Assembly: GCA_937959115.1 (NCBI GenBank)
Contig: CALGAW010000025.1
Span: 124,001 to 188,000 of the forward strand
Reading direction: 5' to 3'
Length of the DNA stretch: 64,000 bases
Origin: an uncultured Saprospiraceae bacterium
Lineage (GTDB): Bacteria; Bacteroidota; Bacteroidia; Chitinophagales; Saprospiraceae
This document shows positions 1 through 64,000 of this stretch, one piece after another. Under the pieces are notes generated by a model. The model was given only the letters and a program-made list of their open reading frames with translations. It had not been told where the DNA came from and ran no database searches. A program made the position numbers and the translations under genes. The first letter of the stretch is position 1; each line of letters begins with the position of its first letter.

Positions 1-1614
1 GGAAACGGCTCCTATACTTATAGTTGGAGTACTGGTGCATCTGGCCCAACTGTCATTCTACTACCAACTGGTACACACATAGTAACAGCAACAGACAGTC
101 AAGGCTGTACTGTACTAGGAAGTATTGTAATCAATCAACCAAGTCAGATATCTGCCGTAGTCACGGGTCAAGATGTCAGTTGTAACGGTGGAGTTGATGG
201 TAGTGCCACAGTGACTCCTCTGGGCGGAAATCCTCCATTCACCTACTTATGGGATAACGGTGAAATCACGAATCCAGCAATTGGATTAACTGCAGGTCCA
301 CATACCGTTGTAATTACAGACATCAGTGGCTGTAACATCACTGAAACTGTTACTATTGGGGCGCCGACGGCCTTATCCGTAAGTGTGATGACTGTCACTC
401 CAATTTGTTTTGGATCTAATGATGGAAGCGCTACTGTAACACTTACAGGTGGTACGCCGCCATATGCATACAGTTGGGGAACTACTCCAATACAAACTGG
501 GCAAACGGCCACTGGACTTGTAGGAGGAATTTATGTGCTCAATGTATCTGATGCGAATGGATGTCAAATCAACAATATCAACGTTACAGTTGACGATGCT
601 CCAGTTGCTTTAGACTTAACAATTACTTCTATTGACGCATCTTGCAATGGTAGTCAAGATGGTTCTATGACTGTTGTGACTACAGGGGGGACGGCTAGTT
701 ACACTTATGTTTGGAGTGATGGAACTACTGGTCAAACTGCTTATAACCTTGCAGCTGGTGGATATGGAGTGACGGTTACCGATGCAAATGGATGTATGTC
801 TACTGCAGCAGGAACCATAAATCATCCAGATGAAATTATTCCTGATTTTGTTACGGAGGGAACGATTTGCTTTGGTGAACTCAATGGTAGTATTACAATA
901 ATTGATTCCGCAATAGTAGGTGGAGTTGGTCCTTATATGTATTCAATTGATGGGATCACCTACGTGCCTAGTGACTTCTTTGGAGGTTTAGGCGCTGGAA
1001 ACTATACTGTTTATGTTCAGGATGCAAATGGCTGTGTTGTCACTGCTTCTACCTATGTAGCTGATCCTCCAGAACTAGAGGTTAACCTTGGTCCTGATAT
1101 CTTGATCACAATGGGTGATAGTGCTCAACTATGGGTTCAAGTCGCTCCTGATACGCTTGGTGTCACCTTTGAATGGTCACCTGATGTTGCTATCAGCTGT
1201 TTAGACTGTCAGACACCAGTTGTTGATCCATTAGAAACAACCTTATATCAGGTCATGGTAACAGATACGTTGACAGGTTGTACAGCAACAGATGATATCC
1301 TTGTGACAGTTGATAAGGACAGAAATGTATTTATCCCGAACGTATTTAGTCCAAATGGTGATAATACAAACGACATCTTCATGATCTATTCAGATGGTGG
1401 AGTTGGAACCATTCGAACCTTCAACATTTATGACAGATGGGGTGAGCAAGTATTTGCAGCTAGTAATATCCAACCAAACAATCCTACCTTAGGATGGGAT
1501 GGACGATTTAAGAATCAACGAATGGACGGTGCTGTATTCATTTACTATGCTGTCGTAGAATTTGTCGATGGAGAGGTTGTTGAATACAAGGGTGACGTTA
1601 CACTCGTCAGATAG
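1..1614 (+). CDS. SprB-repeat surface protein with T9SS type B sorting domain (5' truncated by window edge)
   Basis: The reading frame is open from base 1, so this is the C-terminal 537 residues of a longer protein. It holds one partial and four complete SprB-type repeats of about 75 residues, each with a Cys near the start (SCNG, ICFG), a central YxYxW/LW core and a closing VTDxxGC motif. The last ~95 residues are a gliding-motility-associated C-terminal domain (CHU_C, T9SS type B), with NVFIPNVFSPNGD followed by IYDRWGEQVF and a terminal GDVTLVR. In this family the domain directs export by the type IX system and surface attachment. The role is probably a cell-surface adhesin or gliding component; the part seen has no catalytic domain. 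A strong terminator follows 20 bases after the stop. Confidence 0.93.
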   Translation, partial: GNGSYTYSWSTGASGPTVILLPTGTHIVTATDSQGCTVLGSIVINQPSQISAVVTGQDVSCNGGVDGSATVTPLGGNPPFTYLWDNGEITNPAIGLTAGPHTVVITDISGCNITETVTIGAPTALSVSVMTVTPICFGSNDGSATVTLTGGTPPYAYSWGTTPIQTGQTATGLVGGIYVLNVSDANGCQINNINVTVDDAPVALDLTITSIDASCNGSQDGSMTVVTTGGTASYTYVWSDGTTGQTAYNLAAGGYGVTVTDANGCMSTAAGTINHPDEIIPDFVTEGTICFGELNGSITIIDSAIVGGVGPYMYSIDGITYVPSDFFGGLGAGNYTVYVQDANGCVVTASTYVADPPELEVNLGPDILITMGDSAQLWVQVAPDTLGVTFEWSPDVAISCLDCQTPVVDPLETTLYQVMVTDTLTGCTATDDILVTVDKDRNVFIPNVFSPNGDNTNDIFMIYSDGGVGTIRTFNIYDRWGEQVFAASNIQPNNPTLGWDGRFKNQRMDGAVFIYYAVVEFVDGEVVEYKGDVTLVR

Positions 1615-1633
1615 ATAAACGGCTCTTAGAGTT

Positions 1634-1680
1634 AAGATAAAAGGCATTACCGGGTAATTTGGTAATGCCTTTTATCTTTT
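1634..1680 (+). terminator. Rho-independent terminator of the SprB-repeat gene
   Basis: A perfect 18-bp inverted repeat: AAGATAAAAGGCATTACC at 1634-1651 pairs with 1661-1678 around a 9-base loop, and a T-run follows. It starts 20 bases after the stop codon. The A-rich left arm means it could also work on the opposite strand. Confidence 0.9.
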
Positions 1681-1977
1681 AAGCAGGAATCTGCACTGTT
1701 GTTTCTTATTATTAGACCATCAGCGTCTGCTGGTTGTAAATTAATACCCAAGGGTAATGCTAGGATCTTGAACGCTTATAGCGTTAGCACTATTACTAGC
1801 TTAACATGATGGAGATGATTGCACTCTTGCTAGCTCTATCGTACGTTTAGGCGCTTGACTTTATATAACAGTTTGCTGAAGGCAAGCAATCTAGACACCT
1901 TGAACCCGCTTGCTATTTATAACAGCGTACATCCATTTTCTATTTCCCTACCACAGTCAAACTAAAATTAATTCATT
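1681..1977. other. Intergenic stretch, no feature recognised
   Basis: About 300 bases between the terminator and the structured RNA candidate. I see no coding frame with protein-like composition and no clear repeat or palindrome. A promoter for the downstream RNA is expected here, but no convincing TAnnTTTG box stands out. Confidence 0.5.
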
Positions 1978-2131
1978 GCGCCTGCCCTGGATAGAAGCGG
2001 TATTCAGTGCTTATGAAGGCTAGTGGTGCTGGGGGTGGCGAAGGCTGAACGATGAAGTGAAGACTAGACGCGACCAAGCAACACAGTCTTCATAAGTGCT
2101 GAATGATAGCGGATAGCGAGAAAAGGCAGCC
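1978..2131 (+). ncRNA. Structured noncoding RNA candidate, possibly Flavo-1-like
   Basis: A 17-bp stem is formed by ATTCAGTGCTTATGAAG (2002-2018) and CTTCATAAGTGCTGAAT (2088-2104). All positions pair as RNA, two of them as G-U wobbles, which is the pattern expected when a fold rather than a sequence is conserved. Outside it lies an asymmetric internal loop with related motifs on both strands, GGATAGAAGCGG (1989-2000) and TAGCGGATAGCGAG (2107-2120). This is closed by a short CTGCC/GGCAG helix (1982-1986 with 2125-2129). The paired GATAG/AGCGG loop strands resemble an element I associate with Bacteroidota intergenic regions (Flavo-1 RNA motif). The name is from memory and uncertain; the fold is read directly from the sequence. 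Its function is unknown. Confidence 0.55.
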
Positions 2132-2192
2132 TAAAAAAACCTCAACGTACGTTACATACATTAAGGCTATTTATAGTGAAGCTATTTCTTTT

Positions 2193-5100
2193 TTAATTTT
2201 TCAAAAACCGAACGACAGCTTTGCCTTTTTCTGTGCTAAGCTCAGCGAAATAGATTCCTGTTGCTTGCTCCGCCATTTCAATAGGAACTGAAAGGGACTT
2301 GCCATTGATTGCTTTAGTGAATAACCGTTGGCCTAAAACATTGTATATCGCAAGTGACGCCTTTTCTGCATGATCAAACTCAACCAATATTGTAAACCGC
2401 CCATCGCTTGGATTAGGATAGAGCTCGAACGATTCTAAGTGTTCGATGTCAATTACGGCGGTATTCATTCCTATTATAACAGATTCTGTTATGCTACATC
2501 CATTGATATCTGTGATGGATACATCGTAGGTTCCTGCTGACAAACCAGAAATGCTTGCTCCTGTTTGCCCATTGCTCCATAGATAAGTGTAGCTAGGAGT
2601 CCCTCCTGCTGGAGTTGCTGTTGCAGTTCCGTCACCATTGGTTCCATTTTCATCTGTATGCGTAATGGTTACAGTAAGTGGAGCAGGTTCTGTGACAGTA
2701 ACCGTTCCTGTTTCTTGACATCCCATAGCATCTGAAACGACTACAGTGTAGGTGCCTTGCGTCAAATTCATTGCAGTAGCAGTTGTTTGATTATTTGCGG
2801 CGGCGTCCCATTGATATGTAAATGGTGCTGTTCCTCCACTAGTTGCAACAGTTGCCGAACCACTAGCCCCCCCACAAGATGGTACGCTAGAAGTCGTGAC
2901 GGATAAGTTACAAGTGGCGTTGGAAATAAAACAGATTTCAAGCGTCCAGCCATTCAAGGAGCCGCCATCTTGATTTGCACCATCATCTACAGTAAACATC
3001 CAAACTCCTTGTGGATTTTCCCCATTAAATGCGGCTAGTGGATTTGCTGGTATATAATCTGCTCCACCAATAGGAGGACAAGGAAGTGTATTAGTAGCAG
3101 CGGCATCACTAAAGCCTAAGTCAAAATCATCTTCACTGCCACAGGGTTCAGCCATTAAAACAACGGAAGTACCTGCGGGAGAAGTTAATGTAAATGTAAG
3201 GTCACTAATCCAGGTATGTACACCTACAACATTTGTAATATTGACCTCGGCAATTGTACCAGATCCTGCCACTGTGAGCATTGAGGTAATGGACGGGGTG
3301 CCAGTTGCAGAGATAGAAATCGGTACATCAGTCGCGGAGGCAGATATACAATTTGGACAATTGGTACCACTGACTACTGTAATATAACTTGTGATCATGC
3401 TTGTATCTGATCCATTTGCATTTGTTGCGATCAAGGACACATTATAGATACCAGGCGTGCTATATACAACTGAAGGGTTTTGCATTGTTGAGGTAGCTGG
3501 TGTAGCCCCAGGGAAGGACCAATTCCAAGAAGTAGGATTTCCAGCAGAATTATCTGTAAAGGTTACATTACCTCCGTTATCCGTGCAAACCACCGTTTCG
3601 TCTGCTGCGAAGTTAGCAATTGGTGGTGCATTAGGAGGTAATGGTAAATTGTATCCACATCCTGTCAATAAGGTATAGATTTGAAGCAAATCAGCTAATG
3701 GATAATTGAGATTTTGCGCTGCTTGGTAAACCGCATTTGCTGCATCATCTTGGCTTGCAGAACCATTGGTCATACTTAAACCAGAAAGGAATATCTTATC
3801 TGTTTGTTGTTGTCCGATTGCATCCCATACTTTCATCAGACAAGTCGCCCAAATTTGTCCATCTGCGTGAATACCACCTGTAAGACCACCAGGGTAAGCA
3901 GCAGTGTAATCAGTTACTCGGCCTGGCCAGCAAACATTGTGGCCATCCCAGTTAAAGACATAGTTGTAAGCGGGGTCTGTTGAAGCCCATCCTCCATAAC
4001 CACGGTTGTAGGATTGAGCCCAATAGTCACCAGAACCTTCACTTAAACCGTCAACTTGAGAAAGGTTTCCGTTGGTAATCCAATCATGAATTCCATGTCC
4101 AAGTTCATGATGAATTACATCAGAATCTTCAGCATCATCTACACAACCTTCACCAAACTCTACATGTCCTGAACCTGAAGAATAGAAGGAATTATCAGCG
4201 CTATTTGCTCCTTGAGGATCAAACTTTACCCCACCAGTGTACTGGTAAGGTATGACAGGTTCTAACAACGTTAGATTCATGTAGCGCATACTAGAATCAA
4301 TATGAAAGTAGGTATTGACAGCTTCGAAAGCATCATCGCCTCGGTGATAGTTAAAAATGTTTGTTGCTTGTGTAAACAAACCTGTACTTGGAGATCCTAG
4401 GTCGACTACTTCAGCGTAAGGCCCTTTCAGTGTATAGACACCCGCAGTAAAATCAATATCTCTAAGTGTAACAGGTACTAATTCGCCATTTAGATCAGGA
4501 GAATCTAAATCGTTGTTATCTGTGAAGCCACCAGTTCCATAGGCGACTTGAGCAGAAGATAGTGGATCTGGATCAAATATGTTCCCAGTTCCGTCTACTA
4601 CATTATTTATTTTATGTTCCTTTTTACAAGAATGACCAACTTTATTATGACCATCTTTTCCACAGTAAAATGCGCCATCCACTGCTTTAAAAAGCTCTTG
4701 AGTGATTGCATCGATGTAAACATACCAATCGCCTAATGGCTGATCAGCCCCAAGGTTTACTTTATACGCAAGTCTAGATTCGCCTCTATTGGAGTAGACC
4801 ATTAATTCTGTATGCTCGTATTTAATTTTTCCGCCAATGTTAATATAATCTCTTGCCATTGAAAGGGCAGTTGAAGCAGAAAACTTTGGTTGAATGTCTT
4901 TAATCGAAATACCTGGTTGATAACTGTTCATCACAAAGGTGACATTATCTTGATGATCGAGCGTCACTGTGAGTTCAGACTTATTGACAGCCAATCCTTC
5001 ATATTGTTGCCGATATCGAACAACGTGTCCCATATTTGTTGTTCTAGTGTGATGATGTTTCAGATCATCCAAATTAGGATAAGACAAACCAAACTGAGCG

Positions 5101-5363
5101 GCATTTGCCTTAAGATAATTAATTGTCATTTCTTCAGGTGTATTTCCAGTGGCAGCATAATTTACATTATACAAAGCGATAGGAAAACCTGTTTCAATAT
5201 TTACTCTTGCATTATCCTTTGCCATCGCACGGATGGTTTCATCGGGTTGAATTTCAAAGGGTTGTTTATCTGGAGCATATTGAGCTTTAAGCAAGCTTGA
5301 AGCAAAAAGAATTAAGAAAACAATAAAAATTGAGAGCGTTTTAAATGAAGACTGATAAAGCAT
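2193..5363 (-). CDS. Secreted fungalysin-type (M36) metalloprotease with PKD, P-domain, SprB repeats and T9SS sorting domain
   Basis: 1056 residues from the ATG at 5363. An upstream in-frame ATG would put 20 non-signal residues before an otherwise clear signal peptide (about residues 1-28, ending KAQ), so the inner start is chosen. Order: FTP-type propeptide (~50-170), M36 catalytic domain with zinc motif HELGH at 419-423 and a likely third ligand in the downstream SEGSGDYW segment, one PKD domain, a proprotein-convertase P-domain ending NGWTLEICF, two SprB-like repeats, and a type A T9SS sorting domain (ELYPNPSDGRF, ending VVRFLKN). It should be a zinc endopeptidase exported across the outer membrane and matured by propeptide removal. 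It appears to be monocistronic. Confidence 0.95.
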   Translation of the reverse strand: MLYQSSFKTLSIFIVFLILFASSLLKAQYAPDKQPFEIQPDETIRAMAKDNARVNIETGFPIALYNVNYAATGNTPEEMTINYLKANAAQFGLSYPNLDDLKHHHTRTTNMGHVVRYRQQYEGLAVNKSELTVTLDHQDNVTFVMNSYQPGISIKDIQPKFSASTALSMARDYINIGGKIKYEHTELMVYSNRGESRLAYKVNLGADQPLGDWYVYIDAITQELFKAVDGAFYCGKDGHNKVGHSCKKEHKINNVVDGTGNIFDPDPLSSAQVAYGTGGFTDNNDLDSPDLNGELVPVTLRDIDFTAGVYTLKGPYAEVVDLGSPSTGLFTQATNIFNYHRGDDAFEAVNTYFHIDSSMRYMNLTLLEPVIPYQYTGGVKFDPQGANSADNSFYSSGSGHVEFGEGCVDDAEDSDVIHHELGHGIHDWITNGNLSQVDGLSEGSGDYWAQSYNRGYGGWASTDPAYNYVFNWDGHNVCWPGRVTDYTAAYPGGLTGGIHADGQIWATCLMKVWDAIGQQQTDKIFLSGLSMTNGSASQDDAANAVYQAAQNLNYPLADLLQIYTLLTGCGYNLPLPPNAPPIANFAADETVVCTDNGGNVTFTDNSAGNPTSWNWSFPGATPATSTMQNPSVVYSTPGIYNVSLIATNANGSDTSMITSYITVVSGTNCPNCISASATDVPISISATGTPSITSMLTVAGSGTIAEVNITNVVGVHTWISDLTFTLTSPAGTSVVLMAEPCGSEDDFDLGFSDAAATNTLPCPPIGGADYIPANPLAAFNGENPQGVWMFTVDDGANQDGGSLNGWTLEICFISNATCNLSVTTSSVPSCGGASGSATVATSGGTAPFTYQWDAAANNQTTATAMNLTQGTYTVVVSDAMGCQETGTVTVTEPAPLTVTITHTDENGTNGDGTATATPAGGTPSYTYLWSNGQTGASISGLSAGTYDVSITDINGCSITESVIIGMNTAVIDIEHLESFELYPNPSDGRFTILVEFDHAEKASLAIYNVLGQRLFTKAINGKSLSVPIEMAEQATGIYFAELSTEKGKAVVRFLKN

Positions 5364-5722
5364 ATTTATTGGATTTTTACAATTATACGATTGTATTAGC
5401 AGGTAAGAGTCAAATGTAAGCATTTAACAATTATTTATTGTCAATTTTTTGTTAATATTTACTTATTTCATAATTTAATTTCTAATCTCTCTAAATACAC
5501 CAATGAATATTTTTCGAATCCCGCTTCTTCAAAGAGTTAGGCTAACTTTAGGACATACACGCTATTATCGTATTAAGCGAAGATATCTATACCTTTTAGT
5601 CCACTCCGAACAATATATTTTGTGATAAATTTATTCTTCTTATGATAAGATGATTCTTCTTAAATAAAAAAGGGCTTTCTAATTAAAGAAAACCCCAACT
5701 ACGTTTCGTGTTAACATAGTTT
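5364..5722. other. Intergenic region between M36 protease and flavin monooxygenase
   Basis: 359 AT-rich bases. It must contain the promoter of the protease (minus strand) and contains the terminator of the monooxygenase gene at 5663-5696. I recognise nothing else. Confidence 0.5.
5663..5696 (-). terminator. Rho-independent terminator of the flavin monooxygenase gene
   Basis: On the minus strand GGGTTTTC pairs with GAAAGCCC (one G-U wobble) around a short AT-rich loop and is followed by TTTTTTA. It lies about 27 bases after the stop at 5723. Confidence 0.8.
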
Positions 5723-6895
5723 CTATTCAACCATTAATTCTTTTCTATTGGGTTGATTTGTTGTCTCTTGCATTCGTTTCTTAACACGTTTCAATATCCA
5801 ATCAGAAATGATGTTTACAGCTCGGAGTAATCCTGAATTGAATTCCATATAACCGAGAAAGTATAATCCTGGGTGTGTTTTAGGAAATTCCCATGTGTTG
5901 GGGTAGCCGTAATTGTCAGTAATGCTACTAGCATCTTCTAAGATCTGATCTAGATCTCGACGATAGCCAGTAGCTAGTATGACGACATCAAATTCTAGTT
6001 CTTGTCCGTCGACAAACAAAACGCTGGTTTTGCTGAAGCTTTTCACGTCTGGCATTACTTTAATGTTGCCTTTTTTGATGTGGTCGATTGTTCCTATGTC
6101 GATTAATGGTGTTTTTCGGTACAGGCGCATTTGTTTACCAGGAGACATGGTGGGTTTGCCAAGACCGTATTTCGTCAAGTCTCCTACGACAAATTTCTGA
6201 ACTGTTCTTCCGATAAAATCACTAATTGCATTTGGCACTTTCTCCATGGTTATGGCAGATAACTGATAGCTGCGACCAAAGATTTCTCTAGGAATTACAT
6301 TGATTGGGCGACGCACAGAGATGAAGGACTCTGCTCCACACTCTATAAGTTCCATTGCCAATTCTGCACCAGTATTCCCAGCACCGATCACCAATACTTT
6401 TTTGCCTTTGTAGGCTTTCGCATTGCGATAATTCTTAGTGTGCAAAACTTCTCCGTCAAAAGACTCGATGCCTTCCCATTTAGGTCTATTCGCATTTCTG
6501 TTTTGCCCTATTGCAATGATGACATTGTCAGTGAGGTAATCTCCTTGATCCGTTTCCACCTTCCAGCTATTTCCGGTGACCACTTTTTCAATCCACTTAA
6601 CTGTAGTATTATATTTGGGCTGAATGCCCATTTCTTCTGCATAGTTTGCCAAATATTCTGCGACTTGGTCCCTTGGAACATATTCCGGATAATGATCGGG
6701 GAAAGGTAGATATGGCAACGCTGAATGCTGTTTTAGGGTGTGAAGGTGTAGACGCTCGTAATGTTGAGTCCACATAAAACCCGCCCGATTGCTTTTTTCC
6801 AAAATCAGATAAGGAATGTTGTTCTTCTCGAACCTAGCAGCAACAGCTAAACCGGATGGCCCAGCACCTAAAATTAAATTTTGAACTTTTTCCAT
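5723..6895 (-). CDS. Flavin-containing monooxygenase-like NAD(P)/FAD oxidoreductase
   Basis: 390 residues. FAD-binding GxGxxG at 10-15, the flavin monooxygenase fingerprint FxGxxxHxxxY (F146 to Y156), a second NAD(P)H-binding GxGxxG at 171-176, and the family ATGYRRD motif near residue 310. This architecture (YUCCA/CzcO-like FMO) uses NADPH and O2 to oxygenate a small substrate, which cannot be deduced here. It is likely cytoplasmic; no signal peptide is seen. It is transcribed divergently from a fatty-acid hydroxylase-type gene, and the 91-base gap holds a perfect operator-like palindrome. The two oxygenases are therefore probably co-regulated, perhaps acting on a lipid or hydrophobic compound (inference). 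Confidence 0.88.
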   Translation of the reverse strand: MEKVQNLILGAGPSGLAVAARFEKNNIPYLILEKSNRAGFMWTQHYERLHLHTLKQHSALPYLPFPDHYPEYVPRDQVAEYLANYAEEMGIQPKYNTTVKWIEKVVTGNSWKVETDQGDYLTDNVIIAIGQNRNANRPKWEGIESFDGEVLHTKNYRNAKAYKGKKVLVIGAGNTGAELAMELIECGAESFISVRRPINVIPREIFGRSYQLSAITMEKVPNAISDFIGRTVQKFVVGDLTKYGLGKPTMSPGKQMRLYRKTPLIDIGTIDHIKKGNIKVMPDVKSFSKTSVLFVDGQELEFDVVILATGYRRDLDQILEDASSITDNYGYPNTWEFPKTHPGLYFLGYMEFNSGLLRAVNIISDWILKRVKKRMQETTNQPNRKELMVE

Positions 6896-6945
6896 CTGTA
6901 ATTATTAATTCATTTGTATCTTTCCGTAATAACGACTAAATTGAG

Positions 6946-6963
6946 TGTTACCAAACGGTAACA
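6946..6963. promoter_or_regulatory. Operator-like palindrome between divergent oxygenase genes
   Basis: A perfect 7-bp inverted repeat TGTTACC-AAAC-GGTAACA lies between the start codons of the two divergent genes, at 6895 (minus) and 6987 (plus). Its size and ACCnnnnGGT symmetry suit a TetR-family regulator (inference). No regulator gene is adjacent. Confidence 0.6.
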
Positions 6964-6986
6964 TAAATGTACAAAAAATAATTGAC

Positions 6987-7829
6987 ATGGAATTCATCAC
7001 TGCGTATTTTTCAAGTATTCCAACAGCGCACAGGTCTGCGATTTTGATAGGCGGCTTAGCATTTTTCTTTCTCCTAGAGAATCTAGCACCATTTTTTAAA
7101 GGAGGATACAATAAATGGAAACACTCTGGCATCAATATATTTTTCACATTTACTACAGTGCTTGTCAATTTCTTCATGGCATTTATCTTGTATTATGCAA
7201 CGATGTGGGTGAGTTCTCATCATATCGGAGTGCTTCAAATGATAGAGCTCCCAATTGTAGCACAGTTGCTTATTGGATTAATGTTGATGGACCTGATTAG
7301 CGCATATACAGCGCACTGGATTGAGCATAAGGTCACTTGGATGTGGCAGTTTCATGTGATTCATCACACTGATCAAAACATAGATACGACTTCTGCAAAC
7401 CGTCATCATCCTGGGGAAAGTGTTATCCGTTTTCTTTTTACTGTGCTTGCAGTTGTTGTCACTGGTGCTCCGATTTGGTTAGTTTTTCTTTATCAGTCTT
7501 TATCAGCGCTTCTAAGCCAGTTCAACCATAGCAATCTAAATATACCGATATGGCTTGACAACCTTTTAAAACTTGTCATCTGTACCCCACACATGCATCG
7601 TGTGCATCATCATTACCGCCAGCCTTATTCTGATTCGAATTATGGGAATATCTTTTCGTTTTGGGATCGGTTGTTTGGAACTTACGTTGCAGTAGATAAC
7701 AACAAATTGGTATACGGAGTGGATACTTATATGAATACAGAGGAGTCAGAATCCATTGGTTATCTGCTAAAAATGCCTTTTGCTGGTTATCGAAAGCCCT
7801 TGCATTATGATAAGGAGGAGACGTTGTAG
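6987..7829 (+). CDS. Fatty acid hydroxylase / sterol desaturase family membrane di-iron enzyme
   Basis: 280 residues from the ATG at 6987; an earlier in-frame start at 6945 would lie inside the operator palindrome, so it is rejected. Several hydrophobic segments (for example ~17-30, ~50-72, ~88-104) carry three histidine clusters typical of the superfamily: HxxxH at 110-114, HxxHH at 123-127, and HMHRVHHH near 210. These ligate a di-iron centre that hydroxylates or desaturates lipid substrates in the membrane. The substrate (sterol, carotenoid, fatty acid or plasmalogen) is not determined. The divergent flavin monooxygenase and shared palindrome suggest common control. Confidence 0.9.
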   Translation: MEFITAYFSSIPTAHRSAILIGGLAFFFLLENLAPFFKGGYNKWKHSGINIFFTFTTVLVNFFMAFILYYATMWVSSHHIGVLQMIELPIVAQLLIGLMLMDLISAYTAHWIEHKVTWMWQFHVIHHTDQNIDTTSANRHHPGESVIRFLFTVLAVVVTGAPIWLVFLYQSLSALLSQFNHSNLNIPIWLDNLLKLVICTPHMHRVHHHYRQPYSDSNYGNIFSFWDRLFGTYVAVDNNKLVYGVDTYMNTEESESIGYLLKMPFAGYRKPLHYDKEETL

Positions 7830-7920
7830 GATTATGTTGTTCCGTTAGATAGCGCTTAATTTACTTGTAAATCCTATCTTTTCGTTGCCCGTTTATTTTA
7901 GGCCAAACGTCTAGAGCGAG

Positions 7921-7942
7921 GAGATAATTCGTGAATTATCTC
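7921..7942. repeat. Perfect inverted repeat between convergent genes
   Basis: GAGATAATTC (7921-7930), a 2-base spacer, and GAATTATCTC (7933-7942) form a perfect 10-bp inverted repeat. A weaker pair, AGAAGTA/TACTTCT, lies at 7966-7992. Both sit between converging genes and may end transcription in either direction, although neither has a T-run. Confidence 0.5.
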
Positions 7943-7999
7943 TACGCACCAAACTGGAAAGGACGAGAAGTATCTAGAGAATAACTACTTCTTCACAGA

Positions 8000-9265
8000 C
8001 TAAATTACTTTTAAATTATTATTCTTGTTTGTATAGCCGGTTACCTTGCCATCGACGATAGAAACGACACTATTTCCAAATTGTAATAGCTCATAATCTC
8101 CTAGGCGTTTTATAGCAGATGGCTGGCCTTGTAAGTTAAGGACTAGTTGCTTTGACGAACCAATTTTAAAATGTTTATTGATTGTAATGCTTCTATTTTT
8201 AAGTTTAAGATTTCCTTGGTTGGTAAAAGCAGTTACTACCCCATTTTCGATCAGTACTTTACTACTACCATAGTGTAATATGATATTCCCCCCTACTCTT
8301 TTCATGCTAGATGGAACGCCTTGTGCATTCAAGACTTGCTTTAAAGTAGCTCCTTTTTTGAAACTCGTTGGCTTCTTTTTCTTTATAATTTTAGGTGCTG
8401 TTTCAACCAGCTGTTTTTTCGGTTTCCTGTTGATTTGTTTAGCGGGAACTTGCTGTGGTGTTTTGTTTTGATATTCCTCGATGGATGCTTCCTTCTTCTC
8501 CTTTATAGCTTCGTCCTTATTGACTACCAATGATGCTTTCATTGCAAATGTTTCCTGAGGCAGTTCACTAATGACCGTAGGAGTTGATTCTGCTATGACT
8601 GGACTTGCTATTGGAACATTCACCTTAACTACTGGCTGATCAACAGAATTGCCGATGGTAGTCCATCCATAAATTCCTGCTAAGCCTAGTACTGCGAACA
8701 ATCCAAACACGGCAGTAGCTGGAACAAATAATCTGTTCACCTTATTTATTCTAGAAGCTGTTTTCTTTTGAGCTGGACTCTCTTGTGGAATCGTATCCGC
8801 TGGAGCTTTGTCACCGACAACTGTCATGTAGACATCTTGTTGAATAACTTCTCCTGATTTACCAATAGCAGAAAGGGTAATAACACATTCCTCTTGAGGA
8901 TCGTTGAGTGTGATTTCCACTGAGCCAGCTGGTGGGACAGCTCCAAACTTGTTTATATTGATTTGGCTGCAGTGCTGGGTGCTCCAAGACAGTTTTACAG
9001 TTTGACCAGATTCAACGGTTCTTGTGTTGGAATAAAAATACTTGATTTTTGAGGTGGTTGCTTCTACAAGCTCTTCACTTACTACGTTTGGCGCATTGAT
9101 TAAGGCATCATATGCCTCTCGTATTTCCTTAAAACAGACATCATAAAAACTCACACCTCCGTTAATATCGGGATGAAAGATTTTAGATAACCTTCGGTAC
9201 GTCTTCTTAATTTCTGATTTGTTAGACGGATAGGTAAGTCCTAAAATTGAGTAATAATCTTTCAT
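8000..9265 (-). CDS. Membrane-anchored J-domain protein with Ig-like domain and twin C-terminal repeats
   Basis: 421 residues from the ATG at 9265; a TTG two codons upstream is less likely. Residues 1-60 are a J-domain (KDYYSILGL at the start, HPD motif in FHPDI), which stimulates Hsp70 ATPase. Residues ~70-150 form a beta-sandwich-like segment (ESGQTVKLSWST ... CVITLSA) like the Ig-type domains found in many bacterial envelope proteins. One transmembrane helix follows near 180-205, then a Lys/Pro-rich linker. Two tandem ~55-residue repeats end the protein, each with a VLNxQGxPS..KR motif, reminiscent of SmpA/OmlA-type folds. If the J-domain is cytoplasmic, the repeats lie in the periplasm. 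Substrate and partner are unknown. Confidence 0.85.
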   Translation of the reverse strand: MKDYYSILGLTYPSNKSEIKKTYRRLSKIFHPDINGGVSFYDVCFKEIREAYDALINAPNVVSEELVEATTSKIKYFYSNTRTVESGQTVKLSWSTQHCSQININKFGAVPPAGSVEITLNDPQEECVITLSAIGKSGEVIQQDVYMTVVGDKAPADTIPQESPAQKKTASRINKVNRLFVPATAVFGLFAVLGLAGIYGWTTIGNSVDQPVVKVNVPIASPVIAESTPTVISELPQETFAMKASLVVNKDEAIKEKKEASIEEYQNKTPQQVPAKQINRKPKKQLVETAPKIIKKKKPTSFKKGATLKQVLNAQGVPSSMKRVGGNIILHYGSSKVLIENGVVTAFTNQGNLKLKNRSITINKHFKIGSSKQLVLNLQGQPSAIKRLGDYELLQFGNSVVSIVDGKVTGYTNKNNNLKVI

Positions 9266-9350
9266 TTGCAAACTGGTAGTATTGGAAAATAATAGAACCC
9301 TAGTTATGAATGGTTCTAACTAACTTATACGTAAAAGATTGGAATATGTT

Positions 9351-9379
9351 TCATTTTCAGCGTAACCTACTGAAAATGA
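9351..9379. repeat. Perfect 10-bp inverted repeat upstream of the J-domain gene
   Basis: TCATTTTCAG (9351-9360) and CTGAAAATGA (9370-9379) around a 9-base spacer, about 86 bases before the J-domain start codon and downstream of the aldolase-like gene. It lacks a U-tail, so an operator or mRNA-end hairpin is possible. A smaller AACGAT/ATCGTT pair lies close by. Confidence 0.45.
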
Positions 9380-9469
9380 GTAAACGATCGGGCATCGTTT
9401 GAATTTGATTCAATAAAAATACGATATATTTAACTGGGATGAAAGCAATAAGTAACTTAATTTTTTTAC

Positions 9470-10063
9470 TTATAACTCTTCTAGCAATGTGTAGGCTGTT
9501 TTTAAATCCTTCCCCCAAGCAATAATTCCATCTTGATGTCCTCCCATGATCAGTACACCTGAATCTTGAAGCTGTCTCATTTTGTACATGTCTCTGATCT
9601 CATTTGCCATATGCACAGTTCCGTATTCTATCTCAATCGGGGTGGTTGGAAGCTGGTTAAAATAGTGTTTCCAAAGTGTATTGTGATGAATATGTATTAC
9701 AGCGTTAATCTTGTTACTCAGGGTATAAATTGAAGCATGGGTGAGCGATTCAGATGAGGCTCTAATTGTTCCTTCAGCAGTTATTTCATTTAGTTGGATA
9801 TCACATTCGCTAACAAAAGCAAAGTGACGTTGTTTAAGTTTTTTTATATGCCCTGTTTGCGAACCACTTATGAAAAATTGATTCGATTTAAGATAGCGAA
9901 TGCTTATGTTTCCAAATCCTACGTTTAGTATAGGATCTAAACCTATCCAATTTCTGTTAAAACATTGATTCCTATGAGAAACAAGGTCTGAAAGATCAAA
10001 GCTTGGAAGTGCTTTTTCCTTTTTCCAATTCAGTTTATACTTTATAACACCTTCTTTCTCCAT
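9470..10063 (-). CDS. Class II aldolase/adducin family protein
   Basis: 197 residues from the ATG at 10063; an upstream ATG at 10099 would add 12 residues unlike the family. Family hallmarks in order: GFGNISIR (substrate loop), FFISGSQTG, SSESLTHASIY carrying the expected catalytic Glu and a His, HIHH (metal ligands), and GGHQDG with the last metal His. Members are zinc enzymes that cleave sugar phosphates such as fuculose-1-phosphate, or act as related dehydratases or decarboxylases. This is a short divergent member, so I give no substrate. It appears to stand alone, divergent from the outer-membrane barrel gene. Confidence 0.85.
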   Translation of the reverse strand: MEKEGVIKYKLNWKKEKALPSFDLSDLVSHRNQCFNRNWIGLDPILNVGFGNISIRYLKSNQFFISGSQTGHIKKLKQRHFAFVSECDIQLNEITAEGTIRASSESLTHASIYTLSNKINAVIHIHHNTLWKHYFNQLPTTPIEIEYGTVHMANEIRDMYKMRQLQDSGVLIMGGHQDGIIAWGKDLKTAYTLLEEL

Positions 10064-10124
10064 TTGATTCTTTCCAATGTAAATTATCCGACATTTCATT
10101 ACCTATTATCGAATTTAGGCAAAC

Positions 10125-10160
10125 TTTTGAAACAAATAGTGGATATTTGTGTTAGATTTG
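10125..10160 (+). promoter_or_regulatory. Candidate Bacteroidota promoter for the outer-membrane barrel gene
   Basis: TTTTG at 10125-10129 and TAGATTTG (a full TAnnTTTG match) at 10153-10160, separated by 23 bases. The start codon is at 10216. Confidence 0.5.
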
Positions 10161-10215
10161 AATAACCATATTTTTTTCTTATTTTTAATTGAATAAACTT
10201 TAAAATAACATTGTT

Positions 10216-10947
10216 ATGCGATTGAATTCATTTATCCTCAGTTTACTCTCTCTCTTCCTTTTTTCTACTGCTATACAAGCACAACTGAATGTAAAATTGA
10301 ATGCTGACTATGCAGTTGCCTTAGGAGATTTTAAACAAAACATAGACAACAATCTAGTCGGCGGTGGATTTAGTGTCTTCAAACAATTTAAAGAAACAGA
10401 CTTCATGTTTGGAGTTGATTTTAACAATTATTATTATAGTAAGTCCTCCTACGAAGTTGACCTGACTCACAAAGGATTTGACAATTACATGGCTGAGGAA
10501 AAAGAAGTCGATTTGTTCCATAAAACGGATTTTTTCCTTCGTTACTTAATCAATAGTGATGCCTCATTTGTACCTTACGTTGAAGGAAGATTTGGGCCTG
10601 CAGGTTTTGCAAGTTTCACAATGATAAATGACGAGGATATTGATTATCACAACTACAACTTAGATTTCCACGGAATTGGATTTACGGGTGGTTTGGGTAC
10701 TGGTTTTATGATCAAACCTAAAAATTTTCCAGCATCGTTTGACTTTAATATCACTGGTTCAACTGGGAATAATATGAGTTATAAAGGAATTGGCAATGGC
10801 GAAGAACTGCCTCGACCGAACATCTTCTCGTCTAATCCGACACACATTATGGCTCGGGCTGGTGTGATTTTCCAACTGAATGGTTGTAACTGTGATTGTA
10901 ACAAATCAGACAATGTGAAATCAGACCTTCTCCCTGAACTATTCTAG
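10216..10947 (+). CDS. Outer-membrane beta-barrel protein, function unknown
   Basis: 243 residues. An N-terminal signal peptide ends near IQAQ (residue 23). The rest alternates amphipathic strands rich in Gly, Phe, Tyr and Asn (for example VGGGFSVFKQF, HGIGFTGGLGTGFMI), as in small OmpA/PorT-type barrels common in Bacteroidota. A CNCDCN segment near the C-terminus is unusual for a barrel and could bind metal or form disulfides. No OmpA peptidoglycan domain follows. A terminator separates it from pepT. Confidence 0.8.
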   Translation: MRLNSFILSLLSLFLFSTAIQAQLNVKLNADYAVALGDFKQNIDNNLVGGGFSVFKQFKETDFMFGVDFNNYYYSKSSYEVDLTHKGFDNYMAEEKEVDLFHKTDFFLRYLINSDASFVPYVEGRFGPAGFASFTMINDEDIDYHNYNLDFHGIGFTGGLGTGFMIKPKNFPASFDFNITGSTGNNMSYKGIGNGEELPRPNIFSSNPTHIMARAGVIFQLNGCNCDCNKSDNVKSDLLPELF

Positions 10948-10972
10948 CTAAAATATTCAAGAAATACTTAAG

Positions 10973-11003
10973 AGGATTACTGTATATCAGTGATCCTTTT
11001 TTA
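10973..11003 (+). terminator. Rho-independent terminator
   Basis: AGGAT-t-ACTG (10973-10982) pairs with CAGT-g-ATCCT (10988-10997) around a 5-base loop and runs into a T-rich tract. It lies 25 bases after the barrel gene and only about 20 bases before the pepT start codon, so pepT transcription must read through it or start within it. Confidence 0.85.
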
Positions 11004-11025
11004 TTTTTGTGGCAAAATTAAAAGC

Positions 11026-12270
11026 ATGTTAGACATAAAGCACACCGTTACTGAACGCTTCTTAAAGTATGTAAAGATTGACACACAATCAGATCCAACC
11101 TCTCCGACTTGCCCCTCTACTGAAAAACAAAAGGATCTTGCCCGTATTCTAGTAAAAGAGTTACATGAGTTAGGCATTGATGATGCGCATATGGATGAAC
11201 ACGGATATGTTTATGCAACCATCCCATCCAACTCAGACAAACAGGTGCCGACCATCTGTTTTTGCTCCCATATGGACACGTCACCTGATTGTAGTGGGAC
11301 CAACGTAAAACCCATCGTTCACAAGGATTATGATGGAAGTGATATTGTCTTACCAGATGACAACACCCAAGTCATAAAAATGGGAGAACACCCGGATTTA
11401 AAAGATCAGATTGGCCATGATGTGATCACTGCTAGTGGATTAACGCTCCTAGGAGCTGACAACAAGTCTGGTGTTGCTGCGATCATGGATGCTGCTCATT
11501 TCTTAATCAATCAATCAGAAATTAAACATGGTGCAATCAGAATTCTGTTTACACCAGATGAGGAAATAGGAAGAGGTGCCGACAAAGTAGACATCAAAAA
11601 ACTAAATGCAGATTTTGGCTACACGATTGATGGGGAATCCCTTGGAACAGTAGAGGATGAAACCTTTTCTGCTGACGGTGTTACCATCCACATACAAGGC
11701 GTTAGTGCACACCCTGGTTTTGCTAAAGGAAAGATGGAAAGTGCCATTAAGATTGCTGGAGCTATTATCGACAGATTGCCTAAAGATCGACTGTCTCCAG
11801 AAACAACAGAGGCTAAGGAAGGCTTCATCCATCCAACCAGTATCCTAGGAAAAATCGAACACGCTACCATCAACTTTATCATTCGTGATTTTGAGGATGA
11901 GGGGCTTCAGCAACATGAGGCTGAGCTTAAAGCTATTCTAGATGATGTCTTAACGGAATATCCAAATTCATCCGCTACATTTGAGGTAAAAAAGCAATAC
12001 CGAAACATGAAATCTATCCTCAAAGAGCGCCCTGAGATTGTTGATTATGCGATTCAAGCAGTTAAGCAGTCTGGTATTACTCCAAGGCTCAATAGTATCA
12101 GAGGAGGAACTGATGGTTCTCGATTATCTTATATGGGTTTACCTTGTCCTAATATCTTTGCAGGAGAGCACGCGTTTCACTCTAAGCATGAATGGGTTTC
12201 AGTGCAGGATATGCAGAAATCTGTTGAAACAATTGTGAATTTATGTAAGATTTGGGAAGAAAAGAGTTAA
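11026..12270 (+). CDS. pepT: Peptidase T (tripeptide aminopeptidase, M20B)
   Basis: 414 residues, the usual PepT length, from the ATG at 11026; an upstream in-frame ATG lies inside the terminator hairpin. Di-zinc ligands are visible: H82 and D84 (SHMDTSPD), D145 (GADNKSG), E179/E180 (TPDEE), D202 (YTIDGE), and the last His in AFHSKHEW near the C-terminus. It releases N-terminal residues from tripeptides in the cytoplasm during peptide recycling. It converges on the D,D-carboxypeptidase gene with only one base between the two stop codons. Confidence 0.96.
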   Translation: MLDIKHTVTERFLKYVKIDTQSDPTSPTCPSTEKQKDLARILVKELHELGIDDAHMDEHGYVYATIPSNSDKQVPTICFCSHMDTSPDCSGTNVKPIVHKDYDGSDIVLPDDNTQVIKMGEHPDLKDQIGHDVITASGLTLLGADNKSGVAAIMDAAHFLINQSEIKHGAIRILFTPDEEIGRGADKVDIKKLNADFGYTIDGESLGTVEDETFSADGVTIHIQGVSAHPGFAKGKMESAIKIAGAIIDRLPKDRLSPETTEAKEGFIHPTSILGKIEHATINFIIRDFEDEGLQQHEAELKAILDDVLTEYPNSSATFEVKKQYRNMKSILKERPEIVDYAIQAVKQSGITPRLNSIRGGTDGSRLSYMGLPCPNIFAGEHAFHSKHEWVSVQDMQKSVETIVNLCKIWEEKS

Positions 12271-12271
12271 C

Positions 12272-13768
12272 TTATTCATGGTTAACCATTTGTACCATGA
12301 GTTTTTCCAGTTTCTTTCGTACGGGACTGCTTTTTCCTAGGTGGTTGTTGACGATAAATGTGAATGCTAGTTCCTTACCTGACGTAGTCGTGACATATCC
12401 AGTGTAGCTGCGCACGCGTCCCATAAAACCGCTTTTGGTACGGACTTTTCCAGCGGCGGGTGTGCCTTTTAGCATATAGCTGAGTCGACCTGCCCCTCCA
12501 GCAATGGGTAGCGATTTTTTGAATACTGGATATAGGTTTGGGTCTTTCGCGATTTTGGCCATGATGGCGGTGAGTTGCTTTGCCGTAATGCCATTGCGAG
12601 GAGAAAGTCCACTGCCATCCTCCATAAACCAGCCATCTGTGTTGACACCTCTACCCTTCCAGAACGCTTGAATTGCTTCTATACCAGCTTCATTCGTGCC
12701 TTTGCCTGATGTCTTATGGCCAATGGCCTTGAGAAGTGCTTCGCAATAGAGATTAACGGAGAAGGTGTTTGCTCTGTTTACGATTTCAGACATCGGTGGT
12801 GACTTGATGGTCTGGATGGTTGTTCGTTGTTTGCTTTTGGTTGCTCCTACAGCTGCTTGAATTCGATTCAATTCTAGTTGAGTGGTTGTGCGTCCTTGGG
12901 TTTTGATGCCTGCTTTCCTTAGTGCTTGGTGCAACTGGTAAGCTAGGAAATAAGGCGGATCAGGGATGGAGCCTTTTATTTTGAATGTACCGTTTCCGAT
13001 AGGCAACGTGCCTCGAATATGTCGATTATAGGATCTTGGAGCGCCATAGATATAAGAGTTGTCGCCACTTCCCTTTGGAGCAGACTGCACTTCATTTACA
13101 AAATAGAGATTGGGAACTGTTGGATAAACACTTTTGATTTGAGGTGGCTTGCTTACCGTTGTACCTAATTGAAATTCAAGGTAGTATAGATTCTCTAGCA
13201 CATTTAACCCACTTACACCAGCACCGTAGTAATTGCCTAAGTCATACCAACCCCAAGAAGGAGCATTCACTGCTGATTCGTAGTGTGTACCGTCTCCTAC
13301 GATTTGTCCATTGATTTCTTTAATGCCTTTTGCTTTAATCGCCTTGGTCATTTTATCCAGTAGATGGCTCAGAGTATCAACACCTTCCATCTCAAAGGAG
13401 CCAAGTGTTGGATCTCCATAGCCTTTGATGTATAGATTTCCATTGAGGATACCATCTGTTAGTGTTCCATCGTGCTCAACTACCGTTTTAAACCGGTAGT
13501 CTTTTCCTAGGACAGTTAATGCCGTGGCCGTTGTAACTACTTTAATTGACGAGGCGGGAATCAGGCTTAGATTGGATGCATGGCTTGCTACTGTTTTATT
13601 TGTCGCCACTTCGGATATCTGAATTCCTACACTTGCATACTTCATGTCTGGGTGGCTGACAAATTCCTGAATTGCTGATTGCAGTTGGCTGTTGGATGTA
13701 TTTTTTTGGGCAAAACCGCTATTACTTACGAATAAAAGGCCTAGGAGAATTATGGGATGAATATTCAT
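12272..13768 (-). CDS. dacB: D-alanyl-D-alanine carboxypeptidase/endopeptidase, PBP4 type (S13)
   Basis: 498 residues with a signal peptide ending GFAQ (residue 21). The three penicillin-binding motifs are present: SxxK at 73-76 (SSIK), SxN (SVN) near 327, and KSG (TKSGF) near 440, with the long insertion between SxxK and SxN typical of class C PBP4 enzymes. It trims and cleaves peptidoglycan cross-links in the periplasm. It is probably monocistronic; a large protease gene lies upstream on the same strand but a strong terminator separates them. Confidence 0.95.
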   Translation of the reverse strand: MNIHPIILLGLLFVSNSGFAQKNTSNSQLQSAIQEFVSHPDMKYASVGIQISEVATNKTVASHASNLSLIPASSIKVVTTATALTVLGKDYRFKTVVEHDGTLTDGILNGNLYIKGYGDPTLGSFEMEGVDTLSHLLDKMTKAIKAKGIKEINGQIVGDGTHYESAVNAPSWGWYDLGNYYGAGVSGLNVLENLYYLEFQLGTTVSKPPQIKSVYPTVPNLYFVNEVQSAPKGSGDNSYIYGAPRSYNRHIRGTLPIGNGTFKIKGSIPDPPYFLAYQLHQALRKAGIKTQGRTTTQLELNRIQAAVGATKSKQRTTIQTIKSPPMSEIVNRANTFSVNLYCEALLKAIGHKTSGKGTNEAGIEAIQAFWKGRGVNTDGWFMEDGSGLSPRNGITAKQLTAIMAKIAKDPNLYPVFKKSLPIAGGAGRLSYMLKGTPAAGKVRTKSGFMGRVRSYTGYVTTTSGKELAFTFIVNNHLGKSSPVRKKLEKLMVQMVNHE

Positions 13769-13837
13769 AGGTTAAAATTAATTATTAATGGCTAATTATT
13801 AATGATTAATTGGGTTTGTTTCTTAAGAAATTAAAAG

Positions 13838-13879
13838 TAAAAAGGTGTTTTCAAGTAAATTCTACTTAAAAACACCTTT
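13838..13879 (-). terminator. Rho-independent terminator of the M43 protease gene
   Basis: AAAGGTGTTTTCAAGTA (13841-13857) pairs with 13863-13879 over 17 positions with one G-U wobble and a 5-base loop. On the minus strand a T-run follows. It lies about 20 bases after the stop codon at 13901. Confidence 0.9.
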
Positions 13880-13900
13880 CAGAAAAAGTATTCGTTTATC

Positions 13901-16900
13901 CTATTTCAAATAGAACATTTTTTTAACAATCGATTGGTCACCATTTGTTACTTGAACAAAGTAGACACCGTTAGCAAATCGGCTTAGATCGTATTCCTTA
14001 TTGAAATCATTCAACACACCATCTTGCTGATCAGATATGACCTCTTGTCCTAAGGGATTAATGACGCTTACCATCAAATCACTAGACTGACTTAGGCTTA
14101 ACTCTAGTGTGAATTTGCCTGTTGTAGGATTTGGGTATAGCTCAAAGGAAGTTAACCCTGTCCAGTCATCAAACCCTGTTGAAGTATCGACTACTGTAAT
14201 CGTAATGACCTGTGTATCTGAACACTGCCCGTTTGAAACAGTAACTGTTACGGTATAAGTACCAATTGCAGTGTAGGTATGTGATGGATTCTGCATTGTA
14301 GAAGTCGTTCCATCACCGAAATCCCACATCCATGAGGTTGCTCCTACTGAGTTGTCCGTAAACTGAACAGTTGGATTAACAGCTAGATTGATAACGACTT
14401 GACTGGGCATCACATCAGCATTGATATTTGGATCATTGATAGTGACAGACCCTGTTGCTGTGCATCCTAATGCGTCTGTAGCTGTGACGGTATAAGTACC
14501 AATATTCAATCCAGCAACTCCTTGAGAAACCGTCCCATTACTCCATGTATAGGTGATTGGCTGGACACCACCACTTAAGGTAGCAACAGCTGTTCCATCA
14601 TCAATCAACCCACAACTTACATCGGTTGTAGTTGTAGATAAGACCGCGACTTGGCCAGCGACAATCGTAGTAGATTCTGTCCCAACGCAACCGTTCGCAT
14701 CTGTAATCATCACTGTATAAGTTCCAGGTGCTAAGCCTGATGCAGTTCCTGTCGTTTGTCCATCATTCCAAAGGTAGGTAAATGGTCCTGTACCATTATT
14801 CGACGTGGCGGTAGCTGTTCCGTTGTTCGATCCAGCACAGGTCTCGTCCATTGCTGTAACAGTAATAGACATTCCAGTAATGGTAAAGGAAGATACGACA
14901 GTGCATCCATTGTTGTCAGTGACAGAGATTGTGTACATTCCGCTTGTTAGTCCGGAAAGCATTGGAGTGGTTTGACCAGTATTCCATAAATACTGGTATC
15001 CTGGTGTTCCTCCTGTAGCTGACACCATGATTGTTCCATTGTTCATTCCACAATTAGAAGAAGTTGTTGTTCCAGTAACAGCGATGAGTGTTGGTTCATT
15101 AATATTGACTGTTTCGACATTTACACAGTTATTATCATCTGTTACGGTAACCATATACATGCCACCATTCAACATATTGACTGAAGCAGTGTTCCCTCCA
15201 TTTGACCATGTATAGTTGATTGGATTGGTTCCATTTGCAGTAACAGATGCTGTTCCATTCGCATCTCCGTTACATAGTAAATCTGTGCTCGCAATTGTTG
15301 TCACCATTGCAGGATCAACAGTTACAATCGCGGTTTGAGTCACCATATCAGTTCCTAGATTGTTGGTTGCTACTAAGGTAGCATCGTAGGTACCAGGCAT
15401 ATTGTAAGTAATCACTGGATTTTGCAAGGTACTGGTTGCAGGTGATCCTCCCGTAAATGTCCAGTTCCAAGAAGTCGGCCCATTCATTGAATTGTCAGTA
15501 AACTGAACGACTTCTAATTGGCATCCACTAGTAGAACTACTGAAGTTAAATCCTGCCACTGGAGGTGCAGATGGAGCGGTTCCAGAAATATTGATATTGT
15601 CTACAAATAGATTATTCTCGTAGTCTGAAGTTGCTCTAAAAATGACTTCTAAATTAGACTCACCGTCATATGCACCTAAGTTAATTGTCTCTTGTCGCCA
15701 TTCACTTTGAAGTGGAAAGAATTCAGTGGAATGGTTTGGAGCGGTAATTAAGGTTGCTTCAAACTTCTTATAGACTGAGGTATAAGTAGCTCCACAATCA
15801 ACAGACACTAAGATTTCCAAGGTATCTGAAAAACCTCCACCTACATATGAATATAAGGCGTAAGCCAAATCAAACGTTAGTTGCGTATTCGTTATATTAG
15901 AACAATTCACTCCAGGTAGTTTCATATCATCAACTGGTCCATTTGCGGTATAATTCCAGTAATTCATATACATAGAAGAAGAGCTATTGTACCCTGCGGC
16001 AGTTGTTCGTTCCCAGGTATAAGAATTATCTGGATTGTCAATTGACCAACCCACAGGAGGAAAGACAACAGTTTGAAAATCTTCTACTAACGGATTTGGG
16101 ACGCCCACTGGCACTGTATTTACATTTATGTATCCAACCTCTACAATGGTATCCGCCCCTACACTATTTGTTACCACAAGAGAAACGTCATAGGTTCCTG
16201 TTGCATTATAAGTAACCGTCGGATTTTGCATTGTTGATGTTGCTGGAGTTCCTCCTGGAAAGCTCCAATTCCAACCCGTAACAGAAGGAAATCCTCCAGA
16301 AAGGTCTTGAAACTGAACAGTAAAAGGAATGGTGCAACTTGTCGTATTTGCTGCTAGAAAGTTGGCTGTCGGTGGTGCTGGAGTTGTGCTACATGCGTTA
16401 GAGGTAGCAAGTGAAGCTCTTCTAGGACTTAGCGCCATAACAGTTTGCATTCTAGTCTTTTGATCTTGTGTATAGATATTCATGCACGGATCATCTGAAT
16501 AGTCCATATAATTTTGAACCATATCTACAATACCATCACAAGTTGTTTGGTTTGGACAACCGAAGTTGGATCCTAAGGACTGGGGCGTATCTGCACAAAA
16601 GTCATCCCCACAGGTGCTATCACCCCAGATATGACGTAAGCCGAAGAAGTGACCTAATTCATGTGTCAATGTTCTACCCAAGTTGTATGGCGCACCTCCT
16701 GGATATGGTAACGTTGAGCTTCCTACGCTAGTATAGACTACTACGACGCCATCTGTATTTGCTGGTCCACCGTTTCCAGGCATTCCGGGTAATCCAGAGC
16801 TACTTGGAAACTGAGCATATCCTAGGAGCCCACCTCCTAGATCAGCCACCCATACATTGACGTAAAGGTTAGGATCCCAGATGGTGGCTGGCTTTATTGT

Positions 16901-17425
16901 GCCGTCCATGTTTCCACCATATGGTGGATTTCCGAATCCTGCTGCTGGCCCATCAACTCTGTTTATTCCTGGTTCTGTGAGCACATTCCCGTTCGGATCT
17001 ATTGCTGCTGGACAGAATTCCAATTCACTGTCTGCTCCTGCTGGGTGGGTATTGTCACCTGAAGTACCTGCAATTTTTCTAAAATCATTATTTAGTTGTT
17101 GTAGTTGAGCATCTACATAAGTCTTGGCGAGGTTAGCCCCTGTGCCTACTGGTTGCCCAGAATGTATGATGTGAAAAACGATTGGCATCGTAATGAGGGG
17201 ATTCCCTTTTCCTGTTATGGCATTTTTCGAAGTCCTTTTTTTAATTTCTTTTGCGATCCAATCTTCAAACTCTTGCTGAGGCAATACTTGCCCTGGGTAC
17301 TTTTGAGTTAAGATTTGGTGGTTTTTCTCCGTTCCACAACGTTGGTCTTCGGTTAGTGATTGGGAATGGGCATTAAGGATGAGCAATAAATAGAGCACAC
17401 TTAACAAGAATGTTTGTTTTTTCAT
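13901..17425 (-). CDS. Secreted pappalysin-like (M43) metalloprotease with PKD and SprB repeats and T9SS sorting domain
   Basis: 1174 residues. Signal peptide (about 1-22), propeptide, then an M43 catalytic domain with HELGHFFGLRH starting at H255, which matches HExxHxxGxxH, and a Met-turn in QNYMDYSD. Next come a PKD domain (~350-440), a jelly-roll/MAM-like segment (~440-620), a second PKD, four SprB-type repeats, a third PKD with WDFGDGTTST, and a type A T9SS sorting domain (ELYPNPTTGKF, ending KKMFYLK). Family members are zinc endopeptidases secreted to the surface or medium. A related M43 gene lies at 54977-57859. Transcribed alone, with its own terminator. Confidence 0.95.
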   Translation of the reverse strand: MKKQTFLLSVLYLLLILNAHSQSLTEDQRCGTEKNHQILTQKYPGQVLPQQEFEDWIAKEIKKRTSKNAITGKGNPLITMPIVFHIIHSGQPVGTGANLAKTYVDAQLQQLNNDFRKIAGTSGDNTHPAGADSELEFCPAAIDPNGNVLTEPGINRVDGPAAGFGNPPYGGNMDGTIKPATIWDPNLYVNVWVADLGGGLLGYAQFPSSSGLPGMPGNGGPANTDGVVVVYTSVGSSTLPYPGGAPYNLGRTLTHELGHFFGLRHIWGDSTCGDDFCADTPQSLGSNFGCPNQTTCDGIVDMVQNYMDYSDDPCMNIYTQDQKTRMQTVMALSPRRASLATSNACSTTPAPPTANFLAANTTSCTIPFTVQFQDLSGGFPSVTGWNWSFPGGTPATSTMQNPTVTYNATGTYDVSLVVTNSVGADTIVEVGYINVNTVPVGVPNPLVEDFQTVVFPPVGWSIDNPDNSYTWERTTAAGYNSSSSMYMNYWNYTANGPVDDMKLPGVNCSNITNTQLTFDLAYALYSYVGGGFSDTLEILVSVDCGATYTSVYKKFEATLITAPNHSTEFFPLQSEWRQETINLGAYDGESNLEVIFRATSDYENNLFVDNINISGTAPSAPPVAGFNFSSSTSGCQLEVVQFTDNSMNGPTSWNWTFTGGSPATSTLQNPVITYNMPGTYDATLVATNNLGTDMVTQTAIVTVDPAMVTTIASTDLLCNGDANGTASVTANGTNPINYTWSNGGNTASVNMLNGGMYMVTVTDDNNCVNVETVNINEPTLIAVTGTTTSSNCGMNNGTIMVSATGGTPGYQYLWNTGQTTPMLSGLTSGMYTISVTDNNGCTVVSSFTITGMSITVTAMDETCAGSNNGTATATSNNGTGPFTYLWNDGQTTGTASGLAPGTYTVMITDANGCVGTESTTIVAGQVAVLSTTTTDVSCGLIDDGTAVATLSGGVQPITYTWSNGTVSQGVAGLNIGTYTVTATDALGCTATGSVTINDPNINADVMPSQVVINLAVNPTVQFTDNSVGATSWMWDFGDGTTSTMQNPSHTYTAIGTYTVTVTVSNGQCSDTQVITITVVDTSTGFDDWTGLTSFELYPNPTTGKFTLELSLSQSSDLMVSVINPLGQEVISDQQDGVLNDFNKEYDLSRFANGVYFVQVTNGDQSIVKKMFYLK

Positions 17426-17585
17426 TTTTATATAGATTTATTAGTCCGTACGGGGCGAAATTAAGTATTTCAATTCATTATACAAAACAATTATATTATT
17501 GTGACTTCTGGAAGACAAAGTCATTTGTTCTAAATATTTTCATTTTATAAAAATAGTCTGTATTTTAGTCATAAATCAATTTGTT

Positions 17586-18659
17586 ATGCTTAGAGATTTA
17601 AAGTATTTATTCACATTATCTGCGCCGATTTTTGTATTTACGGGTCTCTATCTCGGTGGAATTTTCTCTGTAGGTGTTACAGTACTAGCATTCTTAATTA
17701 TTCCTTTCTTAGAGTTGTTTCTACCAGGAAGCATCTACAATTTAACACCAGAAGAAGAGGCAATTCAAAATGATAAAAAAGTTTTTGATTATTTGTTGTA
17801 CATCAACATTCCTCTACAATGGGGATTAATTTTTTACTTTCTTGTTATTGTTTCAACTAGAGAACTGCATTTATACGAACTCGTTGCAATGACGATTAAC
17901 GTTGGAATTATGAATGGTTATTGTATTAACATTGCCCATGAACTCGGGCACCGTAACAATAATTTCGATCGTTTTATTTCCGCCTTTTTATTGATTCCCT
18001 CGCACTATTTACATTTCCTTATAGAACATAATTTAGGCCATCACAAAAAAGTTTCTACCCTTGAAGATCCTGCTTCCTCAAGGTTTAATGAAACAATCTA
18101 CGCATTCTATGTACGATCAGTAATCATGAGTTATGTTGATGCTTGGAAAATAGAAACCAATATTTTAAAACGAGAAGGAAAAGCATTTTTTAGTGTACAC
18201 AACCGAATGTTTCATTATATAGTCATTCATGCATTATTTCTTGGGTTTGTAGCCTACACCTTCGGTTCCATGGCTTTAATTGCAACTATTTTTGCTGGTA
18301 TTATTGGCTTTTTACTATTGGAGTCGGTAAATTATATTGAGCATTATGGACTTAACCGACGGAAGTTAGCGAATGGTCATTACGAACCTGTAAAACAATA
18401 CCATTCTTGGAACTCCAATCATGAGCTAGGTCGAATATTCCTGTTTGAGTTGACAAGACACTCAGATCATCACTTCAAGTCTACTAGAAAATATCAAGTG
18501 CTTCGCCACTTTGATGAGTCGCCTGAATTACCATTTGGTTACCCTGGGTGTATTTTGGTTGCTTTGGTTCCGCCTCTCTGGTTTAAGATTATGAATAAAA
18601 GGGTGCTAGAATATACGAATGAGATGCAGGACAAAGTGGTGCTGGCTGTTTCTAATTGA
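17586..18659 (+). CDS. alkB: AlkB-type alkane 1-monooxygenase
   Basis: 357 residues, polytopic. The conserved histidine boxes of membrane alkane hydroxylases are present: HELGH at 118-122, EHxxGHH at 147-153, RHSDHH near 297, and the alkane-hydroxylase signature NYIEHYGL near 250. Downstream, LRHFDESPELPFGYPG also matches the family. The enzyme is a di-iron monooxygenase that oxidises the terminal carbon of n-alkanes, with electrons from rubredoxin or ferredoxin; neither partner is encoded nearby. The first box has HELGHR instead of the usual HExxHK. The substrate range is not proven, as some relatives act on other hydrophobic chains. Confidence 0.92.
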   Translation: MLRDLKYLFTLSAPIFVFTGLYLGGIFSVGVTVLAFLIIPFLELFLPGSIYNLTPEEEAIQNDKKVFDYLLYINIPLQWGLIFYFLVIVSTRELHLYELVAMTINVGIMNGYCINIAHELGHRNNNFDRFISAFLLIPSHYLHFLIEHNLGHHKKVSTLEDPASSRFNETIYAFYVRSVIMSYVDAWKIETNILKREGKAFFSVHNRMFHYIVIHALFLGFVAYTFGSMALIATIFAGIIGFLLLESVNYIEHYGLNRRKLANGHYEPVKQYHSWNSNHELGRIFLFELTRHSDHHFKSTRKYQVLRHFDESPELPFGYPGCILVALVPPLWFKIMNKRVLEYTNEMQDKVVLAVSN

Positions 18660-18809
18660 GTGTAGTTTTTACAAATAGGTCTCTACGCTGCAGCTTTTGG
18701 GGTTATAGTATAGTACGATCGATCTTTGTAAGCTGTAGTCTATCCAAGACCGATACAATAGTAATCCTTATCTGATGTAATCGTTTTCTCCTGACTTTTA
18801 TTGAGTTTT

Positions 18810-20468
18810 CTACAGGCGGACTTTTACCCCACCCATAAAATTCAATCCGTACTGAGGATATCGGTGCCAACGTTGATAGTTCGATCCAGTTAAATTATTA
18901 ACATCTAAGAAAGCGCCTAGATTTTTAGTGATCTGGTATTCGCCGCCAAAACTTAAATCAAATAATGCCTTCTGTGTGGCTACAGCACCGAGTTCATCCA
19001 GATAAGTAGCGCCTCCAGCCATGAATAAATCACCCCGCAGTCTCAAGCCTTTAATGAGTTGATATTTAGCACTAACATTGACTTTTAAGTTCGGCAGCTG
19101 CCAAGGAGAAGCCTCTAGAAAAGTATTGTACAGATTATAGTCTCCAGTCAATAGAACCTCTAGTTTGTCTATCAGTGTCGTGCTTACTGTTGCATGGAAA
19201 TTGAGCATATTCACATCATCATAAAGAACAATAAACCGACGAGTGTCAAGACTAATCAGACTATCATTACGATAAAGTGGCATATTCTTCACAGGTCGTT
19301 GAGTGAACTTCAATTCAAAGCTCACCGCATTCACCTTTCCGCGAACACCACCATATCGGTTTTGAATGCGACTATTGCCCAAAAGGGTGAAATTTGCAAC
19401 AAAAGGATTGTATTCTGTATATTTTCGGAAACTGTTTTGTTGGACATGGCCATTCCAACCTGCAAAAATAGAGGCTTTACCCTCTAGAAAGAACAGGCTT
19501 GCCTCTACATCTGGATAAACGGAGAATGTGGTGTCAACACCCGCCCAAGCTCCTACCTTTACCTTAAAGCGATCTCCTACGTAAGTGAAAGAAGGCGCTA
19601 GGCTAAACAGGTTGTTGGATTGCTTCAATGCAATAGAATCATAGCTCAAATTAATCAGTGATTCATCGACTTTTAGTGCTAGGAAGTGCTGGTCGAACCA
19701 TTTCAGAAAATTGAGTTGTGCACCGATCCCAAACTCGTTTCCGTCTTGTTTAGCAGAATGATTGTACATCTTGAGTCCACCGCCATAATTAAAGCCACTT
19801 ACAGTCGTTTGGGTGTTTTCTATAGACAATCCACCATGAATCGTTGTAAAGCGCTGTGCTGCGGCTTCTTTTGTAAATAGTGTATCTTCTTGATTATAGC
19901 CATAATGATGAACGTTATCAAGATTAAGCCCAAGATCAGCGCCTACTGTCAAGTCATTATCTAGGTAGTATTTGCCTTTTAGTTCTGCTTCATTTTCAGC
20001 AAATATCTGATTTTGCTTGAGTTTATCATTGTTTGCAGAATGGTGTTTTAGTCTTGCGTATACATCAAATTGGTCCGACTGTGCGTTGTTGTAAATCACT
20101 TCAGCAAACGGTGAACGTGGTGTGCCATACCCTAGTTTCGCCCAAAGCTGATACACCTCTGGCAATCGCTCTTTGCGCATTGCTATTGGCTTGATGGTAG
20201 GCGCTGGGTACTTAATAGACAACAGTTTGGGCGGTACTTGATATTGAAGTGCTCCCCTATTGTTTTCCTTGATGGTTGGCAGTGAAGGTTGCGTGACTTT
20301 CTTAGTTGCGTCTCCTAGTTTTGCATTAAACTTCTTTACGATTTCCAGTTCTTCTGCAGTCAAGTTTTCTTGATCTGTTGGTGTTTGACCATGAGTAATG
20401 CCTGCCAAACAAAGCAGCATTACAGCTAGAAAAACATGGATATAGTTGATTTGTTGTGTACTCTTCAT
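18810..20468 (-). CDS. Outer-membrane beta-barrel protein (TonB-dependent-receptor-like barrel), partner of TPR protein
   Basis: 552 residues with a signal peptide ending at about residue 28 (ITHGQ). After a ~70-residue polar region the protein is a run of amphipathic strands (for example YLDNDLTVGADLGLNL), ending with GGVKVRL, typical of an outer-membrane barrel C-terminus. There is no plug domain or TonB box, so it is not a complete TonB receptor. It begins 3 bases after the stop of the large TPR gene, so the two form an operon. A TPR periplasmic protein plus a barrel is a recurrent Bacteroidota pair; its role is probably in envelope assembly or transport (inference). Confidence 0.82.
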   Translation of the reverse strand: MKSTQQINYIHVFLAVMLLCLAGITHGQTPTDQENLTAEELEIVKKFNAKLGDATKKVTQPSLPTIKENNRGALQYQVPPKLLSIKYPAPTIKPIAMRKERLPEVYQLWAKLGYGTPRSPFAEVIYNNAQSDQFDVYARLKHHSANNDKLKQNQIFAENEAELKGKYYLDNDLTVGADLGLNLDNVHHYGYNQEDTLFTKEAAAQRFTTIHGGLSIENTQTTVSGFNYGGGLKMYNHSAKQDGNEFGIGAQLNFLKWFDQHFLALKVDESLINLSYDSIALKQSNNLFSLAPSFTYVGDRFKVKVGAWAGVDTTFSVYPDVEASLFFLEGKASIFAGWNGHVQQNSFRKYTEYNPFVANFTLLGNSRIQNRYGGVRGKVNAVSFELKFTQRPVKNMPLYRNDSLISLDTRRFIVLYDDVNMLNFHATVSTTLIDKLEVLLTGDYNLYNTFLEASPWQLPNLKVNVSAKYQLIKGLRLRGDLFMAGGATYLDELGAVATQKALFDLSFGGEYQITKNLGAFLDVNNLTGSNYQRWHRYPQYGLNFMGGVKVRL

Positions 20469-20471
20469 CGT

Positions 20472-23400
20472 CTATGGTTCTTGTTCTTCTTCAATTGGAG
20501 CGTCCATTTCAAGGTTGCCAGTCGTATCTGCTGGAGCAACGACTGCATTTGCTTGTTGGTTTGCTTTTAAATTTTCAAGTTTTGCCTTTGCAGATTCGAT
20601 CAATTCGGCATCACCTGTATAGTTTTCAATAAGGCTTTCCAAGGAGGCTTTGGCATTAAAGGTATCTCCTGTTTTCGTGAAGATATCTGCTAGTAACAAC
20701 ACACTCTTTGCCAACCAGTATTCATATCCCGCGATTTGTTGATTGGTGTTTAGGCAAAGCTGTTGGGCAATGTCCATATCACCCTCCAGAAAGTAGATGT
20801 GGGCAATTTCGTATCGTGCTTCAGCTGCTCGCTCATCTTCTGTATATTTGATGACCTTGTTGAAACCTTCTCTTGCGTTGTTATAATCTTTTGCTGCCAT
20901 TGCCAGCTTTGCTTTAGCGTAGTTTGCTTCTGCTTTTTCTAGTTTCGATGACAGTTTATTCTTCATGATGAGCTCAGTAGCTTCCATCACTTTTGTATTG
21001 TCTTTGGTTCTGTAGGCACTTCGCATTATGCCTAGTTCCGCTTCATGTTGATTTTCGGGTGTGGATCCTGAATCGAAGTAACGCACGAATAATTGTAATG
21101 CTTTCGCAAATTCTTTCTGAATATTATAGGCGATAAGTGCTCCATTTCTGGCGGAAGCTTCTTCAAATCGACTTCTACCACGTTTAAGCACCATATTGTA
21201 GTCATTTAAAGCGGTATCGTATCGTTTCAAAGCGAAGCTAGACTCAGCTCGCTTGAAATGCGAAACGAGTGAATTCGGCCCATCAGGAAACTTCTTGAGA
21301 TATTTGTCATAAGCAGAGATTGCTGTTTCATAATCTGCACTTGCGTACTGTGTTTCTGCGGCTTTGAACAAAACAGAATCTCGGGCAATGTCAGTCACAT
21401 TGTATCCAGGCACACTTTCTACATAATTAAAGTATCCATCCGCATCTCCTTGAACAATATAAATCCCTTCTATTCCTTTCAAGGCGTCCTTGGAAGTCTT
21501 TGGATCTGGATTACTCTTCATTGCCTTTTGGTAATAGCTAAGTCCTTGCTTGGGGTCATTTAAGTTGACGGCAATCAATCCAAGTTTTACATAAGAAGGA
21601 TTGACCAAATCACTTTCTGGGTAGTTCGTCACAAGCTTTTTATAAACGGTTTGAGCTTCTCCAAATTTCTCCATTTTCAAATAGGTCAATCCCAATGCAT
21701 TTAAGGCATCGTCAGCGTAGTAGGACCCAGGATTTTCTTTGTATAATGTTTCTAGTACTAGAATTTTATCAATTGGACTTTCAGGTTTTAGAAGACCAAG
21801 CACCATTCCTTTTTGAAACATTGCATAATCGAAACCTCCATATTGTGATTGAATAATTTTATCGTAATTATTTAATGCTTTCTTATAATTATTTGCCTTG
21901 AAATAGCAATCACCAGCTCTTAAAATTGCATCAGGATAGACATGTTTATCTATGTATTCATTTCCTTTCACCCGATTGGTTAGTCCTTGACTACAGGCAT
22001 CGAAGTATTGCACTGCTTTGTTGTAATCATTTTGCTTCAAATAGCAATAACCCATTGTATAATTGGCAGTGTGAGTAGAAGATTCAGGAGGAAGGGATGA
22101 AAGTGATTTACTGCTAGAAATAAACTCGTTCATTTTCTGCACACTTCCAGTATAGTTTTTTTGCTTGAAGTCCAATTCTCCAAGCCAGTAAGTTGCCAAT
22201 GCTTTTGCTTCAGGATCTAGGTTGTTTTGAGTTGCGATGTTAAAATGCTTGGTTGCAGCCTTGAATTTGTTATCCAAATACAATTGAACACCTCTATTAT
22301 AAGCAATTCGCTGGTAAGCGGTTTCAATTGGCTGTGTTTTGTTTGGCATTTTCTCAATGATCTCCATCGTTTTCACATAATCTCTAGTGTCGAGAAAGAT
22401 ACGACTCAACAACTGTTGTGCTTCATTGTGATTGGTTGAGGATTTCGAGATTTTTGTAAGGGCAGACATCGCATCCCGATCCTTGTTTAATTCAAAGGAG
22501 AGCTTTGCGTAGTTGAACAGACAATCTTCTTGTACGGTTTTGTCATAGCTGTTTTTGGCACAAGTCTGAAAGGCTGATCTTGCTGTTTCCTTTCGATCTG
22601 TCTTCAAATAACTATCTGCTAGGTTATAGACTGCATTTTGACCAAATGGACTATCTACTTCTTTAATCTTTTCAAAATTTTGAATGGCTGCTTCATAATT
22701 TCCTGTTTTGTATTGGCAATATGCCAACTGATAGATTTCTTTTTCAGTCAGCTTGCCTACTTTTTCAACATAGTCTTCGATGTAAGGAAGTGCTGTGCTG
22801 TATTGCTCCAATTCAAAGTAGGATTGTCCTACCAATTGTCCCATTTCCTGCGTGTACTTAATACTATTATCTGTTAACAAGGGGCTTGCAAAGTCAATCA
22901 ACTCCTTAAACTCTCCTTGAGCGAAATGAATTTGTGTAATATAGAAAGGGACTACTTTACTATATTTCTTTGAAGCATTTACTTTTCTGAATGCTTGAAG
23001 GGCGTCGGAATAGTCATTTTCGAAGAAGGCACTCACTCCGTAGTAATAGTTGGAAGGATAGTAGTATTTGTCTTTATTGGCAGTGATCTCTGCAAATCCA
23101 GCTCGGGATTTTTTGAATTTCTTTCTAAGAAAATAAGAGTACGATCGTTTAAACTGAACTTCGTTTGCCTGTTCCTTTGTGAGGCTGGTTTTATCTATCG
23201 TTTCATAGAAGGCAAGTGCGTTTTTATAATTTTCTGCTGCATAATAGTAATTTGCCAATTCGTATTTTGCTTCATTTGCTATGGCAGCGGGTTCGTGTTT
23301 TCTGATAAAGTCGAGGGCTAACCGTTCACCATCTGGGCGTTCGAGTTTGATGGCGCTCATGGCGTAGTAGAGTTCTGCTTTTTCGGTGAGGGAAAGTGAG

Positions 23401-23606
23401 GTGTTGCCCTCATTCGGCATGAGCTGTTGACTGATGACTTTTAGGAATTCCTTTTGGGCGTTGCCATAAAGCCCATTTTCGTAGAACTCAATTCCAGTTT
23501 TATAATGGGTGTTCTGGTCACTGTATACGGCGGTCTTTTGAGCTGATGCACAATGGAAGAGGGCAGTTAAAAACAGCAAAATGGTAAGGTTCAATATTTT
23601 ATTCAT
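20472..23606 (-). CDS. Large periplasmic tetratricopeptide-repeat protein
   Basis: 1044 residues from the ATG at 23606, which directly precedes a signal peptide (ending CASAQ near 22); a start at 23672 would bury it. The rest consists almost entirely of TPR units (patterns such as YYAAENYKNALAFYE and AEARYEIAHIYFLEGD), with outer-membrane-lipoprotein-like (YfiO/YbgF-type) sections. The C-terminus is acidic (EEEQEP). Such proteins are protein-interaction scaffolds in the periplasm. It is the first gene of a two-gene operon with the barrel protein ending at 18810. Confidence 0.9.
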   Translation of the reverse strand: MNKILNLTILLFLTALFHCASAQKTAVYSDQNTHYKTGIEFYENGLYGNAQKEFLKVISQQLMPNEGNTSLSLTEKAELYYAMSAIKLERPDGERLALDFIRKHEPAAIANEAKYELANYYYAAENYKNALAFYETIDKTSLTKEQANEVQFKRSYSYFLRKKFKKSRAGFAEITANKDKYYYPSNYYYGVSAFFENDYSDALQAFRKVNASKKYSKVVPFYITQIHFAQGEFKELIDFASPLLTDNSIKYTQEMGQLVGQSYFELEQYSTALPYIEDYVEKVGKLTEKEIYQLAYCQYKTGNYEAAIQNFEKIKEVDSPFGQNAVYNLADSYLKTDRKETARSAFQTCAKNSYDKTVQEDCLFNYAKLSFELNKDRDAMSALTKISKSSTNHNEAQQLLSRIFLDTRDYVKTMEIIEKMPNKTQPIETAYQRIAYNRGVQLYLDNKFKAATKHFNIATQNNLDPEAKALATYWLGELDFKQKNYTGSVQKMNEFISSSKSLSSLPPESSTHTANYTMGYCYLKQNDYNKAVQYFDACSQGLTNRVKGNEYIDKHVYPDAILRAGDCYFKANNYKKALNNYDKIIQSQYGGFDYAMFQKGMVLGLLKPESPIDKILVLETLYKENPGSYYADDALNALGLTYLKMEKFGEAQTVYKKLVTNYPESDLVNPSYVKLGLIAVNLNDPKQGLSYYQKAMKSNPDPKTSKDALKGIEGIYIVQGDADGYFNYVESVPGYNVTDIARDSVLFKAAETQYASADYETAISAYDKYLKKFPDGPNSLVSHFKRAESSFALKRYDTALNDYNMVLKRGRSRFEEASARNGALIAYNIQKEFAKALQLFVRYFDSGSTPENQHEAELGIMRSAYRTKDNTKVMEATELIMKNKLSSKLEKAEANYAKAKLAMAAKDYNNAREGFNKVIKYTEDERAAEARYEIAHIYFLEGDMDIAQQLCLNTNQQIAGYEYWLAKSVLLLADIFTKTGDTFNAKASLESLIENYTGDAELIESAKAKLENLKANQQANAVVAPADTTGNLEMDAPIEEEQEP

Positions 23607-23847
23607 CCACAAACGGTTGATTTCTAGCGAAGATAATGAATATACTAGTCTGATCTTCGAAAACTTATCCACATAGACAACATGGTTAAATAATTGATTT
23701 ACAATATAGAAACGAATTAAATTTTATTCTATTGTAGAGTACTTTTTAAGGTTAAGTTAAAATAATAGGAACATATTGGTTTAAAAACGCATGATATGTA
23801 GAGAAATACTTAGTAATTCGTTCTTTGCCAATCACTAAGCACTAACG

Positions 23848-26643
23848 TTATTTTTCAAGTTGTGAATAGATTCCATTATTCTCAGACCAGAGAATTCGAT
23901 CTTGGGCGTTGATATCAGAATCCAGTGTATAGTCAAAAGGAGAATAGAGGTTAAACTGACCGTTGGCTTGAATCCAGGAAGCGTAGTCTTGCCCATTGAT
24001 ATCAAACCCGATATCAGTCAACTGATTGCCATCGCCTGCAAACATCGTCCAGACACCTGTAGACAGTTGCTTCTGCCCAAAACCACCTACATAGCTGTTG
24101 GTAGCGCAAAAATCAATTGTAAGGGTACCATTTACTGGAGTAATCAATTGTGGAGATAAGACACCTATGTGATTTCGGTGTTGGATCATGACATAAAAGG
24201 CAGTCGCAAGTGTTCCATCCAATATCCGTTGATCAGGAAAATATAGATCTCCGTTTTCAAGGACCAGAGCTGCAGTTTGTCGAACTTCTGTATTCTTGGT
24301 AAATCCAGTTCTAAAGGAAACCAGTACCCAATCGACTGTATTTGCTGGATAATCAGCTTTTGCCCAGCCTTGCCCTTCTGATCCGTTATAATTCCAAGGA
24401 GGTGTGTTGAAAGGCTGAATATCTGGAAGCAAATCAGATTGCCAGAGGGTTGTTCTCATTTTATTAGTTGACAGGTCGAGGGCTCCTTCTAGACAAACGC
24501 TGATATCTGCCTGTAGAAAATTACACGCAGCATTCCCTTGTCCAGCGTTTTGGAAGGTTCCAGCACAGTTGCAGGCATTATCCACAATCTCATCATTTAT
24601 GGTACAAGGATCGCCATCATCACAGGACTGTCCTAGTAAGCAGGTTCCTTCGCAACTACAATCACTCATGTATCTATCGTTCAATGTGTTCGGATCATTG
24701 TCATCGCAAGGCGTACCAATTAGCTTATCATCAAAATTGGGACAGCTATCGGCGCTATTGCACACACCATCCTGGTCTGAATCTGAGTTTCCGTAGGCAA
24801 AAAATCCGCTACCGCAATACAGTTTTTCGGTAAGATGGAAGCCATTTGTACAATTGTTGATGTATACCCCTTCTCCGTATACATCAGGCGATTCTGTTTC
24901 TTTAATAAGACCGTCTATTGCAACTTTGTCGATGCGCAAGTTATTATCAACTCCATTCACCACATCCCCATTGACCAATCGTATCATCAAACACTCGAAA
25001 GAAACAGGCCCACAATGTGTATAAGAGTAAATCTGATAAATCTGATTGTTAAAATCGCCTCCTATCTTACTCCAAGATGCAACAACCTGTCCATCAATAT
25101 AAAGATCCATGTCTTCTTGGTTCGTTTCGCCTGCTGCCCATATGGTAACGACGGAACAATTTGGAGAAGAAGGAGTCGTTTCCTTATATCCAAGATCCGG
25201 TGCATTGCCATTGAAAAGAAAATTAACAGGCGTATTGTTATTCCAAGAAATTGGAGCTGCAACAATTATCGTAGTCGTGTTTGGAATACCAACAACTAGT
25301 GCTTCTTGGCCTCCAATGTTGATACTGTCTCCTTGAACGATACCGAAGCCATCATTAAAGTATTTAGAATAATCAACAGCAATCGTAGTTCCTGATCCCG
25401 CACTAGTTGTAAAGGTAAGGTCTCCTCCTGCGTCAATACATGGGCTGTTTGCAGCTAAGGAATAATTATTTAGTGTAGGATCAGAGAAATTTGGATATAA
25501 TAGTTGAGGAAAGTCCCCTTGGTAATTCGATTGTGGAGGATTTGTCCCCCAATTGGTATATGCTAAACTGTAGGAGGAATGGCTAATATTATTCGTGGAA
25601 AAATTATCATTTAAATTACCAGCAAAAATATTATTTCTCATTCTGATATTTTGCGGATTATCTGGTTGAACATTTACACCATATGCGTTTCCAGTTAACG
25701 TAGCATGGGCGATTCTCACATCATCTGGATTTTGATAAACGACTAACCCTGATTCATCATTGTTGTAGGACAAACATTTTGTAAAACTCACATCATACCC
25801 GTCGAAACTATTATCATTGGTAACACTGAAGGTAAAGCCGTTACTGTGCCCATTCATTGAAACACAGTTGTGAACGCTGATGTGTGCGATGTCTCCACCT
25901 GAATGTCCTCCAATATCTATACCGTCTTCATGGCAGTAATTCGCAATACAGTTTGCTACTCTTATGTATTTACTATTTTGAACAAGAATACCATCTGCAT
26001 CATCTTTATAGTATTGTTTGCCTTCATGAGAAACATAGCAGCTTGTTATTCCACCATAAGTACTTTCTTCAATTGTAATATTACTCCATTCACTATCAAT
26101 AATAGAACAGTCATCAATAATAAAATCTTCAATATTCCTTAAAAAGATTCCATATTTCCAAGCAGCATTACCATTGTTGTACCCTTTTATATTCTTGATT
26201 CTAATGTTGGTCAATGGTAGTCCATAGGTATTAAAATTCGTTTTTCCATCGAACGTTATTCCATGACCAGTATAATTTTGAACGGTTAGGTTTTCAATAT
26301 GAATATAGGAGGCATGATAGGTATCAAAAGCTGAATTTTCAGTGTTGTTTCCTTCAAGGATTACATTTCCATTTCCAATAATATAAATATACTCCGTTGG
26401 GTTATCAGTCACACCATTAAACCCAAGCCAAACGCCTTCTTGATATGTCCCTTGCCGAACAATCAGATAATCACCATACGTCATTTGATTTACGCCATGT
26501 TGAATGGTCAACCAAGGAGCGTTTGTTGCCCCAGAGTTTGAGTCACTCCCAGATTTTGACACATAATAAGTTGTAGCGCAAGCAATTGAATGATAGAACA
26601 GAAGCGTTACAACAGCAAGAAATAGTTGAATATTGTTAATCAT
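23848..26643 (-). CDS. Secreted parallel beta-helix protein with CBM-like domain, TSP3/Cys-rich linker and shared C-terminal module
   Basis: 931 residues from the ATG at 26643; longer starts would read into the upstream noncoding repeats. Signal peptide (about 1-23), then YYVSKSGSDSNSGA and a right-handed beta-helix (~25-420) of the pectate-lyase type. About 520-640 resembles a calcium-dependent xylan-binding module (VASWSKIGG ... NNLRIDKVAIDG). A TSP3/Cys-rich linker follows (DSDQDGVCNSADSCP). The last ~220 residues form a module also found at the ends of the proteins encoded at 38003-39952 and 44246-46972, closing with dockerin-like DxxLDxDxN motifs. A role in polysaccharide binding or cleavage is likely but no catalytic residues can be assigned. 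No type A sorting domain follows. Confidence 0.87.
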   Translation of the reverse strand: MINNIQLFLAVVTLLFYHSIACATTYYVSKSGSDSNSGATNAPWLTIQHGVNQMTYGDYLIVRQGTYQEGVWLGFNGVTDNPTEYIYIIGNGNVILEGNNTENSAFDTYHASYIHIENLTVQNYTGHGITFDGKTNFNTYGLPLTNIRIKNIKGYNNGNAAWKYGIFLRNIEDFIIDDCSIIDSEWSNITIEESTYGGITSCYVSHEGKQYYKDDADGILVQNSKYIRVANCIANYCHEDGIDIGGHSGGDIAHISVHNCVSMNGHSNGFTFSVTNDNSFDGYDVSFTKCLSYNNDESGLVVYQNPDDVRIAHATLTGNAYGVNVQPDNPQNIRMRNNIFAGNLNDNFSTNNISHSSYSLAYTNWGTNPPQSNYQGDFPQLLYPNFSDPTLNNYSLAANSPCIDAGGDLTFTTSAGSGTTIAVDYSKYFNDGFGIVQGDSINIGGQEALVVGIPNTTTIIVAAPISWNNNTPVNFLFNGNAPDLGYKETTPSSPNCSVVTIWAAGETNQEDMDLYIDGQVVASWSKIGGDFNNQIYQIYSYTHCGPVSFECLMIRLVNGDVVNGVDNNLRIDKVAIDGLIKETESPDVYGEGVYINNCTNGFHLTEKLYCGSGFFAYGNSDSDQDGVCNSADSCPNFDDKLIGTPCDDNDPNTLNDRYMSDCSCEGTCLLGQSCDDGDPCTINDEIVDNACNCAGTFQNAGQGNAACNFLQADISVCLEGALDLSTNKMRTTLWQSDLLPDIQPFNTPPWNYNGSEGQGWAKADYPANTVDWVLVSFRTGFTKNTEVRQTAALVLENGDLYFPDQRILDGTLATAFYVMIQHRNHIGVLSPQLITPVNGTLTIDFCATNSYVGGFGQKQLSTGVWTMFAGDGNQLTDIGFDINGQDYASWIQANGQFNLYSPFDYTLDSDINAQDRILWSENNGIYSQLEK

Positions 26644-26667
26644 AAGAATTAGGCTAGTAACATTAAA

Positions 26668-26861
26668 AGAGTCCACTCTAAAAAGATCTCTTCTTTTGAA
26701 ATTAAACATAATATTGTTATTGCACAAATGTTTAATGCTGCTTATGTTCATTTTTTTCTTGGGCAAGAGTCTACTCTAAAAAGGTCTCTTTTTCGAAACC
26801 AAACATAATATTATTATTGCTTAAATGTGTAATGTTGCTTATGTTCATTTTTTTCTTAGCA
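26668..26861. repeat. Two ~97-bp imperfect direct repeats
   Basis: Copy 1 (26668-26764) and copy 2 (26766-26861) are similar throughout. Both begin AGAGT(C/T)(C/T/A)ACTCTAAAAAG, continue through a TCTCTT tract and AACATAATATT, and end with GCTTATGTTC plus a T-run. They lie directly upstream of the beta-helix gene, and an open frame runs into copy 1, which could mislead start prediction. Their first 19 bases recur inverted at 27013-27031 and 27237-27255. Confidence 0.8.
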
Positions 26862-27255
26862 AAAAAACGAACCAAAAAACCCAAGAATTGTAAACTCGTT
26901 CCACTCGAACACTACAATTCGGCTCACCCGCTCGATTGCTTCCTAAGATCTTACCAATATTTCATTACACATTTCATTTTGTTTTAATTCGATTGCGATT
27001 TAAGAAAAGAGACCTTTTTAGAGTGGACTCTGGGCAAAAAAACGAACCGCAGCGGCGGACCGTCAAAAAACCCAAGAATTATAAACTCGAAAAAATCGTT
27101 GGTTCTCGAATGCTCAAACACTATAATTCGGGAAGACGTAAAGACACGAACCCGCTCGATTGCTTCCTAGGTCTTACCAATATTTCATTACATATTTTGT
27201 TTTGTTTTAATTCGCTTGCGATTTAATGAACACATACCTTTTTAGAGTGGACTCT
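26859..27255. repeat. Two longer direct repeats ending in inverted copies of the same 19-bp motif
   Basis: Unit 1 (26859-27031) and unit 2 (27034-27255) share, in order: GCAAAAAAACGAACC, CCCAAGAATT, ACCCGCTCGATTGCTTCCTA, TCTTACCAATATTTCATTAC and TTTGTTTTAATTCG. Each ends with CCTTTTTAGAGTGGACTCT, the inverse of the start of the ~97-bp repeats upstream. Unit 2 has an extra internal segment (about 27050-27145). A 96-codon frame across the units is a repeat translation, not a gene. With the preceding pair, this fills most of the 773-base gap 26644-27416. It resembles a nest of miniature interspersed elements. Confidence 0.8.
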
Positions 27256-27416
27256 TAAAACAAAAAAGATGTTAACCTATTTGAACTGCACTATTCCATT
27301 GAGTAAGGCATGAATAGAACATAGTATATAAGTACATCATATTAAAGTTACAATTTTAAGTTTGGAATTGTTGAACTGAAACTTTAATTTCATGGTTCTA
27401 AAATCAAACAATTAAT

Positions 27417-28346
27417 TTGGAACGCGTAATCGGAGTTTACACAGGGGAAGAGAAAGGACCATTGCTCATATGTTTTGGAGGAATCCACGGCAACGAACAT
27501 GCAGGAGTTCTGGCATTAGAAGAAGTGTTTCAGCGATTGGAGGAGGAACCATCCAAAAATCCTAACTTTCAATTTAAGGGCAGAATCGTTGGTCTTCGTG
27601 GAAATCTTCAAGCGTTAGATAGAGGCATTCGTTATCTAGACGCAGATATGAATCGGATGTGGACACCAGAAAACGTGAAACGCATCTTGGAAACCTCCGA
27701 AAGCCTTTTGCTTGTTGAAGAGCAGGAAATCAAGTATCTGTACGACGAAATCCTACAACAGATTGATAGCTACGAGTTCGATCGCTTGGTTTTTATGGAT
27801 CTGCACACCACAACCGCGAGTGGCGGGATCTTCTCTATTTGCACGGATGATGCTGAAAGCCTTAGAATAGCAAATGAACTGCATGCTCCTGTCATTACGG
27901 GTATGCTTAGGAACATTTCAGGTACTACGATGCACTTCTTTTCCAAGGAGAATTTTGACTATGATATCGTTGCGGTTTGCTTTGAGGCTGGTCAACATGA
28001 AGACAAGGACAGCGCTGGCAATGCCGTGGCTGCCGTTATCAATTGCTTGCGGACGATTGGATGTGTAGACCCTAAGGACGTTGAAAACGTGCACGATAAC
28101 CGCTTGATCGAAAAAGCAGATGCCTTGCCCAAAGTGACGGAACTGATCTATTGCCACGCCATCCAAGAAGATGATGAGTTTAAAATGAAACCTGGTTACT
28201 TGAATTTCCAGAAAATCAGCAAAGGAGAGCTGCTTGCTCATGACCGCAAAGGCATGATCCATTCGAAGGATGACGGGTTGATTCTAATGCCTTTGTACCA
28301 ACCGATTGGTGAAGACGGATTTTTTGTAGTGAAGGTGGTGGATTGA
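27417..28346 (+). CDS. Succinylglutamate desuccinylase / aspartoacylase family zinc hydrolase
   Basis: 309 residues. Zinc-ligand motif GGIHGNEHAG (HxxE) near 23-30, the substrate-binding LRGNLQAL and DADMNRMW segments, and a second ligand in MDLHTTTASGG mark the AstE/AspA branch of the M14 carboxypeptidase-like fold. Members hydrolyse amide bonds of N-acyl amino acids; the exact substrate is unknown. The frame has no ATG at its start: after the in-frame stop at 27399 only ATT and TTG are available, and TTG at 27417 gives the expected N-terminus (ERVIGVYTG). A 7-codon ATG frame (27392-27415) ends one base before it. It converges on the next gene with a 15-base gap. Confidence 0.85.
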   Translation: MERVIGVYTGEEKGPLLICFGGIHGNEHAGVLALEEVFQRLEEEPSKNPNFQFKGRIVGLRGNLQALDRGIRYLDADMNRMWTPENVKRILETSESLLLVEEQEIKYLYDEILQQIDSYEFDRLVFMDLHTTTASGGIFSICTDDAESLRIANELHAPVITGMLRNISGTTMHFFSKENFDYDIVAVCFEAGQHEDKDSAGNAVAAVINCLRTIGCVDPKDVENVHDNRLIEKADALPKVTELIYCHAIQEDDEFKMKPGYLNFQKISKGELLAHDRKGMIHSKDDGLILMPLYQPIGEDGFFVVKVVD

Positions 28347-28361
28347 TTCATAATAGTAAAA

Positions 28362-29021
28362 TTAGGCATTCTCAATCAATACCATATCCCGATTCTCGAG
28401 TACTTCCTTTTCTGCACCAGCAAGTCCAACGTTGAACATTACACTAGCCAACTCCGTAGATTTGATACTTGTATTCTTGCCAAATAGCTTTAGGATTGGA
28501 TACAGTTTTCTGCTTACGCTATACATCATGTTTGGTTCCGCTCTAGGCGTCACAGGATAGATATAGCCTGGTCGAAACGAATAGAATCCACCCAGTCCCA
28601 TTTCAGCAATTCTGTTTTCTGCCATGCCCTTGTATTTTGCAAACGAGACGCGGCTTTTCTCAGTACGGTCGGCACCTTGTCCACTTAACAGGCAATAGGT
28701 CGCCTTAGGGCTCTGTGCTTTCAGGACTTCGGCTAGGGAAACTGCATAGTCAACCGTTATCACTTTAAACTGATCCTCTGGAACTTGCCCAGTATATACG
28801 CCAATACAGAAAAAAACAATGTCAACATCTTTGAATGTTGCCGTATATTCTGAATAATCAGTAAAATCTCCTAGGATGATCTCCTCAAGTTTAGGGTGTT
28901 CCATACCTGACGACTTTCTTGAAAAGCTAATCACTTGAGACACTTCTTGTGATTTCAGACAATTATCTAAAACTAGGCTGCCAATCATTCCAGTTGCTCC
29001 AGTAATGAGTACCTTTTTCAT
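28362..29021 (-). CDS. Atypical SDR / NAD(P)H-binding epimerase-like protein
   Basis: 219 residues. Rossmann nucleotide-binding motif GATGMIG at residues 7-13, strand and helix pattern of an extended/atypical SDR, and a YKGMAEN segment in the position of the catalytic Tyr-xxx region, as in HTATIP2-like proteins. The FRPGYIYP segment is also typical of this subgroup. It is probably a cytoplasmic NAD(P)-dependent oxidoreductase or regulatory NAD(P)H sensor; the substrate is unknown. Monocistronic. Confidence 0.85.
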   Translation of the reverse strand: MKKVLITGATGMIGSLVLDNCLKSQEVSQVISFSRKSSGMEHPKLEEIILGDFTDYSEYTATFKDVDIVFFCIGVYTGQVPEDQFKVITVDYAVSLAEVLKAQSPKATYCLLSGQGADRTEKSRVSFAKYKGMAENRIAEMGLGGFYSFRPGYIYPVTPRAEPNMMYSVSRKLYPILKLFGKNTSIKSTELASVMFNVGLAGAEKEVLENRDMVLIENA

Positions 29022-29149
29022 AAAAATGTCATTTTATCTATCTAAATGGTCAAAATATCTAAAATACGATTGATTTCATAAAAACACATAGGATTTGGCA
29101 TAAAGCTTGGGTTTTTATTAAATGTCTTGACCCAAAACAATTTAGAACA

Positions 29150-30058
29150 ATGAAAACGAACCTTCAGATACTCATTTTTGCGACATTAATCTTATTATCT
29201 GCTTGTCGAAAGCGAGCCATAGAGGAAGATGAGGAACCACCAAAGGATAATATGGAAATTGAATTTCTGGATGTTGAATTAGGATCCTCGGGTTCAATTA
29301 CTGTGTTTTATGGTCACCCAGACAGTTATCCAATCCTCTACAAATGTAATAGAATCAAAGTTCTCGATCTTCCTTCAACCGGAATTCTAAATGAAACATT
29401 TTCCTTTCATTCTACTCGATCAGAACCCAATATAAGTATTAATGGGTGTACTACGCCCTATGCTGATAAAGCATTTTACCACTTTGTTGCGATGGACTGG
29501 ACAACTGGAATCGGAACGTTAGTTCCGAACTTGTTTGAGCCTAGTTGGAGAGATTCACTTGATGCAATTGAAGCTAGTTTTATTTTAAGTACGCCTACTG
29601 ATGGAGATTTATCGTTGAATGAAAAATCAGGTATTTGGTTTCAGGATCCTTCAGGAAATCAAACATTGAAATTACCAAAAATGAGTGGTTGGTTTTATGA
29701 ATTTGAGGTTGTTGTGAACGGTAATTCACTTTCTTTCCTTCCAACTATCTATGATATAAACGACTCTTGGCCAACGGACTATTGTGACACGATTGCTCCA
29801 AGCTTTAATGTTCCAGGTATGGATTTCTTATTGCCTCACCATTACAACTATTCCGATGTTACAATGCCAATAACGGATCTATCTGGAGCGACGATAATAG
29901 TTTGGTTAAAAACTGAAATGTATCAAAATCAACCTATTTACATTCAACTTTTGAAAACGAATATTCCAGCCAATGCTCCTTCCAATACAACTATTGAGAT
30001 GGATATTTTGAAAGAGAATTTCTTTCCGAAGGGAACGGTAAAAGTGAAAAGCATATAA
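29150..30058 (+). CDS. Putative lipoprotein, function unknown
   Basis: 302 residues. A short signal peptide ends in a lipobox LLSAC with the Cys at about residue 19, followed by charged residues (RKRAIEEDEEPP), consistent with lipid anchoring. The remainder looks beta-rich with several Cys and aromatic residues. I recognise no family. It converges on the glycosyltransferase gene; a small GCTTAA/TTAAGC hairpin (30060-30076) lies in the 43-base gap. Confidence 0.75.
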   Translation: MKTNLQILIFATLILLSACRKRAIEEDEEPPKDNMEIEFLDVELGSSGSITVFYGHPDSYPILYKCNRIKVLDLPSTGILNETFSFHSTRSEPNISINGCTTPYADKAFYHFVAMDWTTGIGTLVPNLFEPSWRDSLDAIEASFILSTPTDGDLSLNEKSGIWFQDPSGNQTLKLPKMSGWFYEFEVVVNGNSLSFLPTIYDINDSWPTDYCDTIAPSFNVPGMDFLLPHHYNYSDVTMPITDLSGATIIVWLKTEMYQNQPIYIQLLKTNIPANAPSNTTIEMDILKENFFPKGTVKVKSI

Positions 30059-30101
30059 CGCTTAAAACGGTTAAGCTGAACTATAAATTAGTTACGTTGT
30101 C

Positions 30102-31340
30102 TCAAACACGTGACTGATCGTAGTATTGCTCTACAACCTCTTTTGCTGTTTCCAACCCGTTTTCCTTGGCCAATTTTGCTTTTAAATCCATTGCTTTTAA
30201 TTTCATTTTTGGATCACTCAATTTGCTAAATGCAGCTACTAGATGCTTAGGTGTTAATTTCTTTAATGGAATTGGCTTTGGACCGACACCAATTTTGTTT
30301 AATTGATTTCCCCAAAAATATTGATCGCCAACGGGGTGTAAAACAGGACAAATCAGTTGTGGTAACCCAGATTTCATTGCTGTAGCGGTAGTTCCTGCTC
30401 CTCCGTGATGAATGATATAATCTGCAAGTGGGAATAGGGCATCAAATGGAGCGAAATCAATTGCCATTACAGTTTCACTTTCCTTAATCGTTGTTTCTTT
30501 TAAGCCCCAAGCTTTAACCACCAAAATTTTAATCGCATGGTCTTTTTGTAACGCCGCAATGAAAACGTTGATGTCTGTGCTTGATTTGTAAGGCATACTT
30601 CCAAAGGTGACAATCAACACAGGTCGTTGATCTGACATAAATTCAGAAACGCGCTCTGATATTTTTTGTTCTACTGTTTCCCGTATCCATAATCCAGTAA
30701 AATAATGATGGGATGGATAATCACTTGGCAAATTAACAAGCGAGGGACTCACTCCATACAATATTGGGGTGTCTAGGATGGTTGGACTTTTTACTAAGTT
30801 CCGTTTATCTTTAAAATCGTTGACTGGTTTTTTTACTGTTCCAATCATTGCATTTATAAATTTGTAGGATAATTTATTCAAAAATTTAGGAATCGGCAAT
30901 CCACTAACTAACGGATTGCTGAATTGGCTCGTCGTTGTGAATGCTGGAACCACATAACCTTTTATCAGTTTTTCTGGCCACTGATATCCAATACTATCCA
31001 TTAATGTTTTGGGGTGATAAATCACAACATCGCACCACTGAATCAATTCATAAAAAGTATGCAAAGAACTTTCGATGATTGGGTATACCTTTTCCTTTAA
31101 CTGTTTTCCTATGGTAAACGGATTTCTTCCTACGGCTTTTTTTAATGCCTCATCATCCATGATAGATGCATAATTACCTTCAAAACTCTTGTAGCTGACT
31201 TCGTACTTTTCTGCCAATGGTTGATACATGGTAGCAGAGGAAACAATCACCTCATGTCCATTTTTGGACAAGTATTCCCCTAGAACCAAAAAAGGTTGAA
31301 TGTCTCCTCTTGATCCTATGCTACAAAGTGCTATTTTCAT
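30102..31340 (-). CDS. UDP-glycosyltransferase, GT1 family (UgtB/MGT-like)
   Basis: 412 residues, two Rossmann-like halves (GT-B). N-terminal GSRGDIQPF is typical of GT1 sterol, macrolide and lipid glycosyltransferases. The C-terminal donor-binding region has HHGGAGTT followed by PVLHPVGDQYFWG, matching the family HxGxGT...P...DQ pattern. It transfers a sugar from a nucleotide donor to a small hydrophobic acceptor, possibly a lipid or carotenoid (unknown). It is the last ordinary gene before the accessory island. Confidence 0.9.
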   Translation of the reverse strand: MKIALCSIGSRGDIQPFLVLGEYLSKNGHEVIVSSATMYQPLAEKYEVSYKSFEGNYASIMDDEALKKAVGRNPFTIGKQLKEKVYPIIESSLHTFYELIQWCDVVIYHPKTLMDSIGYQWPEKLIKGYVVPAFTTTSQFSNPLVSGLPIPKFLNKLSYKFINAMIGTVKKPVNDFKDKRNLVKSPTILDTPILYGVSPSLVNLPSDYPSHHYFTGLWIRETVEQKISERVSEFMSDQRPVLIVTFGSMPYKSSTDINVFIAALQKDHAIKILVVKAWGLKETTIKESETVMAIDFAPFDALFPLADYIIHHGGAGTTATAMKSGLPQLICPVLHPVGDQYFWGNQLNKIGVGPKPIPLKKLTPKHLVAAFSKLSDPKMKLKAMDLKAKLAKENGLETAKEVVEQYYDQSRV

Positions 31341-31656
31341 TTTTAGTTTTTTGATTTAGAAGTCGCTGTGTATAACCTTGCACTAGGAGTTTTTCAATTT
31401 CCTAGTAGCCCAGAAAGAGATACAGCAAACCCAGATTGGTCGCTAAAGATAAAGAAAAATTTATTTTATTGATTTGTAGACCAAGATGTGTCAAAACTAT
31501 CTATTTCACTCGAAGTTGACAATAAGTCCAAGTCAAATCCAAATTAAAATTAGCTCTTATTTTATTCAGAGAAACTTGTCACTGCTCCTTGTTTCGTGTG
31601 CTTTGTTTCCCATTTAGACTGTACTTCGCCTATTCTATTTCCATTTTACATTTTCA

Positions 31657-31725
31657 CCCATCGCTACCGAAGGCTTCGTGCAACATGGGGCTTCAGTGCT
31701 TGGCACTTTGTGCCGCATGAAGCCT
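31657..31725. repeat. Strong compound hairpin at the end of the accessory island
   Basis: GGCTTCA-g-TGC-tt-GGCAC (31689-31706) pairs with GTGCC-GCA-TGAAGCC (31710-31724): fifteen base pairs, two small bulges and a 3-base loop. Beside it CCCAT (31657-31661) pairs with ATGGG (31685-31689), enclosing CGAAGGCTTCG. It lies just downstream of the frameshifted PIN gene on the minus strand. The rest of the 428-base gap 31341-31768 shows no coding frame that I can support. Confidence 0.7.
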
Positions 31726-31768
31726 TATTTATTAGGTGGTGTTCTATTTATTTTATCTCTTTACAATC

Positions 31769-32195
31769 CTACTTTCGGTCAAAATGTTCCTTGAACTTTG
31801 TTTCAAATTCTTCTGACGTTAAAAGAGTTATCGGAGGAAATTCAACTTCTTTTAATAGTCTAAAGTCTTTATCATTCGAAACCATGTAATCAGCGTTTCC
31901 TGCAATTGCGCAATCCACAAATCTATTATCGTCAGGATCGTTTAGCAAGCTCAATTGAAATGAGGAGTTATCAATTTCACATTCGGAAGGAGTAATAAAA
32001 ATCAAGAACTGAATCTGTCTTGGTTAGTCCATATCTTTGGGAGATAATTTCCTGGTATTCATTTAGAATTTCCGTTGACAAGCAGATTTCGTATTTACCA
32101 TCAATAAGGTAATTGTAAATCCAATGAATTCTAAATTTAGGGGCTAGAGATACAAGAAAAGCATTTGTGTCAAGAACAACTCTAACTGCCTTCAT
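31769..32195 (-). pseudogene. PIN-domain toxin, frameshifted
   Basis: Two overlapping frames together make one PIN nuclease of the toxin-antitoxin family. The first (ATG at 32195) has the start VVLDTNAFLVSL with the catalytic Asp and ILNEYQEII. The second has NDPDDNRFVDCAIAGNADYMVSNDKDF, the usual C-terminal half. They meet near 31990-32005 around VLDF/IFITP. Relatives carry several more residues there, so the simplest reading is a small out-of-frame deletion; the translated product of the first frame stops early (SFRM). PIN toxins cut RNA; this copy is probably inactive. Its start overlaps the antitoxin gene by 14 bases. Confidence 0.78.
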
Positions 32196-32385
32196 TCAGC
32201 CAATTTTCGAGATCTTCATTTTCGATTCCCTTCTTTTCAATCCCTTCTCCTACTTTCTTAGTAAGTTTATCAGAAAAGTATTTGGCTAACATTTTTTTAA
32301 TCTCAATTAGATCATCATCACTCGGATTGAATGAATATATTTTTAAAAGTTCCAGTTGCAATAAACTTAGTCTTTTCGCTCCCAT
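32182..32385 (-). CDS. Antitoxin partner of the PIN toxin
   Basis: 67 residues, charged and helical (MGAKRLSLLQLELLKIYSF ... NEDLENWLNEGS). It directly precedes the PIN gene and overlaps its start by 14 bases, the standard type II arrangement. Such small proteins bind and neutralise the toxin and usually repress their own promoter. I see no clear ribbon-helix-helix signature, so the call rests on position, size and similarity to antitoxins paired with this PIN subfamily. Confidence 0.75.
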   Translation of the reverse strand: MGAKRLSLLQLELLKIYSFNPSDDDLIEIKKMLAKYFSDKLTKKVGEGIEKKGIENEDLENWLNEGS

Positions 32386-32523
32386 TTAAATACTTTCTTT
32401 ACTTTTTAATACCTAAATCTGAATTTAAAGATACAAAAACTACTGCAATCTATCAATCCGATGACAAACAGACTAGTTAAACAACACCAATTCAATAATT
32501 TATACTGATTTTTTGATTGTTTC

Positions 32524-32594
32524 ACCTAACGTTGCGTAACAGCGACGTTACTGTTCCTCGTGACAGCAATGTACGTCTGTTGCTTTTGTTATGG
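32524..32594 (-). repeat. attC-like imperfect palindrome between the two toxin-antitoxin pairs
   Basis: On the plus strand ACCTAAC (32524-32530) faces GTTATGG (32588-32594), pairing with one bulged base. Inside, GC-gt-AACAG-cg-ACG (32534-32547) pairs with CGTCTGTTGC with two 2-base bulges. Read on the minus strand the element starts 13 bases after the ParE-type gene and ends in GTTAGGT, a full match to the integron R' consensus GTTRRRY. About 70 bases long, within the known attC size range. Confidence 0.5.
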
Positions 32595-32606
32595 CCTCGT
32601 CATTCT

Positions 32607-32909
32607 TTATTCTAAAAGTCCTTTCAAATATATAGGATCTCTCCTCATATCCGAAATGCCTAATACCGTTAACTGTATTTTGTCAAATGAATAGTAGAGG
32701 AAATAATCTTTTACGATCTTTAGACGGATTCTATTGTTTTCCGTAAAGCGACCTATTTCAGGGTATTCTAATAATCGTAATAATGTTTGATCGACCAGAT
32801 TGATAAGTTTCTCCGAATATTTCGAAGAACCGATTCTATGATCCCAGTAGTGTATGATCTCTTTAAACTGAAATTTGGCCTCGTCAGTCCACTTAATTTC
32901 CAAGGCCAT
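32607..32909 (-). CDS. ParE/RelE-family toxin
   Basis: 100 residues. The pattern fits the ParE/RelE fold: KWTDEAKFQFKEII helix, LEYPEIGRF, then RLKIVKDYFLYYSFD and the closing LGISDMRRDP segment with the conserved Arg. ParE members poison gyrase and RelE members cleave mRNA; which applies here cannot be decided. Its start overlaps the antitoxin gene by 17 bases. Confidence 0.85.
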   Translation of the reverse strand: MALEIKWTDEAKFQFKEIIHYWDHRIGSSKYSEKLINLVDQTLLRLLEYPEIGRFTENNRIRLKIVKDYFLYYSFDKIQLTVLGISDMRRDPIYLKGLLE

Positions 32910-33129
32910 CTCTCAAATCTTTTAATACCTGTTGATGAGAAGTTGTTTGGCCTTCATCCATCTCTTTGAGACTTCTTTCGAGACTTTCCTTGTGTTTTTC
33001 TGGAATTTTAAACACTTCAGTTTTACTAGTCTCTAAATCAATAATACTTAATAGTTCTTCTAGAAGATAGTCTTCATTTAGCTCGTCTATCTTCTCTTTT
33101 AGTTTATTTTTCAGTTCTGCTGTAGACAT
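32893..33129 (-). CDS. Antitoxin partner of the ParE-type toxin
   Basis: 78 residues, acidic and helical (KLKEKIDELNEDYLLEELLSII), with a C-terminal tail (QQVLKDLRDGLGN) of the kind that wraps the toxin. It precedes and overlaps the toxin gene, giving a complete type II module. In the island such modules would favour retention of the array. Confidence 0.8.
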   Translation of the reverse strand: MSTAELKNKLKEKIDELNEDYLLEELLSIIDLETSKTEVFKIPEKHKESLERSLKEMDEGQTTSHQQVLKDLRDGLGN

Positions 33130-33335
33130 AATCTTTCATTTAACAACTAAGATAACGATTTCTGTGCACAAAAAGTGTCAATTCTAATTGGGAGAAACTG
33201 AATTTTTAACTCTTTGCAATTTATATCACTCCGCTTTGTAAGAATTCATCACTAGTATAGACTCAACTTTTGACTAAGCCATAAAATACCTAAGTTTCTC
33301 AATCCTATTTTCAACAATTTTCAAGCCATAGATGA

Positions 33336-33485
33336 TTATAAACCACGTTTCCAGTATTGGAGAAGTATAAACAAAGTCCAAAGAGTCACAATAGCTTGAT
33401 ATGGTTTACTAGTTTGAGGCCGAAAATTGGCTATTTCTATTGACAAAAATATTTTTTTGATAGGCCATAGAATTCCGTGCAGCAT
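33336..33485 (-). CDS. Possible small membrane protein (49 residues)
   Basis: A frame from the ATG at 33485 encodes a 49-residue peptide with two hydrophobic stretches (near the start, and IVTLWTLFILLQ) and a basic end (YWKRGL). It sits in the 524-base gap 33130-33653, partly beside the attC-like copy. An extended version from 33605 would run through the palindromic repeat and is not credible. No family recognised; it may be chance. Confidence 0.25.
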   Translation of the reverse strand: MLHGILWPIKKIFLSIEIANFRPQTSKPYQAIVTLWTLFILLQYWKRGL

Positions 33486-33491
33486 AAATAT

Positions 33492-33645
33492 AGATAAAAT
33501 CTTAAATTCAAGCAGAGCACCAAGCGAACTAAAATTGCTAAATTTTAATAAGGTGTCTTTAATGAGCGACAACAAGAACTTCCGGAGTAAAATTCTCCAA
33601 AGCATCCAAATTGCTGCGTGGACGTTGGTTATTTTTGTTAGGCAT
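33492..33645 (-). repeat. attC-like repeat, copy B
   Basis: Shares about 95-100 bases with copy A at 34514-34708: GCAGAG, ATTGCTAAATTT, CTTTAATGAGCGAC, GAGTAAAATTC and CCAAAG occur in the same order. On the minus strand it begins GCCTAAC (33637-33643), a full RYYYAAC match, nine bases after the stop of the upstream gene. The distal arm (about 33470-33490) is degenerate; only a GCAGC/GCTGC pairing remains. The rest of the gap 33130-33653 shows no other feature apart from the doubtful small frame. Confidence 0.55.
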
Positions 33646-33653
33646 CGTATTTC

Positions 33654-34082
33654 TTATATTTCAAATTTAGTTCCTTCAACATAATTTGGAGGTAATATTG
33701 GACTTTTTATTCCAAATGGACCTGAACCATTATGATTATAGTAATAATCTTTTTTAATGTTAGTATACCTTCCTGCACAAAGTAATTTGAAAGTAGTTGA
33801 TTTATTATCAGCTTTATAAACATTTATATCAATCCATACTGGTATTTTTCCTTTGCGATACAATAATTCGACTACTTCTGTTTCTGATATTTCACTCGAT
33901 ATCTTCCCATTATCATTGGGGTAAATATCAAACTTGTCATGTGCTTTTTCATCCGAGGACACGTTTAGTTCTAAAACAAATCTAAATTCGATTGGCAATT
34001 TGTTATTTACGAATTTCATCGCGAATCGATAAGCTTGAATTGATGCACCTGCTAAATGAAATTGGAATTCGTTTTTTGTCAT
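33654..34082 (-). CDS. Hypothetical cassette protein
   Basis: 142 residues from the ATG at 34082; a start at 34145 would overlap the upstream gene by 47 bases. Soluble, with mixed alpha/beta character, FRFVLELNVSSDEKAHDKFDIY and a Tyr/Asn-rich tail (KKDYYYNHNGSGPFG). I do not recognise a family. It follows the 131-residue protein by 16 bases, so the two probably form one two-gene cassette, as in toxin-antidote or effector-immunity pairs, though nothing in the sequence proves that. AT-rich: 16 G/C in the 60 bases 33961-34020. Confidence 0.6.
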   Translation of the reverse strand: MTKNEFQFHLAGASIQAYRFAMKFVNNKLPIEFRFVLELNVSSDEKAHDKFDIYPNDNGKISSEISETEVVELLYRKGKIPVWIDINVYKADNKSTTFKLLCAGRYTNIKKDYYYNHNGSGPFGIKSPILPPNYVEGTKFEI

Positions 34083-34098
34083 TTGTTCGAATATGTTG

Positions 34099-34494
34099 CT
34101 AATTAGAATCAAGAAAAATATTTCTGTCCATTTCTGATTCGGCAATAGATAACCCTTTTATAATCAATTCTGCTGCCTTGTTAGCTTTGTCTGCAAAACC
34201 AGTTAAATGATGCCAAGGATGTTTTTGAGCAACGTTTATTTTATAAAGTTGTTTACCGTCTACATCAATTACTTTGACTAATACTTGCCATTGTTTATAG
34301 TCATCTTTATCAGTCAATAGTAATTCTGCGTGAGATGTAAATGCCCATACTGGTTTGTAACTTATTGTATCAAGAAATCGAATTAAATCGCACATCATTT
34401 TAGGCATTTCCCCCCAATGTTTTGGCCATTCTTTCGAATTATAAAATTCGAGTAGTGTTCTATTCTGTTGACCTGATATTCTCCTTATTTCCAT
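34099..34494 (-). CDS. Hypothetical cassette protein
   Basis: 131 residues, soluble, rich in Trp and His (EWPKHWGEMPKMMCDLIRF, QKHPWHHLTGF). No recognisable domain. It is the first gene of a likely two-gene unit with the following 142-residue protein and lies between two attC-like repeats. Composition is more AT-rich than the flanking core genes, consistent with transfer. Confidence 0.65.
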   Translation of the reverse strand: MEIRRISGQQNRTLLEFYNSKEWPKHWGEMPKMMCDLIRFLDTISYKPVWAFTSHAELLLTDKDDYKQWQVLVKVIDVDGKQLYKINVAQKHPWHHLTGFADKANKAAELIIKGLSIAESEMDRNIFLDSN

Positions 34495-34513
34495 TCAGTT
34501 AAGTTTGATTATG

Positions 34514-34708
34514 ATGCCAACGGTTCGTAGCCTCGACGTTGTAGCACGAGCAAAGATAAAAACTTAGGCTTTAGCAGAGACCAAGCTCATTAAAAATTGC
34601 TAAATTTTTCTTGAGCGACTTTAATGAGCGACTACAGAAGTATCCTGAGTAAAATTCCCCAAAGTAAGCTAGCCTTGCTACAATGGCCGTGGCTACATTG
34701 TTGGGCAT
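34514..34708 (-). repeat. attC-like long palindrome, copy A (most complete)
   Basis: On the plus strand ATGCCAAC (34514-34521) pairs with GTTGGGCAT (34700-34708) with one bulged base; GTAGCC (34527-34532) pairs with GGCTAC (34691-34696); TTGTAGC (34539-34545) pairs with GCTACAA (34677-34683). A central hairpin GCTCATTAAA/TTTAATGAGC (34585-34594 with 34620-34629) lies inside. On the minus strand it begins GCCCAAC, a full RYYYAAC match, 12 bases after the stop of the 344-residue gene. The paired R- and L-like boxes with a variable centre are the attC layout, although 195 bases is long for an attC. Confidence 0.6.
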
Positions 34709-34718
34709 AGGCACTTTA

Positions 34719-35753
34719 TTAATTATTACTTAAACTTAATGCTATATCAATAAACTGCTGAGTTGATTTACCAAGAATTGCCATTCCTGCTTGTGTAACA
34801 TTAGGCAGTCTAAATCTACCTTGGGCCGAACCGTTTAATGCATAATCATGATCATTGATTGTAACAATGCACCAGTGTTTATCCCTACACTCAATAATTA
34901 CCTCATCAGCATAAAATGGCCAATCTACTCCAAAATCAATTTTCTTCATTTTTTTATGCTTGTAGTTTTTATTCGCTAGTCTATTCCATTTGTCAAAAAT
35001 GGTTCTTTTATGAGGAGCTTTTAAATTTGAGGTGAAATTAGTTGTATTGGTTCTATAATTTGTGTTCCCTAAATCGTCATCCTCCATTATAATAAAATTA
35101 AAGACCACGGTAGACAATTGTTGAGCTTTAGCTCCAAGTCTGCCTAGTGTAAATTGTCGACAAATAGCCCTTGTAAATCGTTCTAGTATAATTACAATCA
35201 TTCTGTTTATCTGCTCATTAACTTCTTTAGAGCTTTCGATTTTACCAATTTTTTGAATAAGATCTTCATCTCTTAAAACAAGTTCAGTTTCAAAACTTTC
35301 CCATTCAATTTCAGCATTTATACTTGAATTTGCTGAATTTGTAATTACATCTAAATTGTGATATCGTGCAAGTTTCCCAAATTCTGACAAAATATTTAGT
35401 AACTTGTTTATGTCGGAATCAGTTTGAAGATAATCCAAATCTTCTTTTAGGGCAGGGATATTTTTGTGGTTATAATAGTTCGCCACTATATGATCACGGA
35501 GCTTCAATAAATCATGACCATGAGCTTTAATATATCTCTGACTTGGGTAATCTCCATGTTTTTCGTGATGTCCAAGACAGATATGGCATTTCATTAGTCT
35601 TTCTAATCCACTAGAAATTAGTTGAAATGGCAAGTAATAAAAATCATTTTCACCACCGAGATTTTGATATTCGCCAAGTCCTAGTTTTATTAAGTTTATG
35701 GAACAATTTAATTCAGAGCTTATTGCAAATTCTCTTTGTATTTGGTTATGCAT
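34719..35753 (-). CDS. Hypothetical protein with possible HEPN-like segment
   Basis: 344 residues. Residues ~40-95 (LISSGLERLMKCHICLGHH ... AHGHDLLKLRD) resemble the helical HEPN pattern in which an LExxxK-type helix is followed by a GHDL motif, seen in AbiV-like and other RNase or defence proteins. The remainder is helical in the middle and ends with a beta-rich segment (WCIVTINDHDYAL). I cannot identify the catalytic RxxxxH motif, so activity is uncertain. It is a single-gene unit between attC-like sites and is AT-rich. A defence role is a guess from the HEPN-like pattern and the island context. Confidence 0.6.
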   Translation of the reverse strand: MHNQIQREFAISSELNCSINLIKLGLGEYQNLGGENDFYYLPFQLISSGLERLMKCHICLGHHEKHGDYPSQRYIKAHGHDLLKLRDHIVANYYNHKNIPALKEDLDYLQTDSDINKLLNILSEFGKLARYHNLDVITNSANSSINAEIEWESFETELVLRDEDLIQKIGKIESSKEVNEQINRMIVIILERFTRAICRQFTLGRLGAKAQQLSTVVFNFIIMEDDDLGNTNYRTNTTNFTSNLKAPHKRTIFDKWNRLANKNYKHKKMKKIDFGVDWPFYADEVIIECRDKHWCIVTINDHDYALNGSAQGRFRLPNVTQAGMAILGKSTQQFIDIALSLSNN

Positions 35754-35813
35754 ATATAATCTATCTTATTTCATTACAACAACCAACTTTTTTGAGAAAT
35801 AGTTCCTGCTTGT

Positions 35814-35945
35814 GCCCAACATCTCTATAACCGCAATCGACTACCTCAATGGCATATACATCACTCTTAGATAAGCAACAAAGATAAACACTTAATCTTT
35901 TATATAAAAAAAAATCATTTCTTTAATTGAGCCATCTTTCTCTTA
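35814..35945 (-). repeat. attC-like half element, copy C, at the island edge
   Basis: GCCCAAC at 35814-35820 (minus strand GTTGGGC, a full GTTRRRY match) lies about 60 bases before the start of the 344-residue gene. Moving outward, AAAGATAAACACTTAATCTTT and TTAATTGAGC match the same part of copy A in order. The opposite arm is missing, ending at the S66 peptidase gene. This fits an R' end marking the first cassette. Confidence 0.5.
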
Positions 35946-35959
35946 ATGAACAACCTTGG

Positions 35960-36991
35960 TTAAACAACACCACTTTCCAATAATGAAAACTGCTTCGCGT
36001 CACTGTCAATTTCAGCACGCGCACCATAAGGAATTGTAAACACTGGACACGTATGCCCGAAATCCATCCCTGCTACAATCGGCAAATCTGTCAAGCCTTC
36101 TTCGTCTCTGATTACTTGAAGTAATATGTTGTCGTATTCGTCCTTGTGCTTGTTGTGGTAGGGTCGTCCAACAATCAATCCGTTAATGTTGTGAAGGATA
36201 CGAGAAGCGGCGTAGTTGCGAATAATCCGGCGAAACAGTTCTGGGTGCATCATTTCTTCTGAGGTCTCAATAAACATAATCTTGCCGGTCCAGTCTTCTG
36301 GTTTCACCCACATCGGTGTATCCTTCAAAAACTCTAGGACTTCTAGGCAACCTCCTAGCAAATCTCCTGTTACCTTTCCTCGACCTTGGAGGTAACGCCA
36401 ACCAGTAGCTGGTTCCAACTTACGAAGAATCGATTGGTTTTGAGGGTTATCCCATTCCAAGCGTTCGGAAGTCCAGCCTGCCTTGTTTTCGGGGATGACA
36501 CCAACGGGTGCACTAGAAAACAGCGAATCCTTAATGTCTTGGATCTGATAGTCATGCATGCCACCGTTCTCAGCAAATCCAACGAGCATAGAAGTGGAGT
36601 AAAACGACGTTACACCTGCCTTATAAAAACAAAAATGAGTGACCGTACTATCCGAAAACCCCAAAAAGAGCTTGGGATGATTACGGATCACCTCCAAATC
36701 AACATAAGGCAAGGTTCGGATGCTTTCTTCACCACCAATATTTGAAATTATCGCTTTGATGGAAGGGTCCGCTAGGGCTTCCATCAAATCATCGGCTCTA
36801 GCTTTTGGATTGCGGTAAATCCAGTCGTTTCGCTTTAAAGCATGTCGCGTTTCAACAACCTCTAGATCAAATGTTTCCTGCAATTGATTCTTTCCTGCTT
36901 CGTAGCGCAAGGGAAGCTCTCCTGCCCCACCCCAAGAGAGTGATATCGTTGCCACTTTATCACCAGGCTTTAGTTTGTTCGGTTTTATCAT
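35960..36991 (-). CDS. S66 family serine peptidase (LD-carboxypeptidase / MccF-like)
   Basis: 343 residues from the ATG at 36991; an upstream in-frame ATG would add 29 residues before the family N-terminus MIKPNKLKPGD. Catalytic Ser113 in GFSDST, a Glu in FIETSEEMMHPELF, and a His in DFGHTCPVFTIPYGA form the S66 Ser-Glu-His triad. Family members either trim L,D bonds in recycled murein peptides or cleave acylated peptide-nucleotides such as microcin C. The length and EDWTGKIMFIETSEE section favour the MccF-like subgroup. It forms the core-genome edge of the accessory island. Confidence 0.9.
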   Translation of the reverse strand: MIKPNKLKPGDKVATISLSWGGAGELPLRYEAGKNQLQETFDLEVVETRHALKRNDWIYRNPKARADDLMEALADPSIKAIISNIGGEESIRTLPYVDLEVIRNHPKLFLGFSDSTVTHFCFYKAGVTSFYSTSMLVGFAENGGMHDYQIQDIKDSLFSSAPVGVIPENKAGWTSERLEWDNPQNQSILRKLEPATGWRYLQGRGKVTGDLLGGCLEVLEFLKDTPMWVKPEDWTGKIMFIETSEEMMHPELFRRIIRNYAASRILHNINGLIVGRPYHNKHKDEYDNILLQVIRDEEGLTDLPIVAGMDFGHTCPVFTIPYGARAEIDSDAKQFSLLESGVV

Positions 36992-37133
36992 ACCATTCAA
37001 TTTAAGAAATCCAACGAATACCTGACTTGAAAAGTTCCCGTTCGAATACTTTATACAGATAACTTGCTCCTTGAGCAACTTCTGTATACTAATTTGACAT
37101 AGATCAATTGATTTTTCGGTTTTATAGCTGATA

Positions 37134-37166
37134 TTTGAGGTATTATAAAGCGTTTATTTACTTTTG
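37134..37166 (+). promoter_or_regulatory. Candidate Bacteroidota promoter for the methyltransferase gene
   Basis: TTTG at 37134-37137 and TACTTTTG (full TAnnTTTG match) at 37159-37166, with a 21-base spacer; the start codon is 42 bases further on. Confidence 0.6.
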
Positions 37167-37207
37167 TTTTTAACAATACCAATTCAATATCGTTCGTAAT
37201 CCAAGAG

Positions 37208-37849
37208 ATGTCAATTAAAGAAAGTTATAACAAATGGGCCGTACAGTACGACAATAACGTCAATGCTACCCGCGACCTTGATCATAAGGCAACAGTAAAC
37301 ACACTAAATAGATATCAGTTTTCCGATGTCGTAGAATTGGGGTGCGGTACTGGCAAAAATACCTCCTTCCTCTTGACAAAGGCTTCAACAATTGTAGGTA
37401 TTGACTTTTCAACTGAAATGCTTGCCAAGGCCAAGCAAAAAATCAGCAATAAGAACGTGCTCTTTCGACAAGGAGATATCACACAACCTTGGGGCGTAGA
37501 AGACCATTCGGTAGATCTCGTTACGGCAAGCCTCGTCTTAGAGCATATCAGTGATCTAAAACCAGTTTTTGAGCAAGCAGCGAAAAAGTTGAGAGCTGGT
37601 GGCTTACTCTTTATCTCAGAACTTCATCCCTACAAGCAATATACAGGAAGCAAGGCGCGCTTTGAAACGGAACAAGGGATTCAAACATTGGAAGCTTATA
37701 CGCATCATACCTCAGAATATCTAACGGAGGCAAAGGCATCTGGTTTTAAATTGGTCGAGCTTAAAGAATGGTTTGATGAAATCGGAGCACCTAATATTCC
37801 TAGACTTATATCATTTGTTTTCAAAGATGAAACAGATTTTTTTAATTAA
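37208..37849 (+). CDS. Class I SAM-dependent methyltransferase
   Basis: 213 residues. Motif I ELGCGTGKN (43-51), an acidic motif II (VGIDFSTEML), motif III-like RQGDITQPW and the post-motif ASLVLEHI mark a UbiE/type-11 methyltransferase. Substrate unknown. Divergent from the S66 peptidase gene. Confidence 0.9.
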   Translation: MSIKESYNKWAVQYDNNVNATRDLDHKATVNTLNRYQFSDVVELGCGTGKNTSFLLTKASTIVGIDFSTEMLAKAKQKISNKNVLFRQGDITQPWGVEDHSVDLVTASLVLEHISDLKPVFEQAAKKLRAGGLLFISELHPYKQYTGSKARFETEQGIQTLEAYTHHTSEYLTEAKASGFKLVELKEWFDEIGAPNIPRLISFVFKDETDFFN

Positions 37850-38002
37850 TCATAAGTATTCAAAACTGAAGGCATAAATCCTGTTAAACCAAGATAAAAC
37901 CAGTACTATAATTTCTAAATATGTAAATGATAAAGTGATCTGAATAAATTGATTTGCAAAATCGAAATCCATATTTTTAGGTAACTTCTTAATTAAAACG
38001 AT

Positions 38003-39952
38003 ATGACTACTTCTAAACTAACATCAAGTAAAAATGCCCTATTGATTGGTGTTTTACTGTTTACGTTTATCCTTTTTGGATTCGGAATTAACAACTTTAT
38101 TCTAGGCCATGAATTTCCTGGTTCGAAAACAAGCCCAACTTCCTATAGTCTAGGAAACAAACCTCCTGTATTTGTTCCAATTTTAGATACTATTGGAGGG
38201 GGAACGATTACTAGAATCACTGACAATGATGGCAGTTCTACCAACATTCGACATCATTATAGCGCCTCCCAAGTGTTTAATGCAGATGCGTCAGTGCTGT
38301 TCTTATCAAAAGGAAATAAATATCTTGATGTGACTACCTATGCACCATTGCCATACGGTCATAAAAGTACAGGCAGTGCTCCAATCTGGTCAACTGTGCA
38401 TCCTAAAGAGATGATTTTAACGAGGGACTCAACTCTCTATCGTTGGGACGTTACGACAAACACTGCAGTCAAGGCGTTCAATTTACCTGGATATAAAGAT
38501 TCAAAATTGCATGTAAGAATGAATATTTCTTTTGATGCAACAAAAGCAGCCGTTGTCGCACAAAAAAAGACAGATGACAGTTTCTGGGCAGTTGGAGTAG
38601 ACCTAAACACTGGAGCCATTGGACCAGAGATTTCGTTTGATGCATGGAACTTTTCTGATTTGATTGGAGCCACAAAAGACAGGAGAGCAAGTGCTAGTCC
38701 TACTGGGAAATATATGGTTTTACAAGGAACAGCAGATGGTGAATACCAGCGTACCATTGCATTCGATTGGGACACTGGAGCGCACGTATATTCTTCACCG
38801 CTGACGAATGGCTATGAATGCCCAGGCGGCCATGGAGATTTCACCATTGATGTCAATGGAGAGGATGTATTTGTTGGAATTTGCAAAGGCGGCGGCATTG
38901 GCCCTTCTAGTCAATTTAATGGAGAAACAGTAGTCATGAACTTTAAACAGGGAACCATTACTCCAGTGCCAGGGGTTGGTTATTATTCTCATTATTCTGG
39001 AAGGAATACCAAACGTCTTGGGTGGATCTATGCCTCTACCTATAAGACAACCAGTTCGAGCTCACGTTCTAGAATACTTGCGTTCAAAACAGACGGGTCT
39101 AAAATCGAATATTACGCAGACCCACAAGGGTATAGACTTGGATATGTGCACGAAACACATGCGACACCAAGTCCTGATGGTACAAAAGTGGTGTTTTCAA
39201 GTTCGTGGAATGGTCTAGAGTCGGCAACTGTTTCCAATGATTACCTTCTGGATCTTAGCGATCTAGCGCCGACAGCATTTCAAACAGACATAAACCTTTG
39301 GATAGAAGGTGCTTATGATCAATCCACTAATCACCTAACAACTGTAATTCAATCTAAGAACTTATTGCCTTTAGGACAACCGTTTTCTGATCCTCCTTGG
39401 AACTATCAAGGGACTGAAGGACAAGGTTGGACAGCTTCCAACTACCCTTCTGGAACAACGGACTGGGTAAAGGTAGATTTTCGGACTGGCATTGATCCCT
39501 CTACTCATGTGTTGACACGAGCGGCGTTGCTGATGTCAGATGGCTCGTTGCAGTTTCCGGTGCCAGTTACGCGTGCTGATTTAGAAAACATTACTTCCGT
39601 ATACCTAGTCATAGAGCACCGCAACCATCTTCCAATCATGACACCAACACCTGTTTCATTGACAAACGGTGTCCTTGATTATGATTTTAGAGTGGGAGAC
39701 AGTTATATCTTAAACACGAGTCACGGTCAAAAAGAGATCGCTTCAGGTGTTTGGGCTATGTTCTCAGGTGATACAGATAAAAATGGTGCAGGCTACGAAG
39801 TTACAGGCTTGGACCGGCTGATTTTTAATGTTGAGAATGGAAACTATGGAATCTATAACCAAGCAGACCATAATCTAGATGGTGATGTAAACGGTTTAGA
39901 CAAGATCTATTGGCACAATAACAATGGGGTGTTTTCTGGGATTTCCAAGTAG
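38003..39952 (+). CDS. Secreted beta-propeller-like protein with shared C-terminal module
   Basis: 649 residues. One hydrophobic N-terminal segment (about 13-33) serves as signal or anchor. Residues ~50-425 look like a beta-propeller, with repeated strands and TolB or oligogalacturonate-lyase-like HATPSPDGTKVVFSSSW. From about 430 to the end it carries the module shared with the proteins at 23848-26643 and 44246-46972: WIEGAYD, PPWNYQGTEGQGW, DWVKVDFR, VIEHRNHLP, GVWAMFSGD, then two dockerin-like motifs (GLDRLIFN; DHNLDGDVNGLDKIYW). There is no type A sorting domain. Likely function is carbohydrate-related at the surface; no catalytic residue is assigned. Confidence 0.85.
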   Translation: MTTSKLTSSKNALLIGVLLFTFILFGFGINNFILGHEFPGSKTSPTSYSLGNKPPVFVPILDTIGGGTITRITDNDGSSTNIRHHYSASQVFNADASVLFLSKGNKYLDVTTYAPLPYGHKSTGSAPIWSTVHPKEMILTRDSTLYRWDVTTNTAVKAFNLPGYKDSKLHVRMNISFDATKAAVVAQKKTDDSFWAVGVDLNTGAIGPEISFDAWNFSDLIGATKDRRASASPTGKYMVLQGTADGEYQRTIAFDWDTGAHVYSSPLTNGYECPGGHGDFTIDVNGEDVFVGICKGGGIGPSSQFNGETVVMNFKQGTITPVPGVGYYSHYSGRNTKRLGWIYASTYKTTSSSSRSRILAFKTDGSKIEYYADPQGYRLGYVHETHATPSPDGTKVVFSSSWNGLESATVSNDYLLDLSDLAPTAFQTDINLWIEGAYDQSTNHLTTVIQSKNLLPLGQPFSDPPWNYQGTEGQGWTASNYPSGTTDWVKVDFRTGIDPSTHVLTRAALLMSDGSLQFPVPVTRADLENITSVYLVIEHRNHLPIMTPTPVSLTNGVLDYDFRVGDSYILNTSHGQKEIASGVWAMFSGDTDKNGAGYEVTGLDRLIFNVENGNYGIYNQADHNLDGDVNGLDKIYWHNNNGVFSGISK

Positions 39953-40091
39953 GGAGTTCCTGCAAAAAAATCATGTACAATCGGTTGACTTGCAACTGGA
40001 AACAAACCTTGTCTTTTTTGACCTGCGAGGTTCGTAAACAGCTCTATGTTCAAAGTATTGCCGTTGATATCGTTGATGATTTGTTTGCTCA

Positions 40092-40126
40092 CCAAAAGAA
40101 AAGAGGCTGCCCAATAGACAGCCTCT
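40092..40126 (-). terminator. Rho-independent terminator of the Cys-rich secreted protein gene
   Basis: AGAGGCTG (40102-40109) pairs with CAGCCTCT (40119-40126); on the minus strand a TTTTCTTTT tail follows. The stem ends 32 bases after the stop at 40159. Confidence 0.85.
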
Positions 40127-40158
40127 AACCTAAACAAACCTTCTTGGAAATTGATTTT

Positions 40159-41613
40159 TTATAGCTTTAAAATCTTCTCTACTGTTCTATTCCCAGCATC
40201 ATCAATGATTTCTAACAGATAAGTACCTCCAGGAAGAGCGGAAGTGTCTAACTTTAAATCTGATCTCCCAGACATATCTTCTGTGAGCACGATTCTACCT
40301 GAACTGTCCATGACCTTTACGGACTCATAGTTGGTTTCAGAATTCGATTTTTTAATCGTTAAGATATCTCTTACAGGGTTTGGGTAAATTGATAGTGCCC
40401 CTTTAGATTGGTCGATGCGTGTATCTACCTGATCGCTTATTGCATTATTATTGATTGATGAATAATCAAATCGTTGAGCAGCGCCTCCTTCTTGATGTAG
40501 ATTTCCAACACATGATATTTCCAAATTCCACCATATAAATCCACAGTTTATTACATCTCCATAAACTATTACTGAAATTTCATCACATATTTCAACATCA
40601 ATCTGTCCTTGATATATTCCCGATTGTGGAACAGTACAGGGACTTGAGACACCATTCGTAGACCATGGTCCTGTATCTATAACTATATTTCCGTTAACTC
40701 GGACAACAAGTTGATCTGGATTGGATAACGTTGCAAATCTGAATGCCAATGTTGCATTAACATCGCTTAATCCATCGAGAACGGTATATATTACATCATC
40801 TCCATTTCGAGCAGGAATAAACTTTTTATAATCAGTACAATCGTATTCTCCGATACAACAGGATGCAGTGGTAAGAATAGCAGGGGCAACATGACAGCAA
40901 TATGCAGGATCACTAGTGTCTTCTAAGAACAACGTCAAATCGATATCGACCCCATCGACTAATGGTGAATTGCAACCCGTCAAAGTAACGCACACTTGAT
41001 CAGAACTTCCTGGTGCGATTGGTGATATGGAAATTGTTGTTGGAATTGGATCGCCATCAAGGCAAAGATCTGGTGTTCCAGTAAAGACCGTTATTTGGTC
41101 TATGGTATTATTCGAGTAAGCTGGATTTACAACCTCGAAGCAATATTCGTACGTACCTGGAGCGCCATCAACACAAGTTAATTCTTCATTAATGACTTCA
41201 GCACAAGGACATTCTCTTATTCTTATACATACCCGACTAAAGCAACAGAAACCGTCGGCATTGTAAAACTTAATGAGAAAGCAGACTTGACTCCCAGGAA
41301 CAGCACCTGTATAAGTGAATAGCTTATTCCCTCCAGTTTGAGAAGGTAAATTGAGGCTACAGTTAGAAGACCATCCATTCCCATCAGAAATACGAATGTA
41401 GGTTACATTAAAGTTACTGTTGTTGATTATTCGGAAGTTTACTGTAACTGTTCCGTCATCTTCGCATACTTGATTTACGACAACTAGATCAGCACATCTT
41501 CTTGTTTCTGGTTGTCCGTCATGCGTTGGTATGTGCGCTGGACCAATTTGACTTTGAATTTGGGAAGCGCCCAAAAGCAGAAACATCATCAAAAATAATG
41601 CATTTAATTTCAT
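40159..41613 (-). CDS. Secreted Cys-rich protein with T9SS type A sorting domain
   Basis: 484 residues from the ATG at 41613, which starts a signal peptide ending QSQ near 22; a longer frame upstream is rejected. The body has about two dozen Cys, including CCFSRVCIRIRECPC and CCHVAPAILTTASCC, and beta-rich segments such as FRIINNSNFNVTYI. It ends with a clear type A sorting domain (SIYPNPVRDIL ... VEKILKL). No enzymatic domain is recognised; it may be a disulfide-stabilised surface or extracellular structural protein. Monocistronic with its own terminator. Confidence 0.85.
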   Translation of the reverse strand: MKLNALFLMMFLLLGASQIQSQIGPAHIPTHDGQPETRRCADLVVVNQVCEDDGTVTVNFRIINNSNFNVTYIRISDGNGWSSNCSLNLPSQTGGNKLFTYTGAVPGSQVCFLIKFYNADGFCCFSRVCIRIRECPCAEVINEELTCVDGAPGTYEYCFEVVNPAYSNNTIDQITVFTGTPDLCLDGDPIPTTISISPIAPGSSDQVCVTLTGCNSPLVDGVDIDLTLFLEDTSDPAYCCHVAPAILTTASCCIGEYDCTDYKKFIPARNGDDVIYTVLDGLSDVNATLAFRFATLSNPDQLVVRVNGNIVIDTGPWSTNGVSSPCTVPQSGIYQGQIDVEICDEISVIVYGDVINCGFIWWNLEISCVGNLHQEGGAAQRFDYSSINNNAISDQVDTRIDQSKGALSIYPNPVRDILTIKKSNSETNYESVKVMDSSGRIVLTEDMSGRSDLKLDTSALPGGTYLLEIIDDAGNRTVEKILKL

Positions 41614-41830
41614 GATAAATAGTTTTAATTGTTTTTTAATAAGCGTTGAATAGTCAAGAATTAGGTTCCTGGTTATCAACTTAATTACAGCCTAAATTTA
41701 TTCATCAGAAAAAATAAAAGCAATTACAATTAAAACTCCTTGTCACTATATTATAAGTATAGTTAAAAATTTAATTCACAATATACTAAACAACTTATCG
41801 ATTGATTTACAGCGATTAAGACCAATTACA

Positions 41831-42643
41831 TTATTTACCAATTGTCCCCATTTCGACTCCTTCAGAGTAAGCAACACGGATCTCATTTCTACCTAATGCT
41901 TGAAGGACATTCTTCTTTGCTTCGAAATAAACGCTCCAATAATCTTCTACATTACAGTAGGGCCAAATCGCCATTTTAATATTGTGACTATCAAATTCAT
42001 CAATGCCTACAACTGGTGCTGGATCTTGTAATACCTTTGGTGTATTTTTTAAGGCATCCTCAATGATTTTGATTGTTGCATCCATGTTTACATCATATGG
42101 GAGTGTGATGTTCATATCCACTCTTAAATATCCAATGGTTGTAAGGTTTGTAATCACATCACCGATAGCAGTTCCATTGGGAATAACCACAGTTTTGTTG
42201 TCAAACGTTCGCATAATCGTATTGAAAATTTGAATTTCGGTAATGTGTCCTATATTTTCTCCGATTTCAACTACATCATCCACTCGATAGGGTTTAAAGA
42301 TTAAAATCATTACGCCAGAAGCAAAATTCCCTAAGCTTCCTTGTAATGCCATACCTACCGCAAACCCTGCTGCAGCAAGGACCGCGACAAAGGATGTCGT
42401 CTGAATCCCAACCACCTCGGCAACACTAAACAAAAGCATTAGTTTTAACATCACAGCTACAAGCGACTGAAGAAATGGTAGAATGTCTTTGCTGATTCCT
42501 CCTCGCTCCATTGCGTTTCCGATGAGGACTACTAGTTTATTGATCACCCAAAGTCCAACAACTAAGAGTAAAATTGCTAAAATAAGTTTTGGCACATACA
42601 ACATCGCCATTTCTATTACCTTGTTAAGTTTTTCGCTATCCAT
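41831..42643 (-). CDS. MscS-type mechanosensitive channel
   Basis: 270 residues. Three transmembrane helices (about 14-37, 60-82, 85-110); the third carries the Gly/Ala-rich pore pattern GFAVGMALQGSLGNFASG. It is followed by the beta domain with FKPYRVDDVVEIG and the typical FNTIMRTFDNKTVVIPNG. It opens under membrane tension to release small solutes after osmotic downshock. It lies 32 bases downstream of pyrC on the same strand, so the two may share a transcript. Confidence 0.94.
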   Translation of the reverse strand: MDSEKLNKVIEMAMLYVPKLILAILLLVVGLWVINKLVVLIGNAMERGGISKDILPFLQSLVAVMLKLMLLFSVAEVVGIQTTSFVAVLAAAGFAVGMALQGSLGNFASGVMILIFKPYRVDDVVEIGENIGHITEIQIFNTIMRTFDNKTVVIPNGTAIGDVITNLTTIGYLRVDMNITLPYDVNMDATIKIIEDALKNTPKVLQDPAPVVGIDEFDSHNIKMAIWPYCNVEDYWSVYFEAKKNVLQALGRNEIRVAYSEGVEMGTIGK

Positions 42644-42675
42644 GCTTAAAAATTTAGTGTTTGAAAATTAATTAT

Positions 42676-44010
42676 TTACGAGTTAAATTCTAGTCGTTTT
42701 CCTGATGTTCCTTCTATAAAATTTCCTTGGTCATATACCAGATTTCCACTTACAAATGTCTTATTGATTTGTCCTGTAAAGGTATGCCCTTCAAAAGGAG
42801 ACCAGCCACATTTGTAATAGATGTTTTCTTTTGAGACGTTCCATTTTTGATTTAGGTCGACTAAAACTAGGTCTGCCCAATATCCTTCGCGAATGAAACC
42901 ACGTTCTTTTACCTTAAAACAGATCGCAGGAGCATGACACATTTTTTCCACAATTTGCTCAAGCGAGATGTTGCCCTTTTGGTAAAACTCTAACATTACA
43001 TTAAGCGTATGCTGAACCAAGGGGACACCAGATGGCGCATTAAAGTAACTTCCCGACTTCTCCTCCCAGGTATGCGGTGCATGATCTGTTGCTATGATAT
43101 CCAATCGATTGTCCAATAATGCAGGAAAAAGTGCTTCGCGGTGTCGCTTGTCTTTTATTGCAGGGTTGCACTTGATTTGTGTACCAAGTTGAGCATAATC
43201 ATCAGCAGAAAACCAAAGATGATGGACACAGACCTCCGCTGTAATCCGTTTTTCAGCCAGCGGTAGACTGTTGTCAAACAATTCCAGTTCTTCCGCAGTA
43301 CTGATGTGTAGGATATGCAGGCGTGTGTCATACTGCTTAGCAAGCTGAACCGCCATACTAGAAGACAGATAACAGCCTTCTTCATTTCTAATTTCAGGAT
43401 GACAGTGGATTGGCACCTGTTCACCATATTTTTGTTTGTAGCGTGCTGCGTTGGCTCTAATCGTTGCTTCATCTTCACAATGCGTGGCAATCAACATAGG
43501 GACTTGACTAAACAGATTTTCCAATGTTGTCCGATCATCTACTAGCATGTTTCCAGTACTACTCCCCATGAATATCTTAACCCCACATACTGTCGAAGGA
43601 TCCGTTTTTAGCACTTCCTCTATATTGTCATTTGACGCTCCCATAAAAAAGGAATAGTTGGCAAGGGATTTCGAATTTGCGATATCGTATTTATCTTGCA
43701 AGAGCTCTTGGGTAAGCGCGTTGGGTTTGGTATTCGGCATTTCCATGAAGGAAGTTACCCCTCCAGCTACAGCCGACCGTGGTTCTGTATACAAGTCCGA
43801 TTTATGTGTTAATCCAGGTTCTCTAAAATGTACTTGATCATCGATGATACCTGGGATCAAGTGCAGCCCCTCCGCGTCAATGATTTGTGCATTGGGTTCT
43901 GTGATATTGTTATCTATTCGCTCAATTCGGTTGTTTTTTATAAGGAGATCTTTGCACACGACTGTTCCTTCATTGACGATTTGGGCATTTTTAATCAGAA
44001 TGGTATTCAT
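42676..44010 (-). CDS. pyrC: Dihydroorotase
   Basis: 444 residues from the ATG at 44010. It catalyses carbamoyl aspartate to dihydroorotate in pyrimidine synthesis. Metal-site features: Q59-V-H61 in DDQVHFREPG, the carboxylated Lys K145 in GVKIFMG, H177 in ATHCEDE, a His in LHISTA, and the Asp in TDHAPH. The usual HxH is replaced by QxH, which I believe occurs in other Bacteroidota dihydroorotases of this class; the remaining ligands are intact. An MscS gene follows closely. Confidence 0.94.
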   Translation of the reverse strand: MNTILIKNAQIVNEGTVVCKDLLIKNNRIERIDNNITEPNAQIIDAEGLHLIPGIIDDQVHFREPGLTHKSDLYTEPRSAVAGGVTSFMEMPNTKPNALTQELLQDKYDIANSKSLANYSFFMGASNDNIEEVLKTDPSTVCGVKIFMGSSTGNMLVDDRTTLENLFSQVPMLIATHCEDEATIRANAARYKQKYGEQVPIHCHPEIRNEEGCYLSSSMAVQLAKQYDTRLHILHISTAEELELFDNSLPLAEKRITAEVCVHHLWFSADDYAQLGTQIKCNPAIKDKRHREALFPALLDNRLDIIATDHAPHTWEEKSGSYFNAPSGVPLVQHTLNVMLEFYQKGNISLEQIVEKMCHAPAICFKVKERGFIREGYWADLVLVDLNQKWNVSKENIYYKCGWSPFEGHTFTGQINKTFVSGNLVYDQGNFIEGTSGKRLEFNS

Positions 44011-44245
44011 GCTGCGAAAATAACAAAGCAATCAATAATTAACAATAAATAATTTAATTAAGTAATCGATTGTCTTAACCTAGATGGTTTGTTGTTGTGA
44101 CCATGATGCTTGATTTTTTCTAAAGTTTAACTTCGTAACAAGTTAATTAACAACCAAAAAAGATTTAAAATTAACGACTTATTCCTAGGAAAAAATTAGA
44201 AGTATTGTTAACTTTTCGTAGACTAACATAAATAACATCTCTAAT

Positions 44246-46972
44246 ATGCGTATTCTAATACTTCTACTATTGCTATCATTCACTAGCATTTCTTTTTCCC
44301 AAAACATTCTTTCTAATGGTAACTTTGAAGCGGGGACATCGAATTGGTCAACCTGGTTTGATGGGGGATCAGGTTATACAGGTAGCTTTTCGATTGAAAC
44401 GAATGATGTAAACACTGGAGCTCAGAGTGGAAAAATTTTGATTACTGCTATTGGTTCAGCTGCAGAATATCATAAGGTAATGTTGAAAAACACTGGGTTT
44501 AGCCTTCAAGCAAACAAAGAATATCAAGTATCATTTTATGTTCGTTGCAGTAAAGCAGGTCAGACATTTCAGTCACAGCTGCATAAAGACAGTAGTCCTT
44601 ACACCCTTTATACCTCAAAGAACTTTTTATCCTCTACAAGCTGGCAACAGTATACGTACACCTTCACCAGTCCAACAACAACCTCTGATGTTCGCCTTGC
44701 CTTTAAAATGGGTGGCAGTGTAGCCAATTATTATATTGATGATGTGGTTTTGTCGGAAGTTTCAGGACCGTTATATCCAATAGCTATTGATCCTGACTAT
44801 AGTATTGATTGGAGTCAAGCAGGAAGACCTGGAGGCATTCCATCTTTACCAAACGTTTTGAATGTAACAAATTTTGGTGCCGTCGGAAATGGAACGACTA
44901 ATGATTTAACAGCATTTCAAAATGCAGTGAATGCAGCATCTAGTGGGCAAGTAGTGTTTGTACCCGCTGGTGATTACAGGCTCAATGGAACGTTAGACAT
45001 GAAGCAAGGTATCGTCTTACGAGGTGAATGCCCAACCAATACTCGTTTACTTTTCAATCATAATGGAGCTGGAAATAATTGTATTGATATTCTAAGATAT
45101 AACTACGGTTCTTTTGTGGATGTTACCGCTGGTCTAACTAAAGGAAGCACTGTATTCACCGTTGCAAATGCTGGATCATTTACAGTTGGAGGTTATGCAG
45201 AACTACAGCAAGACAATGATCCTGTACTTATGTATACAAACCCAACATGGATTCAATCATGGGCAGAAAACGCTGTTGGACAACTCTTTACAATTACAGC
45301 GATTAACGGAAATCAAATCACCGTAGATAGACCTCTCCACATGGATTTTAATCCTGCGATGAACCCACAACTAAGACAAAATGGCTTTATTTCCGATGTT
45401 GGTATCGAAAATCTATACATTGAACGGTTGGATTCGGGAGATGGACACACTATAAATATCAAAAATGCGGCAAGATGCTGGATTAAAAATATCGAAAGTA
45501 ATATGACTTATCGGGCACATGTTCATTTGTCAAGAGCCATGGATTGTGAAATCGTGAATAATTACTTCCATCATTCCCATGATTATGGAGGTGGAGGACA
45601 TGGTTACGGTGTTGATATATTCGTACATTCAACTTCAAATCTGGTAGAGAATAATATCTTCAACCATTTGAGACATTCAATGTTGATCCATGTAGGTTCA
45701 AATGGAAATGTGTTTGGATATAACTACAGTTATGACCCATTTTGGACTGGAATTAACAATAACCCGCCTGCCGATATTTCAATGCATGGACATTATTCAT
45801 TTATGAATTTGTTTGAAGGCAATATCCTTCAGGAAGCCGATTTCTCTGATTATTGGGGTCCCGGCGGGCCTGGTAACACCATGTTCCGAAATCGTATAGA
45901 AACAGACAATATTTATGTGAGCGATCATTCACATAATAGTAATGTTATTGCAAATGAGCTAATCGGTAATGGAGCCGAGATTGCGGTGCATCCAACTGTT
46001 AACGATACTTGGAAACACAGCAACAATATCAATGGTGTGATTGACGCAACGATAAATGCGACGATTCCTGCTTCTCTTTATAAATCTTCTAAGCCAGATT
46101 TTCTATCAGGATTAGAATTCCCAACGTTTGGACCGGATGTCACCTTAGGAGCAAATACAATCGATGCAAAGCTACGGTTTACAAGTGGCACCCCAATGCT
46201 TGCTTGTGCTTGCAACCCGCAAATTGATTGTTATCCGCTCAACGAAATACAAGTAGACCTCAAGCTTTATCCAGAAGGTGTTTTTGACCTAACTACTTCA
46301 AAACTAAATACGGACTTATACACTAAAGGCTTACTTCCTGGTCAAACTCCGATTGGCAATGTGCCACCAACACCTTCTGGGCATCCTTACGCTGTAGCAC
46401 CATGGAATCATGTTGGCACTGAAGGAAACAACTTTACTGATGCTGATTATGCTAATCTTGACAATGGGACAGTTGCCCCAGTAGACTGGGTTCTGCTTGA
46501 TTTTAGAAGTTCTACAACCGCCACTTCTTCTATTGGAAAAATCTGTGGAATCTTATTATCAGATGGATCGATTGAGCTCTTAAATGATGCCACTTTTTTC
46601 GATAATTTCCCTTCCACATTCTATATCAAAGTAGAGCACCGCAATCACTTACCAGTAATGAGTGCAATCCCTGTTTCAATAACGAATGGCACGATCACAC
46701 ATGACTTTACGAAAGGCAACTCTTATGTAAATGGAGGGTCTGGTAGCAAGGAGCTGATTGCTGGTGTCTGGACAATGTATGCAGGCAACTGCGAACAGTT
46801 GCAAGACATCAACGGCTATGACATCAACGGATTAGACAATCAAGTATGGTCTTCTGACAATGGTAGATTCAGTGTTTATCTGCCTACTGACAACAACCTC
46901 GATGGCGAAGTGAGCGCTGCGGATAAGATACTTTGGTCTATGAATAATGGCTTTTTTAGTACATTGGAATAG
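44246..46972 (+). CDS. Secreted pectate-lyase-like beta-helix protein with N-terminal CBM and shared C-terminal module
   Basis: 908 residues. Signal peptide (about 1-18). Residues ~20-170 form a CBM4/9-like jelly-roll (NGNFEAGTSNW ... YYIDDVVLSEV). From ~210, NVTNFGAVGNGTTNDLTAFQNAV and VPAGDYRLNGTLDM are the start of a pectate-lyase-3/GH55-type parallel beta-helix running to about 640. The last ~235 residues are the module shared with two other secreted proteins here: YPEGVFDL, APWNHVGTEG, DWVLLDFR, KVEHRNHLPVMS, GVWTMYAG, and DNNLDGEVSAADKILW. The fold suggests action on a polysaccharide such as pectin or alginate-like material; specific catalytic residues cannot be assigned. Confidence 0.88.
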   Translation: MRILILLLLLSFTSISFSQNILSNGNFEAGTSNWSTWFDGGSGYTGSFSIETNDVNTGAQSGKILITAIGSAAEYHKVMLKNTGFSLQANKEYQVSFYVRCSKAGQTFQSQLHKDSSPYTLYTSKNFLSSTSWQQYTYTFTSPTTTSDVRLAFKMGGSVANYYIDDVVLSEVSGPLYPIAIDPDYSIDWSQAGRPGGIPSLPNVLNVTNFGAVGNGTTNDLTAFQNAVNAASSGQVVFVPAGDYRLNGTLDMKQGIVLRGECPTNTRLLFNHNGAGNNCIDILRYNYGSFVDVTAGLTKGSTVFTVANAGSFTVGGYAELQQDNDPVLMYTNPTWIQSWAENAVGQLFTITAINGNQITVDRPLHMDFNPAMNPQLRQNGFISDVGIENLYIERLDSGDGHTINIKNAARCWIKNIESNMTYRAHVHLSRAMDCEIVNNYFHHSHDYGGGGHGYGVDIFVHSTSNLVENNIFNHLRHSMLIHVGSNGNVFGYNYSYDPFWTGINNNPPADISMHGHYSFMNLFEGNILQEADFSDYWGPGGPGNTMFRNRIETDNIYVSDHSHNSNVIANELIGNGAEIAVHPTVNDTWKHSNNINGVIDATINATIPASLYKSSKPDFLSGLEFPTFGPDVTLGANTIDAKLRFTSGTPMLACACNPQIDCYPLNEIQVDLKLYPEGVFDLTTSKLNTDLYTKGLLPGQTPIGNVPPTPSGHPYAVAPWNHVGTEGNNFTDADYANLDNGTVAPVDWVLLDFRSSTTATSSIGKICGILLSDGSIELLNDATFFDNFPSTFYIKVEHRNHLPVMSAIPVSITNGTITHDFTKGNSYVNGGSGSKELIAGVWTMYAGNCEQLQDINGYDINGLDNQVWSSDNGRFSVYLPTDNNLDGEVSAADKILWSMNNGFFSTLE

Positions 46973-47045
46973 TGAACCATTAACGTTTTCAATTCGTGAT
47001 TACGGGTATCGAAAATTCATGAATTTACTCTACACATATGATTTA

Positions 47046-48914
47046 TTACTTGGTTGAAGACTCGAATTGTGCTTTTCCTCCGACTACAGGCAATTCTAAT
47101 GTAGTCCCTCCTAGGTCAACTGTCAACTCTGTGCCTGGCTTTGGCCATAAAGTGTATTCCCGATCACTAGACATAATTAGCAATCCGATTTGTTGTCCTT
47201 TTGGGATAATCTGATCGTCTGGTTGTAGATCAAATGTAATCGTGTAGAATTTACCTGGTTCAAGTGCTGTGCTTTCTCGCATCGAGGTTTGATTTTGAGG
47301 ATCTGCCCAGCCTCGAGTAATGACATTATCCGTGATCTTAGTGCGTCTTCCTTCTTTCCAGGGAAGAGAAACGAGCCAAACAGATAAGTTGGCAGCGGGT
47401 TTATTACTAGCAAGCTCAACCGTCACTTTTGCTACGCCTGATAGATGCACAGGTGCTTTTAGTTTTGGTGTAACATAAATCAACCGATGGTCTGTATACT
47501 CAGCAATAGCCAAGGAAGCGCCGTCAAAGGAGTAGTTGTCAACAAGCGTTTCCGTTCCTTGATTTGCAGCAGGACTTGTAGACATTCCTCCTCGTCCAGG
47601 TGCACCTTTTGATAAGTGAAGAGTCACTGGTGCTGCTTTCGGGTGCGGATAGTCATCATAAGGTGTAGGATTTTCTAATTTGTCTGTTTCCCTTACGATC
47701 CATGATTTAGGACTGTCTTCTACTTTGTTTTCAATACCGTGTAAGTAGCGCGTAAACCACTTGTTCATCATGCTCATTGGTGGAGGACCACCGTGACCAC
47801 GTTGATGGTAATAAATCTGAGAAGGAACGCCCATTTCTTTTGCGGCTTTGTAAATCCTGTAGCTGTGTTCAGGCATCACATTCCAATCATTGAACCCATG
47901 AGACATTAGCAATGCCGCCTTAAAGTTCTTCATCTGGTTGAGGTAGTCTCTTCCTGCCCAGAATTCGTTGTAGTCGCCTGTTTCCCTATCCATTCCTTGC
48001 TTCATCTCTGTATCTCTAACAGTTCGATCGTTGTGTGATCGATTGGCTTCATCTCCGCTGTGGATAAAATCATAAAGCACATCAATATCTTCTCCTAGAT
48101 AACCGCCTGGATGTCTAACTAAACCATTGGAGCGGTAATAATGATAGTAAGAGGTGTTTGGTGCCACAGGTATGATCGCTTCCAATCCTTTTACGCCAGT
48201 ACAAGCAGCGGCAATGGGCAATGTTCCATTGTAAGAGGTGCCTGTCATTCCAACTTTCCCTGTACTCCAGAATGCTTTCACTTCTTCCTTGCCGGTCCTT
48301 GATGAATAGCCTTTTGCACGGCCACATAACCAGTCGATTACCGCTTTTGGTGCAAGTGATTCATTGGGGCCTCCCACTGTTGGAGCGCCATCTGATAATC
48401 CAGTTCCAGGTGAAGAAGAATGTACGATGATGTAGCCTCTTGGCACCCATTGTCCAACTAAGTTTTTAGAGATGACTGGGCGTTCTCCTTGACGCTGAAT
48501 TCCTTGGGGATGCAATCGTTTCGGAGGTGTTTCACCGATCTCATGTTTTACATTCCACATGATATCAATATCCTCAGAAGCAACACCTGCGAAGTAAGGA
48601 CTCGTATTGTAAATGATTGGGAGTTTCAGACCGTCTGTTTCTGTTTGCTTAGGTCTGGTTACATCAACGTGCATACGATCTGGTTTCCCATTGCCGTCGG
48701 TGTCAAAACCTGTTTCTACCCAAAGGTCGTGCGTGATCCAATCATCTGGGTTACTGAATGCTGGCACCACTTGGGCTTCGCCGTCTTTGAAGACGGGCCC
48801 AATTTTAGTATTTGCCGTGATTCCTGCTTTATCTAATAGTCGAGAAGGCACTCGTTGAGCAGTAAGACTGGAAGCTACAACGAGTAATAAAAGGATTAAA
48901 AAGTTATTTTTCAT
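47046..48914 (-). CDS. Secreted CocE/NonD-type alpha/beta hydrolase (S15 Xaa-Pro dipeptidyl-peptidase-like)
   Basis: 622 residues with a signal peptide ending SLTAQ (residue 19). Nucleophile Ser in GMTGTSYNGTL, acid in SHGFNDWNV and His in QRGHGGPP form the catalytic triad of the S15/CocE superfamily, and a C-terminal jelly-roll (~430-615, with PVHLSGVAKVTVELASN) completes the architecture. Members are X-Pro dipeptidyl peptidases, acyl-ester hydrolases or glutaryl acylases. A peptidase role fits the protease-rich neighbourhood but is not proven. No sorting domain, so probably periplasmic. Confidence 0.9.
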   Translation of the reverse strand: MKNNFLILLLLVVASSLTAQRVPSRLLDKAGITANTKIGPVFKDGEAQVVPAFSNPDDWITHDLWVETGFDTDGNGKPDRMHVDVTRPKQTETDGLKLPIIYNTSPYFAGVASEDIDIMWNVKHEIGETPPKRLHPQGIQRQGERPVISKNLVGQWVPRGYIIVHSSSPGTGLSDGAPTVGGPNESLAPKAVIDWLCGRAKGYSSRTGKEEVKAFWSTGKVGMTGTSYNGTLPIAAACTGVKGLEAIIPVAPNTSYYHYYRSNGLVRHPGGYLGEDIDVLYDFIHSGDEANRSHNDRTVRDTEMKQGMDRETGDYNEFWAGRDYLNQMKNFKAALLMSHGFNDWNVMPEHSYRIYKAAKEMGVPSQIYYHQRGHGGPPPMSMMNKWFTRYLHGIENKVEDSPKSWIVRETDKLENPTPYDDYPHPKAAPVTLHLSKGAPGRGGMSTSPAANQGTETLVDNYSFDGASLAIAEYTDHRLIYVTPKLKAPVHLSGVAKVTVELASNKPAANLSVWLVSLPWKEGRRTKITDNVITRGWADPQNQTSMRESTALEPGKFYTITFDLQPDDQIIPKGQQIGLLIMSSDREYTLWPKPGTELTVDLGGTTLELPVVGGKAQFESSTK

Positions 48915-48998
48915 AATGCTAAAATAGTTTATTTGAAATCAAAATTTCTAAAATTGCGGGAACTAATAAAAAAAAATTATAGTTTATTGTACTAGAGC

Positions 48999-49029
48999 TT
49001 GGTGAAATGAAGAATAGTACTTATTTTTG
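48999..49029 (+). promoter_or_regulatory. Promoter of the tRNA-Arg gene
   Basis: TTG at 48999-49001, a 20-base spacer and TATTTTTG (full TAnnTTTG match) at 49022-49029, 11 bases before the tRNA 5' end. Confidence 0.7.
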
Positions 49030-49039
49030 CCGTCCGATT

Positions 49040-49113
49040 GGTCCAGTAGCTCAGCTGGATAGAGCAACAGACTTCTAATCTGTAGGTCCCAGGTTCGAAT
49101 CCTGGCTGGATCA
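49040..49113 (+). tRNA. tRNA-Arg (anticodon TCT)
   Basis: 74 nt cloverleaf. Acceptor GGTCCAG pairs with CTGGATC (one G-U), D-arm AGCTCAGCTGGATAGAGC, anticodon stem ACAGA/TCTGT with loop CTTCTAA and anticodon TCT at 49074-49076, and T-arm CCAGG-TTCGAAT-CCTGG. The discriminator is A and no CCA is encoded. Reads AGA codons. Confidence 0.97.
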
Positions 49114-49127
49114 CAACCAATTGAATT

Positions 49128-49161
49128 ACCTGTATGACTTCCTAGTTATACAGGTTTTTTT
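49128..49161 (+). terminator. Terminator of the tRNA-Arg transcript
   Basis: ACCTGTAT (49128-49135) pairs with ATACAGGT (49148-49155) around a 12-base loop and is followed by a T-run. It lies 15 bases past the tRNA. Confidence 0.9.
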
Positions 49162-49377
49162 ATACCACATTAGACATCTTTAAACCTTGACTAAGTTAAT
49201 TACCAAGTGTCTCAAGAAGAAATAGTCGCACGTAAGGTTAGTATTAACTATCAATAATAATTTCTAATTGAACATAGTTATACTAAGTTGAGGTGATTGT
49301 TAAATGAAGATAGTGGTTGAACCTAATACTGGTTGTTTGATAAGATCTCTACTACAAACTTTTAACCATGGATTTAC

Positions 49378-50661
49378 TCAAGTGAGTTTCGGAATAGTAA
49401 AATAAAACTTAGAACCTTTTCCAACGGTACTTTCTAGCCAAATCCTTCCATTCCACCGTTCAATTAGTTTCTTACAGATGGAGAGGCCTAGTCCTGAACC
49501 AGAATAAACGGAACGATTTGCTAGTCTTGTATACATAGAAAAAATTTGTTTGAAATACTGAGGTTCGATTCCTGTCCCATTGTCTTGGACAGAAATCACA
49601 TATTGGGTATCTGTATTCGTTGATGAGACAGTGATTTTTGGAAGGGCAGAGTTATTGAAAACTAACCCATTGGTTACTAGGTGTTTGATACAAGTTAATA
49701 GTTCGCTGGAAGAACCTATTAGGATGGGTAGTGTATAGGGAACATTAATAAGGAATTTTCTGTCAGGATATTGTTCCTCCATTAGAGATTTAACTTGGCT
49801 CACAATACTATTCAAATCAATCACTTCTTTTGGTTGTTGTTCCAATGACATTACTTGTAGTGTGCGATCGATCAGGGTGTTCATTTGTGAAGAATTGGTA
49901 GTTACAAATTGAAGGAAATCTTTTGCGCCAGCTGTGTCTCCTTGTTCCAGCCTTTTCAAGGCAAGTTGAGAAAAGGAGCAGATGTTTCGTACTGGTTCCT
50001 TAAGATCGTGGGAAGCAATATATGCAAAGCGTTCTAGTTCTTCGTTTGCCGTTTCTAGTCTTTTGTTTTTGTCTTGATATTCTGAAATCAGATAATTTTG
50101 TACCTGTTGAATGAGATAGGCAATAATGGACAAGGTTAGAATGAAAATAATATTATCAGTCATATAATCAGTAGCATCCATTAGGAGTAAATCCTTTAAC
50201 ATTTCGCCATCATCATTGCTTGAAAATGAATAAAACATCAGGACAACACCTATACAAATTGCAGTAAAAACGATTGGGATCAATAGGCTCTTTCGCTCAT
50301 TATTGCTAAATAGATAGGAAACCACAAGTACACAAATCAACCATCGAAGGTTATAGGAATAAATTCCACCACTTTCTAAACCACTAAGGAATATTACAAT
50401 GATCACCCCTAGTAACATAAGGTTTGACGAAAAGGCGATATTACCAGTTACCTTGTTCAAAAAAATAGCTAAAATGCCAGCAAAAAAGGCATAGGCAATA
50501 GGTCCAGGATTATGAAAAAGTCCAAAATGGGTTAATACCATCTGCACACCAATACTAACGACCAGCACCATTGCCATATTGACAAAGAGTTTACTTAAAT
50601 AAAGTTCATGTGGAACTTCAAATACCCGTTTATGAATTAATAGTCTGTAGAGTGCTTCCAA
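49378..50661 (-). CDS. Membrane sensor histidine kinase
   Basis: 427 residues. Five to six hydrophobic helices fill residues ~25-190, with no recognised periplasmic sensor domain. A short coiled coil (YQDKNKRLETANEELERFAY) leads to the H-box SHDLKEPV, the phosphorylated His in a HisKA domain of the phytochrome-like HDLKEP class. The HATPase domain follows, with N-box VTNGLVFN, DNGTGI and GSGLGLSI. No response regulator is adjacent, so it is an orphan kinase. It is divergent from the haem peroxidase gene across a 497-base gap. Confidence 0.93.
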   Translation of the reverse strand: MEALYRLLIHKRVFEVPHELYLSKLFVNMAMVLVVSIGVQMVLTHFGLFHNPGPIAYAFFAGILAIFLNKVTGNIAFSSNLMLLGVIIVIFLSGLESGGIYSYNLRWLICVLVVSYLFSNNERKSLLIPIVFTAICIGVVLMFYSFSSNDDGEMLKDLLLMDATDYMTDNIIFILTLSIIAYLIQQVQNYLISEYQDKNKRLETANEELERFAYIASHDLKEPVRNICSFSQLALKRLEQGDTAGAKDFLQFVTTNSSQMNTLIDRTLQVMSLEQQPKEVIDLNSIVSQVKSLMEEQYPDRKFLINVPYTLPILIGSSSELLTCIKHLVTNGLVFNNSALPKITVSSTNTDTQYVISVQDNGTGIEPQYFKQIFSMYTRLANRSVYSGSGLGLSICKKLIERWNGRIWLESTVGKGSKFYFTIPKLT

Positions 50662-51096
50662 CTTGTGACGATGCTTTGATTGTTTGTTGATGTATACGGT
50701 AAAATGGGAGGAATTGTTGTATTTTAGGAGCCATTGAAATATCCTTCAATTCCATATTTTATAAAGCGAAATCAATCAACTACAAACTCCTTATTCAAAT
50801 CAGAAATATGAAATGAGCTATCATTGTCTGCTTAAGTTATTTAAAACCTAAGGAACGCCAACAATCAAAAAGCAAGCATAACAACCATTAAAATTATCGA
50901 TAGAAAAACTGTTAAGCCTAAACAAATAACAACTTTCTTTTATACGAAACACCATCCCTACATCAACCGTAAAACAGTTCACCAATATTCATAAAAACTT
51001 ATAAATAGATTTTTTCGATAACAACATAAACGTAACTTATTGAAAATCAATAGGGAACTAAACGTTCACTAAAACCGAACACCTCAAAACAGATTT
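50662..51096. other. Upstream region of the histidine kinase and peroxidase genes
   Basis: 435 AT-rich bases of divergent intergenic DNA. I find no coding frame, hairpin or repeat that I can support before the peroxidase promoter elements at 51097. The kinase promoter should lie at the left end but is not obvious. Confidence 0.4.
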
Positions 51097-51132
51097 TTTG
51101 TTAACGTATGCACTTTTATATTTGTATATTTG
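51097..51132 (+). promoter_or_regulatory. Candidate promoter of the haem peroxidase gene
   Basis: TTTG at 51097-51100 is followed by two overlapping-register TATATTTG boxes at 51117-51124 and 51125-51132, each a full TAnnTTTG match. Spacers are 16 and 24 bases, so either could serve. The start codon is at 51159. Confidence 0.6.
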
Positions 51133-51145
51133 ATTGCAATCAAAT
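51128..51145. promoter_or_regulatory. Perfect 18-bp palindrome overlapping the peroxidase promoter
   Basis: ATTTGATTGCAATCAAAT is fully self-complementary, overlaps the second TATATTTG box and lies 13 bases before the start codon. Position and symmetry suggest a repressor operator, for example of MarR/OhrR type (inference). Confidence 0.6.
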
Positions 51146-51158
51146 GAATTAAAGAACA

Positions 51159-53081
51159 ATGAACAAAGCACTCTTACTCACCCTACTTAGCCTTGCGCTT
51201 TGGCTTACAAGCACACAGGCACAAGTCTACAGACCACTCGACGGCTACGCCAACAACCAAGCAAATCCGACTTGGGGTGCAGCCACTACTCCATTCCTTC
51301 GTATTACAGGAAATGGGTTTGCAGATAGCATCGCTTTACCTTCTGGAGCCAACCGACCCAACCCACGAACCATCAGCTCAGCACTCGGAAGCCAGACACA
51401 ATTCATGCCGAATGAACTCGGACTTTCCGACTTCATCTGGGGGTGGGGCCAGTTTATTGACCATGATGTCAACCTAAATGACGACCACCCTACCGAGTTT
51501 ATTCCTATCTCCGTTCCAATTGGAGATCTAGAATTTGATCCAACAGGTACAGGCACTGTAGAAATACCAATGAGACGATCACTCTACGATCCAAACTCAG
51601 GAACCAGCCATGCCAACCCTAGAAAACATATCAACGAAATTACTGCCTATATCGACGGCTCTAACGTATACGGAAATGATCAAGATCGCCTTGACTGGAT
51701 GCGTACTTTTCAAGATGGGAAACTCAAAATGTCGTCAGGCAATCTACTGCCGTTCAATACAATAGATGGAGAAAAAGGGTCTGCTGAAGATCCAAACGCA
51801 CCATTTATGGTCCATGAAGGGATGTTACCAAGCGATAAGTTGTTTGTTGCAGGAGATGTCCGAGCAAATGAACAGCCAGGACTAACGTGCTTTCACACCT
51901 TATTTGCTAGAGAGCACAACAGACTTTGTGATGAATTGAGAACCCTACATCCGAATTGGCCAGATGAACAGATTTTCCAGAAAGCCCGCAAAAAAGTTGG
52001 TGCACTCCTTCAAGCAATCACACTGGAGGAATGGCTTCCGGCTATGGGTCTACAGATTCCTCCTTATACTGGTTATGATCCAACCATCAATCCATCCATC
52101 TCAAACGTGTTTTCTGCTGCTGGATACCGTTTTGGCCATACGATGGTCAATGGACGGATGGTCCGCTTCTCGGAAGGTGGTGATTCATTGATTTTTGGGA
52201 GTGTGCACCTCCGTGATGCTTTTTTTAACAACGAAATCCTTGTCAATGAAGGCGGTATTGAACCGTTTTTTAGAGGCATGGCATCTCAAGAACATCAGTT
52301 TGTAGACACAAAGATCATGGATGACATCCGCAATTTCTTATTCGGCCCTCCTGGTGCAGGAGGCCTTGATTTATTAGCGATTAACATCAATCGAGCTAGA
52401 GAACGTGGGATTGTAGATTTTAATACCGTGAGACAACAACTCGGCTTGCCTGCATTGGTTACGTTTAGCGATCTTACTTCAGACCCCCTTACAGAGATCT
52501 CATTAGCCAACTTGTATGGTACGGTTGACAAAATTGATCCTTGGATTGGTTTTATGGCTGAAGATCATTTACCTGGTTCTATCATTGGGCAAACATTAAG
52601 CACCTTACTCCTTCGTCAGTTCTTAGATTTACGAGATGGTGATCGCTATTATTATGAAAGTGATGCCTTCTTTACTCAAGCAGAAATTGACGACATCAAA
52701 AACACTAGACTCGTTGATATCATTAGACGAAATACGAATATCCAGGCGATTCAAAATGATGTTTTTATTGCTCAACCAGCCACGACAGTTGCCATTGAAC
52801 TGTCCCCGTTCAAGGATATTAGAAACATGGAGCTGAAGGCGCATCCTAATCCAATTCAAACCCATTTTCAACTTAAAATCAATGCCTTTCGAACTACAAA
52901 CGCACTACTTACTATCATTGACAATACAGGCAAAACGGTCCAAACTAAAAAAGTTGATCTGACAAAAGGAGAAAACCTACTATCGTGGGAGTTAGAAGAC
53001 TATGTTGCAAGCGGTTTGTATACGATTTACTTGACTGCAGACAATGATACTGGTCAGTTGAAAATAGTTAAAACGGACTAG
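51159..53081 (+). CDS. Secreted animal-type haem peroxidase with T9SS sorting domain
   Basis: 640 residues; signal peptide ends at about residue 22 (TQAQ). It belongs to the peroxidase-cyclooxygenase (peroxinectin-like) superfamily: distal Q98-F-I-D101-H102-D103, catalytic R235 with E238 in RANEQPGL, FHTLFAREHNR, and proximal H327 in GYRFGHTMVNG. Calcium-site-like IDGSNVYGND also matches. The last ~75 residues form a type A-like sorting domain (LKAHPNPIQTHF ... LKIVKTD). It should use H2O2 to oxidise halides or aromatic substrates at the surface. The palindrome at its promoter suggests specific control. Confidence 0.94.
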   Translation: MNKALLLTLLSLALWLTSTQAQVYRPLDGYANNQANPTWGAATTPFLRITGNGFADSIALPSGANRPNPRTISSALGSQTQFMPNELGLSDFIWGWGQFIDHDVNLNDDHPTEFIPISVPIGDLEFDPTGTGTVEIPMRRSLYDPNSGTSHANPRKHINEITAYIDGSNVYGNDQDRLDWMRTFQDGKLKMSSGNLLPFNTIDGEKGSAEDPNAPFMVHEGMLPSDKLFVAGDVRANEQPGLTCFHTLFAREHNRLCDELRTLHPNWPDEQIFQKARKKVGALLQAITLEEWLPAMGLQIPPYTGYDPTINPSISNVFSAAGYRFGHTMVNGRMVRFSEGGDSLIFGSVHLRDAFFNNEILVNEGGIEPFFRGMASQEHQFVDTKIMDDIRNFLFGPPGAGGLDLLAININRARERGIVDFNTVRQQLGLPALVTFSDLTSDPLTEISLANLYGTVDKIDPWIGFMAEDHLPGSIIGQTLSTLLLRQFLDLRDGDRYYYESDAFFTQAEIDDIKNTRLVDIIRRNTNIQAIQNDVFIAQPATTVAIELSPFKDIRNMELKAHPNPIQTHFQLKINAFRTTNALLTIIDNTGKTVQTKKVDLTKGENLLSWELEDYVASGLYTIYLTADNDTGQLKIVKTD

Positions 53082-53178
53082 GATTTCTTGGATCTGAATG
53101 ATGCTACTTCATCTGTCATAAAAAGGATCGAATTATTGGATTAAACACCATTTTTAAATCATAAGCATTAAATAAATC

Positions 53179-54471
53179 CTATACCTCCGAGTCCCTCTTA
53201 GGCTTTGATTCAGTCTTAATAATGACGCGCAATGACTGGTCGTAGGTGAAATAATTCCAAATCCAATTCATAAAGACGAAAATCTTGTTTTTAACACCGA
53301 TCAATTGGAATAAATGAATGAATAACCACATCACCCAAGCCCAAAAACCAGCAAAATGGAATCGAGGCAAATCGACAACCGCACGGTTTCGACCAATCGT
53401 GGCCATCGAACCGAGATCCCTGTAAACAAACGATTGCATTTCTTTCCCTTGAGACAGCAGCTTCATGTTTTTAGCTAGTCGGGTCCCTTGTTGCATAGCG
53501 ACTTGAGCCACTTGCGGATGGCCATAAGGTAAGGACTCAAGTTGCATACATGCAACATCTCCAATCGCAAACACATCCTTGCAGTCAAGCACTTGGTTCA
53601 GGGTATTGACTTTGATACGACCACCTGAAGCGTTAGCAGACTCTGGCAACCCGTTCAATCTATTCCCAGTAATACCAGCTGCCCAAATCACCTTATTTGT
53701 AGGAATCGTGCTCCCATCATTGAGGTAAACCTTACTTCCGTCAAAATCAGTGACCCGAATGTTTTTCTTAACTATAACTCCTAGATCAGTTAAGAATTTC
53801 TCTGATTTTGCTGAAGACTTTTCAGACATCGACTTTAACAATCGTGGAGCCGATTGAATCAAGTAAATGTCAATTTCTTCTACATTCATTTCATGATAAT
53901 CCTTTGGAAGTATGTATTTTTTCATTTCAGCAATTGCACCAGCCAACTCTACACCGGTTGCTCCACCTCCTACGATCACAATGTCTAGGTATTGCTGTCG
54001 TTCTGAAAAATCCGGGATCGTCAGTGCTTTTTCGTAATCGGATAGAATCACATTCCTCAAATACAAGGCTTCTGAGACCGATTTCATTGGGATGGCGTGT
54101 TTTCGGATATTCTCATTCCCATAAAAATTAGTATCTGCCCCAGTTGCTATAATCAAATAATCGTAGTTCACATGCCCAAGGGGCGTATGGATTCGCTTCG
54201 CCTGTGTATCAATGTCAGAAACTTCTGTCACTCGGATAAAAGCATTGGATTTCTTTTGAAATAACTTCCTTAAAGGAAAGATGATTGAACTTGGTTCTAA
54301 TCCAGACATGGCTACTTGGTAAAACAATGGCTGGAATTGATGATAATTATTTTTATCAATTAATACCACTTGAAACTTGTGTTTTAAGCACTGTTTAGCA
54401 AGTGTTAACCCAGCAAAACCTGCGCCTATTATTACAATTCTCTTTTGATCTGATTCAGGTATGTTTATCAT
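53179..54471 (-). CDS. ndh: Type II NADH dehydrogenase
   Basis: 430 residues. FAD-binding GAGFAG at 16-21, LIDKNNYHQFQPLFYQVA typical of NDH-2, NADH-binding VGGGATGVELAG near 167-178, and the FAD-contact motif FAIGDVA. The C-terminal ~60 residues contain hydrophobic amphipathic segments (FWAWVMWLFIHLFQLIG) for membrane attachment. It passes electrons from NADH to quinone without proton pumping. Converges on the peroxidase gene; monocistronic. Confidence 0.94.
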   Translation of the reverse strand: MINIPESDQKRIVIIGAGFAGLTLAKQCLKHKFQVVLIDKNNYHQFQPLFYQVAMSGLEPSSIIFPLRKLFQKKSNAFIRVTEVSDIDTQAKRIHTPLGHVNYDYLIIATGADTNFYGNENIRKHAIPMKSVSEALYLRNVILSDYEKALTIPDFSERQQYLDIVIVGGGATGVELAGAIAEMKKYILPKDYHEMNVEEIDIYLIQSAPRLLKSMSEKSSAKSEKFLTDLGVIVKKNIRVTDFDGSKVYLNDGSTIPTNKVIWAAGITGNRLNGLPESANASGGRIKVNTLNQVLDCKDVFAIGDVACMQLESLPYGHPQVAQVAMQQGTRLAKNMKLLSQGKEMQSFVYRDLGSMATIGRNRAVVDLPRFHFAGFWAWVMWLFIHLFQLIGVKNKIFVFMNWIWNYFTYDQSLRVIIKTESKPKRDSEV

Positions 54472-54976
54472 TTGATAACTGATGTTTTAATCCTTTATTT
54501 TCAATTAGGAATTTATTCCGTTAATCAATAATTGGCAGGAGAATTACTATAATCATGATGAAATGGTCTACTGCCATTCGTTCAATACTTTCCAAGCTCA
54601 AAATTAAAAAAATATAGGACTTATACCTGCTGCAAGCATTGATATCTTCTCCGAATAAGAAATAAACTCCGATTTGATTCAAAATTAATAGTGTCGAGCA
54701 TCTTACATAAAGTATGCTCTAGCACTATAGTTAATACGATAAGCTTTTTAATGGCTACCAGACATTACGCACAAAAACATAACAAGAACAGTACATAATA
54801 CCAACAGAAGACTCAATCGACATTTAAAATAATTAAAAGAACAAAACATAAAACATTATCTTTTTCTTTATCTCATAAATATCTAATTTTATTTTGTTTT
54901 TATAGAATCTTATTATATTTTTAGCAGACGCAATCTTACCGAACTATATTTTACACCTATTAATATTTACCTAATT
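54472..54976. other. Long AT-rich intergenic region upstream of the second M43 protease
   Basis: 505 bases. A candidate promoter is TTTTG (54892-54896), a 17-base spacer, and TATATTTT (54914-54921, 7 of 8 to TAnnTTTG), giving a leader of about 50 bases. Nothing else is recognised. Confidence 0.45.
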
Positions 54977-57859
54977 ATGCTTCGTTCCCTCATTTTCACG
55001 CTACTTACTTTAGTAGTAGCAACTAATTTTTCATATTCGCAAGCAAGAAATTGTGAATCAATGAACGTCCTTCAACAATTACAAAACAATGATCCTTTAT
55101 TGGAACAACGTATGGAGGCAATCGAACGATTTACTGAAGATTACGTTAAACAGCCCAGCCTTCAGCGAGCGGTAGTAACCATTCCTGTTGTTTTTCACAT
55201 TGTATATAGAACAAATACAGAAAACATTAGCGCTGCGCAAATACAATCTCAGCTAGACGTTCTAAACCTAGACTTCAGAAGACAAAACTTAGATGCAGAC
55301 AATACGTGGGCGCAAGCGGCAGATTCGGAAATTGAGTTTTGCCTAGCAACTGTAGATCCTAATGGAAACGCAACGAATGGAATCACTCGAACACCCACAA
55401 ATGTAAACGGATTTGGCACCAATGATGCTATGAAGTTTGATTCGCAAGGCGGTAAAGATGCTTGGCCTGCTGATAAATACATGAACTTTTGGGTGTGTAA
55501 CATCGGAGGAGGAATCCTAGGATATGCTCAGTTCCCTGGCGGTCCCGCTAGCACAGACGGTGTTGTTTGTGACTACAGATATACTGGAACTAACGGTACA
55601 GCAACGGCTCCGTTCAACAAAGGAAGAACTGGGACTCATGAAGTTGGTCATTACCTAAACCTTAGACATATCTGGGGAGATGGCAACTGTAATCAAGATG
55701 ACGGAGTCTCCGACACGCCTGTATCTGATGCCTCTAATGGGGGTTGTGCTGCAGGTCATGTTTCTTGCGGTACCGTAGATATGGTACAAAACTATATGGA
55801 CTACTCAGACGATGCGTGTATGAACCTGTTTACAATAGGTCAAAAGAATAGAATGCAAGCCTTATTCGCTCCTGGAGGTGCAAGAAATGCCTTGGCAAAT
55901 TCAACTGCCTGTGGTTCAACACCTCCTCCACCTACCTGTAATGACGGTCAACAAAATGGCGATGAGACGGGTGTCGACTGTGGAGGCAGTACTTGCCCTG
56001 CATGCCCTAGTGCTTGCAACCAAATAACATTGAGCCTTGCTCTTGTACTTGACAACTACCCTTCCGAAACATCGTGGTCAATCGTTAATTCAAATGGTGG
56101 AACTGTTGAATCAGGTGGTGGCTATTCTGTAGCAAATTCAACAGTCAATGTGGACGTCTGCTTACCAGCAGGTTGCTATGACTTCGTCATTAATGATACA
56201 TATGGTGATGGCATTTGCTGTTCTTACGGCAATGGCTCTTATACCCTAACGGCAAATGGGGCCGTTCAAGCATCTGGTGGTCAGTTTACCAATACAGAAA
56301 CAACGAACTTCTGCCTAGGCGGTGGAGGACCAACTCCAACTTGCAACGACGGTCAGCAAAACGGTGATGAAACTGGTGTAGACTGTGGTGGCAGCTCTTG
56401 TCCCGCATGTCCAACCTGTAATGATGGTCAGCAAAATGGCGATGAAACAGGTGTAGATTGTGGTGGAAGTACTTGCCCTGCATGTCCTACTTGTAACGAT
56501 GGCCAGCAAAACGGAGACGAGACTGGTGTTGATTGTGGCGGAAGCACTTGCCCTGCATGTCCTACTTGTAACGACGGTCAACAAAATGGCGATGAAACTG
56601 GTGTAGACTGTGGTGGAAGTTGCCCAGCATGTCCTACTGGTTGTAATGGTACAGAAGTACGCGTTGCTATTGTATTGGATAATTATCCTGGAGAAACGAC
56701 TTGGTCACTTGTCAATGCTGCTGGCACTACCGTTTCAACTGGTGGCCCTTATAGTACTCCAAACTCTACGGTCAATGTTGATGTATGTTTACCCAATGGC
56801 TGTTACGACTTTGTGATTAATGATGCCTATGGAGACGGTATTTGCTGTTCTTATGGCAATGGCTCCTATAACTTATTAGATGGTGGAGTAATCCTTGCAT
56901 CTGGCGGCCAGTTTACGAATACTGAAACAACGAACTTCTGCGTAGGTGGTGGCGGTCCTCCTCCTCCAACCTGTAATGATGGTCAGCAAAACGGTGATGA
57001 AACAGGTGTGGATTGTGGCGGAAGCTCTTGTCCTGCCTGCCCAACTGGCGGTTGTACTGATATTGATTACGAAGGATTTGAATCTGGATGGGGTATTTGG
57101 AATGACGGTGGTTCAGACAGCTACAGAAGTACCTTAAACGCGAATAGCGGCTCCTACTCTATTCGCTTACGTGACAACTCTGGTGTTGGCTCATCAATGA
57201 CTACGGATCAACTTGCGCTTGCTGGCAACAATCAGGTAACAGTTGACTTTAGCTACTATGCTGTAAGCATGGAGAATGGTGAAGATTTCTGGTTTGACGC
57301 TTCTACAGACAATGGCGCTACTTGGTTCAATATTAGAAATTGGGTACGTGGTTCAGATTTCAACAATAACGAACGAAAGTACGATCAAATCGTTGTAACA
57401 GGTGCGTTTACGGATCAAACAAAGCTAAGACTCCGTTGTGATGCTTCAAACAATAATGACCAAGTATACTTTGATGACGTTTCTATTGAGGCTTGTGTAA
57501 GTAATGGCAATCGATCGAATTCCATCAACCTTGCAGACCTAGCATCAATGAATGAGGATGCAAGACGACCTGTTAATGCATCGACCAATGTTGACAATGA
57601 CTTAATGGGTAATATAGAACTGTTCCCGAACCCAACAGCGGGTATACTAAACATTCGATTTGAGATGAATCAGCCTTCTGGAGTTGAGTATAGCATACTT
57701 GATATTTCAGGAAGAGTTATTAAGTCTGAAGTAGGAGACTATGATCAAGGCACTCAATTCATTAAGTTTGACGGAAGTGACTTAACACCTGGTTGCTATT
57801 TCCTTAAACTTACAAACGGAGAACAACACTTTATAGAGAAGTTCATCGTTGCCCAATAA
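54977..57859 (+). CDS. Secreted M43 metalloprotease with Cys-rich tandem repeats and T9SS sorting domain
   Basis: 960 residues with a signal peptide (to about residue 22). M43 catalytic domain: HEVGHYLNLRH starting at H221, where Asn replaces the usual Gly of HExxHxxGxxH, and Met-turn NYMDYSDD. Six 24-25-residue repeats (CNDGQQNGDETGVDCGG) follow: one at 55934-56008, four in tandem at 56339-56635 and one at 56969-57043. Between them lie two copies of a ~105-residue beta domain (LVLDNYPSETSW, YGDGICCSYGNGSY). A jelly-roll/MAM-like domain (~695-840, DNNDQVYFDDVSIEAC-like pattern) and a type A sorting domain (ELFPNPTAGIL) end the protein. Likely a surface or secreted endopeptidase. Confidence 0.94.
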   Translation: MLRSLIFTLLTLVVATNFSYSQARNCESMNVLQQLQNNDPLLEQRMEAIERFTEDYVKQPSLQRAVVTIPVVFHIVYRTNTENISAAQIQSQLDVLNLDFRRQNLDADNTWAQAADSEIEFCLATVDPNGNATNGITRTPTNVNGFGTNDAMKFDSQGGKDAWPADKYMNFWVCNIGGGILGYAQFPGGPASTDGVVCDYRYTGTNGTATAPFNKGRTGTHEVGHYLNLRHIWGDGNCNQDDGVSDTPVSDASNGGCAAGHVSCGTVDMVQNYMDYSDDACMNLFTIGQKNRMQALFAPGGARNALANSTACGSTPPPPTCNDGQQNGDETGVDCGGSTCPACPSACNQITLSLALVLDNYPSETSWSIVNSNGGTVESGGGYSVANSTVNVDVCLPAGCYDFVINDTYGDGICCSYGNGSYTLTANGAVQASGGQFTNTETTNFCLGGGGPTPTCNDGQQNGDETGVDCGGSSCPACPTCNDGQQNGDETGVDCGGSTCPACPTCNDGQQNGDETGVDCGGSTCPACPTCNDGQQNGDETGVDCGGSCPACPTGCNGTEVRVAIVLDNYPGETTWSLVNAAGTTVSTGGPYSTPNSTVNVDVCLPNGCYDFVINDAYGDGICCSYGNGSYNLLDGGVILASGGQFTNTETTNFCVGGGGPPPPTCNDGQQNGDETGVDCGGSSCPACPTGGCTDIDYEGFESGWGIWNDGGSDSYRSTLNANSGSYSIRLRDNSGVGSSMTTDQLALAGNNQVTVDFSYYAVSMENGEDFWFDASTDNGATWFNIRNWVRGSDFNNNERKYDQIVVTGAFTDQTKLRLRCDASNNNDQVYFDDVSIEACVSNGNRSNSINLADLASMNEDARRPVNASTNVDNDLMGNIELFPNPTAGILNIRFEMNQPSGVEYSILDISGRVIKSEVGDYDQGTQFIKFDGSDLTPGCYFLKLTNGEQHFIEKFIVAQ
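56339..56635 (+). repeat. Four tandem ~75-bp coding repeats in the M43 protease gene
   Basis: Three 75-bp units and one 72-bp unit, each encoding a copy of the Cys-rich repeat with four Cys (CNDG, VDCGG, CPACP). The DNA differs mainly at third codon positions, so selection on the protein is visible. Such tracts can change copy number by slippage or recombination. Confidence 0.9.
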
Positions 57860-57893
57860 CAGTTAGTAATCGAGGTTTACCCTTCGAAATTCT

Positions 57894-57928
57894 GAGGCTG
57901 CCTAAATCAAACCAGGTAGCCTCTTTTT
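57894..57928 (+). terminator. Rho-independent terminator of the second M43 protease gene
   Basis: GAGGCTGCCT (57894-57903) pairs with AGGTAGCCTC (57914-57923) with one mismatch, followed by TTTTT. It lies 34 bases after the stop. Confidence 0.88.
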
Positions 57929-57947
57929 ATTGTGACAACTTCGTTGA

Positions 57948-58109
57948 GCGAAAGAAGATGTTCACGAAATTGATAAAACATTAAAAGGTCGTGGAATAAT
58001 AATGAAGTCGGATGCAAAAAAAGAACCAGATGGGAGTATTGGGGCAACAGTGGAAGATCCCGATGGCAATCTTATCTATTTCAACACACATCCAAATGAA
58101 TTAAAATAA
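57948..58109 (+). pseudogene. C-terminal remnant of a glyoxalase/VOC family protein
   Basis: The frame between an in-frame stop at 57945 and the stop at 58107 encodes 53 residues ending GATVEDPDGNLIYFNTHPNE, the characteristic last strands of VOC (glyoxalase/dioxygenase) proteins, with the DPDGN turn. The N-terminal two thirds are absent, and the strong terminator of the protease lies immediately upstream. This is best read as a gene truncated at its 5' side. Confidence 0.75.
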
Positions 58110-58116
58110 AATTGAA

Positions 58117-58695
58117 TTGAAACATATTTCTAAGATAATAAAAATTGTTACCGACTTCCTTTCAAATCCAACAAAACGGAAGGTCTTACACATCAACCGA
58201 CCTTCATTTGACCTTTCTCAGAAGGCGAATTTGTTTACTCAATTTACGAACCTAGAGGAATTGACACTTTACTTTGACACCCAATATTCCTATGAATTAC
58301 CAAAAGAAATCGGTCAAATATATTCCCTAAAAAAGCTCTCTATTTTAAATTATCAATTTACCCACTTCCCACTATGGTTGTTTGATTTAAGCAATTTAGA
58401 AGCGTTGACTATTGTAGGCAATACCATTAAAGAAATCCCTCTTGGGATTGCCAAACTTGACCAATTAAAACACCTTCGAATGGAAAAGACAAACCTAGAA
58501 GCTTTACCACCTGATTTTCAGCAATTGACCAATCTCCAAACACTATCTCTTGTTGACAATTTTAAACTAAACTTCATAAACCCAGTCAGCTTACCGATCA
58601 GCTTAAAAGAAATAAAGCTATCTTCAGCCTGTTTATCGAAAGAGAATAGGTTTGACATCAAACAATTACGACCTGCATTAAAAATAAAATCATAG
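58117..58695 (+). CDS. Leucine-rich-repeat protein
   Basis: About 192 residues. Five to six LRR units are visible (LPKEIGQIYSLKKLSILN, NLEALTIVGNTIKEIPLG, QLKHLRMEKTNLEALP, NLQTLSLVDN), the bacterial LxxLxxLxLxxNxLxxLP type, so it is a protein-binding solenoid with no catalytic domain. No ATG begins the frame: TTG at 58117 is the best start, and only ATT lies between it and the upstream stop, so the N-terminus may itself be truncated. It starts 7 bases after the VOC remnant. No signal peptide. Confidence 0.72.
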   Translation: MKHISKIIKIVTDFLSNPTKRKVLHINRPSFDLSQKANLFTQFTNLEELTLYFDTQYSYELPKEIGQIYSLKKLSILNYQFTHFPLWLFDLSNLEALTIVGNTIKEIPLGIAKLDQLKHLRMEKTNLEALPPDFQQLTNLQTLSLVDNFKLNFINPVSLPISLKEIKLSSACLSKENRFDIKQLRPALKIKS

Positions 58696-58778
58696 CTACC
58701 AAAGCATAAACCAGTCAACCACTTGGGTATAGAAATGATTGAATGGTGAATAGTTATGTGGAATTAATAATGAATTGA

Positions 58779-59243
58779 ATGAATGTAAAAATACGTGCCG
58801 CAGAAATAGAAGATTTAGATCAGTTGAAAATGATGGAGCAAAAAATTATTCATTACGAACGCCCATTTGATCCAAATTTGAAAAATGATCCGATCAACTA
58901 CTACGACTTATTGAACTTGATTCAACGAGATGACGCAAGTGTAATCGTTGCCACAATAGATGAAGAAATTATTGGTTCGGGGTATGCACTCATAAAAGAA
59001 TCAAAACCTTATAAAAATCCAGAAAAGTATGCCTACCTAGGTTTTATGTATGTTTATCCTAAGCATCGTGGCAAAGGAATCAATGGAAAAATTATAGATC
59101 ACTTGATTGAGTGGGCAAAGAAAAGAGATTTAACAGAAATACAATTAGATGTCTATGCTGAAAACATTAGTGCGGTGAAGGCTTACAAGAAACGAAAATT
59201 TAAACCTGATTTACTTAAAATGAGACTCAGCACAGAGGATTAG
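58779..59243 (+). CDS. GNAT family N-acetyltransferase
   Basis: 154 residues. N-terminal IRAAEIEDLDQLKMM, strand VIVATIDEEIIGSGYA, the acetyl-CoA-binding motif A YVYPKHRGKGINGKII (RxxGxG-like), and C-terminal NISAVKAYKKRKFKP are standard for GNAT enzymes. Acetyl-CoA is the donor; the acceptor is unknown. Confidence 0.92.
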   Translation: MNVKIRAAEIEDLDQLKMMEQKIIHYERPFDPNLKNDPINYYDLLNLIQRDDASVIVATIDEEIIGSGYALIKESKPYKNPEKYAYLGFMYVYPKHRGKGINGKIIDHLIEWAKKRDLTEIQLDVYAENISAVKAYKKRKFKPDLLKMRLSTED

Positions 59244-59290
59244 AAATCAATCGAAAACTTCATCTACCGTTCAAATTCTCAATAAACATA

Positions 59291-59321
59291 TTGCCTTTTT
59301 CAGTTATTAAACGTACTTTTA
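59291..59321 (+). promoter_or_regulatory. Candidate promoter of the TPR lipoprotein gene
   Basis: TTG at 59291-59293, a 20-base spacer and TACTTTTA (7 of 8 to TAnnTTTG) at 59314-59321; start codon at 59340. Confidence 0.45.
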
Positions 59322-59339
59322 CGCTATACATTTTAAAAA

Positions 59340-60443
59340 ATGACCAGAACGATACTGACAATCAGCTTGCTAAGCCTCATTTTCAGTTGTAACTGGCGCA
59401 ATGCAAAAGAAGCCTTTGAGGCAGGAGAAAAGCATTTCGAACAGCAAGAATACAGTAAAGCGATCGCAGCCTACAACCAAGTGCTAAAGCAAGAAGAACA
59501 GCATGAAAGAGCCTTGTACCAGAGAGGTAAGTCGCAATTTCACTTGAAAAAATTCCAAGCGGCTAAAGAAGATATCAGTCGATTACTTGAAATCAACAAC
59601 AAGTCAGATTCAGTGCACCTACTCATGGGAAGAATCCACTACAATCTAAGGCAATATGACCAAGCCATTGAGGCCTGTGATGAAGCAATTAAAATTAATA
59701 GCTACTATGGAAATGCCTATTGCGCAAAAGCGCTTTGCTATTATGATCAAGAAGAGTACAAGATAGCGTATCAGCATTATAGTCTGGCTATGGAGAAGCA
59801 ACCCTACAACTGGCAAGGGTTTTATGGTCGTGGGATGTCCAATATCAAACTTGGTTATTACCTAGATGCAGCACAAGACTTTCAACAGATTCTGGAAATT
59901 GATCCGGAAAGCGATGAAGCCTATTACGGAATTGGGAGAACAAGGGCCATTCGAGGACATTATGATGAAGCGATTAGGTTTTACGACAAAGCAATAGCAC
60001 TAGATAAAACAAACGACATGTACCTTTTTTATAAGGGCGTAGCCTACGAAAATCAAGGTAACTGGAATGAAGCGATGATCTGGTATACCCGTTCTATTAC
60101 ACTCGAAAAAGGAAATTTCATGGCTCTTTCCAATAGAGGGAATATCTATGCAAGAAGAAAAGAATATGCCTTAGCCGAAGCAGATTTTGAAGAAGCTATT
60201 CGCTTACGTACAGACTACCCTGTTGTCTATTTCCAACGAGGGATGAACCAATACCGTCAAGCAAAATACCGTCAAGCGATTAAAAACTTTACAAAGGCGA
60301 TACACTTACATCCGAAATACAAACAGGCATTTTATTATCGAGGAGAAAGCTACTTACAGGCAGGAAATCGGAGTCAAGCCTGCAAGGATTGGTTGAAGGC
60401 AGGGAGCGCTGGAGCAAAGTCAAGCGACAACTATTGCTTATAA
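59340..60443 (+). CDS. Tetratricopeptide-repeat lipoprotein
   Basis: 367 residues. A short signal ends in lipobox LIFSC (Cys at about residue 17). About nine TPR units fill the rest (for example YSKAIAAYNQVLKQE, YDEAIRFYDKAIALD, YRQAIKNFTKAIHLH). The protein probably sits on a membrane facing the periplasm and mediates protein contacts. A 71-base gap separates it from the next gene on the same strand. Confidence 0.9.
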   Translation: MTRTILTISLLSLIFSCNWRNAKEAFEAGEKHFEQQEYSKAIAAYNQVLKQEEQHERALYQRGKSQFHLKKFQAAKEDISRLLEINNKSDSVHLLMGRIHYNLRQYDQAIEACDEAIKINSYYGNAYCAKALCYYDQEEYKIAYQHYSLAMEKQPYNWQGFYGRGMSNIKLGYYLDAAQDFQQILEIDPESDEAYYGIGRTRAIRGHYDEAIRFYDKAIALDKTNDMYLFYKGVAYENQGNWNEAMIWYTRSITLEKGNFMALSNRGNIYARRKEYALAEADFEEAIRLRTDYPVVYFQRGMNQYRQAKYRQAIKNFTKAIHLHPKYKQAFYYRGESYLQAGNRSQACKDWLKAGSAGAKSSDNYCL

Positions 60444-60514
60444 ACTAAGCTACAAGACAACTATTTTTAATTTTATTTGGTTAAATTTATAGTATCATTT
60501 GCTAAAACAACTCA

Positions 60515-61723
60515 ATGGGATTACCCTTAAAACCGAATACGGAAGGTAAAGAGTTAAAAGATAGAATTGATTTGCGCAAGCTCCTAGGTCGTTTTCATGA
60601 ACGTGATGAAGAAGTCCTTTGGGCAGAGTACTCGGCGTCTAATCAAATGCCTGTTACTGTGTTGCTTGCTTCAAGTATTCTCATTGGAATATTAGGCACT
60701 ATTCTTTTTATAAGCTTAAAAGGACAGATCCATCACTATAATACATTATTGTCTATATCTATCCTTTTTCTTTTATCGTTTCCAATACTACTTATCTATT
60801 CAAAATTGAGATCAAACCGGTTATCAAAAACTGTCAATATCATTACATCCGAGAGAATAATTAAACAGTCTAGTTCAAGTCTTCTTCATCGATCTATAAG
60901 CTCCGTCTACTACTTTAGAAGGCAAGAAGACAATGTTTTATTCTTTGAAAAACTCCTCGACACTATTAATGATAGAGAGATCTTTCGATTTACACAACTT
61001 AAAAACTCCAAGGAAGCTCATATTGCTTTTTATAACATCTGGGAAAAAAGGGGTCCTGAAGGAAAGCTTGAAGAAGCCCTTAAATCATTGATGGAACGTA
61101 AAGGATTTCAGGCTGAAAACAACAATACGAATGTTAAGGACTTTGTTTTCACAAAATCATTGGATGGTGCACAGTATATCGTGTCTGTGTTTGGATTACT
61201 TCCAGTTAAGACAATAGAAGTAATGCTGAATTGCCCGAACAAAGAAAACAACTTCTTACTTCTATATGGTCAACACGCCTCAAAACAATTAGTTGAAGAC
61301 GTGGAGATTAACGATCCTGAGTTTGACAATTCATTTATTATTCAATCAGACAGCCGCTCATTTTTAGATGCAGTGCTCACCGATCGCACAAGGCAGTACA
61401 TGCTCAACTGTATTGGCTCCTCAGATTGCCGCTATCAGTTTGGGAAGATTGGTAAAGTGACAAAAGAGATGGCAGTTGATACTCGTAGTCAATTTATAGA
61501 TTCGGAGGACGTTTTAGATGTTCAGCTATTAGATCATAAAACAGATAGGGAAACGCCTAGCTTGCAGACTGTTGCTGAAGAAGGAACGTCAAGTGCCTTA
61601 CAACTCACCTGTAGACCAGAAAGCAGTATGCAGTTTAACATTGACGCTATGGTGCAACTACTCGAAAACTGTGTAGATAGCACTGTTGAGCTGGGGAAAG
61701 GAATTGAGGCATATTTCAAGTAA
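60515..61723 (+). CDS. Membrane protein with DUF3137-like C-terminal region
   Basis: 402 residues. Two transmembrane helices (about 47-67 and 76-95) are followed by a segment similar to bacterial PH domains (VNIITSERIIKQSSSSLLHRSISSVYYF). Residues ~230-310, with EINDPEFDNSFIIQSDSRSFLDAVL, resemble DUF3137, where a paired D/E-FxxxF pattern is typical. The C-terminus is polar and acidic. No enzymatic motif. Possibly transcribed with the TPR lipoprotein. Confidence 0.7.
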   Translation: MGLPLKPNTEGKELKDRIDLRKLLGRFHERDEEVLWAEYSASNQMPVTVLLASSILIGILGTILFISLKGQIHHYNTLLSISILFLLSFPILLIYSKLRSNRLSKTVNIITSERIIKQSSSSLLHRSISSVYYFRRQEDNVLFFEKLLDTINDREIFRFTQLKNSKEAHIAFYNIWEKRGPEGKLEEALKSLMERKGFQAENNNTNVKDFVFTKSLDGAQYIVSVFGLLPVKTIEVMLNCPNKENNFLLLYGQHASKQLVEDVEINDPEFDNSFIIQSDSRSFLDAVLTDRTRQYMLNCIGSSDCRYQFGKIGKVTKEMAVDTRSQFIDSEDVLDVQLLDHKTDRETPSLQTVAEEGTSSALQLTCRPESSMQFNIDAMVQLLENCVDSTVELGKGIEAYFK

Positions 61724-61730
61724 AATGTGA

Positions 61731-61767
61731 AATAAAAAAAGTACTTGTACAATTAATACAAGCACTT
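61731..61767 (-). terminator. Hairpin with U-tail only on the minus strand
   Basis: AAGT-a-CTTGTA (61739-61749) pairs with TACAAG-c-ACTT (61757-61767), one mismatch, 7-base loop. The T-run follows only when read on the minus strand, although both flanking genes are on the plus strand. Confidence 0.5.
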
Positions 61768-62132
61768 ATGGACTTCATTGGGTAAATAGTTTTTGATTGA
61801 AAATTTTCTTAACTCAAATTAAAATCAATCCAGCTACCTTGTTCCTTCCGTAAATTAAGAAATCAAATAGATATATTTAATATTTTAAATAAACTTTAAC
61901 ACCTTTCTTATATTCACCTGAAGGACAACAATAATCATAAACAATACAAGCACTGTTAATGTTAAGGAAAGGCAAATAAGAGTTATGATTTAATGCGATT
62001 TGCGGATGTTCGAAAACCACATGTATTCATTGATTTTGAAGTAGTTTGAAGCCAAAAGCTAATTCCCAACAAATAATGCAGGTTAAACATTAACAATTAT
62101 CAATTAATCATTCATATTTATTGCTATTTTTG
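61768..62132 (+). promoter_or_regulatory. Upstream region and promoter of the thiolase gene
   Basis: About 365 AT-rich bases with no coding frame. At the right end TATTTTTG (62125-62132) is a full TAnnTTTG -7 box, 26 bases before the thiolase ATG. A -33 TTG at the right distance is not evident. Confidence 0.5.
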
Positions 62133-62157
62133 TGAAAAATTGAAATAATAAGAAATT

Positions 62158-63345
62158 ATGAAAGAAGTATATATCATGTCGGTCGCTAGAACACCTATCG
62201 GCAACCTTGGAGGAGCACTGTCTAAATTCTCTGCAGTTGACCTAGGAAAAATTGCGATCAAAGGAGCAATCGAGCGCGCAGGAATTAGCAGCGAGCAAAT
62301 CGATGAAGTTTATATGGGGAACGTCTTACAAGCAAATGCAGGACAAGCACCTGCCCGCCAAGCAGCACTTGCCGCGGGGATTCCACAAGCAACACCTTGT
62401 ACCACGATCAACAAAGTCTGTTCTTCTGGAATGAAAGCGATTATGATGGCGGCACAATCGATCGCCCTTGGAGACAATGAAATAATGATTGCTGGAGGTA
62501 TGGAAAGCATGACAAACGTACCACATTATATCCCTTCTGGCCGATCTGGAATCAAATACGGTAATGGACAAATCCTTGACGGAATTGTGCGTGATGGCCT
62601 ACAAGATCCTTATGACGGAGAAATGATGGGTGTATGTGGAGAAACCTGCTCCAAAGGAAAAAATATCGGCAGAAAAGAACAAGATGATTATGCTTTTGAA
62701 TCCTATATGAGAGCAAGAAAAGCCTACGAAAATGGGTATTTCAAAGATGAGATCGTAGAAGTAAGCGTGCCTCAACGTAAAAAAGATCCGATCATCGTAA
62801 ACCAAGACGAAGAAGTGGGCAACACTAGAATATCTACGAGAGAAGGATTGGACAGATTACGCCCTGCCTTTGATAAAGAGGGAACAATCACTGCTGCGAA
62901 TGCTAGTAAAATCAATGATGGTGCAGCTGCTGTAGTACTTATGAGCAAGGAAAAAGCAGAAGCATTAGGACTTAAGCCAATCGCAAAAATCATTAGCTAT
63001 GCAGATGCAGCACAAGAGCCAGCATGGTTTACAACCGCGCCTTCACTCGCAATGCCCAAAGCACTAAAGAAAGCAGGACTTTCAATGGCTGACATCGATG
63101 CATTCGAAATCAATGAAGCGTTTTCAGTTGTTGCATTGGCTAATATGCAAGAGCTTAATTTAGATCACAGCAAAGTCAATTTATTTGGTGGTGCGGTAAG
63201 CATGGGACATCCTTTAGGGGCAAGTGGTTGCCGAATTGTAACAACTCTACTCTCCGTACTCAAGCACACAGGTGGCAAGCGTGGGATGGCTGGAATTTGC
63301 AATGGTGGTGGAGGTGCTTCTGCCTTGGTCGTTGAATTGGTTTAA
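62158..63345 (+). CDS. Acetyl-CoA C-acetyltransferase (thiolase)
   Basis: 395 residues, full-length. Acylated nucleophile C88 in NKVCSSGMKA, the NEAFSVV loop, H351 in GGAVSMGHPLGASG and C381 in GICNGGGG make up the thiolase active site. It catalyses the reversible condensation of two acetyl-CoA to acetoacetyl-CoA, or thiolysis in fatty-acid oxidation; the biosynthetic class (AtoB/PhaA) is more likely given its length. The next gene starts 22 bases later and is probably co-transcribed. Confidence 0.95.
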   Translation: MKEVYIMSVARTPIGNLGGALSKFSAVDLGKIAIKGAIERAGISSEQIDEVYMGNVLQANAGQAPARQAALAAGIPQATPCTTINKVCSSGMKAIMMAAQSIALGDNEIMIAGGMESMTNVPHYIPSGRSGIKYGNGQILDGIVRDGLQDPYDGEMMGVCGETCSKGKNIGRKEQDDYAFESYMRARKAYENGYFKDEIVEVSVPQRKKDPIIVNQDEEVGNTRISTREGLDRLRPAFDKEGTITAANASKINDGAAAVVLMSKEKAEALGLKPIAKIISYADAAQEPAWFTTAPSLAMPKALKKAGLSMADIDAFEINEAFSVVALANMQELNLDHSKVNLFGGAVSMGHPLGASGCRIVTTLLSVLKHTGGKRGMAGICNGGGGASALVVELV

Positions 63346-63366
63346 TAAGGATAAATCACTCCAAAT

Positions 63367-63927
63367 ATGGGATTTAACATTGCCGGCTTAGTCATCAAGC
63401 ACAACTTCGACCATAACCTTACCGCCCTAGCGGATGCCCTTCGCTGGGAAATTAAATTGGTGGACGAAATCTCGTTTGAAAAAGCTTCTTCAAATTGGCT
63501 TACTGATCATCTAAATGTTTATTTTGGAGCAACTGGTACTTTTATTTTTTTTCCTCACGAATGGGCAATGAATAAGTATCATGTAAGAGGCTATGACTCC
63601 TTGTGCTTTGCCTATTCGGAAGTTTCTATGGCTTTTTTATTGAGCCACATGGACGCTGAAGGCAATTATCGGTCTTTCATTGACATGGAGGGAAACAGAA
63701 ATCTCGAAGAAGGCATAGAACTTGAGTTAGAAGCAACCATAACAGATGCGTCTGAGTTAATTATGACGCTAATTGATGAAACCCTCGGCGAACCTTGGCA
63801 GGAGATTGACCTTGAAGCAAGATGTCTACAATGCCAGCGAATCGGATTTAAAACATCCGCAATAGAACCGAAACATAAACAACCAGAGATTCTTAAAACA
63901 AAAAAATGGTGGCAATTTTGGAAATAA
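63367..63927 (+). CDS. Hypothetical protein
   Basis: 186 residues, soluble, acidic middle (EEGIELELEATITDASELIM). It has a CLQC motif near 156 that could bind metal only if a second pair existed, which I do not see. The tail KTKKWWQFWK is basic and aromatic. No family recognised. Its 22-base spacing from the thiolase suggests one transcript. Confidence 0.75.
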   Translation: MGFNIAGLVIKHNFDHNLTALADALRWEIKLVDEISFEKASSNWLTDHLNVYFGATGTFIFFPHEWAMNKYHVRGYDSLCFAYSEVSMAFLLSHMDAEGNYRSFIDMEGNRNLEEGIELELEATITDASELIMTLIDETLGEPWQEIDLEARCLQCQRIGFKTSAIEPKHKQPEILKTKKWWQFWK

Positions 63928-64000
63928 CACTCGATTCATATAAACTGTTCAACGATTAATCTCGAATACTTCATAGCACGGCGCGTAGCATCAGCTACTA

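Follow-up and report, generated by a model that had tools for sequence, protein, structure and literature searches.

The locus and its shared module

In the window, a stretch of 64,000 nucleotides from a host of apparent Saprospiraceae affiliation, three proteins have one common C-terminal module of ~220-240 residues. The first is encoded on the minus strand (ORF 23848..26766, 972 aa as listed, with the stop at 23848 and a likely start at 26643); the earlier note on this DNA gave the protein without a strand, and the minus strand is assigned since stop codons interrupt the plus frame throughout. It contains a signal-peptide-like start (by eye), a beta-helix, a CBM60-like domain and copy 1 of the module (23851..24513, minus strand, 221 aa, located by sequence). 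The dockerin-like half of this copy (23851..24036, minus strand), as assigned from sequence and column conservation, has two calcium-type loops and ends at the stop codon. The second is a predicted secreted protein of 649 aa, recognized from its ORF and translation (38003..39952, plus strand), which carries copy 2 (39281..39949, plus strand, 223 aa). The module structure was predicted on copy 2, whose dockerin-like half (39767..39949, plus strand) has one helix spanning residues 176-185 of the module and another spanning 205-214. The third, a predicted secreted protein of 908 aa (44246..46972, plus strand), combines a CBM4_9 domain and a pectate-lyase-like fold with copy 3 (46250..46969, plus strand, 240 aa), and its dockerin-like half (46784..46969, plus strand) was again delimited by sequence and column conservation. 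The pairwise identity between the copies is 40-44%.

The motifs APWNY.GTEG, DWVLVSFR, HRNHL, GVW.M.AGD and DxNLDGDVNGxDKILW..NNG.FS, by which the earlier note recognized the module, are indeed among its conserved columns, and the module matches no family in Pfam or NCBIfam. Of the N-terminal folds proposed there, Pfam confirms the pectate-lyase-like fold and the CBM4_9 of the third protein; the beta-helix of the first lies just under the Pfam cut-off and its CBM60 just over it; and the propeller of the second corresponds to a sub-threshold PD40 match only. The three proteins were also said to have no usual T9SS domain, and TIGR04183, TIGR04131 and NF033708 are all unmatched in them at E ≤ 1.

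Predicted structure of the module

A single-protein search of genome contigs with a module protein gave no matches. The profile search of genome contigs succeeded and found at least 554 stretches, of which 536 were confirmed and the best 80 kept, giving 77 loci. The module was modelled by AlphaFold2 on 43 copies (the three window copies and 40 of the 77 loci), and the best model has a pLDDT of 95.9 and a pTM of 0.92. In Foldseek against the PDB every one of the ten best matches contains a type II X-dockerin; their E-values lie between 8e-5 and 4e-3, their probability is 1.00 and their TM-scores by query length are a moderate 0.39-0.47. VIA-align gives Z 9.5-10.8 and rmsd 3.4-3.9 to X-dockerins over 145-149 residues that span X and dockerin together, and its next row is a lone dockerin (4.7), with the first unrelated fold at 4.3. 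In the model, X and dockerin are thus predicted to pack as one unit. Based on these models, the module would be an X-dockerin-like dyad, in which a ~160-residue beta-sandwich (the X half) is packed on a dockerin-like half of ~62 residues.

The calcium loop of dockerins has the pattern D-x-N-x-D-G-x-V-N-x-x-D. Among the 153 aligned copies of the window genome, the second loop contains D206 (100%), N208 (78%), D210 (79%), G211 (83%) and D217 (97%), and the first loop has D or N at 172 in 97% and D188 in 99%, with an insert present. Judged by these residues, the second loop is canonical in most copies and the first keeps its end residues but has the insert. Pfam dockerin PF00404 matches 2 of the 43 modules (best E 0.13) and a PDB sequence search with the module has no X-dockerin among its matches; we therefore call the module X-dockerin-like and not a member of the sequence family.

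Copy number, position and export

A profile of the module was built and its genomic copies were counted, as the earlier note had proposed. The finding that the same module ends three window proteins extends to 154 matches in the DNA searched from the window genome, 147 full-length and 7 partial. With a window copy as query, the best 150 of 191 own-genome candidates all have E ≤ 2.1e-16, and the recurrence of the module in its own genome is far beyond chance. The module is present in 38 of 295 genomes of the class and in 22 of 60 relatives. Genomes with the module also contain surface-protein genes in tandem arrays.

Most copies are terminal: 129 of the 154 (5 of them partial matches) end ≤3 residues from the stop codon, and in relatives, whose 112 module matches were drawn from loci of which some overlap, 101 of 107 copies end ≤9 residues from the C-terminus. 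In the window genome, 24 of the 153 copies with a judged position are internal. None of the 45 module proteins compared with NCBIfam carries a known T9SS tail (TIGR04183, TIGR04131 or NF033708), and 18 of the 19 proteins with an internal copy and a read stop codon were scanned and have no other known tail. That the module is itself one of the known T9SS tails was rejected, as no T9SS model matches the window proteins or the 45 scanned. A signal-peptide score of at least 2.0 is reached by 136 of 141 module ORFs, and the first window module ORF lies just below this line with 1.94. This support is weak, because the score is crude and is also passed by 20 of the 32 window ORFs of ≥230 aa, 3 of the 32 being module ORFs.

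One possible option, in line with the alternative sorting signal that the earlier note had suggested, is that the module adds a further class to the known export signals of the T9SS (types A, B and C) and is read directly by its machinery; the dockerin fold would then be incidental and the cohesin-like proteins described below another class of substrate. The terminal position in both the window genome and its relatives fits such a role, as do the lack of a known tail and the signal-peptide-like start of nearly all module proteins in genomes that have the T9SS. However, the predicted fold matches X-dockerins and not the T9SS tail, which is described as 7-stranded in the part of the source used here (PMC10994853), the proteins with an internal copy that were scanned have no other known tail, and neither the co-occurrence with the cohesin-like domain nor the gene adjacency is explained. 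We regard a direct signal as quite unlikely.

A candidate partner domain

The earlier note had suggested looking for a cohesin-like partner, and a candidate was found in a divergent domain of ~165 residues. In the four tested genomes richest in the module (G000, G001, G002 and G005) it has 13, 23, 26 and 19 copies, or 17, 25, 29 and 19 by profile search, and among the 10 remaining genomes tested, 7 have no copy. The T9SS type A domain TIGR04183 is present on 18 of the 24 module-free cohesin-like proteins with the C-terminus read (out of 32 module-free ORFs, with 8 cut at an edge and dropped). It is present on 7/7 cohesin-like proteins from distant genomes, a set that excludes L269 and L274, which are cut, and the 851-aa G299 and 524-aa G347 proteins, whose tails are not type A by eye. 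Four cohesin-like domains stand in tandem, with a type-A-like tail, in L257 and three in a G299 protein. Cohesins are found on scaffold or anchoring proteins, often in tandem; the domain likewise occurs on putative anchoring proteins, in some of them in tandem, and it is also fused with the module in one chain.

Cohesins have a 9-stranded jelly-roll fold, to which the CBM3 fold is related. In hhalign, 14 members of the partner family, which were chosen as divergent (three are shared with the main alignment, and L038 belongs to the family only weakly, E 8e-4), align to 15 ordinary cohesins with a probability of 84% and P 7e-6. Of the seven PDB sequence matches of their profile, four are cellulosomal cohesins (E 0.08-1.2), and Pfam cohesin PF00963 matches 2 of the 14 at E ≤ 1 (best E 0.006). 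The main partner alignment of 43 sequences gives a non-significant hhalign probability of 0.6% (P 0.097) against ordinary cohesins, and its profile finds no cohesin among PDB sequences, only chance matches. An AlphaFold2 model of the domain from two sequences only is of low confidence (pLDDT 50, pTM 0.52); CBM3 and the cohesin 2vo8 are in its top rows with Z 5.8-6.2, below the trust level, the cohesin being only at rank 6 (Z 5.8), and Foldseek on this model has no match reaching E 0.001. Among the viral contigs searched, no relative of the domain was confirmed. The cohesin identity of the partner domain is no more than probable.

The two domains co-occur. In the 295 genomes, 9/9 with the partner domain also have the module, which occurs in 38 (p 4e-9, ignoring shared ancestry), and in the 60 relatives this holds for 13 of the 14 partner genomes, with the module in 22 (p 1e-6, again ignoring shared ancestry). 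The partner is undetected in 29 of the 38 module genomes of the class draw, including some from family f29 in which 18-72 module candidates were counted. Modules and partner matches number 36 and 3 in the relative G047, 11 and 1 in G035, and 11 and none in G004; G013, another relative, shows weak partner matches and no module. Ordinary PF00963 cohesins were rejected as the partner because the window genome has none at E ≤ 0.01 and they are not associated with the module: they occur in 41 of 60 relatives, 16 with the module (p 0.40), counts that are lower bounds, as one in G005 (E 1e-6) was missed.

The genes are also neighbours. In each of the 8 partner-carrying genomes of the class draw besides the window's, from 5 families, a cohesin-like gene and a module gene lie side by side on the same strand, and 8 of the 12 cohesin-like genes of these distant genomes adjoin a module gene, the other 4 having none adjoining in the DNA read. 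In the window genome, with about 154 tags and about 17 sockets, only one (L251) of the 11 socket-bearing stretches L246-L256 has an adjoining module gene that is distinct from the socket gene. SprA is found in 12/12 genomes examined, and the T9SS is present in these genomes.

Another hypothesis is that the module has no partner and serves as a structural or substrate-binding terminal domain, an adhesive beta-sandwich with calcium loops, whose adjacency to cohesin-like genes results from islands of surface-protein genes. The tandem arrays in these genomes and the four distant cohesin-like genes without an adjoining module gene agree with this, but same-strand pairs in every one of the eight distant genomes, across five families, and the fusion of both domains in one chain do not, which makes it decidedly improbable.

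Proteins that carry the module

Pfam was run on 149 of the 154 module ORFs, fragments being dropped, and NCBIfam on 45. Among the 25 commonest Pfam families of each batch adhesin-type repeats, LamG, PKD, LRR and SprB are numerous, as are nuclease, peptidase and CotH/LTD families; glycoside hydrolases are represented by few catalytic families. The tagged proteins include GH5, GH10, pectate-lyase-like, CBM4_9, CBM6, CBM9 (18 of 149) and CBM60 domains, and some NCBIfam matches are pectate lyases and a xylanase. The domains preceding the module, which the earlier note had proposed to examine, belong not only to polysaccharide-active proteins but also to adhesins, peptidases and a nuclease, and for this reason its term "cellulosome-like" looks too narrow. 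A strict cellulosome, in which enzymes that degrade plant polymers are brought together on scaffolds through the tags, would account for the hydrolase, lyase and CBM domains, yet glycoside hydrolase catalytic families are few beside the others, and we consider it highly unlikely; it is weakened and no more, since the families compared are the 25 commonest of each batch and the beta-helices may be lyases.

Discussion

The explanation that we favour, and hold to be fairly likely, is that the X-dockerin-like tag plugs in a calcium-dependent manner into cohesin-like sockets on T9SS-exported anchors, so that cargo without T9SS signals is displayed. The module would tag much of what the bacterium secretes, and its most likely calcium-dependent receptor would be the divergent cohesin-like domain. 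Anchors would carry one to four sockets and, as the T9SS type A sorting domain at their end suggests, would be located at the cell surface; adaptors would have socket and tag in one chain; and cargo without a known T9SS signal would be held at the surface by the exported anchors. The binding of module and partner, its need for calcium and the surface location of the complex are what we infer. The earlier note had proposed a calcium-dependent cohesion tag, and this half of its proposal is supported by the predicted X-dockerin fold, the calcium-type residues in both loops and the co-occurring, neighbouring cohesin-like domain. The tail and its candidate sockets together suggest a docking system for much of the secreted proteome.

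The tagged cargo might even bind its partner in the periplasm and cross the outer membrane as a piggyback on the partner's T9SS tail, one signal serving many cargoes. The neighbouring gene pairs of distant genomes would then be the ancestral form, and in the window genome the system would have grown to well above one hundred tags and at least a dozen sockets. We see this as possible and, on the whole, rather unlikely.

For the docking tag that we favour, the closest known systems are the type II X-dockerin dyads, mainly of Clostridium thermocellum (2b59, 3kcp, 4fl4, 5m0y, 5g5d, 5k39; also 4u3s, 4wi0), which bind cohesins on surface-anchored proteins. The module shares with them its predicted X and dockerin fold and arrangement over 145-149 residues, two calcium-type loops and a mostly C-terminal position. 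It differs in having no detectable sequence similarity, a length of 223 against about 156 residues and an insert in the first loop, and, whereas the dyads are on scaffoldins, its carriers are cargo proteins, numbering well above a hundred, in a Gram-negative host with a T9SS. Like the T9SS sorting domains of type A (TIGR04183), B (TIGR04131) and C (NF033708), the module is mostly C-terminal on signal-peptide proteins of T9SS genomes; unlike them, it can be internal, has another predicted fold and is unmatched by their models in the 3 window and 45 scanned proteins. A 2009 survey, going by its title, reportedly treats cohesin and dockerin modules outside cellulosomes.

The cellulosome of Ruminococcus flavefaciens FD-1, with 222 dockerin proteins according to the part of its description used here (PMC2930009), likewise tags a very large set of proteins, among which peptidases and unknown domains are frequent, and an extended first calcium loop also occurs in one of its dockerin groups (same part of PMC2930009). 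It belongs to another phylum and uses another tag family; in our case the tag includes the X half, and most scanned partners use T9SS tails. For the cellulose-degrading parts of the Bacteroidetes studied, the sections of two papers used here report no cohesin, dockerin or scaffoldin (PMC5831590; PMC6247017). In our literature search, which covered titles and the starts of abstracts of the papers listed, with subscription journals and preprints outside it, neither the module nor an X-dockerin system of Bacteroidota is described.

If our explanation is true, this would be a docking system with a number of tags comparable to that of the R. flavefaciens cellulosome (222 dockerins there, in the part of PMC2930009 used), but one that relies on T9SS anchors and has a broad exoproteome as its cargo. 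The finding also bears on a question that is raised as open in the part of PMC9936825 used here, namely the apparent T9SS dependence of some proteins that have no recognisable T9SS tail. The module and the cohesin-like domain make a concrete, testable pair, which could give a new orthogonal protein-docking couple for biotechnology.

The C-terminal module and its predicted fold

Three proteins of the window have dissimilar N-terminal parts and end in one common module, as the earlier note had claimed, and its copies are located on both strands, at 23851–24513 (minus), 39281–39949 (plus) and 46250–46969 (plus). No family of Pfam or NCBIfam matched the module, and the Pfam dockerin model was matched by 2 of 43 copies (best E 0.13). 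An AlphaFold2 model of the second window copy with 42 relatives reached a pLDDT of 95.9 and a pTM of 0.92. When compared to the PDB in Foldseek, all ten best-matching chains hold the type II X-dockerin dyad, with moderate TM-scores (0.39–0.47 by query length). VIA-align to X-dockerins aligned the X and dockerin halves together over 145–149 residues (Z 9.5–10.8), followed by a lone dockerin (Z 4.7) and the first unrelated fold (Z 4.3). Analysis of 153 aligned copies from the window's genome (G000) indicates a canonical calcium pattern in the second loop of most copies, while the first loop keeps its end residues and contains an insert.

Copy number, position and cargo

G000 (6.38 Mb, 90 contigs) gave at least 150 module matches among 191 candidates in a whole-genome search, and 154 matches, one per ORF, were counted in the examined part of its DNA; seven are partial, one of which adjoins a full copy. 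A stop codon follows 0–3 residues after the module in 129 of the 154 (5 of them partial), one copy is cut by a contig end and 24 are internal; the stop codon was read for 19 of these, and the other five continue for 197–232 residues up to the stretch edge. Most internal copies belong to a paralogous family in tandem arrays, with an N-terminal LamG domain, the module, an extra domain of ~100 residues and a beta-helix. Such arrays of surface-protein paralogues are found in the G000 stretches L130, L131 (G000:C1:1-30658), L129 (G000:C28) and L138 (G000:C43), where the beta-helix parts vary; the ~100-residue domain, 'CPAPNFVLDNC...VNW...YWYDGD', is also the end of three other proteins (L132 twice, L211). 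In relatives, the best 77 loci of a longer list, all from Saprospiraceae metagenome-assembled genomes, hold 112 module hits with overlapping loci counted in. Five are partial; the 107 with a complete module end are C-terminal in 101 cases (0–9 residues left), internal in four and at a contig end in two.

The tagged proteins are a broad exoproteome, as shown by Pfam analysis of 149 of the 154 module ORFs, with the 25 commonest families listed per batch. Among these are LamG, cadherin/Big repeats, CBM9, CBM6, CBM4_9, beta-helix, LTD/CotH, PKD, SprB repeats, LRR, sortilin/BNR, M4, M36 and S8 peptidases, endonuclease I, PhoD, GH5 and GH10. By a crude score, 136 of 141 module ORFs have a signal-peptide-like start; 20 of the 32 window ORFs scored pass it too. 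None of 45 module proteins scanned against NCBIfam has a T9SS tail of type A (TIGR04183), B (TIGR04131) or C (NF033708); elsewhere in G000, type A has at least 150 matches and type B 40 (E <= 0.001).

The candidate partner domain

A cohesin-like partner, which the earlier note had proposed to look for, was sought, and a divergent candidate domain of ~165 residues was obtained. Ordinary cohesins (PF00963) were rejected, their distribution being unrelated to that of the module (41 of 60 relatives, 16 of 22 module genomes; p 0.40). One weak PF00963 match led to a protein of G002, from the same genus as G000, whose N-terminal ~165 residues are a different, divergent domain. The four most module-rich genomes tested hold 13 (G000), 23 (G001), 26 (G002) and 19 (G005, same family) copies of it; in the remaining 10 tested genomes it is found in G037 (2), G047 (1) and G056 (1) and is absent from seven. 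By profile search of the 60 relatives, the partner is present in 14, 13 of them among the 22 with the module (p 1e-6). Against this association, G013 has weak partner matches and zero modules, G004 has 11 modules and zero partner matches, and G047 has 36 modules versus 3 partner matches. Among 295 genomes drawn from the class, the module occurs in 38 and the partner in nine, all nine having both (p 4e-9, ancestry ignored); the profile of the main partner group (A7) found none in 29 of the 38 module genomes.

Based on sequence comparison, the partner domain is probably a cohesin. Its divergent members match ordinary cohesins with an hhalign probability of 84% (P 7e-6), and their profile hits seven sequences in the PDB, four of which belong to cellulosomal cohesins (E 0.08–1.2); as a control, an ordinary-cohesin profile retrieves solved cohesins as expected. 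The main group alone is not significantly similar to ordinary cohesins (P 0.097). A structure model from two sequences only, of low confidence (pLDDT 50), has CBM3 and a cohesin among its top fold matches, with Z only about 6.

Candidate partner proteins and gene neighbours

Partner proteins are mainly of two kinds, the same logic as the anchoring and adaptor scaffoldins of cellulosomes. In anchors, a type A tail is combined with cohesin-like domains, one to four per protein; TIGR04183 is found in 18 of 24 module-free cohesin-like proteins with the C-terminus read, and on all seven distant partner proteins scanned. Adaptors join a cohesin-like domain and a module in a single chain (L045, L109, L196, L209, L234, L235, L250 and L258, with two in L264). 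The modules of some adaptors (L246/L235, G000:C17; L250, G000:C7; L264, G002:C13) are divergent, with 'ADRS...WNNRN'-like loops and mostly a QLP/QTP-like end; in this they differ from the common tag, and they are possibly a second tag specificity. Another variant is present in many copies in several genomes of genus g71, family f29 (e.g., L287, G241:C3, with the second half 'DxNMDGKVRYTGxGNDRExIL...QMP'); most f29 matches end near profile position 214, and the A7 profile found no partner domain in these genomes. L259 (G005:C104) has three adjoining genes with one cohesin-like domain each and unlike C-terminal parts, most likely the carriers of NCBIfam GCX_COOH (3-coathanger stack), which is found on three scanned partner proteins. 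Two proteins, in L292 (G299:C23, 851 aa; three cohesin-like domains) and L294 (G347:C1, 524 aa; one), have no type A tail and end alike in 'AG(D/N)CC...CIPFV'.

Module and cohesin-like genes are same-strand neighbours in each of the eight partner genomes besides G000, which belong to families f22, f55 (two), f68 (two), f83 and f87 (two). The module gene is upstream in G060, G093, G106, G292, G299, G310 and G347, and in G206 module genes flank the cohesin-like gene on both sides. Of the 12 cohesin-like genes detected in these distant genomes, 8 are paired in this way; the second ones of G106, G292, G299 and G347 have no adjoining module gene in the DNA read. In G000 there is one such pair (L251) among 11 stretches read.

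A proposed docking system

We consider it fairly probable that the X-dockerin-like tag and the cohesin-like socket on T9SS-exported anchors form a docking system; our confidence is slightly reduced because four of the distant cohesin-like genes are unpaired and G047 is module-rich and partner-poor. The tag would bind the socket as X-dockerins bind cohesins, presumably with calcium, and the T9SS would carry the socket to the surface; SprA is found in all 12 genomes examined. The cargo may cross the outer membrane piggyback with the partner, by direct recognition or by another route. According to PMC9936825, certain proteins without recognisable tails seem to be T9SS-dependent for unknown reasons.

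Cohesin–dockerin docking as such is already known. In the literature searched, titles and abstract starts revealed no such docking that uses T9SS anchors and spans a Bacteroidota exoproteome, and PMC5831590 and PMC6247017 state that such parts are absent in the Bacteroidetes studied there. We therefore take the proposed T9SS-anchored docking to be a new version of a known mechanism.
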